This document shows positions 1-39,392 of a stretch of DNA of 39,392 nt, one piece after another (positions within the stretch are counted from its first letter, which is position 1; each line of letters starts with the position of its first letter). This DNA comes from a virus: IMG/VR virus record IMGVR_UViG_3300023181_000183, positions 1 through 39,392 of that record, one strand, 5' to 3'. The notes under the pieces were generated by a model. That model did not search any database. It had not been told where the DNA came from and saw only the letters and a program-made list of their open reading frames with translations. The translations under genes and the position numbers were made by a program.

Positions 1-1
1 G

Positions 2-1117
2 GGGCGCACCATCGGAGCAGCAGTCCGCCCGGAGGCGCGCGCCTTGATGGATGAGGGTATCCGTCCGACGATGGGGCAGATGGCGGGCGGGCTCACTCAG
101 CGTATCGAGGATGTTGTTGCCCGCACACCTCTTGCTGGCGCGACTGTATCGGGAGCGCAGCGTCGAGCGGCGGCGGATTTGAACCGGGCCCAGATCAACC
201 GTGCACTTCGCCCGCTGGGTGAGAACCTTCCCCGCAATGTGTCTATTGGGCATGAGGGTATCGACTACGCGCGCACTCGGCTTAATCAAGTGTATGAGAG
301 CGAGCTTCCGAATATCTCAGGCAATATGCCGCAGACATTCCCTCGCCGTCTCGCAGCGGTTGCACGGAGGGCAAATATTCCGCAGGGTACGGACGGAGAA
401 CGAAATGTGCAGGCGGCTGTAACCGAAGCTATGCGGCCTTTCCGCAATGGTTCGTTTAACGGGCGAGCATGGAAAACCACGGACGAATCCCTAGGCGACC
501 TATCCCGTTCATGGAGCTCCAGCGATGATCCTTATGTAAGGCAGGCAGGGCGCGCCACGCGGGCTATGCGCGATCAGTTGCGCCGCGTAGTGTACAATCA
601 GAACCCGCAAGCGGCGACGCGGCTTCGTCAGGCCGATAGAGGTTATGCTAGCCTTATCCGAACGGAGAAGGCTGCGCTCAACTCTCCTGACGGTATTTTC
701 AGCCCTGCTCAGTTGAACTCTGCCGTTCGCCAAACTGATAATTCCGCGCGCAGAAATGCCGTTGCTCGCGGGCGGGCGTTGGATCAAGACTTGTCGGGCC
801 CCGCTGCCCGAATCCTCGGAAACACTGCCGCTCAGGGAGGCTCAAGCGACTACAACGCGCTTGCATCTCTTGCGCTGCTCGGGACGAATGCCGTTACGGG
901 CAATCCCGTCGCGCTTGCTGGTGGTGGCATTCTTGGCCTTAATGCGCTGCTGTACAGCCGTCCGGGGCAAGCATTGGCGCGGGGCGCTATGGCGGGTACC
1001 GGCGTGCAGCGTGGCGCTAGAGCGCTGGTGAACCAATCCGGACAACCCATTGTCGAGCAAATAGAGGGCTATTTTGATGAAGAAATCCCCGTCCCCGGTG
1101 CAGGTGGGAGGCGTTAA
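2..1117 (+). CDS. Ejection/internal virion protein, C-terminal part (gene cut by window edge)
   Basis: This is the 3' part of a gene already open at base 2, with 371 codons to TAA. It is rich in Ala, Arg and Gly. Near residue 235 it has the run SPAQLNSAVRQTDNSARRNA followed by ARGRALDQDLSG, a motif I recognise from large internal virion proteins of podoviruses. A Gly/Ala-rich hydrophobic stretch follows (ALASLALLGTNAVTGNPVALAGGG), as expected for a protein that enters or crosses membranes. The 5' part is the open frame at 37965-39392. Dropping one G at the join gives continuous reading (VAGA-GRTIGAAV). Its place after the gp7- and gp20-like genes and before the tailspike is that of P22 gp16. 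The following gene starts on the A of its stop (TAATG). Role as DNA ejection protein is inferred from position and the family motif. Confidence 0.75.
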   Translation, partial: GRTIGAAVRPEARALMDEGIRPTMGQMAGGLTQRIEDVVARTPLAGATVSGAQRRAAADLNRAQINRALRPLGENLPRNVSIGHEGIDYARTRLNQVYESELPNISGNMPQTFPRRLAAVARRANIPQGTDGERNVQAAVTEAMRPFRNGSFNGRAWKTTDESLGDLSRSWSSSDDPYVRQAGRATRAMRDQLRRVVYNQNPQAATRLRQADRGYASLIRTEKAALNSPDGIFSPAQLNSAVRQTDNSARRNAVARGRALDQDLSGPAARILGNTAAQGGSSDYNALASLALLGTNAVTGNPVALAGGGILGLNALLYSRPGQALARGAMAGTGVQRGARALVNQSGQPIVEQIEGYFDEEIPVPGAGGRR

Positions 1118-3561
1118 TGGTTGATGGCGCAAGCGTTACAGTCCCGCCTCAGGTCATCCTCCCGATTTACGATGACCTGACTGTCCTGAAGGCAATCGAC
1201 AGCGATACGCTGCTCGACGGCTATCCGGGTCTGGTAAAGGGCATCGGGCTCTATATGTGGGATGCCCTCTCGATGGCTTCGGCTTCCGGGGAGGATGTCG
1301 TCCGTCCAGATGACCGCACCTCGCTCCAAGCAGGGCGGTGGCTGCGTATCGCCCTGTCCGATCAGGTCGCGGATGTAAACGATGCTGTAGCGCTTGCACA
1401 AGCGGCGGCGGCTTCCGCTCAAGGCGATGCGACATCTGCAACGCAATCCGCCTCGATTGCCGTTACAGCACGAAACGAGGCAGAGGGCTTCAGGGACGAG
1501 GCTGCGACAGCCGCTGGTCAGGCATTGGCTGCTGCTGCTACCATCGGGCTAAAAATCCAAACCAACCCGGCAACACCAACGGTCCCTCCTGCTGGGGCTG
1601 CGAGCGGCGATAACTATCTGGCGACGGAGCCCACCGCTAGCTACCTGATCCTGTACCTCAACACGGCGGGCACTGGCGCTCCGGTTCTTGTCAGCGGGCT
1701 TCAAGTCCGCATCCCGCTCATGAATGGCGTGCAGGCGGTTATCGATGTGCTGCCTGACATCATAGAGGCATTGGGTTTCGAGACGATTAACACCCGCATG
1801 GGTGTCCAGACGCTTACAGCGGGCATGGGAACGTTCGGGACCACCAATTATTCCTTTCTGATGTTTCAGGCCACCGAACGCACCTCGCTTGTGGGCAAGG
1901 ATATTGGGCTGCGTGTGGGTGTCCTTGGAAGCGGCGCTGTTAGTCTCGGTTGCTATTCCGGCAATCCTGCGACTGGCAACCTCACTTGCCAATGGCGCGA
2001 TGCCCTCCCCACGGTCCTCGCGACCGGCAATCAGGTCTGGACTGCGCCGTCCACTCGCATGATCGAGGCTGGACAGTGGCTGGCGTTCGACTTCCCGACT
2101 GGCGGCGTGCAGGCCAACACCCGAAGCGGCGGGGTCAGCTACAACCGGGCGGGGCTGCTCGCTCCAGCAGCCTCGGGGGCCTATGGTGACGCTGCCGCGA
2201 CTATCGAGGGCTATATCGACACAGAGATTTATGCCGCTCGGGGAATTACCCGGTCTGAGATGACGGCGGAAACTCAGACGGCAATCTCTCTGGCTGAAGC
2301 TGTGGGCACTCAGCGGGAGGTCTATACTGGCTATCCAGGCCCATTCGACACGGGCAATTTCAGCTCACTCAATTTCTTCGGACAGGCATATGTCGGGACA
2401 GCGACCTATGCGGGGGCCATCGAAAAGCTGGATATCCTCGCACTGACGACGGGCGACGGCATTTTGCAAATGTCGATCTGGCGCGGGGATTTGAGCAACC
2501 GCGCCGTGAACATCAAGCAAGTGGCGCTCGGTCCAATCGCCGCTGGCGTTAACACCCTACAGGCCAGCCTCGGAGACTATGCTGCGACGTATCTGGAGGC
2601 GGGAGACCATGTGTTCATTAACCGCCTTTCCCTAGGCGGGCCAACCCTCGCGCTAGGCGACCTGACGGGCAGCACTTTCTATTCCGCAAATGGAGCGGTT
2701 GCCCAAGTCGGGCAGCAGCAGGATTTCTCCTCCGGGCCTCCGGATACGCTCACTATCGCCCGGTTCTGGCAAACTGCCAAAACACTACCAATCCTCCCCG
2801 AAATTGCTCCGCTGATGTGGGACATGTTCCTTGTTGCGGGGCAGTCTAACGCGGTAGGGAAGGGCGCAGGCGGAACCCCGCTCATTCGCTCTGGCATCGC
2901 CAAGCAATATTATTCCGGCGTGCTGACCGATCTTGCAAGTGATCCCGTTGGCAACGCGGATGATGCCTCTGCATGGCCTGCGTTCGCCAATGAGTATTAC
3001 CGCCGCACGGGTCGGGGGTCGATTTTCGTTCCGCGCGCAGTTTTAGGTTCGGGGCTCCAGGCCTATCTTGGGTCGAACTGGAGTGATACCGGAGCGCTGA
3101 GAGGGCCTGCCGCTGCGGCTGTCACTGCCGCCTATAACGCCATTTCGCCGACGCTCCCCGTTCAGTTCGCGGGGGTGCTTTGGATTCAAGGTGAAACGGA
3201 CGGCGACAACATCGACGCTGGGGTGTCTGGTGTTACCGAAGCGGGCTACACAACGCAGCTTGCGACGCTCAAGGCCTACTTTGAAGCACAGTTTGGCTTC
3301 GCTTCGGGAATGATGCCATTCTTGATCGCAGAGACGGGCCAGCGCACCACGGGCGATACGGCAGGGTGGCAAGCCGTTCGTAGAGCCCAGCGCGCCGGAG
3401 CCCGGACCATCCCCGGCGTCTATCTGGCTCATACTGGCGCACGCTTCTTCGTCGCACGCAGCATGATGCGCGATCCGCTGCACTACAGTGGCTCCGCCTA
3501 TACCGAGATGGGCAATTCGTTCGCCACCGTCTCCGCCTCCCGCTGCATCGGCAACGCTTAA
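1117..3561 (+). CDS. Tail spike/fibre with C-terminal SGNH (sialate O-acetylesterase-like) domain
   Basis: The 814-residue protein has three parts. The N-terminal region (1-85) probably anchors it to the tail. An Ala-rich helical stretch (about 85-135) is typical of phage tail-fibre stalks. A long beta-type middle follows. The C-terminal domain starts near residue 570 with FLVAGQSN (block I, nucleophile Ser577), continues with WIQGETDG (689-696, block III type) and ends with DPLH (Asp786, His789), giving the Ser-Asp-His set of SGNH/SASA (PF03629) esterases. The likely job is to bind a surface polysaccharide and remove O-acetyl groups during adsorption. It sits where P22 has its gene 9 tailspike. 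The start overlaps the previous stop. The enzymatic class is well supported by motifs; the substrate is unknown. Confidence 0.85.
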   Translation: MVDGASVTVPPQVILPIYDDLTVLKAIDSDTLLDGYPGLVKGIGLYMWDALSMASASGEDVVRPDDRTSLQAGRWLRIALSDQVADVNDAVALAQAAAASAQGDATSATQSASIAVTARNEAEGFRDEAATAAGQALAAAATIGLKIQTNPATPTVPPAGAASGDNYLATEPTASYLILYLNTAGTGAPVLVSGLQVRIPLMNGVQAVIDVLPDIIEALGFETINTRMGVQTLTAGMGTFGTTNYSFLMFQATERTSLVGKDIGLRVGVLGSGAVSLGCYSGNPATGNLTCQWRDALPTVLATGNQVWTAPSTRMIEAGQWLAFDFPTGGVQANTRSGGVSYNRAGLLAPAASGAYGDAAATIEGYIDTEIYAARGITRSEMTAETQTAISLAEAVGTQREVYTGYPGPFDTGNFSSLNFFGQAYVGTATYAGAIEKLDILALTTGDGILQMSIWRGDLSNRAVNIKQVALGPIAAGVNTLQASLGDYAATYLEAGDHVFINRLSLGGPTLALGDLTGSTFYSANGAVAQVGQQQDFSSGPPDTLTIARFWQTAKTLPILPEIAPLMWDMFLVAGQSNAVGKGAGGTPLIRSGIAKQYYSGVLTDLASDPVGNADDASAWPAFANEYYRRTGRGSIFVPRAVLGSGLQAYLGSNWSDTGALRGPAAAAVTAAYNAISPTLPVQFAGVLWIQGETDGDNIDAGVSGVTEAGYTTQLATLKAYFEAQFGFASGMMPFLIAETGQRTTGDTAGWQAVRRAQRAGARTIPGVYLAHTGARFFVARSMMRDPLHYSGSAYTEMGNSFATVSASRCIGNA

Positions 3562-3580
3562 CCACAGAGGAGTAAGACAC

Positions 3581-3769
3581 ATGCCCGACTTCAATACCAT
3601 GACGTGTAGCCAATTGTGGGACTGGATCGAAGACCCCGCCCGCCTCACGGACAATCGCTGGGTTCCCGCCGCAATGGCACGCTGGCAGGAACACTGCGCG
3701 GAGAACTACCCTGGCTTTGAACCCGGTAGCGGTGGTGGTCGCATGGGTGGGCTTCCGCCCCACGGATGA
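3581..3769 (+). CDS. Hypothetical protein, 62 aa
   Basis: The protein is short and begins MPDFNTMTCSQLWDW. It has an acidic, Trp-containing N-terminal half (LWDWIEDPARL) and a Gly-rich tail (GSGGGRMGGLPP). The ATG at 3581 is preceded by a clear GAGGAG ribosome-binding site at 3567-3572. No membrane segment or known domain is visible. It lies between the tail spike and the membrane-protein cluster and overlaps the next gene by 4 bases (ATGA), so it is translated with the lysis/late genes. I do not recognise the family. Confidence 0.7.
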   Translation: MPDFNTMTCSQLWDWIEDPARLTDNRWVPAAMARWQEHCAENYPGFEPGSGGGRMGGLPPHG

Positions 3770-4281
3770 TGGATTTTGGGGTAACGACATGGGTTGCAGG
3801 GTTGGCGTGCGCGGGGGCAGTGATATTTGCCGCGCACGCCCCCAAAGACGGGCGATGGGAAGCCGTGTCTTTGGCCTGCCTCCTGCTTATCAATTGGGCG
3901 TTATTCGTCTTAGCCTACACCGATTGGTCGCCCAAGCTGGCGCTGGCTAATCTCGGTATCGAAACAAGCTCCATACACCTTTGGACGCTGGCGGATGCTA
4001 TCGGTGGGTGTGCTGCAATGGCGATTGGGTATCAGTTTTGGTGGGGCAGGCTGTTGTGGGCCGTGTCTCTGTTGCAGATGGTCTTTCATGCCGGAATAGA
4101 CATGGCTATTCTAGACCCGGTGGTCTATGTAGATTACCTCTTGAATGGCGCGTTACTTGTTCAGTTGGCTATTTTCTTTAGGATAGGGGGAGGCAGCATT
4201 GGTCGTAATTTGCATCGTGGCCTTGATAGCCTCGGCCTACTACGCCGGTCTGCGTACTCAGCGAGAACGGAAGCGCCGTGA
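3766..4281 (+). CDS. Membrane protein, 171 aa, about four transmembrane helices
   Basis: Hydrophobic segments are visible around residues 5-23, 33-50, 75-112 (probably two) and 125-140, followed by a basic tail rich in Arg. It starts on an ATG overlapping the previous stop. It heads a run of three membrane proteins directly before the endolysin, so a role in lysis or host-envelope change is plausible. Nothing in the sequence identifies a holin class. The last 80 bases also carry a second reading frame (4199-4291) with a strong ribosome-binding site, so the C-terminal tail of this protein is under double coding constraint. Confidence 0.75.
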   Translation: MMDFGVTTWVAGLACAGAVIFAAHAPKDGRWEAVSLACLLLINWALFVLAYTDWSPKLALANLGIETSSIHLWTLADAIGGCAAMAIGYQFWWGRLLWAVSLLQMVFHAGIDMAILDPVVYVDYLLNGALLVQLAIFFRIGGGSIGRNLHRGLDSLGLLRRSAYSARTEAP

Positions 4282-4291
4282 GCGAGAATAA
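4199..4291 (+). CDS. Possible 30-aa membrane peptide, TTG start, embedded out of frame
   Basis: A short frame starts with TTG at 4199, five bases after the purine block GGGGGAGG (4186-4193), one of the best Shine-Dalgarno sequences in the window. The peptide is a hydrophobic N-terminus (VVICIVALIASAYYAG) followed by a strongly charged, Arg-rich tail (LRTQRERKRRERE), i.e. a single membrane anchor with a basic cytoplasmic end. It overlaps the end of the 171-aa gene and the start of the holin candidate in another frame. The strong site could instead serve the GTG at 4278, but that is 85 bases away. The call rests on the ribosome-binding site and composition only. Confidence 0.4.
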   Translation: MVVICIVALIASAYYAGLRTQRERKRRERE

Positions 4292-4622
4292 CCCTCTCAT
4301 TCTTTGGTTATGGGCCTTTATCGCGACTCTCGCCGGTTCTGCCGCCTCTATCTCTTTCCAGCCGTACAGGCAGATGACGTGGGCGGCTATCGCGCTGGCA
4401 TTTGCCGTTAGTTGCGGCTTCGCGCTTTTCGTCGGCTCTGCTGCTGCTGAGTGGATCGCAACGCGGGCAATGTTCGGAGCAAGGGCAGGCCAGATCAATA
4501 TCCGCGTGTACGGCGGTGTTATGTGGTTTATGGCTGCTGCTGCCCACTATCTGATCCCCGTCGCGATTACGCGGGCAAAGCGCTTCATCCGCGCCTTTGG
4601 CGGAACGGAGGATGAGAAATGA
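4278..4622 (+). CDS. Holin candidate, 114 aa, three transmembrane segments
   Basis: The start is GTG overlapping the previous stop (GTGA). Hydrophobic segments lie near residues 7-26 (LILWLWAFIATLAGSAASI), 34-56 and 76-95, with a short charged C-terminus (RAKRFIRAFGGTEDEK). Size, number of membrane helices, charged tail and location two genes before the endolysin match a phage holin, which forms holes in the inner membrane so the cytoplasmic endolysin can reach the murein. The adjacent 109-aa membrane protein is an equal-sized alternative, and one may be an antiholin. No family signature decides between them. Confidence 0.55.
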   Translation: MSENNPLILWLWAFIATLAGSAASISFQPYRQMTWAAIALAFAVSCGFALFVGSAAAEWIATRAMFGARAGQINIRVYGGVMWFMAAAAHYLIPVAITRAKRFIRAFGGTEDEK

Positions 4623-4948
4623 TTATCTGGGTTATCGTCAACGTCGCCAGCTCGCTCGTCGTCGCCATGATCGTGGCGTTCAAGATGGGTGCCTATGCCG
4701 ATATGTATAACCGTGGCGAGAAGATCGGCATGGGGCTTATTGTAGCCGGTATGCTCCTGCGCATTGGGCCCATCCTCGGCAAGAACCTGCTGTTTCTGCA
4801 ATCCCCCTTCGATGACTGGAGTACCCTGTTGCTGCATGTGGGGCTGGCAATCTACTTCATCGCCCGTCTATGCCGAGTGCATGGGCACTGGTATCATAAC
4901 GAGATGATGAAGCGGCAGGCTAGGCGGCATTTGGGGCTGGGAGACTGA
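4619..4948 (+). CDS. Membrane protein, 109 aa, lysis cassette
   Basis: It starts by ATGA overlap with the holin candidate. There are three hydrophobic stretches: IIWVIVNVASSLVVAMIVAF at the N-terminus, GMGLIVAGMLLRIGPILG in the middle, and LLLHVGLAIYFIARL before a basic C-terminal tail rich in His, Arg and Lys. It lies directly before the endolysin (1-base gap). It could be a second holin/antiholin component or another envelope protein. I do not recognise a specific family. Confidence 0.65.
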   Translation: MIIWVIVNVASSLVVAMIVAFKMGAYADMYNRGEKIGMGLIVAGMLLRIGPILGKNLLFLQSPFDDWSTLLLHVGLAIYFIARLCRVHGHWYHNEMMKRQARRHLGLGD

Positions 4949-4949
4949 T

Positions 4950-5336
4950 ATGACCATCACACTAGGAGCCCGCTCCATCTCACGCCTAGATGGCGTCCAC
5001 CCCGATCTAGTCCGCGTGGTTAAGCGCGCCGCCGCTATCTCCGATCTGGATTTTACGGTTCTGGAGGGTTTGAGGACGCTCGACCGGCAGAAGAAGCTAT
5101 TCGCTCAGCGCGCTACCAAGACCATGAACTCGCGCCACCTGACCGGCCACGCCGTTGATCTAGCGCCGATACTTGCGGGTGAGGTTAGTTGGGATTGGCC
5201 GCTGTACCATCGCCTCGCAAAGATCGTAAAGCAGGCGGCGAAGGAAGAGGGCGTATCCCTGACCTGGGGCGGAGATTGGCGGAGTTTCAAGGATGGCCCA
5301 CATTGGGAGCTGCCTTGGGCGCAATATCCCGGCTAA
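4950..5336 (+). CDS. Endolysin, M15-family L,D-/D,D-peptidase
   Basis: This 128-residue protein has the peptidase M15 layout. The first zinc-ligand motif is SRHLTGHAVDL (His63, Asp70) and the second is DGPHWEL (Asp115, His118). LRTLDRQKKLFAQR (41-54) is the typical helix before the active site, as in T5-type endolysins that cut the peptide bridge of murein. There is no signal peptide, so export depends on a holin, and the membrane proteins just upstream suit that. The ATG at 4950 follows GGGAGA. A second M15-type domain with the related motif NSRHLTGDAADF is encoded at 37699-37965, but as part of the virion. The function is confident; the exact bond cut is not shown. Confidence 0.9.
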   Translation: MTITLGARSISRLDGVHPDLVRVVKRAAAISDLDFTVLEGLRTLDRQKKLFAQRATKTMNSRHLTGHAVDLAPILAGEVSWDWPLYHRLAKIVKQAAKEEGVSLTWGGDWRSFKDGPHWELPWAQYPG

Positions 5337-5357
5337 TATGATGAAAAAGGAATCCTA

Positions 5358-5618
5358 ATGCGCGCACTAGTCCTCGTGGCCGTCCTGCTCACCACAGCCT
5401 GCACACAAACCCAGATGCAAGACATAGCGACAGCATCCGCACTCCCAGCTTACATCGTGGCTGGAGAGGCTGCACTGGCCCGTCAGAAGCCCTATACGGA
5501 AGCAGAACTAACAGCCCTCAAAGCAGCCGATATGCAGGCATATTCAACCGTAACGGTACTCAACGCAGATCAGATGCGCAGGGCGGATGAGGTGCATCGG
5601 AGGATTCAGGGGCTTTAG
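5358..5618 (+). CDS. Small lipoprotein, possible outer-membrane spanin component
   Basis: The 86-residue product has a lipoprotein-type signal: Arg2, a hydrophobic core (LVLVAVLL) and a lipobox-like TTAC with Cys15. The mature part is helical and polar. It follows the endolysin with an AAAGGA ribosome-binding site, the usual place of a lysis lipoprotein such as an o-spanin. It is not Pro-rich as Rz1 is, and no inner-membrane partner with a long coiled coil is evident, so the spanin role is only a guess. Its stop codon overlaps that of the convergent minus-strand gene by 4 bases. Confidence 0.65.
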   Translation: MRALVLVAVLLTTACTQTQMQDIATASALPAYIVAGEAALARQKPYTEAELTALKAADMQAYSTVTVLNADQMRRADEVHRRIQGL

Positions 5619-5863
5619 CGGATTTGGTGAAAAGCGCCCGCCCTCAACGCATGATACGCACCGTTCCAGTCTTTCTTGGCGGCGTACTCATCGGCTAGCT
5701 TGAGGGTATCGGCACGCTCCACCTCCCCCTCACCCGGTAGAGATTGCTGGCGGAAGGCGATCATGGCGGCGATGGCATCATCCGCGCGATAATACGTCTG
5801 CGGGCCAGCGATGCGCGCCAGCACCTCACGCGCCTGCCGCTCCAGCGTTTGCGCATCACTCAT
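5615..5863 (-). CDS. Hypothetical protein, 82 aa, last gene of leftward operon
   Basis: This is a soluble, largely helical protein (MSDAQTLERQAREVLARIAG...). Such short helical proteins are common in early regions of proteobacterial phages, but I cannot name a family. The ATG overlaps the previous stop (ATGA at 5860-5863). It is the final gene of the leftward operon and ends tail-to-tail with the lipoprotein gene, sharing 4 bases, so there is no room for a normal intergenic terminator. Confidence 0.7.
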   Translation of the reverse strand: MSDAQTLERQAREVLARIAGPQTYYRADDAIAAMIAFRQQSLPGEGEVERADTLKLADEYAAKKDWNGAYHALRAGAFHQIR

Positions 5864-6054
5864 TTCGGGTTCTCCAGAAGGTAGTCGTGCACAGTCACGC
5901 CGAGGGATGTAAAGCCCGGATGCTGGTCGAGAATGCCTTTGCGCTGAAGCGCACCGACAACTTTATCCCAGCCGCGCCCACTGTCGCGACCGTGTAGGAT
6001 CATAGTCCGCTGCGCCTCGGTCAGCCCGCGCGCAATCTCAGCCACCTCACTCAT
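5860..6054 (-). CDS. Hypothetical protein, 64 aa
   Basis: The chosen start is the ATG at 6054 (MSEVAEIARGLTEAQRTMIL), because it overlaps the previous gene's stop and follows an AAAGGG purine run at the right distance. A longer frame exists back to 6078 but has no such support. The LTEAQR...L phrase followed by a short winged-helix-like segment (GWDKVVGALQRKGIL) recurs in small phage proteins. It may bind DNA, but this is not established. Confidence 0.7.
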   Translation of the reverse strand: MSEVAEIARGLTEAQRTMILHGRDSGRGWDKVVGALQRKGILDQHPGFTSLGVTVHDYLLENPK

Positions 6055-6439
6055 TTCCAGACCCTTTCTGAGATACACCCGAACTGCGGAGGGTGGTGAG
6101 GGCGGTCAGCCGATCAAGATCTGCGCGCGTGTCTGCCAACCAGCCCGGCATTCCGAACAGGCTGAAATCTTCGCCATAGTGGTTTTGCGCACAGCCCTCC
6201 GCGTGCTGCTGCAACATTGCCATGCTTGACCGAATGCGCGCCAAGCACTCCCTCGCCTCTTCCTCTGTTGCTGGGGTATCGAGGGCGGCTAGGATGGCGT
6301 CGATTTCATGCGCGGCCCCTGAGCGCGATATAGCGAACCCGCCATCGTTGAACTTGAGCCGGTCACGAAGCCGCATCAGGCGGTCCCGCGACACCATTAC
6401 CAGCGCCTCCCGACGATCCCCGACTTGCTGGGTGGTCAT
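6047..6439 (-). CDS. Hypothetical protein, 130 aa
   Basis: The protein is soluble and helical, rich in Arg, Ala and Glu (for example RDRLMRLRDRLKFNDGG and EEEARECLARIRSSMAMLQQ). I see no catalytic or metal-binding motif. The start ATG lies 4 bases after the preceding stop and its end overlaps the next gene by 8 bases, so it is translationally linked to both. The family is not recognised. Confidence 0.7.
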   Translation of the reverse strand: MTTQQVGDRREALVMVSRDRLMRLRDRLKFNDGGFAISRSGAAHEIDAILAALDTPATEEEARECLARIRSSMAMLQQHAEGCAQNHYGEDFSLFGMPGWLADTRADLDRLTALTTLRSSGVSQKGSGNE

Positions 6440-6443
6440 GGCT

Positions 6444-6713
6444 TCACCACATCACGCCGTAGATAACACCCGTTACCCGCTCGACTTCATCATCCCCTGG
6501 ATGAGCCGAGGGGCGCGCGTTCCATGCGGCGATGGCTTCGGCTTCGTCATATCGCGAAGGGCCGTGCATTTCACATCGCGGGCACCACACAAAAATGAGA
6601 GGCGCGCCGGCTCCCTTGTGCTGCACGTAAACGTCACCTGCGCACCCAAACGGGCACGACAGCAGCTTGGTATTACCGTCCACGCTACGGGTATCAGTCT
6701 GTGTACGCGACAT
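6444..6713 (-). CDS. Lar-like restriction-alleviation family zinc protein
   Basis: The 89-residue protein carries LLSCPFGCAGD, then CPRCEMHGPSRYDEAEAIAAWNAR. CPF..C, a second CxxC pair and the terminal AAWNAR are the hallmarks of the Lar restriction-alleviation family (PF14354), small zinc-ribbon proteins known from Rac-type prophages to soften type I restriction. Start choice: ATG at 6713 follows GGGGAG with 7 bases spacing; the longer ATG at 6728 has none. Its N-terminus (SVDGNTK) shares an 18-bp DNA repeat with the next upstream gene. Function in this phage is inferred from the family. Confidence 0.7.
   Translation of the reverse strand: MSRTQTDTRSVDGNTKLLSCPFGCAGDVYVQHKGAGAPLIFVWCPRCEMHGPSRYDEAEAIAAWNARPSAHPGDDEVERVTGVIYGVMW
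6665..6682. repeat. 18-bp direct repeat, copy 1 (with 7125-7142)
   Basis: GCTTGGTATTACCGTCCA occurs here and at 7125-7142. On the minus strand it encodes DGNTK at the start of both the Lar-like gene and the Cys-rich gene upstream. It may be a trace of a local duplication or recombination point. Confidence 0.6.
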
Positions 6714-7143
6714 ATTCGAACTCCCCATTGCGGAATTTGTTGAACCGTCCGCCGAACGTGCCCTTCACGAGCTTTTCCACGTCCGCGCTGCTTGTGCCTT
6801 CGGGATAGACTCCGACGCAGAGTTGCGAGGAATTGGAGTGCGGGCGAATGTGGTAGTCGATCTTGCGAGGATCGAGCGGGCGAGGCTTCCACGACAGCCA
6901 CGCGCCAGCTCGGTCGGCGGGGTTGATCTTGCAGTGAAAGCCGTTGAACTTCTCGATTTCGTCCGCCGCGCACCAATCGCACACAGGGCAGTATTCCCGT
7001 GCGGTAGTGCATGATCCGCACGGCGGCGCGATATGGCAGGAGCAGCCTTCGGATGCGTGCTCGGCGATGATGCCTTTGCACCCGTCACGCCAGCAGCGTT
7101 CGCCTTCAAGCTGCCCAAACTCAGGCTTGGTATTACCGTCCAT
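6694..7143 (-). CDS. Cys-rich hypothetical protein, 149 aa
   Basis: There are ten cysteines in the first half, several in pairs (CWRDGC, CSCH, CGSC, CPVCDWC), which suggests one or two zinc sites. The second half is polar and includes YHIRPHSNSSQLCVGVYPEG. It begins MDGNTKPEFGQ, and the DGNTK-coding DNA is repeated at the start of the Lar-like gene. The ATG lies inside the end of the previous gene (11-base overlap). No named family; a nucleic-acid-binding role is possible but unproven. Confidence 0.7.
   Translation of the reverse strand: MDGNTKPEFGQLEGERCWRDGCKGIIAEHASEGCSCHIAPPCGSCTTAREYCPVCDWCAADEIEKFNGFHCKINPADRAGAWLSWKPRPLDPRKIDYHIRPHSNSSQLCVGVYPEGTSSADVEKLVKGTFGGRFNKFRNGEFEYVAYTD
7125..7142. 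repeat. 18-bp direct repeat, copy 2 (with 6665-6682)
   Basis: Second copy of the 18-bp sequence; here it contains the start ATG region of the 149-aa Cys-rich gene (MDGNTK). The spacing between copies is 460 bp. Confidence 0.6.
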
Positions 7144-7543
7144 TGTTCAGGTTCCCTTCGTATGCTGTGCGGGCGACGCGGAGGTGGCGGAACAGCAGGG
7201 AATAGAAGCCAGCGTTACCGACAGGGTTCGTCGGTATCTCAAGGGTCGTAAACGGCTCCAAAGCCTTTCGTAGGGCCTCACGTTCGGCCAAGAGGGCGGG
7301 GAGTGCGTTGACGGCGGCGACGATCAGGGCGGCATCGTCCGCAGCTTGTTCATCCCATCCCGAAAAAGGATCGTGGCCGGTTCTAGCGATAAGGCCCCCC
7401 ACGGCGTACTGATCGGGCCAAATCTTCATCAGCCACTGGTCGTCACCGTTTCCCTTGGGAAAGTTGATGCTGCCGCCTGCAAACCAAGGCCCCGACGTCG
7501 CCTTCTCGATCAGCGCTGTCAGCTCTGCGGTATTGATGGTCAT
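7133..7543 (-). CDS. Phage hypothetical protein, 136 aa (Ea22/ead-like tail)
   Basis: The phrase DDAALIVAAVNALPALLAEREALRKALEP is a widespread C-terminal signature of early-region proteins in proteobacterial phages (Ea22-like group). The N-terminal half contains SGPWFAGGSINFPKGNGDDQW, also typical of that group. The start was set at 7543 (MTINTAELTALIEKAT) because it forms an ATGA overlap with the upstream gene. The longer frame to 7570 lacks this. Biochemical role is unknown in the family. Confidence 0.75.
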   Translation of the reverse strand: MTINTAELTALIEKATSGPWFAGGSINFPKGNGDDQWLMKIWPDQYAVGGLIARTGHDPFSGWDEQAADDAALIVAAVNALPALLAEREALRKALEPFTTLEIPTNPVGNAGFYSLLFRHLRVARTAYEGNLNNGR

Positions 7544-7779
7544 GGCTTGGCTCCGTTTCGATCTAGCCATTCGACGTTGGATCGCAACATGCCCGACATT
7601 CCGGGGTCACGACCATGCTCTGCGCGGTACGCCAGAACGCCTCCGTGAAGAAACGAGAGGTTCGTGGTGCATTTCTCGTCCACGCGCTCCGGCCATACGG
7701 CCCATTGCCGGTCGAACCACGTCCGCGCCTCTGCGTCGCCGGTCGTGTAACAGTTGTGGCCATCCTCGCGATTGCTCAT
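7540..7779 (-). CDS. Hypothetical protein, 79 aa
   Basis: The product (MSNREDGHNCYTTGDAEART) is soluble, Trp-rich (four Trp) and slightly acidic. Both ends are joined to neighbours by ATGA overlaps, which fixes the start at 7779 and supports it as a real gene. No domain recognised. Confidence 0.65.
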   Translation of the reverse strand: MSNREDGHNCYTTGDAEARTWFDRQWAVWPERVDEKCTTNLSFLHGGVLAYRAEHGRDPGMSGMLRSNVEWLDRNGAKP

Positions 7780-7922
7780 GACGATTTATCCTCACTGCTT
7801 AATGGGAGGGAACGGCGGAGTACCCATGTCGGCTTGCGCAAGATCGCTGCCATGTTGGCGGGCAATCCGCTGCGGTGGTATCTGGCCTCTCCATCTTCTT
7901 GGGATACTGGAGGGGTTGTCAT
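7776..7922 (-). CDS. Hypothetical protein, 48 aa
   Basis: The product starts MTTPPVSQEDGEARYHRSG and ends PLSSEDKSS. It is one of the small genes in this operon that are easy to miss. The ATG at 7922 overlaps the upstream stop and its own TGA overlaps the downstream ATG (both ATGA), so it fills an otherwise empty 139-base gap exactly. That fit is the main evidence. No signal, membrane segment or motif is visible. Confidence 0.65.
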   Translation of the reverse strand: MTTPPVSQEDGEARYHRSGLPANMAAILRKPTWVLRRSLPLSSEDKSS

Positions 7923-8167
7923 GCCGATACCTCTTGATCGCGGAGACGCTTGCGAGCCCGCTGGGCGCGCTTTCCGGTTTCGGTTGCGCGTTGCTGGTCG
8001 CGGCGCATGGTTAGTGCCTCACGTGCTGGGTCTGGCGTTCCGCGATGCTCAATGGCGCATGATGCGTGTTGTGTTCGCCAACCATGCCCGAAGCGCTCGA
8101 AATGCCCATCGCCGACAGCGACCGGCTTACCGCACCGATAGCAGGTGCCGGGGAATTTGTTGCGCAT
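7919..8167 (-). CDS. Small zinc-finger-like protein, 82 aa
   Basis: It starts MRNKFPGTCYRCGKPVAVGDGH. The CYRC pair, followed by a His-rich stretch and HASCAIEHRGT, gives a likely Cys/His zinc site of the kind found at the N-terminus of phage proteins beginning CYRCGKPV..GEG. The C-terminus is strongly basic (RRDQQRATETGKRAQRARKRLR), which suits nucleic-acid binding. The ribosome-binding site GAAAGGA precedes the ATG. It lies just downstream of the hairpin at 8193-8232. Confidence 0.7.
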   Translation of the reverse strand: MRNKFPGTCYRCGKPVAVGDGHFERFGHGWRTQHASCAIEHRGTPDPAREALTMRRDQQRATETGKRAQRARKRLRDQEVSA

Positions 8168-8192
8168 TTCCCAATCCTTTCAGTAAATAAAC

Positions 8193-8232
8193 CGGCACTG
8201 ATACCCAAAGGGAGGATCAGATATCAGTGCCG
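8193..8232 (-). terminator. 11-bp perfect inverted repeat, terminator/attenuator candidate
   Basis: CGGCACTGATA (8193-8203) and TATCAGTGCCG (8222-8232) are exact reverse complements with an 18-base loop. Read leftward, the stem is followed by GTTTATTTACTG, a modest T-rich run, so it could be a partial terminator between the 66-aa gene (8252-8452) and the zinc-finger gene. It could also be an operator. Confidence 0.5.
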
Positions 8233-8251
8233 TAGCGCCTAGGGGGTGGCG

Positions 8252-8452
8252 CTAAACTGTGGGGGTTCCGAAAATGTCTGGGCGCTCGTTGAAATCGCGC
8301 TCGCAAAACATTTCGATGATGCCGGACATGCTCTCTCCCTTTAGCCACTTTGCATGTGCCACGGAAACTTGATCGGCGGTAACATCGGGGTATCCGAAAT
8401 CCCTGAGGGCCATAGCCTGAGCCTCGAAGCCCTTTTGTAGAATACCAGTCAT
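8252..8452 (-). CDS. Hypothetical protein, 66 aa
   Basis: The start is set at ATG 8452 (MTGILQKGFEAQAMALRDFG), eight bases after GAGAGGG. A TTG two codons upstream sits too close to that site. The body reads GYPDVTADQVSVAHAKWLKGE, an acidic helical protein, and phrases like this are common in small phage proteins of unknown job. It is followed by the 8193-8232 hairpin, so it may end a transcript from the promoter at 8651-8679. Confidence 0.65.
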   Translation of the reverse strand: MTGILQKGFEAQAMALRDFGYPDVTADQVSVAHAKWLKGESMSGIIEMFCERDFNERPDIFGTPTV

Positions 8453-8464
8453 ATCCAATCCCTC

Positions 8465-8644
8465 TCAGTTAGGACGCCATCCACTGGCTAAGGCTTTCAC
8501 AGCTAACGACACAGGCCCAGGAACCGGCAGATAACCAGTCCGATAGCGGGTGATCGTAAGCGGTGTCAGATCGAGCCAGCGCGCCAACTGTGCGGCAGTG
8601 CACCCGATCTTCGCTTGGGCGGTGCGGAAGTCCTCTTTGTTCAT
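8465..8644 (-). CDS. Cro/XRE-type HTH regulator, probably leaderless
   Basis: The product MNKEDFRTAQAKIGCTAAQL continues into ARWLDLTPLTITRYRTG and PVPGPVSLAVKALASGW. This is the layout of small phage helix-turn-helix proteins (turn near TAAQLARWLDLTPLTITRY). I start it at 8644, not at the in-frame ATG 8692, because family members begin near here and because a promoter (TTGACG, 17-base spacer, TATCAC) ends six bases before this ATG, which implies a leaderless message. Role: repressor or activator of phage transcription; target unknown. Confidence 0.65.
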   Translation of the reverse strand: MNKEDFRTAQAKIGCTAAQLARWLDLTPLTITRYRTGYLPVPGPVSLAVKALASGWRPN

Positions 8645-8650
8645 ATCCGC

Positions 8651-8679
8651 GTGATATTCGATATATTCCACCGCGTCAA
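8651..8679 (-). promoter_or_regulatory. Promoter for the 8465-8644 HTH gene
   Basis: On the minus strand TTGACG (8679-8674), a 17-base spacer and TATCAC (8656-8651) are followed after six bases by the ATG at 8644. No Shine-Dalgarno fits in that gap. It overlaps the longer in-frame extension of the HTH gene. Same architecture as at 9872-9900 and 16886-16914. Confidence 0.5.
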
Positions 8680-8704
8680 CAAACATTATCATCTAGGGCG
8701 ATGC

Positions 8705-9091
8705 TCAAGTTTGGGGCTCGCTCCACCGCACGTCATGCTTCGCCCCGAACGCGTAAATCAGTTCAATCAGCCCTGCGAATTGTTGCACGGTGAGCGCGGA
8801 GGATTTCAGCCCAACAGGAAACATGCCCTGCCCCTCCAACTCCGGCAGAAATCTCATCTCTACGCCTAGCGCGTTCATGAAGCGGTTTTTGATATCGTCC
8901 AGCGAGTATGTCTCGAATCCTGGCACTTGCTTCTGAATGTCGCCCAGCATCGGCCACAGCTTGCGGTTTTGCGCGTCTCTCCGCGTTTCGGCTGCGATCT
9001 TCACAACATAACCATCGGGTGCCAGATCGACTTGACGCTTAGCCCAATCGCGCTGGCGTTGGCCGGTGAGGCGGATGGTGGCGCTAGACAT
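8705..9091 (-). CDS. ninB: NinB-family recombination protein
   Basis: The 128-residue protein has the NinB (PF05772, lambda Orf) signature: RDWAKRQVDLAPDGYVVKI, then AAETRRDAQNRKLWPMLGDI, and later ALTVQQFAGLIELIYAFGA. Lambda NinB is a recombination mediator that binds SSB and single-stranded DNA and helps load recombinases. This fits the neighbours: SSB, a candidate annealing protein and HNH nucleases. The ATG overlaps the end of the DUF968/HNH gene. Length is close to the family's usual size (about 140). Confidence 0.9.
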   Translation of the reverse strand: MSSATIRLTGQRQRDWAKRQVDLAPDGYVVKIAAETRRDAQNRKLWPMLGDIQKQVPGFETYSLDDIKNRFMNALGVEMRFLPELEGQGMFPVGLKSSALTVQQFAGLIELIYAFGAKHDVRWSEPQT

Positions 9092-9422
9092 TGTACGGAT
9101 CGTCCAGCTTGCCCTTGTGAGGCGATGCCCGATAGAACCGCTCTGCCAGTGCCAGCAGGTTGATGCCGTACTTGCGCTCGAAAGTCTTTTCGCCCCGATG
9201 GGATTCGGCGTGATGGTCGCGGCAAAGGCTCACAGTGAAGGCATCCGACGACTTCTCACCCATGCCCCGAGTGCTGGCGCGGTTGATGTGCGCCACCTCG
9301 ATAGGCATAAGCTGACAGCCGGGGACGGAGCAGTAATGCCCCCGCACAAAGTCACGGTGCGCTGTTGAACGCAGCCGCGCTTTGGGCTTGTAGTGGTCAT
9401 CTTTGAGGCGAGGGGGAAGCAT
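9084..9422 (-). CDS. HNH nuclease, DUF968/NinG-like
   Basis: The 112-residue protein reads RDFVRGHYCSVPGC ... EVAHINRASTRGMGEKSSD ... VSLCRDHHAESH. The His in AHI and the DHHAESH block form an HNH-type metal site, with Cys residues as structural zinc ligands. It matches the small phage HNH group (DUF968 and relatives) found beside NinB, thought to trim recombination intermediates or cut DNA. The ATG at 9422 shares its A with the upstream stop (TGATG) and follows GGAG; the GTG at 9425 is less likely. Confidence 0.8.
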   Translation of the reverse strand: MLPPRLKDDHYKPKARLRSTAHRDFVRGHYCSVPGCQLMPIEVAHINRASTRGMGEKSSDAFTVSLCRDHHAESHRGEKTFERKYGINLLALAERFYRASPHKGKLDDPYNV

Positions 9423-9865
9423 CACACACTCCTATGGTCGCGGGGCATCCATTTAGTTCTGCCGTAGGGGGCGGGCACCCTTTTTCGGGCGCGGCAATGT
9501 GCAATGAATCCCGGCATATTAAGGTTCTCTTTCTGGGTGCCCCACTTTAGATTATCCGCGCGATTGTTGAGGGCATCTTCATCGAGATGAATCACCACCG
9601 CACGGGCAAAGGGTGGTGGACCGTGGAATGCCTCGCAAACCAGCCGATGAATTTTCATGTTGCCGTATTTAGGGTTGTATAGGCCACGATAGGCGTGGCG
9701 TGCTTTCTTACTCGCCCTGCAAACAACACCAAAAGTCGGCTTAGGGGTGTAAGAGCGGATACCACCATGGGGCATTGCTGCCTGAGATTCTGGCAAAACA
9801 ACACGCCCATGGCTGCTCGCTCTAATACCTGGACGGCTAGGGACTGGCTTCCATATTTCGGTCAT
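9422..9865 (-). CDS. HNH homing endonuclease with NUMOD4-like N-terminus
   Basis: The 147-residue product starts MTEIWKPVPSRPGIRASSHG, a NUMOD4-type DNA-binding start (EIWKPVP...Y-type S.G.V). The HNH_3 core follows: KIHRLVCEAFHGPP, then HLDEDALNNRADNLKWGTQKEN. Such genes are free-standing homing endonucleases in phages. Here the usual NHIDGN reads IHLDED, so one active-site position is altered and activity is uncertain. The start at 9865 is set by homology and by a promoter just upstream (9872-9900). It sits between ssb and the DUF968 gene and breaks up the recombination block, as expected for an inserted element. Confidence 0.8.
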   Translation of the reverse strand: MTEIWKPVPSRPGIRASSHGRVVLPESQAAMPHGGIRSYTPKPTFGVVCRASKKARHAYRGLYNPKYGNMKIHRLVCEAFHGPPPFARAVVIHLDEDALNNRADNLKWGTQKENLNMPGFIAHCRARKRVPAPYGRTKWMPRDHRSV

Positions 9866-9871
9866 TCCCCA

Positions 9872-9900
9872 ATCTACAAGAAATAACGATAACGTGTCAA
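9872..9900 (-). promoter_or_regulatory. Promoter for the HNH homing-endonuclease gene
   Basis: On the minus strand TTGACA (9900-9895) is followed after 17 bases by GTAGAT (9877-9872), or after 18 by TAGATT. The ATG at 9865 comes six bases later. It overlaps the short gap after ssb, so the endonuclease can be made independently and probably from a leaderless message. Confidence 0.5.
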
Positions 9901-9902
9901 AC

Positions 9903-10322
9903 CTAAAAAGGTACGCTATCCGAATCCAGATCGTCGTCGCCGAACCCGCCAGACGAGAAACCACCACCTCCACCACCACGGTTATCGCTGCCATTGTCGG
10001 ACTGGCGGGTGTTGTTCTGCTCGCCGCCTTCTGCCGCCGACATAAACTCCACCTCGTTAGCGCGGATATCGTACTGCGCCTTGCCCTCATAGCTTCCGAT
10101 GGTGAGTTCGCCCTGGATAACGACCTTCATGCCTTTGCGCAGGAAGCGCTCAAGGGTAGCCGCGCGCTTGCCCCACACGTTGCAGCGATACCAGTTGGTG
10201 GACTCCTTATCTCCCCAGCCCTGCTTGACTGCGACGGAAAAGGCTAGGACTTGCTCGCCGCTTTGGGTGGAGCGGAGTTCGGGGGGCTTTCCGATGTTGC
10301 CCGATACGGTGATTGTTTGCAT
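9903..10322 (-). CDS. ssb: Single-stranded DNA-binding protein
   Basis: The 139-residue protein has the bacterial SSB OB fold: MQTITVSGNIGKPPELRSTQ, then NWYRCNVWGKRAATLERFLRKGMKV, then YDIRANEVEFM. A Gly-rich linker follows (GGGGGGFSSGGFG), ending in the acidic tip DDDLDSDSVPF that recruits partner proteins. It coats single-stranded DNA during replication and recombination. A good site (AAGGGA) precedes the ATG. It lies next to the candidate annealing protein and near ninB, whose product is known in lambda to bind SSB. Confidence 0.95.
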   Translation of the reverse strand: MQTITVSGNIGKPPELRSTQSGEQVLAFSVAVKQGWGDKESTNWYRCNVWGKRAATLERFLRKGMKVVIQGELTIGSYEGKAQYDIRANEVEFMSAAEGGEQNNTRQSDNGSDNRGGGGGGFSSGGFGDDDLDSDSVPF

Positions 10323-10332
10323 GTCTTTTCCC

Positions 10333-10989
10333 TTATCCTGCCGTCAGTGCGGCTACTTGTTCTAGGCCAGCCTTGCGGGTAGCCCACTCTCCTGCGATCA
10401 ATGGACCGAAGCCGGTAGCATCTGCCGCCTTGCCGTTCTCTTTGCGCCACGTCATGAGGAGCGGTACGGTGTCGAGCGTCTTGATTTTGGCGAGCATCGC
10501 CTCGACTTCGACAGGGAAGACTTCCGGTTCTGCGTAGGAAGCGCGGGCCTCGGTGACGTACTTGTCGTCCTCGAACATGCCCATGTGAATATCTGCACCG
10601 ACGCCGATGAATTTGAAGGCGTTGTTTACAGCATCCGTAAACGCTTTCTTGAACGCCTCATCGTCATTGAACGAACCGTCTTTGCGCTTCGCCACGACCT
10701 TATCGCCGCCGACGCCCCACACCTGCCCGTTAGACAGGGCGTCATCGGTCTTGTACCATCCTGAGATAGTGCAATAGACCAGAACCTCACCGTCGCCCTG
10801 CACTACCTGAAAATCAGGCTTAGCAAGGCCCCAGCCCTCTCCGCATGGCCCGAACGTTTCAGTCAGGCGCTTGATAATCCAGATGGGCTTGAGCGCCGTT
10901 CCTTTGAAACCACCCGCACGGCTAAAGCCTTTAGTGTGCTTGGGATCGGTAGTGGACAGGGAATCCCAAATTCGCATGTTCTCGTTCAC
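10333..10989 (-). CDS. Phage recombination protein, Rad52-like annealing protein candidate
   Basis: The 218-residue protein reads MRIWDSLSTTDPKHTKGFSR, IIKRLTETFGPCGEGWGL, GVGGDKVVAKRKDGSFNDDE and FKKAFTDAVNNAFKFIGVGADIHMG. This conserved phage family occurs next to ssb and Gp157, and the AFTDA..NAFKFIGVGAD region is reminiscent of Rad52/Sak-type annealing folds. I therefore predict single-strand annealing for recombination or concatemer formation. GTG 10989 overlaps the previous stop and follows GAGG; an ATG at 10977 is possible. The family is recognised; its function is inferred from context. Confidence 0.65.
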   Translation of the reverse strand: MNENMRIWDSLSTTDPKHTKGFSRAGGFKGTALKPIWIIKRLTETFGPCGEGWGLAKPDFQVVQGDGEVLVYCTISGWYKTDDALSNGQVWGVGGDKVVAKRKDGSFNDDEAFKKAFTDAVNNAFKFIGVGADIHMGMFEDDKYVTEARASYAEPEVFPVEVEAMLAKIKTLDTVPLLMTWRKENGKAADATGFGPLIAGEWATRKAGLEQVAALTAG

Positions 10990-11489
10990 TTGCGCCTCAC
11001 GGTCAAAGAGGGTCGGGCAGGCTCGACACGAAGCCAGTTCGGAAGGCCTTCGCTATCGGGCGAATATGCGGATTTGATCGCGTCCATATCGGGCACCGGC
11101 TTAGCCACAGCGAAGCCCTCTGGCACGGCGGCAGGGTCATTGACCTTGAGCGAGGCAGGAAGCGTGCGGAGGCTTAGCGAGGCCTCTGGCAGCGGAAGCT
11201 TGTCGATTCCTGCGCTTTCCATGAGTGCCATGATGCCTTCGCGGTAGCCCTTGATCCTACCATCGCAGCGGTCGCGCCGAATCTTTCGGTCATCCATTTG
11301 CTTTGTGAGGGCGTCTCGATTACCCTCCTCAAGCTCGATCCGGTTGAGGATGCGCGAAACCAGTTCGAACAGGTCTGTTTCGCCCTCAAGGCTGTCGAGG
11401 AGGAGTTGTTCGTCGGGTTCCTCGCCAAGCGTATCGCGCAGCATCGAAAGCACAGCGCGCACCTGAATCGCGGTTAGGTCTTGTCTCAT
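10986..11489 (-). CDS. Gp157-family protein (siphovirus Gp157-like)
   Basis: The 167-residue protein has a helical, probably coiled-coil N-terminal half (LTAIQVRAVLSMLRDTLGEE ... LVSRILNRIELEEGNRDAL) and the family's signature segment GRIKGYREGIMALMESAGID followed by LPLPEASLSLRTLPASLKV and PEGF. This matches Gp157 (PF05565), found in recombination or early modules of many phages and linked in one Streptococcus phage to resistance against the host, with no settled mechanism. It overlaps both neighbours by ATGA. Confidence 0.75.
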   Translation of the reverse strand: MRQDLTAIQVRAVLSMLRDTLGEEPDEQLLLDSLEGETDLFELVSRILNRIELEEGNRDALTKQMDDRKIRRDRCDGRIKGYREGIMALMESAGIDKLPLPEASLSLRTLPASLKVNDPAAVPEGFAVAKPVPDMDAIKSAYSPDSEGLPNWLRVEPARPSLTVRRK

Positions 11490-11641
11490 CGCGCAACACT
11501 CCTAGCAATCTGAAAGCACAACCGGCTCAATGCCATCTGACGGCTTTTACCAGCCCCATAGAAGGACAATCCTCCTCGCATACGCATAGAGGCATCGAAC
11601 CAGTTTCCATCCTGGGTTACGGTTATGGGTTGAGGGGGCAT
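11486..11641 (-). CDS. Hypothetical protein, 51 aa
   Basis: It starts MPPQPITVTQDGNWFDASMR and ends in a basic helix (SRQMALSRLCFQIARSVAR). The ATG shares its A with the upstream stop (TGATG) and the TGA overlaps the ATG of the Gp157 gene, so it fills the gap of about 150 bases exactly. That coupling is the main support. No known domain. Confidence 0.65.
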   Translation of the reverse strand: MPPQPITVTQDGNWFDASMRMRGGLSFYGAGKSRQMALSRLCFQIARSVAR

Positions 11642-12159
11642 CACGAATTAACCAGCACAGGATTTTCGCAGTTATTCACCGCCCAATCAGTCCAGTAGTG
11701 AAGCCATATCAGGCGTGCCCGAGCGGCGCACGCGTTGGCATCGCTCGGAGCATCCTCCTCCTTCTCAGCCCATCCGCGAAAGCCGGGGGTCAAGTCACCG
11801 TGCTTGGTAATATGCTGGTCAAGCGCATGGCGGACGGCTAAAACATCGGCTGCGTTCAACGCGGCAAAACCCGGATGGTCCGATAGGATGGGCGTTTCGC
11901 GGTGGCAGCTTGGGTCTTCTTTCATGTAGGGATCGCGCCGACCGTCGAGGCCATAGAACATCCCATAGAGCCCCGTGTCACGGCAGAACTCGGCCCACCC
12001 GGTATAGGACGGCGAGCGGGAGTTTCCGTTGCCAGTCATCTCGTCATTGGGGAAGGTGGGGGCATCGTCATGCGCCTCACTCTTTGCCCAAACGCGCAAA
12101 TACGCCTCGTCCTTATCTCCCTCGAAACAGGCTTCACCGATTTTGAGTGTGTATCCCAT
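11641..12159 (-). CDS. Conserved phage hypothetical protein, 172 aa
   Basis: The protein is acidic and Trp-rich. It starts MGYTLKIGEACFEGDKDEAY and continues with FPNDEMTGNGNSRSPSYTGW, then EFCRDTGLYGMFYG, and ends WLHYWTDWAVNNCENPVLVN. I recognise the N-D-x-M-T-G-x-S-N-x-R-SPSY-xx-W style as a recurring phage protein of unknown job, with no catalytic motif I can name. The ribosome-binding site AAAGGA lies upstream of the ATG. It begins after a 35-base gap and could start a sub-transcript. Confidence 0.7.
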   Translation of the reverse strand: MGYTLKIGEACFEGDKDEAYLRVWAKSEAHDDAPTFPNDEMTGNGNSRSPSYTGWAEFCRDTGLYGMFYGLDGRRDPYMKEDPSCHRETPILSDHPGFAALNAADVLAVRHALDQHITKHGDLTPGFRGWAEKEEDAPSDANACAARARLIWLHYWTDWAVNNCENPVLVNS

Positions 12160-12194
12160 CCCTATTATCCTTTACTCTATGTAGTTATAGGGGG

Positions 12195-12413
12195 TTAGTC
12201 CCAACTGCGCGCTTCTCGATTGGCGAAACTTGCCGCGTAAAAAACGGCAGCGCAGACCAACGTGCGAGCGACCGCCCAATAGGTGTCAGTCACCCAACCT
12301 AGCGGGGTCCAAAGCACGAAGTGCCAAGCCAGCCAGAGAGTGAACTGTCCCGCAAGAGCCAAGAGGGACAGGGCTACCCATCCGACCAGAAAGTCGCGAA
12401 TCCAATCGCCCAT
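12195..12413 (-). CDS. Small membrane protein, 72 aa
   Basis: The product MGDWIRDFLVGWVALSLLAL has at least two membrane helices (VALSLLALAGQFTLWLAWHFVLW and TYWAVARTLVCAAVFYAASF) and a short polar tail. I chose the ATG at 12413 because GGGAG lies eight bases upstream; the ATG at 12419 is only one base from it. Early membrane proteins of this kind can serve superinfection exclusion or membrane anchoring, but nothing in the sequence shows which. Confidence 0.65.
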   Translation of the reverse strand: MGDWIRDFLVGWVALSLLALAGQFTLWLAWHFVLWTPLGWVTDTYWAVARTLVCAAVFYAASFANREARSWD

Positions 12414-12455
12414 CGTCATTCTCCCTTACGCCACGCAGCCAATGCCGCGTGATGG

Positions 12456-12680
12456 TTAAGCCTGCTCGGCGAAGTCGATGATTTCCGTGGGAACGGCGCG
12501 CTTCGCCTGACCGACGATCTGTAACTGCACCTTGACCGTGCGCAGAATCTCGCGGGCCTGCGATGCAATCGCGTCACCTTCGGCTGGCTGGATCGAGCCC
12601 TGCTTGATCGCTTGGAGGGTTTCCCACAGCGCGCTCTTGAGCGTGACTGCGGACAGTTTCGGGGATGCTTCGCGTGCCAT
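12456..12680 (-). CDS. Hypothetical protein, 74 aa
   Basis: A helical protein, MAREASPKLSAVTLKSALWE, continuing TLQAIKQGSIQPAEGDAIAS and ending in a long helix. It resembles small phage proteins starting KLS..TLK..LWETLQ..K.G.I.P.EADAIA.QARE, widespread but uncharacterised. The ATG follows AAAGGA. Its 5' end overlaps by 107 bases the C-terminal coding part of the next upstream gene, an unusual amount for this operon; probably that gene's tail is a non-conserved extension. Confidence 0.7.
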   Translation of the reverse strand: MAREASPKLSAVTLKSALWETLQAIKQGSIQPAEGDAIASQAREILRTVKVQLQIVGQAKRAVPTEIIDFAEQA

Positions 12681-13182
12681 AATCTCGTTTCCTTTGCAGT
12701 GATTTGTTCAAGGTGCCGTTTTGCTGGTAGATTTCATACCGGCTCGCACGGCTGGCGATTTCGCTTTCCACGTCCAGCAGGGCCATAAATGCCTCCGCGA
12801 ACGGGCCATAATATTTCTCCGCACGATAGCGCCGGTCATAGCCCTGCTTGTACGCCTTATACTCAGGGCGACGGCAGTACTCGACATGCTGCGGCATCCG
12901 CCGCTTACGGGCCTCGCGCTCTTTATCGCGGTCCACGTTCTCGGCATAGTATCGCGCCTTTTTGGCTTTCAGTTCGGCTAGATTTCGCTCGCGATATTCT
13001 GCGTCGTATGCAGCCTTTGCCGCCCTCTTCTCGCTATCCGAGCGAAACACCCTCTTAGCTGCGCCAGAGCATGTCCGGTCGCAATAGAGCGGCGCGCCCT
13101 TCTGTATGGAACGGTTTACGCCACCCGCTTCTTTCAAACTGGTTTCGCCGCAATGCGCGCAGATGACAGCAACCTTACTCAC
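12574..13182 (-). CDS. Zinc-finger phage protein, 202 aa
   Basis: The N-terminus has a four-Cys zinc site: VICAHCGETSLKEAG and YCDRTCSGAAKR. A long, highly charged helix follows (repeated YxAEYRERNL/ARYYAEN units, about 50-125), then PFAEAFMALLDVESEIASRA and YEIYQQNGTLNKSLQRKRDY. This layout is common in phage early regions next to HNH genes. A DNA- or RNA-binding role is likely from zinc plus charge. The start is GTG, overlapping the previous small frame (GTGA). The last 35 residues overlap the next gene in another frame and may not be conserved. Confidence 0.65.
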   Translation of the reverse strand: MSKVAVICAHCGETSLKEAGGVNRSIQKGAPLYCDRTCSGAAKRVFRSDSEKRAAKAAYDAEYRERNLAELKAKKARYYAENVDRDKEREARKRRMPQHVEYCRRPEYKAYKQGYDRRYRAEKYYGPFAEAFMALLDVESEIASRASRYEIYQQNGTLNKSLQRKRDYGTRSIPETVRSHAQERAVGNPPSDQAGLDPASRR

Positions 13183-13238
13183 GGCACAAACACCGCAGTC
13201 TTGCCATCACAGCCATTGATAGATATCTGGTAAAACAC
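13179..13238 (-). CDS. Possible 19-aa peptide, GTG start
   Basis: The reading frame VFYQISINGCDGKTAVFVP has a strong AAGGAG (13246-13251) seven bases before its GTG and ends in a GTGA overlap with the zinc-finger gene. It may be a leader peptide that couples translation, or the remnant of a longer protein. It lies just after the 13259-13300 hairpin. Only the ribosome-binding site and coupling support it. Confidence 0.35.
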   Translation of the reverse strand: MFYQISINGCDGKTAVFVP

Positions 13239-13258
13239 AGCGGCGCTCCTTGCCGTTA

Positions 13259-13300
13259 GGGGACGGTTCGAGCGGAGTTCCACCAACGCTCACCGTCCCC
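13259..13300 (-). terminator. Strong GC-rich hairpin, terminator/attenuator candidate
   Basis: GGGGACGGT (13259-13267) pairs with ACCGTCCCC (13292-13300), and inside it GAGCG (13270-13274) pairs with CGCTC (13287-13291), leaving a 12-base loop. There is no T run in the leftward direction, so it is not a classical intrinsic terminator. It separates the 97-aa membrane gene from the next ribosome-binding site. Confidence 0.5.
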
Positions 13301-13304
13301 GACA

Positions 13305-13320
13305 CTACGCCTTAGCGTAG
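13305..13320 (-). repeat. 6-bp hairpin over the stop of the 97-aa gene
   Basis: CTACGC (13305-13310) and GCGTAG (13315-13320) flank a 4-base loop and overlap the stop codon of the gene ending at 13312. Together with the larger hairpin at 13259-13300 it forms a double stem-loop, suggestive of a processing or pausing site. Confidence 0.4.
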
Positions 13321-13605
13321 GAATTGCAAGCCGAAGTAAGCCACAATCACGGCCGCAAAAACAATCACCGGAACAGTCCAGGGATCACGCTGTACCTCCA
13401 TCGGCATCAGAGGAAGCTTTCCCGATACCAGTTCACGATGTTGTCTAGCTGCTGGCGACCAGTCAGCGAGGGGGTCTGCATGTAGTTTCATGTTCATATC
13501 CTCTATTGAGCGCTCAATCTGTCGAGCCAAGGTGTTAAGGCGTATCTTGTGGGCTTGCAGGTCGGCATAGAATACATCTGCATCGCGTTGGAGTTCAGGG
13601 CTCAT
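13312..13605 (-). CDS. Hypothetical protein with C-terminal membrane helix, 97 aa
   Basis: The start at ATG 13605 is fixed by TGATG coupling with the small gene upstream (a TTG at 13617 is in frame but unlikely). MSPELQRDADVFYADLQAHK begins a helical soluble part (about 1-65). WTVPVIVFAAVIVAYFGLQF then forms a tail anchor ending LR. This is a tail-anchored topology with the bulk in the cytoplasm. Function unknown. Confidence 0.65.
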   Translation of the reverse strand: MSPELQRDADVFYADLQAHKIRLNTLARQIERSIEDMNMKLHADPLADWSPAARQHRELVSGKLPLMPMEVQRDPWTVPVIVFAAVIVAYFGLQFLR

Positions 13606-13724
13606 CACCACACCCAATCATCCGAACGAGCTAATCCATTACCTCCATATTCCATTGACCATCCTACAGGATCATCAATGGGGATATCCTCTTCGGGTTC
13701 ATCGTCGTATTCAGGATCGGTCAT
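13605..13724 (-). CDS. Acidic hypothetical protein, 39 aa
   Basis: The product [20 protein letters not shown] ends WSMEYGGNGLARSDDWVW. It is very acidic, with Asp/Glu making up most of the first half, and could mimic DNA or bind a basic partner. Its ATG overlaps the upstream stop (ATGA) and its stop overlaps the next ATG (TGATG), so translation is coupled at both ends. That coupling supports it as real despite its size. Confidence 0.6.
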   Translation of the reverse strand: MTDPEYDDEPEEDIPIDDPVGWSMEYGGNGLARSDDWVW

Positions 13725-13942
13725 GGTTCAATTACCTTGTATGCGATGATGTCACCAGCATCGTCGGCATGGTCCCACGTGTAAGCGGCGGAGACAAACT
13801 TATCTCCTACCCACTCAATGGGACACTCCGAGCGCTGGTAGGTATGTTCCTCACCGTCGCGGTGGCGGACGTGCACGACAGCACCTGCGGCAACAGGGGG
13901 CGCCCCACCACCCCATTCAATCCATCCATCATTATCGGTCAT
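13721..13942 (-). CDS. Phage hypothetical protein, 73 aa
   Basis: [20 protein letters not shown] continues [12 protein letters not shown] ... [18 protein letters not shown]. The pattern DGWI.W.GG..PV....V.V..RDG ... DIIAY.V is a very common small beta-fold protein of phage early regions. Its function is not known. ATGA overlaps join it to both neighbours. Confidence 0.75.
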
Positions 13943-14442
13943 TGTGAACCTCCTGCGAGTAGCTTGGCGCGCTTGGCTTTGGCCCAGTTGCTGCGATATT
14001 CACGGCAATGAGGCCGAGCCTTGCGCTCGTTGTCGCACGCGCGGCAATTTCTTCGCCCGCGATAAATATAAGTGTTTGCCTCGCTGTAGGCATGCCCCTT
14101 CGGGCAATGGGTGCGCTTACTGCCCCAATGGCGTCCTTTAGCCGCCATATCGGCCATGTTATCCGCATGTGAGCCGACAAAGAGGTGGACAGGGTTGTTG
14201 CACGCAGGATTGTCGCAGTGGTGGCAGACCTTCTCGGTCGGCAGAAGATCGCGGCTATTGGCTATCTGCCAGGAAACGCGATTAGCGCGAAAGCGACGCC
14301 CCCACATGCTGACAACACCATAGCCGCCATTGCCAGTCGCACCACTCCACACCCAGCACCCGGTTGGGGTTTTCCCGGCCCGTTCCCAGAAACGCTTGGC
14401 AAACTCGGGGTCAGAGACAACCTGGCGTGAAACTTTAGACAT
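13939..14442 (-). CDS. HNH endonuclease
   Basis: The 167-residue protein from ATG 14442 (good AAGGGAAGGG site) reads [20 protein letters not shown], then the HNH_3 core [20 protein letters not shown] and [14 protein letters not shown], then a C-terminal zinc-like segment [13 protein letters not shown] ... CRACDNERK. Phages use such enzymes as homing endonucleases or to nick DNA at packaging. Its position far from the terminase and inside the early operon points to a homing type. A longer frame to 14517 exists but adds only non-conserved basic residues. Confidence 0.85.
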
Positions 14443-14671
14443 TGGCCCTTCCCTTAAAATAGGAGGCAATCGCTTCGGCAGCGTGCGGGGTAAGCGTGAT
14501 GCCATGCTCTTGGGCAATCTGGTGAACGCGCTCTAGATCGGGGTCTATCGGCTTGGGCAGGAGGGCGACGATAGCGCTGGCTTCGTCCTTGGTGTAGTTA
14601 CCCCACTCGGAAAGCCACCGCGTAAGGGCCACCATCCGCTCTACTAGCTCTTGTGGGATATCTTGGGGCAT
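14435..14671 (-). CDS. Hypothetical protein, 78 aa
   Basis: The helical protein starts [20 protein letters not shown] and ends [22 protein letters not shown]. The end resembles small helical pieces seen in other phage early proteins, but I cannot assign a family. Its ATG lies inside the end of the next upstream gene (28-base overlap) and its stop overlaps the HNH gene's start by 8 bases. Confidence 0.65.
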
Positions 14672-15081
14672 TTGGCATCTCCGAGAAAGGCGCGGGCGCG
14701 AAGGGCGGCGGCGCAGAGGGCGAGGGCTGGCTCACCCAGAACCCAAACGTTTTCGGTTTCGCACCACGCGCCTTCAAACTGATAGCGGACCCATGCCCAC
14801 GACCGTGTGGGGTTGTGGAGGTTCCCGTCCCGACCCATCCCGCAGTGCCAAGTCGGCTCGACCAGCGTCATCGCGGCGTCTATCGACCCGGTGTAGTTGG
14901 GGAGATGCCAGCGCTTCGATACGCCTTCGGGACTGGCCCACATGTCGATCAAGCCACCTGCGTGGGTCGGATTGTCGTACTTCACCCAGCCCAAGCCGCT
15001 CGCGATTGTCGCATTCAGTTCCCAATCCTGCGCCGTCGCCTTCTCGCAAAGATCGGCCAATCTGAGTAGTTCATCCTTCAT
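14644..15081 (-). CDS. Conserved phage hypothetical protein, 145 aa
   Basis: MKDELLRLADLCEKATAQDW is followed by ELNATIASGLGWV and the signature SIDAAMTLVEPTWHCGMG, then a Trp-rich beta part and ALALCAAALRARAFLGDA. The series LLRLA..CE.A...D.EL...I ... YT.SIDAAMTLV is a widespread alpha-beta phage protein (sometimes called phage ABA sandwich). Biochemical role unknown. ATGA overlap with the upstream gene. Confidence 0.75.
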   Translation of the reverse strand: MKDELLRLADLCEKATAQDWELNATIASGLGWVKYDNPTHAGGLIDMWASPEGVSKRWHLPNYTGSIDAAMTLVEPTWHCGMGRDGNLHNPTRSWAWVRYQFEGAWCETENVWVLGEPALALCAAALRARAFLGDAKCPKISHKS

Positions 15082-15671
15082 TCTGATTGCTCCGATAGTG
15101 GTTCAGAGGGGGTAGGTTGGGCGACGTCTTCGGCCAAGCTGACATCGCTATCGCGGAGGGCGGCGAGCATTTCCTCGAACTCGCGCTGAGCATCGCCCTT
15201 GCGCCAGAATTGGTGGTCGCTGAGCAACGGCTTGCCGACGCCGAACGGGTGCTGATAGCCACGTGCGAGGCGGCGGAACTTCTCCAGCGTGACGATGTGA
15301 AGCCCGCTCTTGCCGAACGTCGCGCCATCGGGGCTGACAAACTGTCGGGTGAAGAAAACCCGCATCGGGAACCGTCCCGGCTTGAAGGTGTCCACCACGG
15401 TAAAGACGGCACTGCCGACAGCATCGGCTACGGGCGCACTGTGATCCTCCGAAACGCTAATGAAGTTGATGCCTGGACGCCAGCTTTCAATGTCCGCATA
15501 CCCCTCGCCGTCGAAGCCCGAATAGGTCTCGCGCACGAACGGATAGACGATGTTAAAAGTATCGCCCGCGCAAGGAATGAGCGCCCTCGGCTCAGACGGC
15601 GTAGCTGGCTGAGAGCGTAGCTCGCCAGCCCGGTCGGTGTTAACCGACGCGCCCTTATCTTGGTCTGTCAT
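15078..15671 (-). CDS. Hypothetical protein, 197 aa
   Basis: It begins MTDQDKGASVNTDRAGELRS, with a Pro/Ser-rich entry and then a folded core: DTFNIVYPFVRETYSGFDGE, WRPGI, VVDTFKPGRFPMRVFFTRQF, GLHIVTLEKFRRLARGYQHP. The ending is acidic (AQPTPSEPLSEQSE). GAGGAAG precedes the ATG. I recognise the style of a phage early protein but not a named domain, and no catalytic residues stand out. Confidence 0.7.
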   Translation of the reverse strand: MTDQDKGASVNTDRAGELRSQPATPSEPRALIPCAGDTFNIVYPFVRETYSGFDGEGYADIESWRPGINFISVSEDHSAPVADAVGSAVFTVVDTFKPGRFPMRVFFTRQFVSPDGATFGKSGLHIVTLEKFRRLARGYQHPFGVGKPLLSDHQFWRKGDAQREFEEMLAALRDSDVSLAEDVAQPTPSEPLSEQSE

Positions 15672-16028
15672 TTATACTTCCTCTAGCTTAGAGAGGGCGG
15701 AAGAGAGTGCCGCTTCTGCCAGTTTGTAGCAGTTCTCAATTTGCTGATCGCCAGCGTCTTCATCATACCTTGTGCGCCCGTTGAGTTCGTCCAACGCCCA
15801 CTGCAAAGACTCTACAAGCGCTTCATGGTTATTCACTGCCTTGACGATGAAGCGGGCGTTAGCGACCTTTTCATCCCGGCTGCGGTCCCAGTGCATGATG
15901 TGCTTGCCGTTATCGGTGCCGCAGACATGCAGCCATGGAAGACTGTCGTATGGTGGCCCGGCCATTTGCCACGGAACAGGCGTATGCCCACCCACTAAGG
16001 TATCTACAGGGGGTTTCATGCTGGTCAT
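15672..16028 (-). CDS. Phage hypothetical protein, 118 aa (Ea22-like end)
   Basis: HTPVPWQMAGPPYDSLPWLH leads to VANARFIVKAVNNHEALVES, a phrase (ANA.FIV.AVN.HEALV..L) typical of Ea22-like early phage proteins, followed by a helical tail ending LAEAALSSALSKLEEV. The function of the group is unknown. ATG 16028 overlaps the upstream stop (ATGA); the ATG at 16019 is an internal alternative. Confidence 0.75.
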   Translation of the reverse strand: MTSMKPPVDTLVGGHTPVPWQMAGPPYDSLPWLHVCGTDNGKHIMHWDRSRDEKVANARFIVKAVNNHEALVESLQWALDELNGRTRYDEDAGDQQIENCYKLAEAALSSALSKLEEV

Positions 16029-16249
16029 TGTCCGGTTGCCTTTGCGATTGCCGCTTTGACTGCTTCGCGATCCAGCCAGATCACCAGCCCAAGCTTATCG
16101 GTGCCGTTCGGCGTAATCGGGCGCTGCGTGCCGAAAGTGATGTGGGTTCCGGACTTTGCCGTGTAGCGGAGATCGGTGGCGCACTGGTCGAGGTTCTGAA
16201 ACTCGACATTGTCGTCACCGATAGCGAGGATGAGTTCGGACATTTTCAT
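16025..16249 (-). CDS. Hypothetical protein, 74 aa
   Basis: MKMSELILAIGDDNVEFQNL is followed by DQCATDLRYTAKSGTHITFG and LGLVIWLDREAVKAAIAKAT. The arrangement (DD.V..Q.LD.C...L......G..ITF.T) looks like a small alpha-beta protein seen in other phages. ATGA overlaps join it to both neighbours. No motif reveals a function. Confidence 0.7.
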   Translation of the reverse strand: MKMSELILAIGDDNVEFQNLDQCATDLRYTAKSGTHITFGTQRPITPNGTDKLGLVIWLDREAVKAAIAKATGQ

Positions 16250-16572
16250 AGCGCGGGCTCCGTTGCTACGGAAAGAGCGCGCTTGATAGCCGCATAAACC
16301 CGAGTAGTCGCGGCGGTATCGATATCAAGGTCGCGGTCGATCTCGGCGAAAATCCGCTGCGCCGTATCTGCCTCAACCTCCAAACGATGCTCCACAACCG
16401 GCTTCATGGTAACGACGCTGTCGTCGTATTTGCCCTCAAGGAAGCCGGAAGAGCGGTCGAACCGGGTGCACCAACGGCGATCCGCCTGGGTCACTTTTTT
16501 GCGCGAAGGATCGAACGCCAATGTATGTTTCACGTCACCCATCTCATCACTCCCATCAAAACTAAAGCTCAT
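16246..16572 (-). CDS. Hypothetical protein, 108 aa
   Basis: The start is taken as ATG 16572 (MSFSFDGSDEMGDVKHTLAF) with GAGG five bases upstream; a GTG at 16590 is in frame. The N-terminal half is beta-type and charged; the C-terminal half is an acidic helix pair (LEVEADTAQRIFAEIDRDLD) ending VYAAIKRALSVATEPAL. Not recognised. It is the second gene after the leftward promoter. Confidence 0.65.
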   Translation of the reverse strand: MSFSFDGSDEMGDVKHTLAFDPSRKKVTQADRRWCTRFDRSSGFLEGKYDDSVVTMKPVVEHRLEVEADTAQRIFAEIDRDLDIDTAATTRVYAAIKRALSVATEPAL

Positions 16573-16608
16573 ACTCGCCTCGTGTCGCACTCACGGGGCA
16601 AGCTGAAC

Positions 16609-16800
16609 TTAGGCAGCGAGTTCCTGCTTGGCGTAGGCTACCGCATTGGTGATGGTATCGACGTGATCGGGGAATGCCAGTTTAGCCTGCTTCACGCCCC
16701 TGCGCAGGGCAAACATAATGGCCTCCGCACCAACTTCATCACCATGCTCGGCATGAGAATTGGCGCACTCAACAATCCAGCGATAAAGCTTGCTCATCAT
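16609..16800 (-). CDS. Hypothetical protein, 63 aa, first gene of leftward operon
   Basis: MMSKLYRWIVECANSHAEHG continues DEVGAEAIMFALRRGVKQAK and ends AYAKQELAA, a small helical protein. It is the promoter-proximal gene of the leftward arm, with GGGAG just upstream; ATG 16800 or 16797 fits it better than the TTG at 16803. First genes of early operons are often antiterminators or host-takeover factors, but nothing here shows that. Confidence 0.65.
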   Translation of the reverse strand: MMSKLYRWIVECANSHAEHGDEVGAEAIMFALRRGVKQAKLAFPDHVDTITNAVAYAKQELAA

Positions 16801-16832
16801 CAATCTCCCTTCGGCCTAAATGCCGATAGCCC

Positions 16833-16861
16833 TTGATAGGTGCATGAAAACAGGATGTCAA
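16833..16861 (-). promoter_or_regulatory. Main leftward early promoter
   Basis: On the minus strand TTGACA (16861-16856), a 17-base spacer and TATCAA (16838-16833) form a near-consensus sigma-70 promoter. Transcription would start about 25 bases before the first leftward gene. It is the best promoter in the window and faces the 34-gene operon. Confidence 0.8.
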
Positions 16862-16871
16862 TCGCGCTTGG

Positions 16872-16888
16872 CAAATAAATGCTATTTG
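16872..16888. promoter_or_regulatory. 17-bp palindrome, operator candidate
   Basis: CAAATA (16872-16877), AATGC, TATTTG (16883-16888) is a perfect inverted repeat between the divergent promoters. It overlaps the first two bases-plus of the rightward -35 box (TTGACG at 16886) and lies 10 bases behind the leftward -35. GCGC flanks it on both sides (16864-16867 and 16891-16894). It is the natural binding site for the YdaS/Cro-like protein. Confidence 0.55.
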
Positions 16889-16914
16889 ACGCGCACTTTA
16901 TGCCGTGCTAGCCA
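16886..16914 (+). promoter_or_regulatory. Rightward promoter for the regulator gene
   Basis: TTGACG (16886-16891), a 17-base spacer and TAGCCA (16909-16914) are followed after seven bases by the ATG at 16922. No Shine-Dalgarno lies in between, so the message may be leaderless. The -10 box is weak, which would suit activation or repression at the overlapping palindrome. Confidence 0.5.
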
Positions 16915-16921
16915 TTCCGCC

Positions 16922-17134
16922 ATGGACAACATGCACCTAGCCTTCAGGCGCGCAATTGAGGCTGCTGGCGGTATTCCCGCCATGGCGCGCATCGTGGACC
17001 GGACACCGGCCAACCTTTACTCTCTGGTAAGTCGAGAGAGGCCTTGCCCGCCTGGGCTTGTGCTGAAGGCTGAGAAGGGGTCGGGCGTTTCTCGCCACGA
17101 ACTGCGCCCAGACATCTACCCGGTAGAAGGCTGA
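16922..17134 (+). CDS. YdaS/Cro-like transcriptional regulator
   Basis: The 70-residue protein MDNMHLAFRRAIEAAGGIPA continues MARIVDRTPANLYSLVSRE, then PCPPGLVLKAEKGSGVSRHE and LRPDIYP. The order AI..AGG...MAR.....P..LY..V......P......E...GVSRHELRPDIYP is the YdaS/Cro family (PF15943), which includes Cro-like repressors of lambdoid phages and Rac. It should bind the palindrome at 16872-16888 and set the balance of the two early arms. No opposing CI gene is visible. The upstream frame to 16820 has no site and crosses the promoter, so I reject it. Confidence 0.85.
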   Translation: MDNMHLAFRRAIEAAGGIPAMARIVDRTPANLYSLVSRERPCPPGLVLKAEKGSGVSRHELRPDIYPVEG

Positions 17135-17253
17135 TGACCGCCCCCATCATCGCCATAATCTGGATATCCCTTTGTATTGTGATGGTGGCTGCACACCATG
17201 TCTTTGTGACTAATAGGAATCGTTGGAATGGAGAGGATCGAGACGATGACTGA
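17134..17253 (+). CDS. Small single-span membrane protein, 39 aa
   Basis: The product MTAPIIAIIWISLCIVMVAA has one clear N-terminal membrane helix, then HHVFVTNRNRWNGEDRDDD, a polar cytoplasmic tail. The ATG shares its A with the regulator's stop (TGATG) and its end overlaps the next ATG by 8 bases. Small membrane proteins at this place occur in many phages; no function can be given. Confidence 0.6.
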   Translation: MTAPIIAIIWISLCIVMVAAHHVFVTNRNRWNGEDRDDD

Positions 17254-17530
17254 AAAATACGATGTCCGCGACATTATCGCGATCTGCCGGATTCCGCCCG
17301 AGGCATTGCCAAGGTTCATCGCTGAACTCCCGGAGATTCTAGATGCCGTTCGCCCGTTGGTTTTGGCTTACGACGCCGCTGGCGCACCGCCGCAAGCATA
17401 CGCAACTCTCATCAAGGCTCTTACTTGGCTCGATGACGACAAGCAAACCGCTAGCGTGCGGATGAGCGTGGTTTACGATGATGGAAAGGTCGCGGGTGAT
17501 GTCGAAGCGAATTGGAAGTTCGGCAAATGA
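17246..17530 (+). CDS. Hypothetical protein, 94 aa
   Basis: MTEKYDVRDIIAICRIPPEA continues LPRFIAELPEILDAVRPLVL and ends with a beta hairpin, VRMSVVYDDGKVAGDVEANW. The N-terminal half is helical and acidic. The ATG at 17246 overlaps the previous gene; an in-frame ATG at 17228 is the alternative start and has an AGGAA upstream. No family recognised. Confidence 0.65.
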   Translation: MTEKYDVRDIIAICRIPPEALPRFIAELPEILDAVRPLVLAYDAAGAPPQAYATLIKALTWLDDDKQTASVRMSVVYDDGKVAGDVEANWKFGK

Positions 17531-17664
17531 TCGTTCGTGCCGTAGCTGCGCCGCAGGGCCTCCTCTTGCCTGTTGAAATCCTACCTCCAAACGGATCCCG
17601 GATGGTACAGTCTCTAGAGGACTGGAATAGGATGGTGAGGCGATTCCATAAGGGGAAGGTGTGA
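17527..17664 (+). CDS. Hypothetical protein, 45 aa
   Basis: The small basic product MIVRAVAAPQGLLLPVEILP ends WNRMVRRFHKGKV. The ATG overlaps the previous stop (ATGA) and its TGA shares an A with the next ATG (TGATG), so it is fully coupled in the rightward operon. This arrangement is the support; the protein itself is unrecognised. Confidence 0.6.
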   Translation: MIVRAVAAPQGLLLPVEILPPNGSRMVQSLEDWNRMVRRFHKGKV

Positions 17665-17951
17665 TGAAGCCAATGAGCCCTGAACTTAAAGAGGCTATCG
17701 AGCAGGCTCAGGCCTATCTCGCTGCTGGCGGTAAAATATACCAGAGCGGTTACGGCAGGTATGGGGACCCTCCCCTCTCGGTTGACAAAGGAGAACTCCT
17801 GCTCACGACCGAACACATCTCCGCCTACATCGATAGCAGATTAGCTGCTCGTAAGCTGCTTAGACCTGATAGACAGGCTTATGCTAGAAAAGGTGTAGAG
17901 ACGAAGAGGAAGAATACTTCGGCGATACCCTGCGGGTCCGCGCTTTCATAA
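17664..17951 (+). CDS. Hypothetical protein, 95 aa
   Basis: The chain MKPMSPELKEAIEQAQAYLA is a helix followed by AGGKIYQSGYGRYGDPPLSV and a basic C-terminus (RPDRQAYARKGVETKRK). Clear AAGGGGAAGG ribosome-binding site. It precedes a 63-base gap before the replication genes. No known domain seen. Confidence 0.65.
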   Translation: MKPMSPELKEAIEQAQAYLAAGGKIYQSGYGRYGDPPLSVDKGELLLTTEHISAYIDSRLAARKLLRPDRQAYARKGVETKRKNTSAIPCGSALS

Positions 17952-18014
17952 ACGAAGCTGCCTACGGCATCTTCGCCCTTCGGGTTTCAATCGCTATCGC
18001 TAGAGGAAACAACT

Positions 18015-18359
18015 ATGCGGCGCAATAAGTACGGTGCGAAGAAAGAGCCCTGCGCGCACGGCCATATCCACGATAGCAAGCGAGAGGCCAAGCGCTGTAA
18101 CGAACTCCACATTCTGGAAGCTGCTGGCAAGATCGCCATGCTCAGGAGCCAGCATCAATTCTGGTTCGTGATCGACGGCAAGCAGCTCAAGCACAAGAAC
18201 GGACGGCGGGCGGGTTTCAAGGTTGATTTCTTCTACTGCGAATTGCCGAGCCTGAACGATGTAGCTGAGGACGCGAAGGGATTCACCGTGCGCGATTATC
18301 CGCTGCGCTCCTGCCTCTTCCGCCACCTGTTTCCAATGATTGAATTGAGGGAAGTATGA
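18015..18359 (+). CDS. DUF1064-family protein, probable nuclease fold
   Basis: The 114-residue protein begins MRRNKYGAKKEPCAHGHIHD and continues SKREAKRCNELHILEAAGKI, the exact DUF1064 (PF06356) start (NKYGAKK ... FDSKREAKRY.EL..LE.AG.I). Later VDFFYCE, ED.KGF and YPLRSCLFRHLFP are also conserved positions. The family is found in phage replication regions and resembles small restriction-like endonucleases; a Holliday-junction or flap role is possible. AGAGGAAA precedes the ATG. It is the first gene of the replication block and overlaps the DnaA-like gene (ATGA). Confidence 0.85.
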   Translation: MRRNKYGAKKEPCAHGHIHDSKREAKRCNELHILEAAGKIAMLRSQHQFWFVIDGKQLKHKNGRRAGFKVDFFYCELPSLNDVAEDAKGFTVRDYPLRSCLFRHLFPMIELREV

Positions 18360-18691
18360 ACCCCCTAATCTCAGAGATTAAAGAGGCTGTCAGAGAATAT
18401 TACGGGCTTACCGAGGAGCAGTTTCTAAACCCCTCGTCCGCCCGTCGATATTCCGGCCCCCGTCAAGTCGCCATGTGGTTCGCCTCGTGGATGACCGATA
18501 AGAGTTACCCACAGATTGGCAAGGCGTTCGGACGCGATCACACTACCGTAATTCATGCACGTAAGGCGGTAGAGGCAAGGCGATCCGGGCTGGTGGACGA
18601 TATTCGCGCTATCAAGGCCCTGATCGAGCGGGCTGTGGAAAGGCGGGATATCTACCGAGCGCCTATTGCGTCAATCGGGATCGAAGCCTAA
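18356..18691 (+). CDS. Free-standing DnaA domain IV (origin-binding HTH)
   Basis: The 111-residue protein has the DnaA C-terminal domain: ISEIKEAVREYYGLTEEQFL, RYSGPRQVAMWF (32-42), then SYPQIGKAFGRDHTTVIHAR (50-69), which is the DnaA signature. No AAA+ ATPase domain is present. In host DnaA this domain reads the DnaA box, so the phage protein probably binds a similar site, either the phage origin or host oriC as a competitor. It lies between DUF1064 and DnaB, which favours replication. A near DnaA box (TTACCCACA, 18503-18511) falls in its own gene. Confidence 0.9.
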   Translation: MNPLISEIKEAVREYYGLTEEQFLNPSSARRYSGPRQVAMWFASWMTDKSYPQIGKAFGRDHTTVIHARKAVEARRSGLVDDIRAIKALIERAVERRDIYRAPIASIGIEA

Positions 18692-18698
18692 AAGATTT

Positions 18699-18730
18699 GA
18701 GCCGGATCGCGATGGGATGCGACCCGGCTC
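18699..18730 (+). terminator. Hairpin between DnaA-like gene and the next gene
   Basis: GAGCCGG (18699-18705) pairs with CCGGCTC (18724-18730), and TCGC (18707-18710) with GCGA (18719-18722) after a single mismatch, leaving an 8-base loop. No T run follows, so it may be an attenuator, RNA-stability element or protein site and not a full terminator. Confidence 0.45.
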
Positions 18731-18756
18731 TGAAACAACCGCGAGAGGAATTCGCG

Positions 18757-18945
18757 ATGAATGCTTTTACTGCCATAGAGCCGTCCGTGCAACCCTTTGC
18801 TGTGCTGATAAAGCGCGCGGTTGTGACATTGATCGATGCGGCGGATGATCCTTTAGACCGTGAACACCGAATCCAGGTTGCGCTGGAGGAAGGTGCAATC
18901 AGCTATGCCGAGGCCTACGCCTTGCGCTGCGGTGACGATCTGTGA
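18757..18945 (+). CDS. Hypothetical protein, 62 aa, before DnaB
   Basis: MNAFTAIEPSVQPFAVLIKR continues AVVTLIDAADDPLDREHRIQ and ends ISYAEAYALRCGDDL. It is a helical protein. The ATG at 18757 has GAGAGGA upstream, and the end overlaps the DnaB GTG (GTGA), so it is co-translated with the helicase and could be a helper or loader. That link is positional only. Confidence 0.65.
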   Translation: MNAFTAIEPSVQPFAVLIKRAVVTLIDAADDPLDREHRIQVALEEGAISYAEAYALRCGDDL

Positions 18946-20294
18946 CGCTGGAACTCACGAACCCCGAGAGCGAATACGCGCTGATTTCAAAGCTGCTGTT
19001 CGATCCCAAGGCAATTGACATTGTTGCCGACATCCTGCGCGAAGAGCATTTTTCGGAATTGTTCTATGGCCGGATATTCTCAGTTATCGTCACAGAGCAT
19101 GGCAGAGGGTCATCCCTCAACCCGCTCACCTTGCGCCCGCATATCGAGAATGACGCTGCCTATGTGAGCGCAGGCGGGACAACATTCCTCGCGGGGCTTA
19201 CGAACGTGATGGCCCACATGGTCCCCCCTAAGGCCACCGCAAAGCAGCTTATCGACTTGGCGAAGCGGCGCGCGTTGGTTTTAGGCCTGCGGGAGAGCAT
19301 CGCCCTTGGCACCGATATAAACGAATCCATGGAGGGTGTGCTAGACATCGCGGAAAGCGCTATCGTGTCTGCGTCATCCGTTGGCGATAGCGTGAACCAG
19401 CCGAGCGGCGAAGAGGCGATGCTTGCCCTGATTAAGGCGGCTGAGAGCCCGAAGCGTTCAATCCGCTCTCGCTCGCTTCCAGCCATTGACGAGTTGCTAG
19501 GCGGCATGCGCCCCAAGCAGCTTGTTATAGGCGGTGGAAGGCCCGGCATGGGCAAGACAGCCGGAGCCCTGTCCTATGCCCTAGGAGCCGCCCAGAACGG
19601 CCACGGCGTGCTATTCGTCAGCCTTGAAATGGGCTCTACCGAATTGGCGGCTCGTATGGCGGCAGATATGTCGTTCAACGGACAGTCGGGCGTTGCCTAT
19701 GCCGATATCAATTCGGACAACCCTTCTTCGAGAGCGATCCGCGCAATGAGCGATGCTGCCTCACGCTTGCGAGATATGCCGTTCCACCTGATCGACGCGG
19801 GAAGCCTGTCTATCGGGCGGCTGGAGTTGCTTGTCAGGCGCTACAAGCGGCGGTTCGCTGCGAAGGGTGGTTCTCTGGATTTGATCGTCGTGGACTACCT
19901 CCAGCTTCTTCGCTGCGAGGACCGTAACCGTTCAGGCTACGAGACGGTATCCGAGGTCAGTCGTCGATTGAAGGGCATGGCTAAGGATTATGATGTAGCG
20001 GTGTTTGCGCTCGCCCAGCTTAGCCGGGAAGTCGAGAAGCGGGCGGACAAGAAGCCCATCCTTTCGGACTTGCGGGAGAGTGGGCAGATCGAGCAGGATG
20101 CCGACGCCGTGCTGTTCTTCTATCGCCATGAATATTACGTCCGCCAGGATGGAGCCCTTTCCCAATCGGAGAGGGAGGCGGCTATCCGCCAGTGCGAAGG
20201 CGCTATCGACTTCATCTGCGCCAAGCGCCGCAACGGCATCACCGGAAGCACCGTAGGCGATTTCAACGGTGCATATCAGGCGGTGCGCGGATGA
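18942..20294 (+). CDS. dnaB: Replicative DNA helicase, DnaB family
   Basis: The 450-residue protein has the DnaB layout. An N-terminal domain (about 1-145) starts PESEYALISKLLFDP. The RecA-like motor follows with Walker A GGRPGMGKT (198-206), the SLEM motif (227-230), Walker B IVVDYLQLL (315-323) and motif H4-like EVSRRLKGMAKDYDVAVFAL. It ends with LSDLRESGQIEQDADAVLFFYR. It unwinds DNA at the fork as a hexamer. The start is GTG, overlapping the previous stop. Size matches bacterial DnaB. No primase is encoded nearby, so the host's DnaG is probably used. Confidence 0.97.
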   Translation: MTLELTNPESEYALISKLLFDPKAIDIVADILREEHFSELFYGRIFSVIVTEHGRGSSLNPLTLRPHIENDAAYVSAGGTTFLAGLTNVMAHMVPPKATAKQLIDLAKRRALVLGLRESIALGTDINESMEGVLDIAESAIVSASSVGDSVNQPSGEEAMLALIKAAESPKRSIRSRSLPAIDELLGGMRPKQLVIGGGRPGMGKTAGALSYALGAAQNGHGVLFVSLEMGSTELAARMAADMSFNGQSGVAYADINSDNPSSRAIRAMSDAASRLRDMPFHLIDAGSLSIGRLELLVRRYKRRFAAKGGSLDLIVVDYLQLLRCEDRNRSGYETVSEVSRRLKGMAKDYDVAVFALAQLSREVEKRADKKPILSDLRESGQIEQDADAVLFFYRHEYYVRQDGALSQSEREAAIRQCEGAIDFICAKRRNGITGSTVGDFNGAYQAVRG

Positions 20295-20914
20295 CCGTCA
20301 TAGCAACCGCATTAAAGCATTTGCTCGCCGCTGGCGTAACGGGTGACGCTTTGGTGACGGCAATCTCTGAACTTGAAGCCGCCGCGATGGAGGATGCTAA
20401 GTACGCTCCACGCCCCCGCTCCAAGGGTGCTGAACGCCAAGCCCGTTACCGGGATAAGGAGCGTCACAAAGCGTCACAAAGCGTCACTAGTGACGGAAGT
20501 GACGTTTCCTCCCCTCCCCCCAATGATATATATTCTAACCCCCCTCCTACCGCTAAAGCGGTTAGCCCGACGCTGGCAGAGCGAGTTGTTGAGGCTTGGA
20601 ACGCTGGACCGAAAGCGAAAGGGGCAACCGGAGCGGTAGCCTTGGACGCCAACCGGAGGAAGATGCTGTCGGTGAGGGTCCGAGAACACGGCGAGCAAGC
20701 AATCTTCGACGCTATCCGAAACGTTGCGGCTAGTCCGTTCCACTGCGGCACAAACGACCGCAACTGGAAAGCAAATCTTGGCTGGCTGCTGAAAAGCCCC
20801 GAGAATTTCCTGAAAGCGTTGGAGATGACCCCGATAATCCGGCCCGGAGGCGTTGGCGATTTGCTCACCCAAGCAGCATCCTACGGCAGAGAAAACAGGC
20901 AAGCAATTCAATGA
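20291..20914 (+). CDS. Phage replication protein with embedded origin (lambda O-like role)
   Basis: The 207-residue protein has a short N-terminal helical part (1-50), a basic and Ser/Pro-rich linker (about 38-100) and a conserved C-terminal domain: ERVVEAWNAGPKAKGATGAV, RRKMLSVRVREHGEQAIFDA, then RNWKANLGWLLKSPENFLKA. That ending recurs in phage replisome organisers and helicase loaders. It directly follows DnaB (ATGA overlap). The linker-coding DNA holds iteron-like repeats (20461-20504), as lambda O does. The likely job is origin recognition or helicase loading; the N-terminus is shorter than in lambda O, so DNA binding might be shared with the DnaA-like protein. Confidence 0.7.
   Translation: MTVIATALKHLLAAGVTGDALVTAISELEAAAMEDAKYAPRPRSKGAERQARYRDKERHKASQSVTSDGSDVSSPPPNDIYSNPPPTAKAVSPTLAERVVEAWNAGPKAKGATGAVALDANRRKMLSVRVREHGEQAIFDAIRNVAASPFHCGTNDRNWKANLGWLLKSPENFLKALEMTPIIRPGGVGDLLTQAASYGRENRQAIQ
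20342..20538 (+). other. Predicted replication origin: TGACG/CGTCA iterons plus AT-rich stretch
   Basis: The 10-bp unit GCGTCACAAA occurs at 20461 and 20471, and a third, truncated copy at 20481 runs into the perfect 14-bp palindrome CGTCACTAGTGACG (20482-20495). Another TGACG follows at 20500-20504, and two lie upstream at 20344-20348 and 20355-20359. After a C/T-rich run comes the AT-rich segment 20522-20538. The repeats are 10 bp, so each copy is read in a different frame: the conservation is in DNA, not protein. Iterons next to an AT-rich segment inside a replication gene mirror the lambda origin. Confidence 0.65.
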
Positions 20915-21057
20915 TTTCAGACACCTACAGAGAGATACCCCCCTCTAACAAATACCCAGGAATGACAGAGCTAACCCGCCAAGGCAGAACGTATCAATGC
21001 TTAGGGGTCGGAGAGCATATCAAGCAGGCTCTGAGAGAGCGGGCGGACGAGAAATAA
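20911..21057 (+). CDS. Hypothetical protein, 48 aa
   Basis: The product MISDTYREIPPSNKYPGMTE ends LGVGEHIKQALRERADEK, basic and helical at the C-terminus. The ATG overlaps the stop of the replication protein (ATGA), so it belongs to the replication operon. No motif recognised. Confidence 0.6.
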   Translation: MISDTYREIPPSNKYPGMTELTRQGRTYQCLGVGEHIKQALRERADEK

Positions 21058-21071
21058 ATGCGATTTAGCGC

Positions 21072-21100
21072 TTGACGGGTTAGAACCGTTGGCCCATAAG
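21072..21100 (+). promoter_or_regulatory. Rightward promoter of the accessory block
   Basis: TTGACG (21072-21077), a 17-base spacer and CATAAG (21095-21100) lie in the 90-base gap between the 48-aa gene and the gene at 21148. Start of transcription would be about 21107, leaving a leader of roughly 40 bases with a proper ribosome-binding site (GGGAGA). Confidence 0.5.
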
Positions 21101-21147
21101 CAAGTCACAGGGCCGCAGCGGCTCGCCTCTTTCCGGGAGATTCTCCG

Positions 21148-21459
21148 ATGGCCGTTTCCTTCCCCCCCACCCTATCCAACAATCCTATGCTTAAGGGCTC
21201 GCCAGCCGCGCCTAAGCAGCGCTTCGGGGACGGTGGCCGTTATGCCGTCTGGCCGATCCATACGCGCTTTGACGCCGTGGAATGGTTCGTTGCCGATGCT
21301 GAGCATCCGTTCTCGGATATGAACCATGCGGAGGTTATCCGCCAAGCTGAAACGCTTGAACTCGCGATGAAGGGGCTGGGGGATGACAGCCCTCCACCGC
21401 TCGCCGAACTGGCCCATGTTAGCGGCGTCTACGGATGGCATCCGGGAGACGACGCATGA
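21148..21459 (+). CDS. Hypothetical protein, 103 aa
   Basis: MAVSFPPTLSNNPMLKGSPA opens with a Pro-rich arm, then a folded core (YAVWPIHTRFDAVEWFVADA, MNHAEVIRQAETLELAMKG) and an acidic end. First gene behind the promoter at 21072-21100. The core looks like a small alpha-beta phage protein; no catalytic residues seen. Confidence 0.65.
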   Translation: MAVSFPPTLSNNPMLKGSPAAPKQRFGDGGRYAVWPIHTRFDAVEWFVADAEHPFSDMNHAEVIRQAETLELAMKGLGDDSPPPLAELAHVSGVYGWHPGDDA

Positions 21460-21623
21460 TTATGGCGGTGGAATGCCCGAATTGCTACGGCCTCGGCAAG
21501 CAACACTCCCACGGCTGCAATGGCGACCCTGATGACGATGGAGTCGATTGCGAGCGCTGCAATGGCGCTGGCGTGATCGATGTCGATTGCGAGACTGGCG
21601 ATGAGATCGAGGATGAGGAATGA
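21456..21623 (+). CDS. DnaJ-type zinc-finger mini-protein, 55 aa
   Basis: The product MIMAVECPNCYGLGKQHSHG continues CNGDPDDDGVDCERCNGAGV and ends acidic. The CxxCxGxG units (CPNCYGLG, CERCNGAG) are those of the DnaJ Cys-rich domain, enough for one zinc site. Such stand-alone mini-proteins may bind host chaperones or nucleic acid. The ATG at 21456 overlaps the previous stop; ATG 21462 is possible. Confidence 0.65.
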   Translation: MIMAVECPNCYGLGKQHSHGCNGDPDDDGVDCERCNGAGVIDVDCETGDEIEDEE

Positions 21624-21805
21624 ATACCCGAAACGCCCGCCAGTCCCTCGGCTTGAGCATAGCAGAGTTTGCAGCGCTACACCGCGTAGCCCCACAGACC
21701 GCTCGCCGCTGGGAGATGCCAGAAACGGCAACCAGCCATCGCAAGCCCGGCGGTTCGGCAATCGCCCTGACTGAACGGCTACTCGCTGAACACGCAAAGC
21801 AATGA
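21620..21805 (+). CDS. Small helix-turn-helix DNA-binding protein, 61 aa
   Basis: MNTRNARQSLGLSIAEFAAL continues HRVAPQTARRWEMPETATSH. The LGLSIAEFAALHRVAPQTARRWE segment is a classic HTH (SLAEFA..HGV...TARRWE). ATGA overlap with the zinc-finger gene suggests joint production. The stop codon lies in the hairpin at 21804-21834. Target unknown; it may repress or activate a later promoter. Confidence 0.75.
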   Translation: MNTRNARQSLGLSIAEFAALHRVAPQTARRWEMPETATSHRKPGGSAIALTERLLAEHAKQ

Positions 21806-21834
21806 GGCCAGCACCGCACTAACGGTCTGGCCTC
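21804..21834 (+). terminator. 8-bp perfect hairpin after the HTH gene
   Basis: GAGGCCAG (21804-21811) and CTGGCCTC (21827-21834) pair over a 15-base loop and include the end of the HTH stop codon. The sequence after it (TCACCGAAGGATG) has no T run, so a partial terminator or attenuator before the kinase gene is more likely than a full stop. Confidence 0.45.
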
Positions 21835-21853
21835 TCACCGAAGGATGATTTCG

Positions 21854-22270
21854 ATGCACGATGATGATAGCGGCGCACGCCAGCCTGCCGCAAGCCTTCT
21901 GCTTATTCGAGGGCTCCCTGGTAGCGGTAAGTCCACCATCGCCAAGACGATGCCACATCGTCGCCACGTTGAAGCGGACATGTATCACTACAATGCATCT
22001 GGAGAATATGCCTTTGACCGGGACAGGGTTCCCGACGCTCATGCATGGTGCCAATCTGAAACGCTTCGCTTGCTCCGCGCTGGTTATGAGGTTGTTGTGT
22101 GCAACACTTTCACGACTGCTAAGGAAATGATGCCGTATTTCGAAATGGGTTTCGCGGTTTCCGTCCTTACTGCGAAAGGGCAGTGGGAGAGCATCCATAA
22201 CGTTCCGCATGATGTCATCTACGCGATGCGCGAGCGCTGGCAACCGATTGAGATGTTGGACTATCTCTGA
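21854..22270 (+). CDS. P-loop kinase (AAA_33/polynucleotide-kinase-like)
   Basis: From ATG 21854 (AAGGA eight bases upstream) the 138-residue protein reads LLLIRGLPGSGKSTIAKTMP (Walker A at 20-28), then HVEADMYHYNASGEYAFDRD, and VVVCNTFTTAKEMMPY as the second strand. This matches small ATP-binding kinases of the AAA_33 or NEDD4BP2-like group, which phosphorylate nucleic acid ends or small molecules. Phage members may repair RNA or DNA damaged by host defence. No phosphatase or ligase partner is next to it, so the substrate is open. Confidence 0.75.
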   Translation: MHDDDSGARQPAASLLLIRGLPGSGKSTIAKTMPHRRHVEADMYHYNASGEYAFDRDRVPDAHAWCQSETLRLLRAGYEVVVCNTFTTAKEMMPYFEMGFAVSVLTAKGQWESIHNVPHDVIYAMRERWQPIEMLDYL

Positions 22271-22289
22271 CCCCGAAAGGACACCTCCA

Positions 22290-22718
22290 ATGCACAACCC
22301 TGATAGCACTGACACCGCTGAGAGCGCAACGCCGGTCGGGATGGTAGAGCGTGTGGCTAGGGCGATTGAAGTGGCCGCGCGGAAAAGCGTTCCGTGGCCG
22401 GATGACGAGCAGCATCAAGGCGAGGATGAAAACGGAGAAGACATCTTTCGCGCCTCGACATTGGAGGAATTTGTTGACCGAACCTACCTCCACGGAGAGG
22501 GGATGGCCGATGTGTTCAGGGTTGCCTCTGAGGAAGGCGCACAAGCCGCAATCGAAGCAACTGGCGTAGTCGAGTTGCGGGAAGCGTTGGAGGATTTGCT
22601 TTCATGGTTTCCTGAAAAGCCGTCAGACCCTGAGTGGCGTATAAAGGGCGGCGGCTTGGGCGCAGATGATGCAATCAACCATGCCCGCCAAGCCCTAACC
22701 CAAGGTGAAACCCCATGA
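22290..22718 (+). CDS. Phage hypothetical protein, 142 aa
   Basis: The ATG at 22290 follows GAAAGGA. After an acidic start, PVGMVERVARAIEVAARKSV opens the common phage pattern (MVERVARAI......), with FVDRTYLHGEGMADVFRVAS and a C-terminal helix ending DAINHARQALTQGETP. The group occurs in many proteobacterial phages, often next to a DUF551 gene as here, with unknown role. Confidence 0.7.
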   Translation: MHNPDSTDTAESATPVGMVERVARAIEVAARKSVPWPDDEQHQGEDENGEDIFRASTLEEFVDRTYLHGEGMADVFRVASEEGAQAAIEATGVVELREALEDLLSWFPEKPSDPEWRIKGGGLGADDAINHARQALTQGETP

Positions 22719-22936
22719 CAGGCCAAGCATGGCAACCGATAGAGACTGCGCCTAAGGATGGGACCGAGATTTTGGCGTATGACGAGATGGTCCTCCGCGT
22801 AAGCTGGCAGGACGAGTGGCTGAGTGATGATTATGCGTGGCATCTCGGCACATGCCTGATGTTCGGAAACTCTGAAACCAAGTGCTCGCCCACCCACTGG
22901 ATGCCCCTTCCTGCCCCACCGGAGATAACCCCATGA
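22715..22936 (+). CDS. DUF551-family protein
   Basis: The 73-residue protein has the DUF551 (PF04448) layout: WQPIETAPKDGTEILAYDEM at the start, a central WQDEWL and the end PTHWMPLPAPPE. These are small phage proteins of unknown role, whose W.PI..AP.DG..IL ... P.HWMPLP.PP frame is unmistakable. Starts by ATGA overlap. Confidence 0.85.
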   Translation: MTGQAWQPIETAPKDGTEILAYDEMVLRVSWQDEWLSDDYAWHLGTCLMFGNSETKCSPTHWMPLPAPPEITP

Positions 22937-23202
22937 CAAAGCTAGAGGAAGTAGCGCGGGCATTAGCGTGCGACGGTCAGCAAGACCAGTGGGAGGCTCT
23001 TACCTTGGTAGAGCGCAGCAATGCCAGGGCTGATGCGTATCGGGTGATAGAAGCACTACGCAATCCCACAGAGGAGATAGTAGAGGCTGGATTTGATAAC
23101 GATGAGCTTGGTATTATCTGGACTGCGGCGATAACGCCCGATGACCGCAAGGAAATCTGGCAAGCCATGATAGATTCTATCCTCTCTGAGGGTGAGAAAT
23201 AA
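22933..23202 (+). CDS. Hypothetical protein, 89 aa
   Basis: MTKLEEVARALACDGQQDQW is followed by ARADAYRVIEALRNPTEEIV and a C-terminal helix. The beginning (E.VARAL......W..L....R......A..VIEALR.P) resembles a phage protein type often found with DUF551. Coupled to DUF551 by ATGA. Function unknown. Confidence 0.7.
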   Translation: MTKLEEVARALACDGQQDQWEALTLVERSNARADAYRVIEALRNPTEEIVEAGFDNDELGIIWTAAITPDDRKEIWQAMIDSILSEGEK

Positions 23203-23207
23203 CGGTT

Positions 23208-23233
23208 GTCTAACTGTTAGACTTGCGTTAGAC
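23208..23233. promoter_or_regulatory. GTTAGAC repeats around a 15-bp palindrome
   Basis: GTCTAACTGTTAGAC (23208-23222) is a perfect palindrome with a single central T, and a third copy of GTTAGAC follows at 23227-23233. It fills the 38-base gap before the zinc-finger gene at 23241, so it is a likely protein-binding site. Confidence 0.5.
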
Positions 23234-23240
23234 AGTCTGA

Positions 23241-23510
23241 ATGGAAAAGCCAAAATGCAAACTGTGTGGTGAGCGACATTGGTCGCGTGAGCCATGCGAT
23301 GCCCTTGGGGGCTCGGGGAAGCGAAAGCGTGGGGAAGTCTTGGTGACGGCCAATGATGTGAAGCCGCCAGTAGTTAGCCCGACTACGCCGGAAAGCGCGC
23401 CGGTAAGTGGTGGTGCAACTCCGCCAGCCCCTACCAAGTTCGATAAGGTCGCTTACCAGCGGGAATATATGCGCCAAAGGCGCGCTAAGGCGAGGGCCGC
23501 AAAGCCATGA
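23241..23510 (+). CDS. Small zinc-binding protein, 89 aa
   Basis: The first 20 residues MEKPKCKLCGERHWSREPCD hold a Cys/His site (CxxC ... H ... C). A Pro/Thr-rich linker and a very basic tail (AYQREYMRQRRAKARAAKP) follow, so it probably binds nucleic acid. It is immediately downstream of the GTTAGAC repeats and might regulate itself. No good ribosome-binding site is present. ATGA overlap with the nuclease gene. Confidence 0.65.
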   Translation: MEKPKCKLCGERHWSREPCDALGGSGKRKRGEVLVTANDVKPPVVSPTTPESAPVSGGATPPAPTKFDKVAYQREYMRQRRAKARAAKP

Positions 23511-23965
23511 ACGTTTATATTATCGCCTCTGAGGGCGGCATGTGTAAAGTTGGTAAGGCGAACGACCCTTCGGCCCGCATGGCTGCTCTTGCTACGGGTC
23601 ATCCGTATAAGCTGATGCTCGCCCACGTCTTCCCGACCACGAGCGATACTGAGGCTTACGCTGTTGAGCAGCGTGCGCATTCGGTGCTGGCTTCCAAGCG
23701 GATGAGCGGCGAATGGTTTAATGTCACGATTGAAGAGGCGATTGCCGCCGTCGATCCTACCTATAGCCCGCCAGAGGATTGGGACCGTTGGAACAGGCAC
23801 CGCCTAGCCTCTGCCAGCCGCGAGGTGGCTAATGTGCTTGCGTGCATGGCCGATCAGAGCGCCGAGGAAATGTTTCACGCTGTACGCATAAGGAAAATCG
23901 GCAAGGATTTGGCCCGTATTGCTGATGGGTTGATTGCGGTTGGTAGCGATGATGACGACATTTGA
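23507..23965 (+). CDS. GIY-YIG-type nuclease (T5orf172/MUG113)
   Basis: The protein begins MNVYIIASEGGMCKVGKAND and continues PSARMAALATGHPYKLMLAH, then VEQRAHSVLASKRMSGEWFN. VYII...G.CKVGKA.DP.AR...L.TG.P ... E...H..L...R..GEWF.V is the T5orf172/MUG113 branch of GIY-YIG nucleases (catalytic residues Tyr4, Lys14, Arg24-like and Glu53-region). It may act as a homing nuclease or in host DNA breakdown. The C-terminal 60 residues are an added helical part of unknown use. It is 152 aa. Confidence 0.8.
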   Translation: MNVYIIASEGGMCKVGKANDPSARMAALATGHPYKLMLAHVFPTTSDTEAYAVEQRAHSVLASKRMSGEWFNVTIEEAIAAVDPTYSPPEDWDRWNRHRLASASREVANVLACMADQSAEEMFHAVRIRKIGKDLARIADGLIAVGSDDDDI

Positions 23966-24038
23966 TCAACGCCTAGCCGGAAACGACAAGCCATTAGCAG
24001 CAGAGGTCAGGCGCATGGCAGAGGAGGGGTTGAAGTGA
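23952..24038 (+). CDS. Possible 28-aa peptide
   Basis: The short frame MTTFDQRLAGNDKPLAAEVR ends RMAEEGLK. It overlaps the end of the nuclease gene by 14 bases and the GTG of the next gene (GTGA), so it fills the 69-base gap exactly. It may serve mainly to couple translation. Weak evidence. Confidence 0.45.
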   Translation: MTTFDQRLAGNDKPLAAEVRRMAEEGLK

Positions 24039-24256
24039 CGCCAGATACATACCCAGCACTCCCCACCGGCACCGAATGGCCGCTACACATGATCGGAGAC
24101 GCACCGATCAAGGTCATGATGCGTGAGACATACGCCCGCATAGCTAACGCAACAGCCGGGGATCGCGCGCTAGCCGCTGAAAGAATCCAGGCGCTCGAAT
24201 GGTGCAGGGCCAACGGAAACCCGCATCTAGAGACAGTAGAGGGAGGAATGTCGTGA
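24035..24256 (+). CDS. Hypothetical protein, 73 aa
   Basis: The GTG start has GAGGAGGGG seven bases upstream. MTPDTYPALPTGTEWPLHMI is followed by MMRETYARIANATAGDRALA and EWCRANGNPHLETV. Not recognised. The C-terminal helix is polar, and the stop overlaps the GTG of the next gene. Confidence 0.65.
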   Translation: MTPDTYPALPTGTEWPLHMIGDAPIKVMMRETYARIANATAGDRALAAERIQALEWCRANGNPHLETVEGGMS

Positions 24257-24465
24257 ACAATCTGTTCGACGCAGAGACATTTGCTCTTGAAGTTCGCGTG
24301 GCTATGGCCAGGGCGAACGTTTCCCTGCGCCAACTCCAGGACATAGTTGGCGTGGATCAAGCCAGCATCCACCGCGTCGCGAAGAAACAGCTACCCCCGA
24401 ACGTGGAGAATTATCTGAGGCTGAGACAGTGGCTTGGTAGCCTAGACACCCCCTCTAACCCATGA
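24253..24465 (+). CDS. Small HTH-type protein, 70 aa, end of accessory block
   Basis: From GTG 24253 (GGGAGGA upstream) the product reads MNNLFDAETFALEVRVAMAR, then ANVSLRQLQDIVGVDQASIH and RVAKKQLPPNVENYLRLRQW. The SLRQLQDIVGVDQASIHRVAKK segment is an XRE-type HTH of the kind seen in phage early and middle regulators. As the last gene before the long non-coding region and the late genes it is a candidate late-gene regulator; that is inference from place only. Confidence 0.7.
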   Translation: MNNLFDAETFALEVRVAMARANVSLRQLQDIVGVDQASIHRVAKKQLPPNVENYLRLRQWLGSLDTPSNP

Positions 24466-24841
24466 TATCTAGGAATAGCTGCGGCGGCGTGGATGGACAC
24501 GCGGTGGTGAGTAGCGAGGGAACGAATTAGCGGATGCTTGAAACGATGAGCATTTGGCGGCTGGCTGGGCCCCAGTAAAGCCCCTCAGCCGGTATCAAGC
24601 CCGGCCCGCAGCAACGAGTTTCCCGAGAGGGAGTAAAGGCGTGGGTTTCGGTTGGGTGCCCCAAAGTGCCGGTTCACCCCGGCAGACCTGTTACGGCAGG
24701 GTGGTCTATCCGCAAGGACGACAAACCGATGACAGCCTGAAAGAAGGTGCTGGCGGTACGTAACGCTAGTTAGGGATGGTGGCTAAGGATTGGGCGTTCC
24801 CGGTCGATTGTCGCGCGATCCCAACCAAACGGAGAATGAGC
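24466..24841 (+). ncRNA. 376-bp non-coding, hairpin-rich region before the late genes
   Basis: No convincing gene fits here. Stable hairpins found by eye: ATGCT/AGCAT (24534-24538 with 24549-24553); GGCT+GGGC with GCCC+AGCC (24563-24570 with 24580-24590, 3-base bulge); a perfect 6-bp TGCCGG/CCGGCA (24667-24672 with 24679-24684); CCTG/CAGG (24687-24690 with 24697-24700). Together they suggest a folded leader or small RNA. Placed just before TerS, it might also contain the packaging start site or a late-gene antitermination element. I do not recognise a known RNA class and see no tRNA. Confidence 0.45.
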
Positions 24842-25069
24842 ATGGAAGACGTAACCGCCATTCGCAAGATTCCAGATCAGTTCTGGATTTACGTGGAGCG
24901 CTCGATTCAGGCGGATGGCCTGTTCGCGGACATGATCGCACAGCAGCAGGCGAAGGCAAGGATTCGCAAGCGTGTTGCTCGCAAGGCGGTGGTGCGCAAT
25001 CCGGGTCTGTACTCCGTTAGCTGGATAGCCTTGGCTCTCGGGCTGGGCGACGGCGGGAGCGCGTTCTAA
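24842..25069 (+). CDS. Hypothetical protein, 75 aa
   Basis: The ATG at 24842 is seven bases from GGAG; an ATG at 24836 is too close to it. MEDVTAIRKIPDQFWIYVER is followed by a helical basic middle (QAKARIRKRVARKAVVRN) and a hydrophobic end with GLYSVSWIALALGLGDGGSA. It could be a small membrane-associated protein. First gene of the late block. Family not recognised. Confidence 0.65.
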   Translation: MEDVTAIRKIPDQFWIYVERSIQADGLFADMIAQQQAKARIRKRVARKAVVRNPGLYSVSWIALALGLGDGGSAF

Positions 25070-25218
25070 TGCCTTGGCCCCTAATCCTCCTCCTCGCCAG
25101 TCTAATCCTGGCAATCCTCGCAGCCCTTCAAATCCCCAGCAATCGAATAGGACTATTCCCTGCTTCATTTGCATGTTTTATCGGTTATATGATAATCACC
25201 CATGAAATGGTGGGCTGA
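25069..25218 (+). CDS. Small membrane protein, 49 aa
   Basis: The product MPWPLILLLASLILAILAAL has one N-terminal helix, a short polar loop (QIPSNRIG) and a second helix (LFPASFACFIGYMII) ending THEMVG, i.e. a hairpin topology. The ATG shares its A with the previous stop (TAATG). Two-helix proteins this small can be holin- or antiholin-like, but it is far from the endolysin. Confidence 0.6.
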   Translation: MPWPLILLLASLILAILAALQIPSNRIGLFPASFACFIGYMIITHEMVG

Positions 25219-25240
25219 TCCACTGTAGAGCATTGTAGAA

Positions 25241-25537
25241 ATGGCAAGAGGCAAGAAGACTGGAGGCCGTGTAGCTGGCACGCCGAACAAGGCAACGGCC
25301 TCGATCAAGGCGGCGATGCTCTCAGTGTACGAGGGCTTGCAGGCCAAGCACGAAAATCCTCACGGGCACTTCCTCGAATGGGCGGAATCGAACCCCACCG
25401 AGTTTTACAAGCTCGCGAGCAAACTTCTCCCTCTTCAGGTTACAGGAGAGGATGGCGAGGCGATTAAGCACGAACACTCGCTAGACCTGACTAAGCTATC
25501 CCCCGAGACATTGCGCGAACTCGCTGCGCAGGGATGA
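25241..25537 (+). CDS. terS: Terminase small subunit (putative)
   Basis: The 98-residue product begins MARGKKTGGRVAGTPNKATA, the typical GKKTGGR..GTPNK..A start of a family of phage small terminase-type proteins, followed by a helical segment and HFLEWAESNPTEFYKLASKL and a C-terminal LSPETLRELAAQG. TerS recognises the packaging start and regulates TerL. It overlaps TerL by ATGA and lies directly behind the non-coding region, a natural place for the pac site. It is shorter than many TerS proteins. Confidence 0.75.
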   Translation: MARGKKTGGRVAGTPNKATASIKAAMLSVYEGLQAKHENPHGHFLEWAESNPTEFYKLASKLLPLQVTGEDGEAIKHEHSLDLTKLSPETLRELAAQG

Positions 25538-27114
25538 TCCGCCTAACCTCCGATCACGCCCAAGCCGCTCGTGTTGAGTTAGCCCGTCGCTTTACCGCCG
25601 ACTTCGCCTGCATGGTGGATATCCCAACCGTTCCCGTTAGTGATGACGAAGACGAGGAGCGTTACTCCACCCTGAAGCTTCAGCGCATGGCCTCGCATCA
25701 CAAGCTGCTCTGCGATGCGCTCGACGGCATCGAGGACGGGACAATCCCGAACCTCATGGTCCTGATGCCCCCCGGCTCTGCCAAATCGACCTATGTTGAT
25801 GTGGTGTTCGTTCCCCGCTTCATGGCGCTAAAGCCAAGGCGGCACGTCATCCTTGCTAGCTATGCTAGTAACATCGCTGCCAAGCAGGGACGCAGGGCAA
25901 GGCAGCTTATTAAGTCGCCCTCATTCTATGCCGCGATGGGCCGAACTCTCGCACCCGACAAGACAGCGGCAGATGAATGGATGCTCGACAATGGCAGCGA
26001 GTATATGGCTGGAGGCATCCTCTCCGGCCTCACCGGCAACCGCGCTGCCCTAGGCGTCTTGGACGATCCCATTCGAGGCCGTGAGGCAGCAGAGAGCGAG
26101 ACGATCCGCGAAAAGACGTGGGAAGCGTATCAGGACGACTTCTGCTCGCGCCTCATTCCTGGTGCGCCTCAGATCATGATCCTCACCCGCTGGCACGCTG
26201 ACGACGTTGCTGGTAGGATTCTGCCTGAGGAGTGGGACGGCGAAAGCGGATGGTTCAACGGCAGAGACGGGCGTAAGTGGTATGTCATCTGCCTGCCTGC
26301 GATTGCCGACCGCGTTGACGATCCGCTGGGTCGAAAGATCGGCGAGACGCTTTGGCCTGAGTGGTTCAGCCATGAGCATTGGGCGCCGTTCCAGATCAAC
26401 AGCCGCACATGGTCGAGCCTGTATCAGCAGAAGCCATCGCCAGACGAAGGCACGTTCCTCAAGGCTGAGTGGTTCGACCGTTACGCAGATCGACCGCCGA
26501 CGATGCATTACTACCTGACGAGCGACCACGCGCCGAAAGGTGGAATCAATAGCGATTGGAATGTGTTCAACATCTGGGGCATCGACCACAACCACCATCT
26601 CTGGCTTGTCGATGAATACCGGATGCAGGGCACGTTCGACAAGGCTGTCGGCATTGAGCATGATGAGCAGGGCAACGTGACGCTGGCATCTGAAGGCGCG
26701 CTGCCGATGATTAAGCGCTGGAAGCCGCTCTGCTGGTTCCCTGAGGACGACGCAACGTGGAAGGCCAGTGCTGGCTTCATCCAGGCGGCAATGCGCCGGA
26801 CAGGCGCTGTGTGCAGGGTAGAGCCCTTAAGCGCGGCTGGCGGGGATAAACCGACGAAGGCACAGCCGTTCCAAGCCAAGGCCGCAATGGGCGAGGTGCA
26901 TCTGCCTAGAGGTCCTGTCGGGGATGCCGTCCTGACGGAGTACAAGCAATTCCCGGCTGGCAAGCACGATGACCGTGTTGACGCAGCAGCGAACATCGGG
27001 CGGGCGCTGGCTGATATGCATCCGGGGATTGTGAAGGCCGCTAAGGTCGATCCTAACCCGAGGGCTGGGGACTATCGCCCTAAGCCTCAACAACAGCCAA
27101 CAGCGTGGGGTTGA
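25534..27114 (+). CDS. terL: Terminase large subunit
   Basis: The 526-residue protein has an N-terminal ATPase with Walker A PPGSAKST (79-86), Walker B LGVLDDPI (173-180) and a coupling region near ILTRWHADD. The C-terminal RNase H-like nuclease starts with TSDHAPKGGINSDWNVFNIW and ends near HDDRVDAAANI. It translocates DNA into the prohead and cuts concatemers. Length and motif spacing are standard. The circular permutation suggested by the window ends fits headful cutting. Overlaps TerS. Confidence 0.95.
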   Translation: MIRLTSDHAQAARVELARRFTADFACMVDIPTVPVSDDEDEERYSTLKLQRMASHHKLLCDALDGIEDGTIPNLMVLMPPGSAKSTYVDVVFVPRFMALKPRRHVILASYASNIAAKQGRRARQLIKSPSFYAAMGRTLAPDKTAADEWMLDNGSEYMAGGILSGLTGNRAALGVLDDPIRGREAAESETIREKTWEAYQDDFCSRLIPGAPQIMILTRWHADDVAGRILPEEWDGESGWFNGRDGRKWYVICLPAIADRVDDPLGRKIGETLWPEWFSHEHWAPFQINSRTWSSLYQQKPSPDEGTFLKAEWFDRYADRPPTMHYYLTSDHAPKGGINSDWNVFNIWGIDHNHHLWLVDEYRMQGTFDKAVGIEHDEQGNVTLASEGALPMIKRWKPLCWFPEDDATWKASAGFIQAAMRRTGAVCRVEPLSAAGGDKPTKAQPFQAKAAMGEVHLPRGPVGDAVLTEYKQFPAGKHDDRVDAAANIGRALADMHPGIVKAAKVDPNPRAGDYRPKPQQQPTAWG

Positions 27115-27129
27115 TAGCTGCCTCTGCAT

Positions 27130-27147
27130 CGGGTATCAGGATACCCG
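27130..27147. repeat. CGGGTATC/GATACCCG hairpin after terL
   Basis: CGGGTATC (27130-27137) and GATACCCG (27140-27147) are separated by 2 bases in the gap between terL and the 70-aa gene. A near copy lies at 29385-29402 after the portal gene, so the element is repeated on both sides of the portal region. It could be a processing site or a weak terminator. Confidence 0.45.
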
Positions 27148-27184
27148 TTAGCTCTAGCCGAAATGGGGGTGATTAAGTCCACCG

Positions 27185-27397
27185 ATGCTGATTACCCAAA
27201 CCTTTGAGGACTTTGAAACCACGCTTGCAGATGCTGCGCAGGCGGACAGCGTGAAGATCACTCCGCTACAGACCGGCGAAATCCATCTCAAGTTCGAGCG
27301 CGGCGAGGCCTCATGCGAGCGCATCGTTACCGACGAAGAGATGGATCAGCCGTGGGAGAATATCGCGCTGGAAGCCAAGGCCGCGCTAGATGCTTGA
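27185..27397 (+). CDS. Hypothetical protein, 70 aa
   Basis: The acidic product MLITQTFEDFETTLADAAQA continues DSVKITPLQTGEIHLKFERG and ends WENIALEAKAALDA. It lies between terL and the portal gene and overlaps the portal start by 8 bases, suggesting a role in head assembly or merely coupling. No family recognised. Confidence 0.65.
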   Translation: MLITQTFEDFETTLADAAQADSVKITPLQTGEIHLKFERGEASCERIVTDEEMDQPWENIALEAKAALDA

Positions 27398-29381
27398 ATA
27401 CGGTGTTGCAGGCATTCCGATCAGCGGTGAGGCGGACACGCTTCCTGAGGAACAGAAGATCGAATGGCCTAGCATTGAGCAGCGCCGACGCCGCTTCGAT
27501 GAGGCCCGCACCTCCCTTCTTCCATCGCAGACCGAGGCTATCAAGGCGCGTCGGTACTTCGACGGCCCCGGCCAGCTTGACAGCGAAGTGCGGAGATTGC
27601 TCAGCGCTCGCGGCCAGCCTCCGATCTATACCAACCGCATCCGACCCGCTGTAAACGGCGTACTAGGCGTGCTGGAGGGCTCCCGCACCGATCCCCGCGC
27701 TTATCCCCGCAATCCTGATGATGAGCAGTCGGCGGACATCGCCACGAAGGCGCTTCGGTTCATTGCAGACCAAACCCGCTTCGGGGATGTAAAGCAGGAC
27801 GTTGCCGATAACTTCTTGGTGGAAGGCACGGGCGCAGTCATTGTCGAGATGGACGAGCAGAAGATTGTCCCTACACAGATCAGGTACGAGGAGTTCTACT
27901 GCGACCCCTACTCGCGCCGCGCCGACTTCCTCGATGCGACGTACATGGGAATCGCGCGTTGGACTGACGCCGAGCAGATCAAGACGAAGTATCACATTCG
28001 CATTAATGAGATTGGCGACCCAATGCGCCCTCTCGATGCTGGCGGCATCGGCGAGATGTATCAGGACCGGCCGGAGGGCATGGGCTGGATCGACATCCGC
28101 CGCCGCCGTGTCATGCTGGTTGAGGAGTACGCGCTAGAGCGAGGTGTCTGGCATCGCACCGTTTACATCGCGGCTGGCATTCTGGAGCATGGCCCATCGC
28201 CCTACATGGAGTATGTCGAGGGCGGCGGACAAAGGCCGTGCAATCCTATTGTGGCGCAGTCCTGCTATGTGAACCGTGAGAACGGGCGCTATGGCATGGT
28301 GCTGGATATGATGCCGATCCAGGATGAGATTAACGCCAGCAGATCGCGCTCGCTGCACCTCATGAACATGTCACAGATTCAGTGCGTCGATCCGTCCTCG
28401 CCGCCCGTCTCCGCAGATGAAGTTCGTGTAGAAGCGTCGAAGGCAGACGGTGTTATCCCGATGGGATGGCAGAAGATTGACAACTCCGAGATGACGCAAG
28501 CGAACATGGTTCGCATGCAGGAAGCTAAGTCGGAGATTGAGCGCATGGGCCCAACGCCCGCGATCATCGGGCGGAATGTCTCCGAGAGCGCATCGGGCCG
28601 GTCGAAGCAGGTAAGCCAGCAGGCGGGAATGACCGAGTTGGCACGTCCCCTTGGTCGCCTGAGTTCGTGGGAATACCGCTGCTATGCGCAGATGTGGTTC
28701 CGCGCCAAGCAGTTTTGGACCGACCAGAAGTTTATACGTGTGACTGACGAGACCCGCGCGCCTGAGTTCTTAAAGGTAAACGAGCCAGTCACGATCAATC
28801 AGGCCCTAGCGGCTGCGATGCAGGGCGATCAGGAGGCTATTGCGGCCCTTGGGCAGGTTATCCCCCCGGAGGCGCTTCAAGCGGCTGCGCAGGGCGATGA
28901 GATGGCTGTGATGATGATACAGCAGTTTGCCATGACAAACGGCCAACAGCCGGTGATGGTCAAGAATCGTCTGGCAGAGATTGATGTCGATATCATTCTC
29001 GACACCGTGCCCGATACGGCCAACCTCCAGGAGGAGGTATTCAATACGATCATCGACCTGTACAAGAGCGGGATCGACCCATTCTCGCCTCAGGGCGAGT
29101 TCGTTATCGAGATGGCACCGCTCCAGGACAAGACCCGCATTATCGAGCGCCTTAAGAAGGCCCGCGAAGAGGGTATGCAGCAGCAGGCCGAACAAGCCGC
29201 CAAAGTCGCGCAGATGGAGGAAGAGGCTCGCCAATTGGCAATGCAGCAAGCGCAGGTGGACATCGCCAAGACCGCCAGCGAAGTGGAGTACAACGCGGCC
29301 CGCACCGAGAACACGCAGGCGGACACGATGCGGACCATGTTTGAGCCCTTGCAACAGCCTAACCAAACGGGTAATGAATAG
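27390..29381 (+). CDS. Portal protein, P22 type
   Basis: The 663-residue protein follows the P22-like portal family (PF16510). The start IEQRRRRFDEARTSLLPSQT, RPAVNGVLGVLEGSRTDPRA and DVKQDVADNFLVEGTGAVIV are typical, as is the stem/wing segment VLDMMPIQDEINASRSRSLH and SESASGRSKQVSQQAGMTEL. The C-terminus is a long Gln/Ala/Glu-rich helix (about 590-655), corresponding to the portal barrel helices in P22. Twelve copies form the ring through which DNA enters. It is near the length of P22 gp1 (725). Confidence 0.93.
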   Translation: MLEYGVAGIPISGEADTLPEEQKIEWPSIEQRRRRFDEARTSLLPSQTEAIKARRYFDGPGQLDSEVRRLLSARGQPPIYTNRIRPAVNGVLGVLEGSRTDPRAYPRNPDDEQSADIATKALRFIADQTRFGDVKQDVADNFLVEGTGAVIVEMDEQKIVPTQIRYEEFYCDPYSRRADFLDATYMGIARWTDAEQIKTKYHIRINEIGDPMRPLDAGGIGEMYQDRPEGMGWIDIRRRRVMLVEEYALERGVWHRTVYIAAGILEHGPSPYMEYVEGGGQRPCNPIVAQSCYVNRENGRYGMVLDMMPIQDEINASRSRSLHLMNMSQIQCVDPSSPPVSADEVRVEASKADGVIPMGWQKIDNSEMTQANMVRMQEAKSEIERMGPTPAIIGRNVSESASGRSKQVSQQAGMTELARPLGRLSSWEYRCYAQMWFRAKQFWTDQKFIRVTDETRAPEFLKVNEPVTINQALAAAMQGDQEAIAALGQVIPPEALQAAAQGDEMAVMMIQQFAMTNGQQPVMVKNRLAEIDVDIILDTVPDTANLQEEVFNTIIDLYKSGIDPFSPQGEFVIEMAPLQDKTRIIERLKKAREEGMQQQAEQAAKVAQMEEEARQLAMQQAQVDIAKTASEVEYNAARTENTQADTMRTMFEPLQQPNQTGNE

Positions 29382-29384
29382 GCG

Positions 29385-29402
29385 CGGGTATTTGAATACC
29401 CG
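29385..29402. repeat. CGGGTAT/ATACCCG hairpin after the portal gene
   Basis: CGGGTAT (29385-29391) and ATACCCG (29396-29402) pair over TTGA. The rest of the 146-base gap to the scaffold gene has further pairing such as TCCCC/GGGGA just before the ribosome-binding site, but no gene that I can support. Same arms as the element at 27130-27147. Confidence 0.45.
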
Positions 29403-29527
29403 TCAACGACCTGCCGCCGAGGGTAAAGGGCGATTCGCGTTGCTAGACGCGTCGAATAACTAGCTAGGCCGCCGCTACACGGGCGCTGCGTAAAGTCCCC
29501 GACGAAACAGGGGAGAGAGGTGAAGGA

Positions 29528-30307
29528 ATGGCGGACTTTCTGGAATCGGTTCTAAGCAGTGAAGAGCCTCCCGCGATGGAGGAGCCAATTGCCCCCGAAA
29601 TCCAGCAACCGGCAGAACCTGCGCCAGCGGAGCAACCCGCTCCATTGGCCCCGGAACCGCCGCAAGAGCCCGCCCCAGTTGAACCAGCCGCACCGCAGCA
29701 GGGGTTTGTCCCCATCGCTGCGATGCTGGATGAGCGAGACCGGCGAAAAGCGCTAGAGGCGCAGATTGCTCATTATCAGGCTCAGCCGCAGCAGGTTCAG
29801 CAGGCCCCCGACCCTCTTGACGACCCTGAGGGCTTCCAGGCTTATCTCAACGGGCATCTGACGCAGGCTCTAACCCAGCAGCGTTTCGATATGAGCTCGG
29901 AGATGGCGCGGCAGACTCACGGTGAGGCGGTTGTTACTGCTGCTGCTGATTGGGCAGCGCAGAGGGCGGCAAGCGATCCGGTGTTTCGTGCATCGTGGCA
30001 GCAAACCCTCCAGAACAATTCCCACCCCCTCAATTGGGTTGTCCAGCAGCATAAGCGCGATGCGCTGCTGTCTGAGGCAGGCGACGTGTCCTCGCTTGAG
30101 GATTTGGTGAAAGCCCACGCCGAACGTTTTGGATATGTTTCGCAGAGCGCTTCCGTAGCGGCAGCGCCGGTAATGCCCATAGCTGCCGTGCAACCGGCCC
30201 CACGCCCAGTTGCGCCGCCGAGAAGCATCGCGTCGGAGGCTCCTGTCTCCGCCCCTGAGGTTATCGACAGCAAGGCTGCGTTTGAGGCTATCTTTAATCA
30301 AAGGTAG
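29528..30307 (+). CDS. Scaffolding protein
   Basis: The 259-residue protein is rich in Pro, Glu, Gln and Ala. An acidic, Pro-rich N-terminal arm (1-58) leads to helices with DRRKALEAQIAHYQAQPQQ and LDDPEGFQAYLNGHLTQAL, and it ends with VIDSKAAFEAIFNQR, a compact basic-helical tail of the kind that binds the capsid protein. Position between portal and major capsid is that of P22 gp8. It would guide assembly of the prohead and leave before packaging. GAAGGA precedes the ATG. Confidence 0.85.
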   Translation: MADFLESVLSSEEPPAMEEPIAPEIQQPAEPAPAEQPAPLAPEPPQEPAPVEPAAPQQGFVPIAAMLDERDRRKALEAQIAHYQAQPQQVQQAPDPLDDPEGFQAYLNGHLTQALTQQRFDMSSEMARQTHGEAVVTAAADWAAQRAASDPVFRASWQQTLQNNSHPLNWVVQQHKRDALLSEAGDVSSLEDLVKAHAERFGYVSQSASVAAAPVMPIAAVQPAPRPVAPPRSIASEAPVSAPEVIDSKAAFEAIFNQR

Positions 30308-30313
30308 GCCATC

Positions 30314-31483
30314 ATGGCAGAAGTCGTTCTCGCTACCGCGCTGCAAAAGCAGACGTGGTCCACGCAGGTTACTCGCGAGTATGTCCGCGAATCCGGCCTC
30401 CTCCCTTACATGGGGACGGAGGAAACTTCGATTATCCGCATCCGCAACGAACTGAAGAACGAAGCGGGCGATACCATCAACTTCCCGCTGGTGCAGCGCG
30501 TCAAGGGTCGCGGCGTTCGCGGCTCGGAAGTCCTCAAGGGCAATGAGACCGATCTGGGTCTGGCGAACACCGCAGTTACGGTGAACTGGATTCGTCAGGG
30601 CGTTAAGGTTCCCAAGTCCACCTCGTTCCGTACCGCAATCGACATCTGGGCACTGGTCCGCCCCGGTCTTCGTTCGTGGTCGGCAGAACTGCTGCGCGAT
30701 GACGTGCTGCTGGCGTTCAACTCGGTTGTGGTACCGGGCACCATCGACGCACAGGGCCTTCCAGGCACCGATGCGACGGTGAATTACCTCCAGTCCACTG
30801 CGGGCCAGCGCAATACCTATCTGGTCAACAACAGCGACCGCATCGTGTTCGGTAATGCGCGTTCGAACATCGCTTCTGGTGTGTGGGCAACCGCTCTGGG
30901 CAACGTCACGGTGGCCTCGGGCCGTTCGTCGGCTGCGCATATCCGGCTGCTCAAGTCGATTGCCAAGACGGCGGGCCAGACGGCACCGGCAGGCGGCTCG
31001 GTTTCGGGCTTCACGACCAATATCCGCCCTTACCGCTCGGATATGACGGCGGGCCGCGAATGGTTCGTGTACTTCGTCGGTAGCCGTGAGTTCGGCGAAC
31101 TGTCGCAGGACGCTACCATTGTGGCGGCGAATACTAATGCCCGCGCCCGCGAAGGCGACGGCATGGAGCGCAACCCGCTCTTCCAGGACGGCGATCTGAT
31201 GTATCTGGGTGTCCTCATCCGTGAGGTTCCCGAGATCGACAACATGATCCTGGTTGCGGCTGGCGGCTCTTCGGCTGACGTTGCACCGGGCTTCTTCTGC
31301 GGCCAGTCGGCGGTAGCGGTTGCCTACGGCATGGTGCCTCGCGTTGTCGAGGACCGTCTGGAGGATTACGAGTTCCGCCCCGGCATGGCTATCGAGGAGC
31401 TTCGCGGCACCAAGAAGACCAGCTTTGGCGGCGTCATGTACGGCATGGTGCTGTCCATGGTTGCTGTTCCCGCTCAGGCATAA
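30314..31483 (+). CDS. Major capsid protein (N4 gp56/Phage_capsid_3 type)
   Basis: The 389-residue protein starts MAEVVLATALQKQTWSTQVT and continues REYVRESGLLPYMGTEETSI, INFPLVQRVKGRGVRGSEVL, then NTAVTVNWIRQGVKVPKSTS. This N-terminal pattern (YM G....I......K..G..I.F.L...L.G.GV.G...L.GNE) is that of the N4 gp56-like/Phage_capsid_3 group of HK97-fold capsid proteins, not of P22 gp5. It directly follows the scaffold with a good AAAGG site and its codon use appears more regular than that of the neighbours, as for a highly made protein. Confidence 0.9.
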   Translation: MAEVVLATALQKQTWSTQVTREYVRESGLLPYMGTEETSIIRIRNELKNEAGDTINFPLVQRVKGRGVRGSEVLKGNETDLGLANTAVTVNWIRQGVKVPKSTSFRTAIDIWALVRPGLRSWSAELLRDDVLLAFNSVVVPGTIDAQGLPGTDATVNYLQSTAGQRNTYLVNNSDRIVFGNARSNIASGVWATALGNVTVASGRSSAAHIRLLKSIAKTAGQTAPAGGSVSGFTTNIRPYRSDMTAGREWFVYFVGSREFGELSQDATIVAANTNARAREGDGMERNPLFQDGDLMYLGVLIREVPEIDNMILVAAGGSSADVAPGFFCGQSAVAVAYGMVPRVVEDRLEDYEFRPGMAIEELRGTKKTSFGGVMYGMVLSMVAVPAQA

Positions 31484-31494
31484 GGAAAGACTAA

Positions 31495-31947
31495 ATGGCG
31501 ACTTTCAACAGCGTGGAACTGACGCCTCCGGTTACGCCCATGGCGGGCGTTGGCCTTGGCGGTCAGATTCTCCACAGCGCAAGCGGTTCCTACACGATTA
31601 CGGCGGCGCTGGTTCTGGCCGATGTGATTAACCTGTTCACCCTCCCGCCTAACTCGCGGGTCGTGGGCGGGTTTATCAAGTCGGATGATCTGGACACTGG
31701 CGGCACTGGCCTGCGTATCGACGTTGGCGATGCGGGCGACACCGACCGCTACCTGACAGGCACTGCCGCGACTCCCGGCCCTGTGGCTGGCGTGTCGAAC
31801 GATATCGCAGCAACGGGCATCAGCTACCTCAACACGGCGAAAACCACTGTGTTTGCGACCGTGGCGACCGGCCCGACGACTGGTGCGACCACCGGCACTT
31901 TCACTGTGCGTCTGTTTTACACGGTCGAAGAGCCCCGTCTTTCGTAA
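31495..31947 (+). CDS. Head decoration/virion protein (putative), 150 aa
   Basis: The product MATFNSVELTPPVTPMAGVG is followed by Thr/Gly-rich beta sequence (SGSYTITAALVLADVINLFT, GFIKSDDLDTGGTGLRIDVG, TFTVRLFYTVEEPRLS). The composition and place just after the capsid gene suit a capsid decoration or stabilising protein. No named family is sure. A clear AAGGAAAG site stands before the ATG. Confidence 0.65.
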   Translation: MATFNSVELTPPVTPMAGVGLGGQILHSASGSYTITAALVLADVINLFTLPPNSRVVGGFIKSDDLDTGGTGLRIDVGDAGDTDRYLTGTAATPGPVAGVSNDIAATGISYLNTAKTTVFATVATGPTTGATTGTFTVRLFYTVEEPRLS

Positions 31948-31959
31948 GGAGTAGCCGCA

Positions 31960-32313
31960 ATGGCAAGCAAGACGTTTACGGCAACGTGGCTGGGGGACGA
32001 AGACCCCCTCCAGCAGATTATCACCGAGGGCGGCGTTCGCTTCATCAAGGGGGAGCCTACCAAGGTTCCCCACGATCTGGAGTTCAACGGCATCAAGTGG
32101 GCTAGCCAGATCAAGGGCAATCCCATGTTCGCAATCGATGAGAAGGCGGACGTAATAGAGAGTGACGAAGACGAGCAGCCGGAAGAGGAAGGGACGGAAC
32201 GCGCTGCGCTTCGTGCTGAACTCAACAAGCGGGGCATCAAGTACGGCCCTAACTCCGGCATTGCGACCCTCCGCGACAAGCTCTCGGCGGCTGTCTCGGA
32301 AGAGGACAAGTAA
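31960..32313 (+). CDS. Head-completion-region protein with SAP/HeH-like C-terminus, 117 aa
   Basis: The N-terminal half (MASKTFTATWLGDEDPLQQI, HDLEFNGIKWASQIKGNPMF) is beta-type. An acidic linker (ESDEDEQPEEEGTE) connects it to RAALRAELNKRGIKYGPNSG with IATLRDKLSAA, which looks like a small HeH/LEM or SAP nucleic-acid-binding motif. Such proteins occur between capsid and gp4-like genes in podoviruses. Role unknown, perhaps head-DNA contact. Confidence 0.65.
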   Translation: MASKTFTATWLGDEDPLQQIITEGGVRFIKGEPTKVPHDLEFNGIKWASQIKGNPMFAIDEKADVIESDEDEQPEEEGTERAALRAELNKRGIKYGPNSGIATLRDKLSAAVSEEDK

Positions 32314-32951
32314 TGGCGACATGTTCCGCTCTCATCAATCGTGCCCTGCGTAAATTGGGCGTGCTTGGTGCTGGGCGGGACGCTCGCACTAACGACGCAC
32401 AGGACGCGCTCGATGTACTCCGTGGGCTTTACACCGCATGGATTGCCTCGGGCGCGTTCGGGCGTCTCTCAGACGTGGTGGTTGAGGGTGACTTCACGGC
32501 TGGCGAGAACCAACGGATTGTGCGCCCTATCGGCGTAACGGCAGAAATCACTCTGCCAGACTTCGTCCCGATGTATTCGGACCCGCTTCCGTATAATCTG
32601 GAGCGTGACCAGTACGCAGGACAATACGAGAATGTGGAGGGGAACAACCGCCCTCCGAAAGATGGTTCCGTTGTGGTCATTGCCGACCAGGAAACGGGGA
32701 CTATCGTCAACTGGATTTATGACGGCACTATCAAACTGTGGCGCTCGATTGACGAGCTGACGCTAATTGATGCCGCGCCGCTTTCGATGGCCGATCCCGA
32801 TGGACTGGCTGCGGCCTTGGCGATTGAATGCGCCGATCAATTCGGAAAGGAGCCCACGGCCATGACGGTTAGGGCATCGTTCCGCTTCATCACTTCACTG
32901 ACTAGCCGGTTTTCGATGCCGCGCACGGTCGCAGTCGGGACATATTGCTGA
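32313..32951 (+). CDS. P22 gp4-like tail accessory/DNA-stabilisation protein
   Basis: The 212-residue product begins MATCSALINRALRKLGVLGA, then ARTNDAQDALDVLRGLYTAW, the P22 gp4-type helical start (LI..AL..LGV...G......DA..AL..L...W). IVRPIGVTAEITLPDFVPMY and the Trp-containing middle follow. P22 gp4 forms the ring directly under the portal that closes the head. Its place before a gp10-like gene supports this. It starts on the A of the previous TAA. Confidence 0.85.
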   Translation: MATCSALINRALRKLGVLGAGRDARTNDAQDALDVLRGLYTAWIASGAFGRLSDVVVEGDFTAGENQRIVRPIGVTAEITLPDFVPMYSDPLPYNLERDQYAGQYENVEGNNRPPKDGSVVVIADQETGTIVNWIYDGTIKLWRSIDELTLIDAAPLSMADPDGLAAALAIECADQFGKEPTAMTVRASFRFITSLTSRFSMPRTVAVGTYC

Positions 32952-33616
32952 TGACTTTTCCCATCTTCGTGGATGACTCGACCAATGCGCGGGCCGTCTA
33001 TAATATCGATCCTGCGACGGGCCAGCCGGTAGGTTCTGGCGGAAATTCCATGACCGTCCAAGGCGCGGGGGCAAGCGCGGCTCCAACAACCGGCAACCCG
33101 GTGCTTGTAGCTGGCTCTGACGGGACCAATACGCGGACGCTGGCAACGAGTGCGTCCGGCGTACTGCAAGTGGTCGGCAACAGTTCGGCTGGACTCCAAG
33201 TCGCGGGTGGCGCGGCTCATGATGCGGTTGACACCGGCAACCCGGTTAAAATCGGCGGCTTTGCCAGCAGCACGGCACCGGCAGCGGTTTCGGCAGATGG
33301 GGACCGGGTAAACGCTGCATATTCGCTCAAAGGCTTTGCCTACACCACCGATAAGGGCGGTGAGAGCATGGCGACGGGCCAAGTCGCTGTAACGACTTCG
33401 GCAACACTAGTTGTCGCCGCACGGACGGGCAGGCAGAAGGTTACGCTTAGCTCGACAACGGCTGTCGTATTTTACGTCGGCAATATTGGCGTCACTTCGG
33501 CAACCGGCCTCTACGTAGCGGCAGCGGCGGGTGCGAGCATCACGCTCGACACGGCAGCGGCTGTCTATGCGGTGGGAGCGTCGGCAGTCACAATTTCGTA
33601 TATCGAGTTCTACTAA
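32951..33616 (+). CDS. Virion structural protein (putative), 221 aa
   Basis: The start ATG 32951 shares its A with the previous stop. MTFPIFVDDSTNARAVYNID leads to a long low-complexity beta region rich in Ala, Gly, Thr, Ser and Val and ends RQKVTLSSTTAVVFYVGNIG ... YVAAAAGASITLDTAAAVYA and SYIEFY. Such C-termini occur in phage head or neck structural proteins. Attachment site unknown. Confidence 0.65.
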   Translation: MTFPIFVDDSTNARAVYNIDPATGQPVGSGGNSMTVQGAGASAAPTTGNPVLVAGSDGTNTRTLATSASGVLQVVGNSSAGLQVAGGAAHDAVDTGNPVKIGGFASSTAPAAVSADGDRVNAAYSLKGFAYTTDKGGESMATGQVAVTTSATLVVAARTGRQKVTLSSTTAVVFYVGNIGVTSATGLYVAAAAGASITLDTAAAVYAVGASAVTISYIEFY

Positions 33617-34026
33617 TGGCCGATATTTCCTATCCGGGGCCGCTTCCGGCCACCTCCCTGCCTCCCGCTGTGGCCGATACCAGCGCCTTGGGCGATGATA
33701 CCGGCTATTACGCAATGGCGAACCACACCCACGCAAGTAAGGCCCGCAAAGCTCGCATCCAGTGCGCGGCCAACGGCACGCTGACCTGGACGTTCTCCCC
33801 GCCGTTTGCGAATGGGGTCGTGCCCCGGATCGTTGCCATTGCCGAGACAGCCGGCGGCACTGACGTTTACAACGTCCAGTTGACAGCGACCCCGACGAAC
33901 ACCACTGCCCAGCTTCTCGTCAACCGTGTGCAGCAGAGCGTTGTGGCGTTGCTTGGGCTGACGATTCTTTCGGTTCCCGCCTCGCCCGGAGTTACTTGGG
34001 TTCATCTGCTCGCACTGGAGCCGTAA
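33616..34026 (+). CDS. Virion structural protein (putative), 136 aa
   Basis: The N-terminus MADISYPGPLPATSLPPAVA is Pro-rich and flexible. YYAMANHTHASKARKARIQC is the NHTHA motif often seen in phage fibre or neck proteins. The rest is beta-type (FANGVVPRIVAIAETAGGTD ... LLGLTILSVPASPG). It probably contributes to a small fibre or collar. It begins on the previous stop (TAATG). Its last codons contain the GGAG that may serve the next gene. Confidence 0.65.
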   Translation: MADISYPGPLPATSLPPAVADTSALGDDTGYYAMANHTHASKARKARIQCAANGTLTWTFSPPFANGVVPRIVAIAETAGGTDVYNVQLTATPTNTTAQLLVNRVQQSVVALLGLTILSVPASPGVTWVHLLALEP

Positions 34027-34027
34027 A

Positions 34028-35377
34028 ATCGCGATTGTACCTCTCGGGACCGGCGCATATCGCCGTAACGCGGGACTTGTCCCGGAGGTGCAGTGCGTCA
34101 ACATGGTGGTGGAAAAGGACGAATCCGGTATTTCGCCGGACGGCGTTATCCGCATCCAGCGCCCCGGTCTTCAAACCTTCGTTACGGTGGCCTCTCCAGT
34201 CCGACAAGTCACAATAGACCCTCAGACGGCACTGACCTACATCGTGGCTGGATCGCGCTTCTATACCGCCGCCACAGGCTCGCTGGTGGACGTTGGGAGC
34301 GTCGGCAATGGCCCCGACGCACGTATTGTCGTAACGGCTCTTAAAACGGGCATCTTGTCGGCTGGAGCCTTCTACCTGTTCGACGGCGCGACGGTGACGA
34401 ATATCCCCGTTCCCGATGGGGCGTTCGTTACCGACATCGATCAGATTAACGGGTATTTCCTACTCCTCCTCCCGTCTGGCCGATTCTACTGGCTAGTTCC
34501 GGGTGAGACGGTGATTGACCCGCTCAACTTCGCGACGGCTGAGAGTTCGAATGATAGCGCCTATGCTATCCGTCAAGTGGGCGAAGAGTTCTGGATTTTC
34601 GGGTCGCGGACGGTAGAGCCGTGGCAACCTACGGGCGATCTGGACTTACCGTTCCAGCGTGCGCAGGGGCGCGTCATGGCGCGCGGTGCGTTGCCGGGGC
34701 GCCATGAATGCCGGTTCGATAATTCGATTGTCTGGGTTGGCGACGATGCCAACGTCTATCGGGGCGGGGCGGTCCCTCAGATCATTTCGAATCCTGGGAT
34801 TTCGGAGCGCATCCGCCTTTGTTACGCAGCTAACGGTAATTGCACAGCATGGACGTTCGAGGTTGACGGGCACGCCTATTATGTCCTGAGAATAACGACA
34901 CAGGGCACATTCGTATATGACGCCTCAACGCAGCTTTGGTCACGGTGGCAGACCGAGGGCGACACGCACTGGACGCCATGGGTAGGCGACAGCCTTGGCG
35001 GTGCGACGTTTGCAGGCGAGCATAACGGCACGCGCGTTTTCAGGGTGTCTCCGATGTATTTGATGGACGTTGAGACGGCATTTACGCGGCTGTTGACGGG
35101 CTCTGTCCCGATTCTAGGGACGCCTCCGCGTAATGACAGCCTCTCGATTGGTGTTGGGGCCACGGCGGATACGACTGTCCGCATTCGCTGGCGTGATGGG
35201 CAGGACGATTACCCCGTCGATTATTACGATGAGTTGGAGGTGCGTGCGCCGTTCGATATTTGCTCGATGTATCGTCTCGGCGCTCCGGTCCCTCCGTACC
35301 GCGAAGTCGAGATTAGCTTCGTCGGTCCGGAGGGTGTTCGGGTGGCTGGGTGCCTTGCGAACGAGGCTTGGCAATGA
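34028..35377 (+). CDS. P22 gp10-like packaged-DNA stabilisation protein, probable AUC start
   Basis: The protein has the gp10-type opening IAIVPLGTGAYRRNAGLVPE followed by VQCVNMVVEKDESGISP and the R.PGL sequence, then a beta-rich body with long Trp/Gly runs. In the family the segment S...D.QR.VN.Y.E....G...... .PGL comes within the first 50 residues, so the GTG at 34088 is too late. The only site with a well-placed ribosome-binding site is ATC at 34028 (GGAG at 34017-34020, spacing 7), and no ATG, GTG or TTG occurs between the upstream in-frame stop (33959-33961) and 34028. P22 gp10 forms the tail hub. The function is good; the start is an inference. Confidence 0.8.
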   Translation: MAIVPLGTGAYRRNAGLVPEVQCVNMVVEKDESGISPDGVIRIQRPGLQTFVTVASPVRQVTIDPQTALTYIVAGSRFYTAATGSLVDVGSVGNGPDARIVVTALKTGILSAGAFYLFDGATVTNIPVPDGAFVTDIDQINGYFLLLLPSGRFYWLVPGETVIDPLNFATAESSNDSAYAIRQVGEEFWIFGSRTVEPWQPTGDLDLPFQRAQGRVMARGALPGRHECRFDNSIVWVGDDANVYRGGAVPQIISNPGISERIRLCYAANGNCTAWTFEVDGHAYYVLRITTQGTFVYDASTQLWSRWQTEGDTHWTPWVGDSLGGATFAGEHNGTRVFRVSPMYLMDVETAFTRLLTGSVPILGTPPRNDSLSIGVGATADTTVRIRWRDGQDDYPVDYYDELEVRAPFDICSMYRLGAPVPPYREVEISFVGPEGVRVAGCLANEAWQ

Positions 35378-35826
35378 GATGGATTCAATCCAATCCGTTC
35401 GTGGACAGTGCGGGCCGGTTGGTCAACGCTGCGCTTCAGCTTATCAACGGCTTCGATAGCACGCTAACCGGTCTCTCCTCGCAATACTCGCTCGAAACCA
35501 GCTATCCTGACGGCTTCACGGGTAATCTGATCGAGGCAGACGACTTGGGCAACGTCACGGTTGCCAACCATGACCGGGTTTATGGGGACGGGAAAAGCGT
35601 TGCCGTAACGGGCTCTGTGATTGCGACTGGTGAAAGCGCTGGCGAGGTGATCCATGTCTATTACGACGATCCGAAGCGGGAGGGCGGCGCAGTAGTTTAC
35701 GCCTACACCGTCTATCCGACAACGCCGCCTATCCAAACGGGTTCGCGTCATGTGGTCGGGCGTGTCGAGATTCCTGCCGTTGGAACGCAGGCGGGGACTT
35801 GGCTCCATGCGCCTGGATACCTCTGA
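35374..35826 (+). CDS. Virion protein in the place of P22 gp26, 150 aa
   Basis: The start overlaps the previous stop (ATGA). MRWIQSNPFVDSAGRLVNAA and LQLINGFDSTLTGLSSQYSL form a short helical N-terminus; the rest is beta-type (GSVIATGESAGEVIHVYYDD, VVYAYTVYPTTPP) ending HVVGRVEIPAVGTQAGTWLH. In P22 the tail needle (gp26) lies between genes 10 and 14, but this protein lacks a long coiled coil, so it may be a different tail-tip or plug component. Confidence 0.65.
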   Translation: MRWIQSNPFVDSAGRLVNAALQLINGFDSTLTGLSSQYSLETSYPDGFTGNLIEADDLGNVTVANHDRVYGDGKSVAVTGSVIATGESAGEVIHVYYDDPKREGGAVVYAYTVYPTTPPIQTGSRHVVGRVEIPAVGTQAGTWLHAPGYL

Positions 35827-36263
35827 TGGTCCGCGTGGAAACTGACGCGGCGCTGGTGAACAGCATTACCAATCACCCTAAGGTGCTGCCCTACATTTCC
35901 CGCAACGGCGAGCCCATCGACTGGACGCCAGCAATTGAGCATCCCGACTGCATGATCCTTTCGAACGGTGAGGATGCTTGCATGGTTCTGGAACGGACCG
36001 CGCCTCGGGATTGGCAATGCACCACGATATTCGGGAAGACATGCCGGAACCAAAGGGCTGTGGAAACCGGCCTTGCGATGAAGGATTTCATGATCCCCGA
36101 ATATGCTGACATGGTGTTCGGTTCGATACCGTCCCGATATCGCCATGCCCTATGGTTTTATGGCGCGCTCGGTGGTATCCAGATACCCGAAGTTGAAAGC
36201 GGTGGTGAACGCTACGTTGCGCAGGATGGCGAGACGTTGTTTGTTTTGAGGAGTGAAAGTTAA
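35826..36263 (+). CDS. P22 gp14-position protein, GNAT-like fold possible, 145 aa
   Basis: The start MVRVETDAALVNSITNHPKV is followed by LERTAPRDWQCTTIFGKTCR and AVETGLAMKDFMIPEYADMV then YRHALWFYGALGGIQIPEVE. The layout (short helix, beta strands, helix with R.R.A...., YG..) is like the inactive GNAT-type DUF2824/gp14 group of P22-like phages, needed for infectivity. It lies between the gp10 cluster and the gp7-like gene, as in P22. Start shares its A with the preceding stop (TGATG). Confidence 0.6.
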   Translation: MVRVETDAALVNSITNHPKVLPYISRNGEPIDWTPAIEHPDCMILSNGEDACMVLERTAPRDWQCTTIFGKTCRNQRAVETGLAMKDFMIPEYADMVFGSIPSRYRHALWFYGALGGIQIPEVESGGERYVAQDGETLFVLRSES

Positions 36264-36970
36264 TGGTTGCTCCAATGGTTGCCGCAGCGGGACTTTCGGC
36301 GCTTGGCTCTGTCATCGGCGGTCTCACTGGCGGCAAGGGTGCTGCCAAGGCGGCGAAACTTCAGGCCGACTCCACCGCAAAGCAGATCGGCTATCTCACC
36401 GACAACCGAGATTTTCAGTATGGCCTCAACCGTCCTACGATTGATCGAGGCAATGCCGCTGGCGATCTCTACGGTAATTTCGTCGGACTATCGGGCGGCG
36501 ATGCGGCGGCGAAAGCGCTTGAAACCTTTCGAGGCTCGACGGGCTATCAGGACCTGCTCAGGCAGGGGCTGGGGGCCGTAAACTCCAACGCCTATGCGGG
36601 AGGCACCGCTCAAAGCGGCGCAACGCTGAAGGCTTTGCAGGATCGTGGTTCTCAGATTGCCAACAGTTCGGCCCAACAGTGGCTCGGAAATCTTGGTCAA
36701 CTCCAGCAGTTGGGGCAGGGCGCGGCGGGTCTTGTGGCAGGCGTCGGACAGAATACCGTCACAGGCATGAACAACGCTACACAGACCGCTACGGATGCCT
36801 CCGGCAATGCCGCGATTATCGGAAACAATGCGTGGCAGAAGGCTTTGCAAGGAGTGTTTAATTCCGGCGCTCAGGCGTTTGGGTCTAGCTACGGCGGCGG
36901 CGCTTCTGGCGGCTTGAACCCGCTTCAGGGCTATTCCTTCAACGGCTCCATGAACCGGGGGGGCTGGTAA
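36263..36970 (+). CDS. DNA transfer/ejection protein, P22 gp7-like
   Basis: The 235-residue protein begins MVAPMVAAAGLSALGSVIGG with a hydrophobic Gly-rich helix, then AAKLQADSTAKQIGYLTDNR, ALETFRGSTGYQDLLRQGLG, AGGTAQSGATLKALQDRGSQ and LGQLQQLGQGAAGLVAGVGQ. The series .FR.STGYQ.....G......G...SGA.LKAL..RG is typical of phage DNA transfer proteins. Size equals P22 gp7 (229). It would leave the virion with the genome. Confidence 0.8.
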   Translation: MVAPMVAAAGLSALGSVIGGLTGGKGAAKAAKLQADSTAKQIGYLTDNRDFQYGLNRPTIDRGNAAGDLYGNFVGLSGGDAAAKALETFRGSTGYQDLLRQGLGAVNSNAYAGGTAQSGATLKALQDRGSQIANSSAQQWLGNLGQLQQLGQGAAGLVAGVGQNTVTGMNNATQTATDASGNAAIIGNNAWQKALQGVFNSGAQAFGSSYGGGASGGLNPLQGYSFNGSMNRGGW

Positions 36971-36971
36971 G

Positions 36972-37700
36972 TTGGCGATTGATTTCCGGCTCGATCAATC
37001 AGGTTTCGACCCGATGGAGGTGCTTAAGTCCTACGGCATGGGCAGGGATATGGCACGCCAGGACGGCGCGCGCACCTCGCTTGCTGGCCTTGTGGCCGCC
37101 CCGAACGACCGGAATGCGCTTCTCCAATATGCCCAGTTCGATCCCCAGGGGGCGATGGGATACCAGCAGGATCAGGCCAAGGCCCAGCAGACGCGACAGA
37201 AAGAGGTTGCGCAGTGGGTCGGTCAAATGGCTCCGCAGATCAACACCCCTCAGGATTGGGAGGCAGCGGTAGATTGGGGCGTGTCCAACGGCTACCCCGA
37301 AGCAGAGCAATATCGCGGACAGTTCGGCAATAAGGCGGCTATCATGGCCGCTGGCGGGGTTAAGCCTCAAAACGAAACGCAGAGCGCTCTAGAGCGTGAG
37401 TACGAATTTGTAGAGCGTGTCCGTCCGGGCTCTGGTAAAACTGTGATCGACAATCGGCTAGACCCCATTGTCAACATCACGGAATTTGATCCGCAGTCTA
37501 ACCAGTACATCACGCGCGGCGTTCCCCGCAGCCAGCTTACGGGTGGCGCTGCGCCTCAGCAGCAGCAATCCCCACCGCCTTTGCCACAGGCTGGCGAAGT
37601 TCGTGGGGGTTATCGTTTCCGTGGCGGGAATCCTGCTGATCGCAATGCTTGGGAACCAGTAGGAGGTCCGAGCCAGCAAGGCTCGGGTAACTTTCCCTGA
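36972..37700 (+). CDS. Internal virion/ejection protein, gp20 position; upstream part of a +1 frameshift product
   Basis: The TTG start follows a GGGGGG run. MAIDFRLDQSGFDPMEVLKS, ALLQYAQFDPQGAMGYQQDQ, WEAAVDWGVSNGYPEAEQYR and a Gln/Pro-rich part (QQQQSPPPLPQAGEVRGGYR) describe an internal virion protein like those after gp7-type genes. The frame ends ...AAC TTT CCC TGA. Reading on in the +1 frame from CCC joins it to an M15 peptidase domain, giving about 330 residues. Both forms might be made. Internal virion peptidases help DNA cross the murein. Confidence 0.75.
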   Translation: MAIDFRLDQSGFDPMEVLKSYGMGRDMARQDGARTSLAGLVAAPNDRNALLQYAQFDPQGAMGYQQDQAKAQQTRQKEVAQWVGQMAPQINTPQDWEAAVDWGVSNGYPEAEQYRGQFGNKAAIMAAGGVKPQNETQSALEREYEFVERVRPGSGKTVIDNRLDPIVNITEFDPQSNQYITRGVPRSQLTGGAAPQQQQSPPPLPQAGEVRGGYRFRGGNPADRNAWEPVGGPSQQGSGNFP

Positions 37701-37703
37701 GCC
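37668..37703 (+). promoter_or_regulatory. Candidate programmed +1 frameshift site
   Basis: The stop of the 242-aa frame is UUU CCC UGA (37692-37700). A tRNA on CCC could slip to CCU, the same overlapping-proline site (CCCUGA) reported for Listeria phage PSA. A perfect 7-bp hairpin CCGAGCC/GGCTCGG (37668-37674 with 37680-37686) stands 8 bases upstream, and an AGGAGG (37661-37666) lies before it. Downstream AGCC (37700-37703) can pair with GGCT (37719-37722). Confidence 0.6.
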
Positions 37704-37965
37704 GTCAAGCTTACAGGGGGCTAATTGGACTAGCGGCAGGCGCACGGTGAAGGGAAATAGGGCGGTAGGAGGACAGCCAAATTCACGGCATCTGACCGGG
37801 GACGCGGCGGACTTCACCCCAGCAAGGGGCCAAAGCCTACAGGAGTTGGCGCGAGAGGCAAGGGCACGGTGGCCTAAGGCTAGAGTGATTGTTGAGGATG
37901 ACCATGTGCATGTTCAGCAACCCGGCTGGAATGTACCGTACCACGGACGAAGAGGCACACAATAA
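37699..37965 (+). CDS. M15-type peptidase domain, probably translated by +1 frameshift
   Basis: The segment read from 37699 is EPSSLQGANWTSGRRTVKGN, then RAVGGQPNSRHLTGDAADFT and ARVIVEDDHVHVQQPGWNVP. SRHLTGDAADF (zinc His and Asp) and DDHVHV (zinc His) place it in peptidase M15 (PF08291 type), in which W.SG.R....N..VGG precedes SRH. The only in-frame start codon is GTG 37747, which would lose WTSGRR and has no ribosome-binding site. So the domain is most likely the C-terminal end of the preceding protein, made through the shift at 37695-37700. Its stop overlaps the next ATG. Confidence 0.65.
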   Translation, partial: EPSSLQGANWTSGRRTVKGNRAVGGQPNSRHLTGDAADFTPARGQSLQELAREARARWPKARVIVEDDHVHVQQPGWNVPYHGRRGTQ

Positions 37966-39392
37966 TGGGCACCCCCTATCCCGGCGAAGTTCGCGGCCCT
38001 TGGGATGACTACGGCCCGTCGCCGTCACCTGTCCCGGCGGCGCCGCGCCAAGGTGGTGGCATTGTCGTTCGACCCGGTCCGACAGCGCCCCAGCCCTCTC
38101 CTCAGACTGCTACTCAGCGCGCCCTCGATGAAGCGAGGCTTGAGGACGCTCGCAGAAAGGCGTCGGCCCAGCAGGCTAGCGGGGGCGTTGACATTGGCGC
38201 AGAGCAGGGCCGCGTTGCCGGTTTCTACGGGCGCGCCCGAGAGGCCAACGAAAACTATGGCTCCATTGGGGCGGGTCCGCGCAGTCTGATGGGGCAGTGG
38301 TCGCAGGACAATATCCCCAACATCGACAATGAGTATTTTATTGACGACAAGTCGCGTCAAGCCAAGGTCTGGCAGGACGACTTTATTGCGGCCACTCTGC
38401 GTTATGAATCGGGTGCAGCCGTCCCCCCCGATGAGCTTGAGAAGCAGCGTAGGCGCTATTTCCCTATGCCGGGGGACGACGAAGGGACTATGGCGGCTAA
38501 GGCGCAGTCGCGCGCCAATGCCATTGCAGGGCTACAAGTTGCGGGCGGTCCGGTATCTCCGGTTGTCGATGACCGGCTAAATGCTGGCGGCACTGCTCTA
38601 GAGGGTGCCGCTGGCGATGGCTTCCAGCGCGCCGCCGCTAATGAGCGGGTTGCGTTCGGAGATGAGCGCCAGCCCTTGCAGTCGCGGCAGTACACCCAAG
38701 AGCAGGGTTCTCAGATCGAGGGCCTGCTGCGCGCTGGCCGTCTTGACGACGCAATCCAGCTTTCGCGTGATTTCGGCATTCCCCTCGATCCAGCATCGAC
38801 GCGTCGGACCATGGAGGCATTGCGCCGAAACCCAAACGCTGCGTTTCCCGGTTTCAACTATGGGCCCGCTGACAGAGCCCTTCAGGAAGAGGCCGACTTG
38901 GAGCGTTACGGCACCTTCCGCGATGAAGCCCGACAAAGCCGGGATACGGCCATGGGCATGGTGGATTCGGGTATTCGGCAGGCGGCTAATTCCCCTACGC
39001 TTGGCCTCGCTGACATCGCTTCCGCTGGTATTGACGCAGCCTTTACCGACAGGGATTTTCGCACCGCTCTACAGCGCCAGCGTGCGCTAACCGAAGCTGA
39101 TTACGAGGTAAATCCCGTAGCAGCCTGGACGGGCACCATCTTGGGCGGAGCGCGGCTCCCTACCCGTGCGTTCCAGAGCGGGCAGGCGGCTCGTGATGCC
39201 GCGCTGGCAACGGGCCTTGGCAATCGCGGCGCTCAAGGTGCGCGTGAGGCGGCGGCGATTGGCCGTCGGGCCGGGGCTCGGCGCTTTGCTGGAGAGAGTG
39301 CAGCGTATGGCGGTGCGCAGGGCGTCATCGGCAACATCGAGAACCCTAGCGACGCGGTGACGCAAGGCGCTGCTGGTGCGGTAGCTGGCGCG
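37965..39392 (+). CDS. Large ejection protein, N-terminal part (gene cut by window edge)
   Basis: The first 476 codons of the gene whose end is at 2-1117. The start ATG shares its A with the previous stop (TAATG). MGTPYPGEVRGPWDDYGPSP begins a flexible Pro-rich arm, followed by helical, Ala/Arg/Gln-rich sequence (AQQASGGVDIGAEQGRVAGF) and Gly/Ala-rich stretches at the end (GAAGAVAGA). This corresponds in place to P22 gp16, which forms part of the ejection channel. No lytic transglycosylase motif was seen here, so the murein-cutting role probably belongs to the M15 domain just upstream. Confidence 0.75.
   Translation, partial: MGTPYPGEVRGPWDDYGPSPSPVPAAPRQGGGIVVRPGPTAPQPSPQTATQRALDEARLEDARRKASAQQASGGVDIGAEQGRVAGFYGRAREANENYGSIGAGPRSLMGQWSQDNIPNIDNEYFIDDKSRQAKVWQDDFIAATLRYESGAAVPPDELEKQRRRYFPMPGDDEGTMAAKAQSRANAIAGLQVAGGPVSPVVDDRLNAGGTALEGAAGDGFQRAAANERVAFGDERQPLQSRQYTQEQGSQIEGLLRAGRLDDAIQLSRDFGIPLDPASTRRTMEALRRNPNAAFPGFNYGPADRALQEEADLERYGTFRDEARQSRDTAMGMVDSGIRQAANSPTLGLADIASAGIDAAFTDRDFRTALQRQRALTEADYEVNPVAAWTGTILGGARLPTRAFQSGQAARDAALATGLGNRGAQGAREAAAIGRRAGARRFAGESAAYGGAQGVIGNIENPSDAVTQGAAGAVAGA

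Follow-up and report, generated by a model that had tools for sequence, protein, structure and literature searches.

A gene for a DNA ejection protein near the 3' end of the virus record IMGVR_UViG_3300023181_000183 very probably ends in a programmed +1 ribosomal frameshift at the sequence UUU_C, by which, judging from the sequence, some ribosomes would continue into the frame of an M15 peptidase and produce a 330-aa fusion of the ejection protein with this enzyme. The window analyzed here is the whole of this virus record (39,392 nt), which is grouped with the IMG/VR records. We further consider it probable that the window and its relatives represent an undescribed class of natural bacterial +1 elements (GGAGG, a covarying 5' hairpin about 4-5 nt from the P-site codon, and UUU_C), in which the hairpin, reforming behind the ribosome, drives the slip. 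Phages would use this element interchangeably with -1 slippage or in-frame fusion, arming a fraction of the ejection protein with exchangeable murein-cutting domains. The features of the locus are as follows.

36263 to 36970, plus strand: adjoining upstream ejection-protein gene, in the position of P22 gp7 (PHROG phrog_598 'DNA ejection', E=4.4e-17; gene order)
36972 to 37700, plus strand: zero-frame ORF of 242 aa, second ejection protein, in the position of P22 gp20; the short product (gene order; C-terminus akin to F116 gp58)
37608 to 37661, plus strand: conserved C-terminal signature GYRFRGGNPADRNAWEPV; the protein of most relatives ends right there (WEKI/WEKV stop)
37662 to 37666, plus strand: Shine-Dalgarno-like GGAGG, 30 nt before UUU (family conservation)
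37668 to 37686, plus strand: 7-bp RNA hairpin with a 5-nt loop, placed 5' of UUU_C (covarying across 30 distinct sequences; synonymous-shuffle z=-2.7)
37692 to 37695, plus strand: putative slip site UUU_C, at which tRNA-Phe would re-pair from UUU to UUC (present in every +1 locus)
37698 to 37700, plus strand: UGA that ends the zero frame; together with the CCC before it, it forms CCC_UGA, another possible +1 site (sequence)
37693 to 37965, plus strand: M15 zinc peptidase domain of 90 aa, C-terminal part of the predicted 330-aa fusion (PF08291; AlphaFold2; Foldseek; conserved zinc ligands)
37747 to 37965, plus strand: ORF beginning at GTG 37747, the earliest start-like codon; would drop the first core strand
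37965 to 39392, plus strand: third ejection-protein gene, in the position of P22 gp16, running off the window; its start overlaps the M15 stop (TAATG)

The genes upstream of the ejection block form a P22-like podovirus set (terminase, portal, coat and head closure), with a P22-type portal gene (PF16510, 3.5e-84), a coat gene matching phrog_334 and a head closure Hc3 gene matching phrog_578. The three ejection genes match P22 genes 7, 20 and 16 by position: the 242-aa ORF sits between the gp7-like and gp16-like genes, 3' of the portal, coat and head-closure genes, and the local gene order is the same in relatives. Homology of the 242-aa protein is confined to its last ~90 residues, which resemble the C-terminus of phage F116 gp58 / phrog_11341, and its assignment as gp20 is one by position. 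Seven other N-terminal parts, scanned against PHROG, matched no family. The ORF starts with TTG and its 3' end reads GGT AAC UUU CCC UGA; an earlier reading of the DNA made without database searches (the sequence-only reading) had described this frame and its last codons, with correct coordinates and letters.

The signature GYRF(K/R)GG(N/D)PxDxNxWE is widespread at the C-terminus of these ejection proteins (window 37608-37661; L016-L124). When a first motif scan was run with the signature alone, 66 of the 67 loci had no M15 domain downstream, the exception being L064, and nearly all of these 66 terminate at once after the signature. It occurs twice in tandem in L096 and L109, with the next gene fused on, and is followed in L037 by a different in-frame tail of ~45 residues (SAASGAPSPPNTIARSAYQAWIRELGQ...).

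The +1 frame, which is open from 37663 to 37965 and encodes ...FPEPSSLQGANWTSGRRTVKGNRAVGGQPNSRHLTGDAADF...VEDDHVHVQQPGWNVPYHGRRGTQ, contains the motifs SRHLTGDAADF and EDDHVHV and has no ATG, GTG or TTG before GTG 37747; the sequence-only reading had listed the open frame, both motifs (the second as DDHVHV) and the lack of an earlier start codon. It matches Pfam Peptidase_M15_3 (PF08291) well beyond chance, with E=1.6e-11 and 44.7 bits (family cut-off 23.2), profile positions 1-45 being absent. Modeled with AlphaFold2 from the F residue at 37693, it is predicted to fold as a complete domain (mean pLDDT 91.2), for which the top PDB match in Foldseek is the Zn DD-peptidase 1LBU (prob 1.00, TM 0.64 on the query, E only 7e-3); phmmer likewise finds 1LBU. 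Among 37 sequences the zinc ligands His33, Asp40 and His73 are invariant and the catalytic Glu68 is present in at least 90%. The predicted fusion junction reads NF-PEPSSLQGANWTSGR. In 25 M15 members, the ten codons after UUU_C differ per pair by 2.61/1.46/5.32 at +1-frame positions 1/2/3, a pattern that indicates protein-level constraint in the +1 frame straight after the slip.

We identified 52 non-redundant viral loci (the window and 51 others) with a single layout, in which GGAGG, a 6-8 bp hairpin, a few bases and UUU_C are followed by an enzyme in the +1 frame. To gather relatives, we scanned for patterns that combine the signature with an extended tail and searched with the fused-product alignment A1. 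The cassette scan required GGAGG and, 20-39 nt later, UUU_C; the zero frame had to be open over a long stretch up to the site and to stop early, and the +1 frame had to stay open over a long stretch beyond it. The scan returned 56 loci, from which four false ones (unrelated frames) were removed by hand. GGAGG precedes UUU by 30 nt in 46 of the 52, by 27 nt in 4 and by 33 nt in 2. Neither the GGAGG at 37662-37666 nor the conservation of the order GGAGG, hairpin, UUU_C in dozens of viruses was part of the sequence-only reading. The enzyme is an M15 peptidase in 45 of the 52 loci, the window included, and an SLT lytic transglycosylase in the remaining 7 (L085, L088, L123, L128, L180, L182, and L183). 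Five M15 and five SLT members analyzed with Pfam matched PF08291 and PF01464, respectively, although L127, an M15 member, scored slightly below the family cut-off. As SLT takes the place of M15 at the same junction, the enzyme module appears to be exchangeable.

Since the cassette scan itself demands GGAGG and UUU_C, a set chosen by protein similarity alone provides a fairer test. In this set, all M15 loci with the peptidase neither in frame nor in the -1 frame have GGAGG and UUU_C at the family spacing, with the exception of L179. Inspection by eye explains this exception: the M15 domain of L179 is encoded in frame in the first part of the next ejection-protein gene (L179:3060-3500, where the ejection protein ends WEPVQ-stop without a cassette and M15 is found near the N-terminus of the following gene). 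In L126, L137, and L163 the cassette is separated from M15 by an inserted mobile segment (NIDLHSRPIVRNRDGSISTVRS...), and L010 has a similar segment close to where the next gene starts.

Outside these records, matches were scarce. At the DNA level the 34-39 kb region matched none of the phage records, and one DNA pattern scan on the M15 C-terminus gave nothing either. Searches of phage and plasmid collections by tblastn with P0002 and the fused L120 product recovered no family member, only distant M15 endolysins and peptidases. None of 50,697 phage records searched with the fused L120 product (tblastn) contained a family member or close relative, so that all members known here come from IMG/VR virus records. 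L133, L135, L139, L140, and L176 carry genome numbers in the IMG style and are probably prophages of isolates. When 398 genomes from one bacterial phylum were sampled using the M15 alignment, one distant locus was recovered, L211, in which M15 is fused in frame within a 528-aa ORF that has a similar kind of N-terminal part.

The window hairpin (CCGAGCC-AGCAA-GGCTCGG) is perfect over its 7 bp and lies exactly where it had been placed by the sequence-only reading. Against synonymous-codon shuffles the mean z over the 52 loci is -2.37, and one member, L178, has no hairpin by this measure. For 30 distinct cassettes sharing one loop register, 98.1% of cells are paired, vs. 66.5% in shuffled and 36.7-40.5% in slid controls, and the covariation score is 0.763, vs. 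0.173 shuffled and at most 0.118 slid. All 7 pairs covary, with 53 cells changed on both sides; further members have a 4-base loop and a shifted register. The stem ends a few bases 5' of UUU, typically 4-5. A 3' stimulator found no support, the 60 nt after UUU_C being less structured than shuffles (mean z +0.64), and Rfam gave no relevant match. A covariance model of the cassette, run over 0.99 Mb of mostly non-member phage DNA, gave full-length matches to the window (a training row) and the in-frame relative L126 only, as well as one partial match (E 6). A conserved signal and a candidate stimulator, as expected of +1 frameshifting, are found together here, in the form of GGAGG, its spacing and the covarying hairpin.

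These data also bear on the possibility that the window contig contains a sequencing error or a decayed pseudogene. The record is of a metagenomic type and a one-base error would suffice to separate the frames, but the same +1 arrangement recurs in 51 other non-redundant loci, together with a covarying hairpin and conserved catalytic residues, and we regard this explanation as extremely improbable.

UUU_C is common to all 52 +1 loci and allows cognate re-pairing in the +1 frame. UUU is followed by CCC in 28 loci, by CGC in 15 and by another codon in 9; this next codon is a sense codon in all of them, and several zero frames stop only many codons later. UUU accounts for 19% of the Phe codons upstream and GGA for 13% of the Gly codons, so that the UUU and GGA of the cassette depart from the codon usage nearby. 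That the codons following UUU show no obvious rarity counts against a slip. According to a review, UUU followed by a pyrimidine (UUU_Y) is especially +1-prone in bacteria (PMC5009743), and UUU_C is the frameshift site of influenza PA-X (PMC3498833).

The sequence-only reading had instead placed the slip on CCC_UGA, where tRNA-Pro would move from CCC to CCU with the stop codon in the A site, as in tsh of Listeria phage PSA, and UUU_C would be incidental. CCC_UGA is indeed present in the window, and as either site gives the same protein (F-P-E), the window sequence alone does not separate the two. UUU CCC UGA is moreover the commonest arrangement in the family, and precedents have been described for PSA tsh and pheL (PMC5009743) and for the CCC_UAA of SPP1 (PMC6316719). 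As a family trait, however, CCC followed by a stop at the shift is limited to 18 of the 52 loci: 15 read UUU CGC, 9 have neither CCC nor CGC and several stop many codons later, while UUU_C occurs in all. CGC_UGA is unable to slip as CCC_UGA can, which points to UUU_C as the common slip site. We therefore consider a slip on CCC_UGA unlikely as the general mechanism.

Instead of a ribosomal +1 slip, transcriptional slippage or a very short bypass might be at work, but this appears very improbable. Bypassing in T4 gene 60 involves a 5' stem-loop (PMC5009743), which would fit such an event. The interval in which slippage is required has no homopolymer run longer than 3 nt, however, and homology resumes directly after UUU_C, with no coding gap in the comparisons.

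Programmed +1 frameshifting at UUU_C is further supported by relatives that reach the same fusion by other routes. Comparison with related phages, which the sequence-only reading had proposed, identified four that fuse both parts in one frame with the cassette kept (L131, L148, L126, and L163). In L163 the site reads UUUUC, and its domains are identical to those of the +1 locus L165. In six relatives the peptidase lies in the -1 frame (L087/L099, L135, L142, L172, L173, and L187). All six have zero-frame CCU UUC after C, that is, the canonical heptamer C_CCU_UUC, with GGAGG 24-27 nt upstream of it, and as a group they show no hairpin beyond shuffles (mean z -0.32). This absence fits an upstream hairpin that favors +1 and hinders -1 shifting; in designed reporters, a hairpin placed upstream raises +1 and lowers -1 shifting (PMC3639245).

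On a tree of the domain, the three decoding modes need at least nine changes, six of which are forced by well-supported branches; the tree is poorly resolved, with few columns and many open forks, and the window copy sits on a long branch of unsure placement. With at least six changes of decoding mode, the fusion looks like a conserved trait, and indifference to the decoding route is, at the level of sequence comparison, the trace expected from selection for the fusion product. The same variation of route is reported, in a review, for Ig-like extensions of phage coat proteins (PMC5009743). In L131, L148, and L126 a ribosome slipping +1 would meet a stop within 2-3 codons; these in-frame relatives could thus also make long and short forms, a suggestion that is post hoc.

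The peptidase might alternatively be a separate protein, translated from an internal start at GTG 37747 or at some non-standard codon, for which GGAGG would serve as the Shine-Dalgarno sequence. GGAGG is a strong Shine-Dalgarno sequence, and the +1 frame of many relatives contains start-like codons ahead of the domain, from which translation may begin. Yet 47 of the 52 loci lack a start codon within 15 nt of GGAGG, and six, including the window, have no ATG, GTG or TTG in the +1 frame before the junction, a test that is weaker for the remaining loci. In the AlphaFold2 model the first core strand comprises domain residues 11-14, in agreement with the earlier claim that residues ahead of GTG 37747 belong to the domain, and this codon corresponds to residue 19. 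Initiation there is therefore predicted to remove the first strand, which argues against a separate start. The in-frame and -1 relatives make sense as fusions only, and no relative with a separate intact peptidase gene turned up in the comparisons. Internal initiation is therefore very improbable. Taken with the 52 +1 loci, the covarying 5' hairpin and the canonical site of the -1 relatives, these results support the proposal of the sequence-only reading that a programmed +1 frameshift joins the M15 domain to the ejection protein.

In the mechanism that we propose for UUU_C, most ribosomes would complete the ejection protein and terminate at UGA 37698. Others, while UUU (37692) occupies the P site, would shift one base forward, tRNA-Phe pairing with UUC, and would then read the +1 frame, adding the M15 peptidase domain of 90 residues. 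While the ribosome moves past, the hairpin may refold at the mRNA exit, and either pull on the mRNA or block backward slipping. GGAGG might pause the ribosome or supply an anti-Shine-Dalgarno contact; its distance to UUU is 25 nt and would be ~5-6 nt with the hairpin formed. This spacing is far from the 3-nt optimum of prfB, GGAGG is also kept in the -1 class, and its role is the least certain part of the proposed mechanism. In members with UUU CCC UGA, CCC_UGA may contribute.

A minor, C-terminally extended form of a structural gene product is typical of phage frameshifting. We infer that the virion protein would exist in a short major and a long minor form, the latter cutting murein during DNA ejection. 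The long form would bring an enzyme that cuts peptidoglycan into the periplasm along with the ejected proteins and so open the murein for DNA entry. The sequence-only reading had the fusion present in virions at low copy and opening murein, which is plausible. A role in peptidoglycan cutting during ejection is suggested by the exchange of M15 and SLT at the junction and by L179, where M15 lies at the beginning of the following ejection protein.

Already known are +1 frameshifting in phage structural genes and UUU_C itself, and a class of UUU_C +1 signals was predicted in 2012. The present family is a natural, covariation-supported candidate for this predicted class, with dozens of variants, and its hairpin-free -1 relatives (C_CCU_UUC) match the reporter finding that a 5' hairpin favors +1 and hinders -1. 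In the literature covered (most subscription papers and bioRxiv lay outside its scope), we found no earlier description of the cassette, of frameshifting in ejection proteins or of upstream hairpins in phages. A natural +1 signal with a hairpin just before UUU does not seem to have been described. P22-like phages would gain from it a way to carry a muralytic domain in a controlled ratio; for annotation, the family is a warning that enzymes of this kind are being split from their virion protein.

Among known systems, +1 frameshifting in phage structural genes has been reported for tsh of the Listeria phages PSA, A118, and A500 (PMC5009743) and for gp17.1* of Bacillus phage SPP1 (PMC6316719). 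In these phages, a +1 shift at the end of a structural gene yields a minor C-terminally extended virion protein, as proposed for the window, and the direction of the shift in the Listeria coat gene is +1 or -1 depending on the phage, as in the window family. They differ from the window family in that the slip codon is Pro CCC (CCC_U) with an adjacent stop and the extensions are Ig/FN3-like rather than muralytic, and the passages covered mention no covarying 5' hairpin for them. Influenza A PA-X (UCC_UUU_CGU) shares the P-site slip of tRNA-Phe from UUU to UUC and a next codon that begins with C (UUU CGU, compared to UUU CGC and UUU CCC in the window family), but has a eukaryotic host, no evident stimulator and very low efficiency. 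The prfB (RF2) signal is alike in its +1 direction and its upstream internal Shine-Dalgarno-like element; it uses CUU_UGA, with the Shine-Dalgarno 3 nt away and a stop in the A site, whereas the window has this element 25 nt from UUU, the hairpin in between and no stop directly after UUU. T4 gene 60 and the reporters of Cho et al. 2013 (PMC3639245) share with the window family a 5' hairpin that refolds behind the ribosome and favors forward movement. T4 gene 60, however, skips a coding gap, which the window family does not, and the reporters are designed +1 constructs in yeast, with attenuation of -1, while the window family is a natural element. P22-like phages lack a muralytic ejection-protein domain according to a review (PMC8954989). 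The N-terminal transglycosylase of T7 gp16 is, like the M15 domain, a muralytic domain on an ejection protein, but it is encoded in frame, whereas the M15 domain of the window would be added to another ejection protein by frameshifting.
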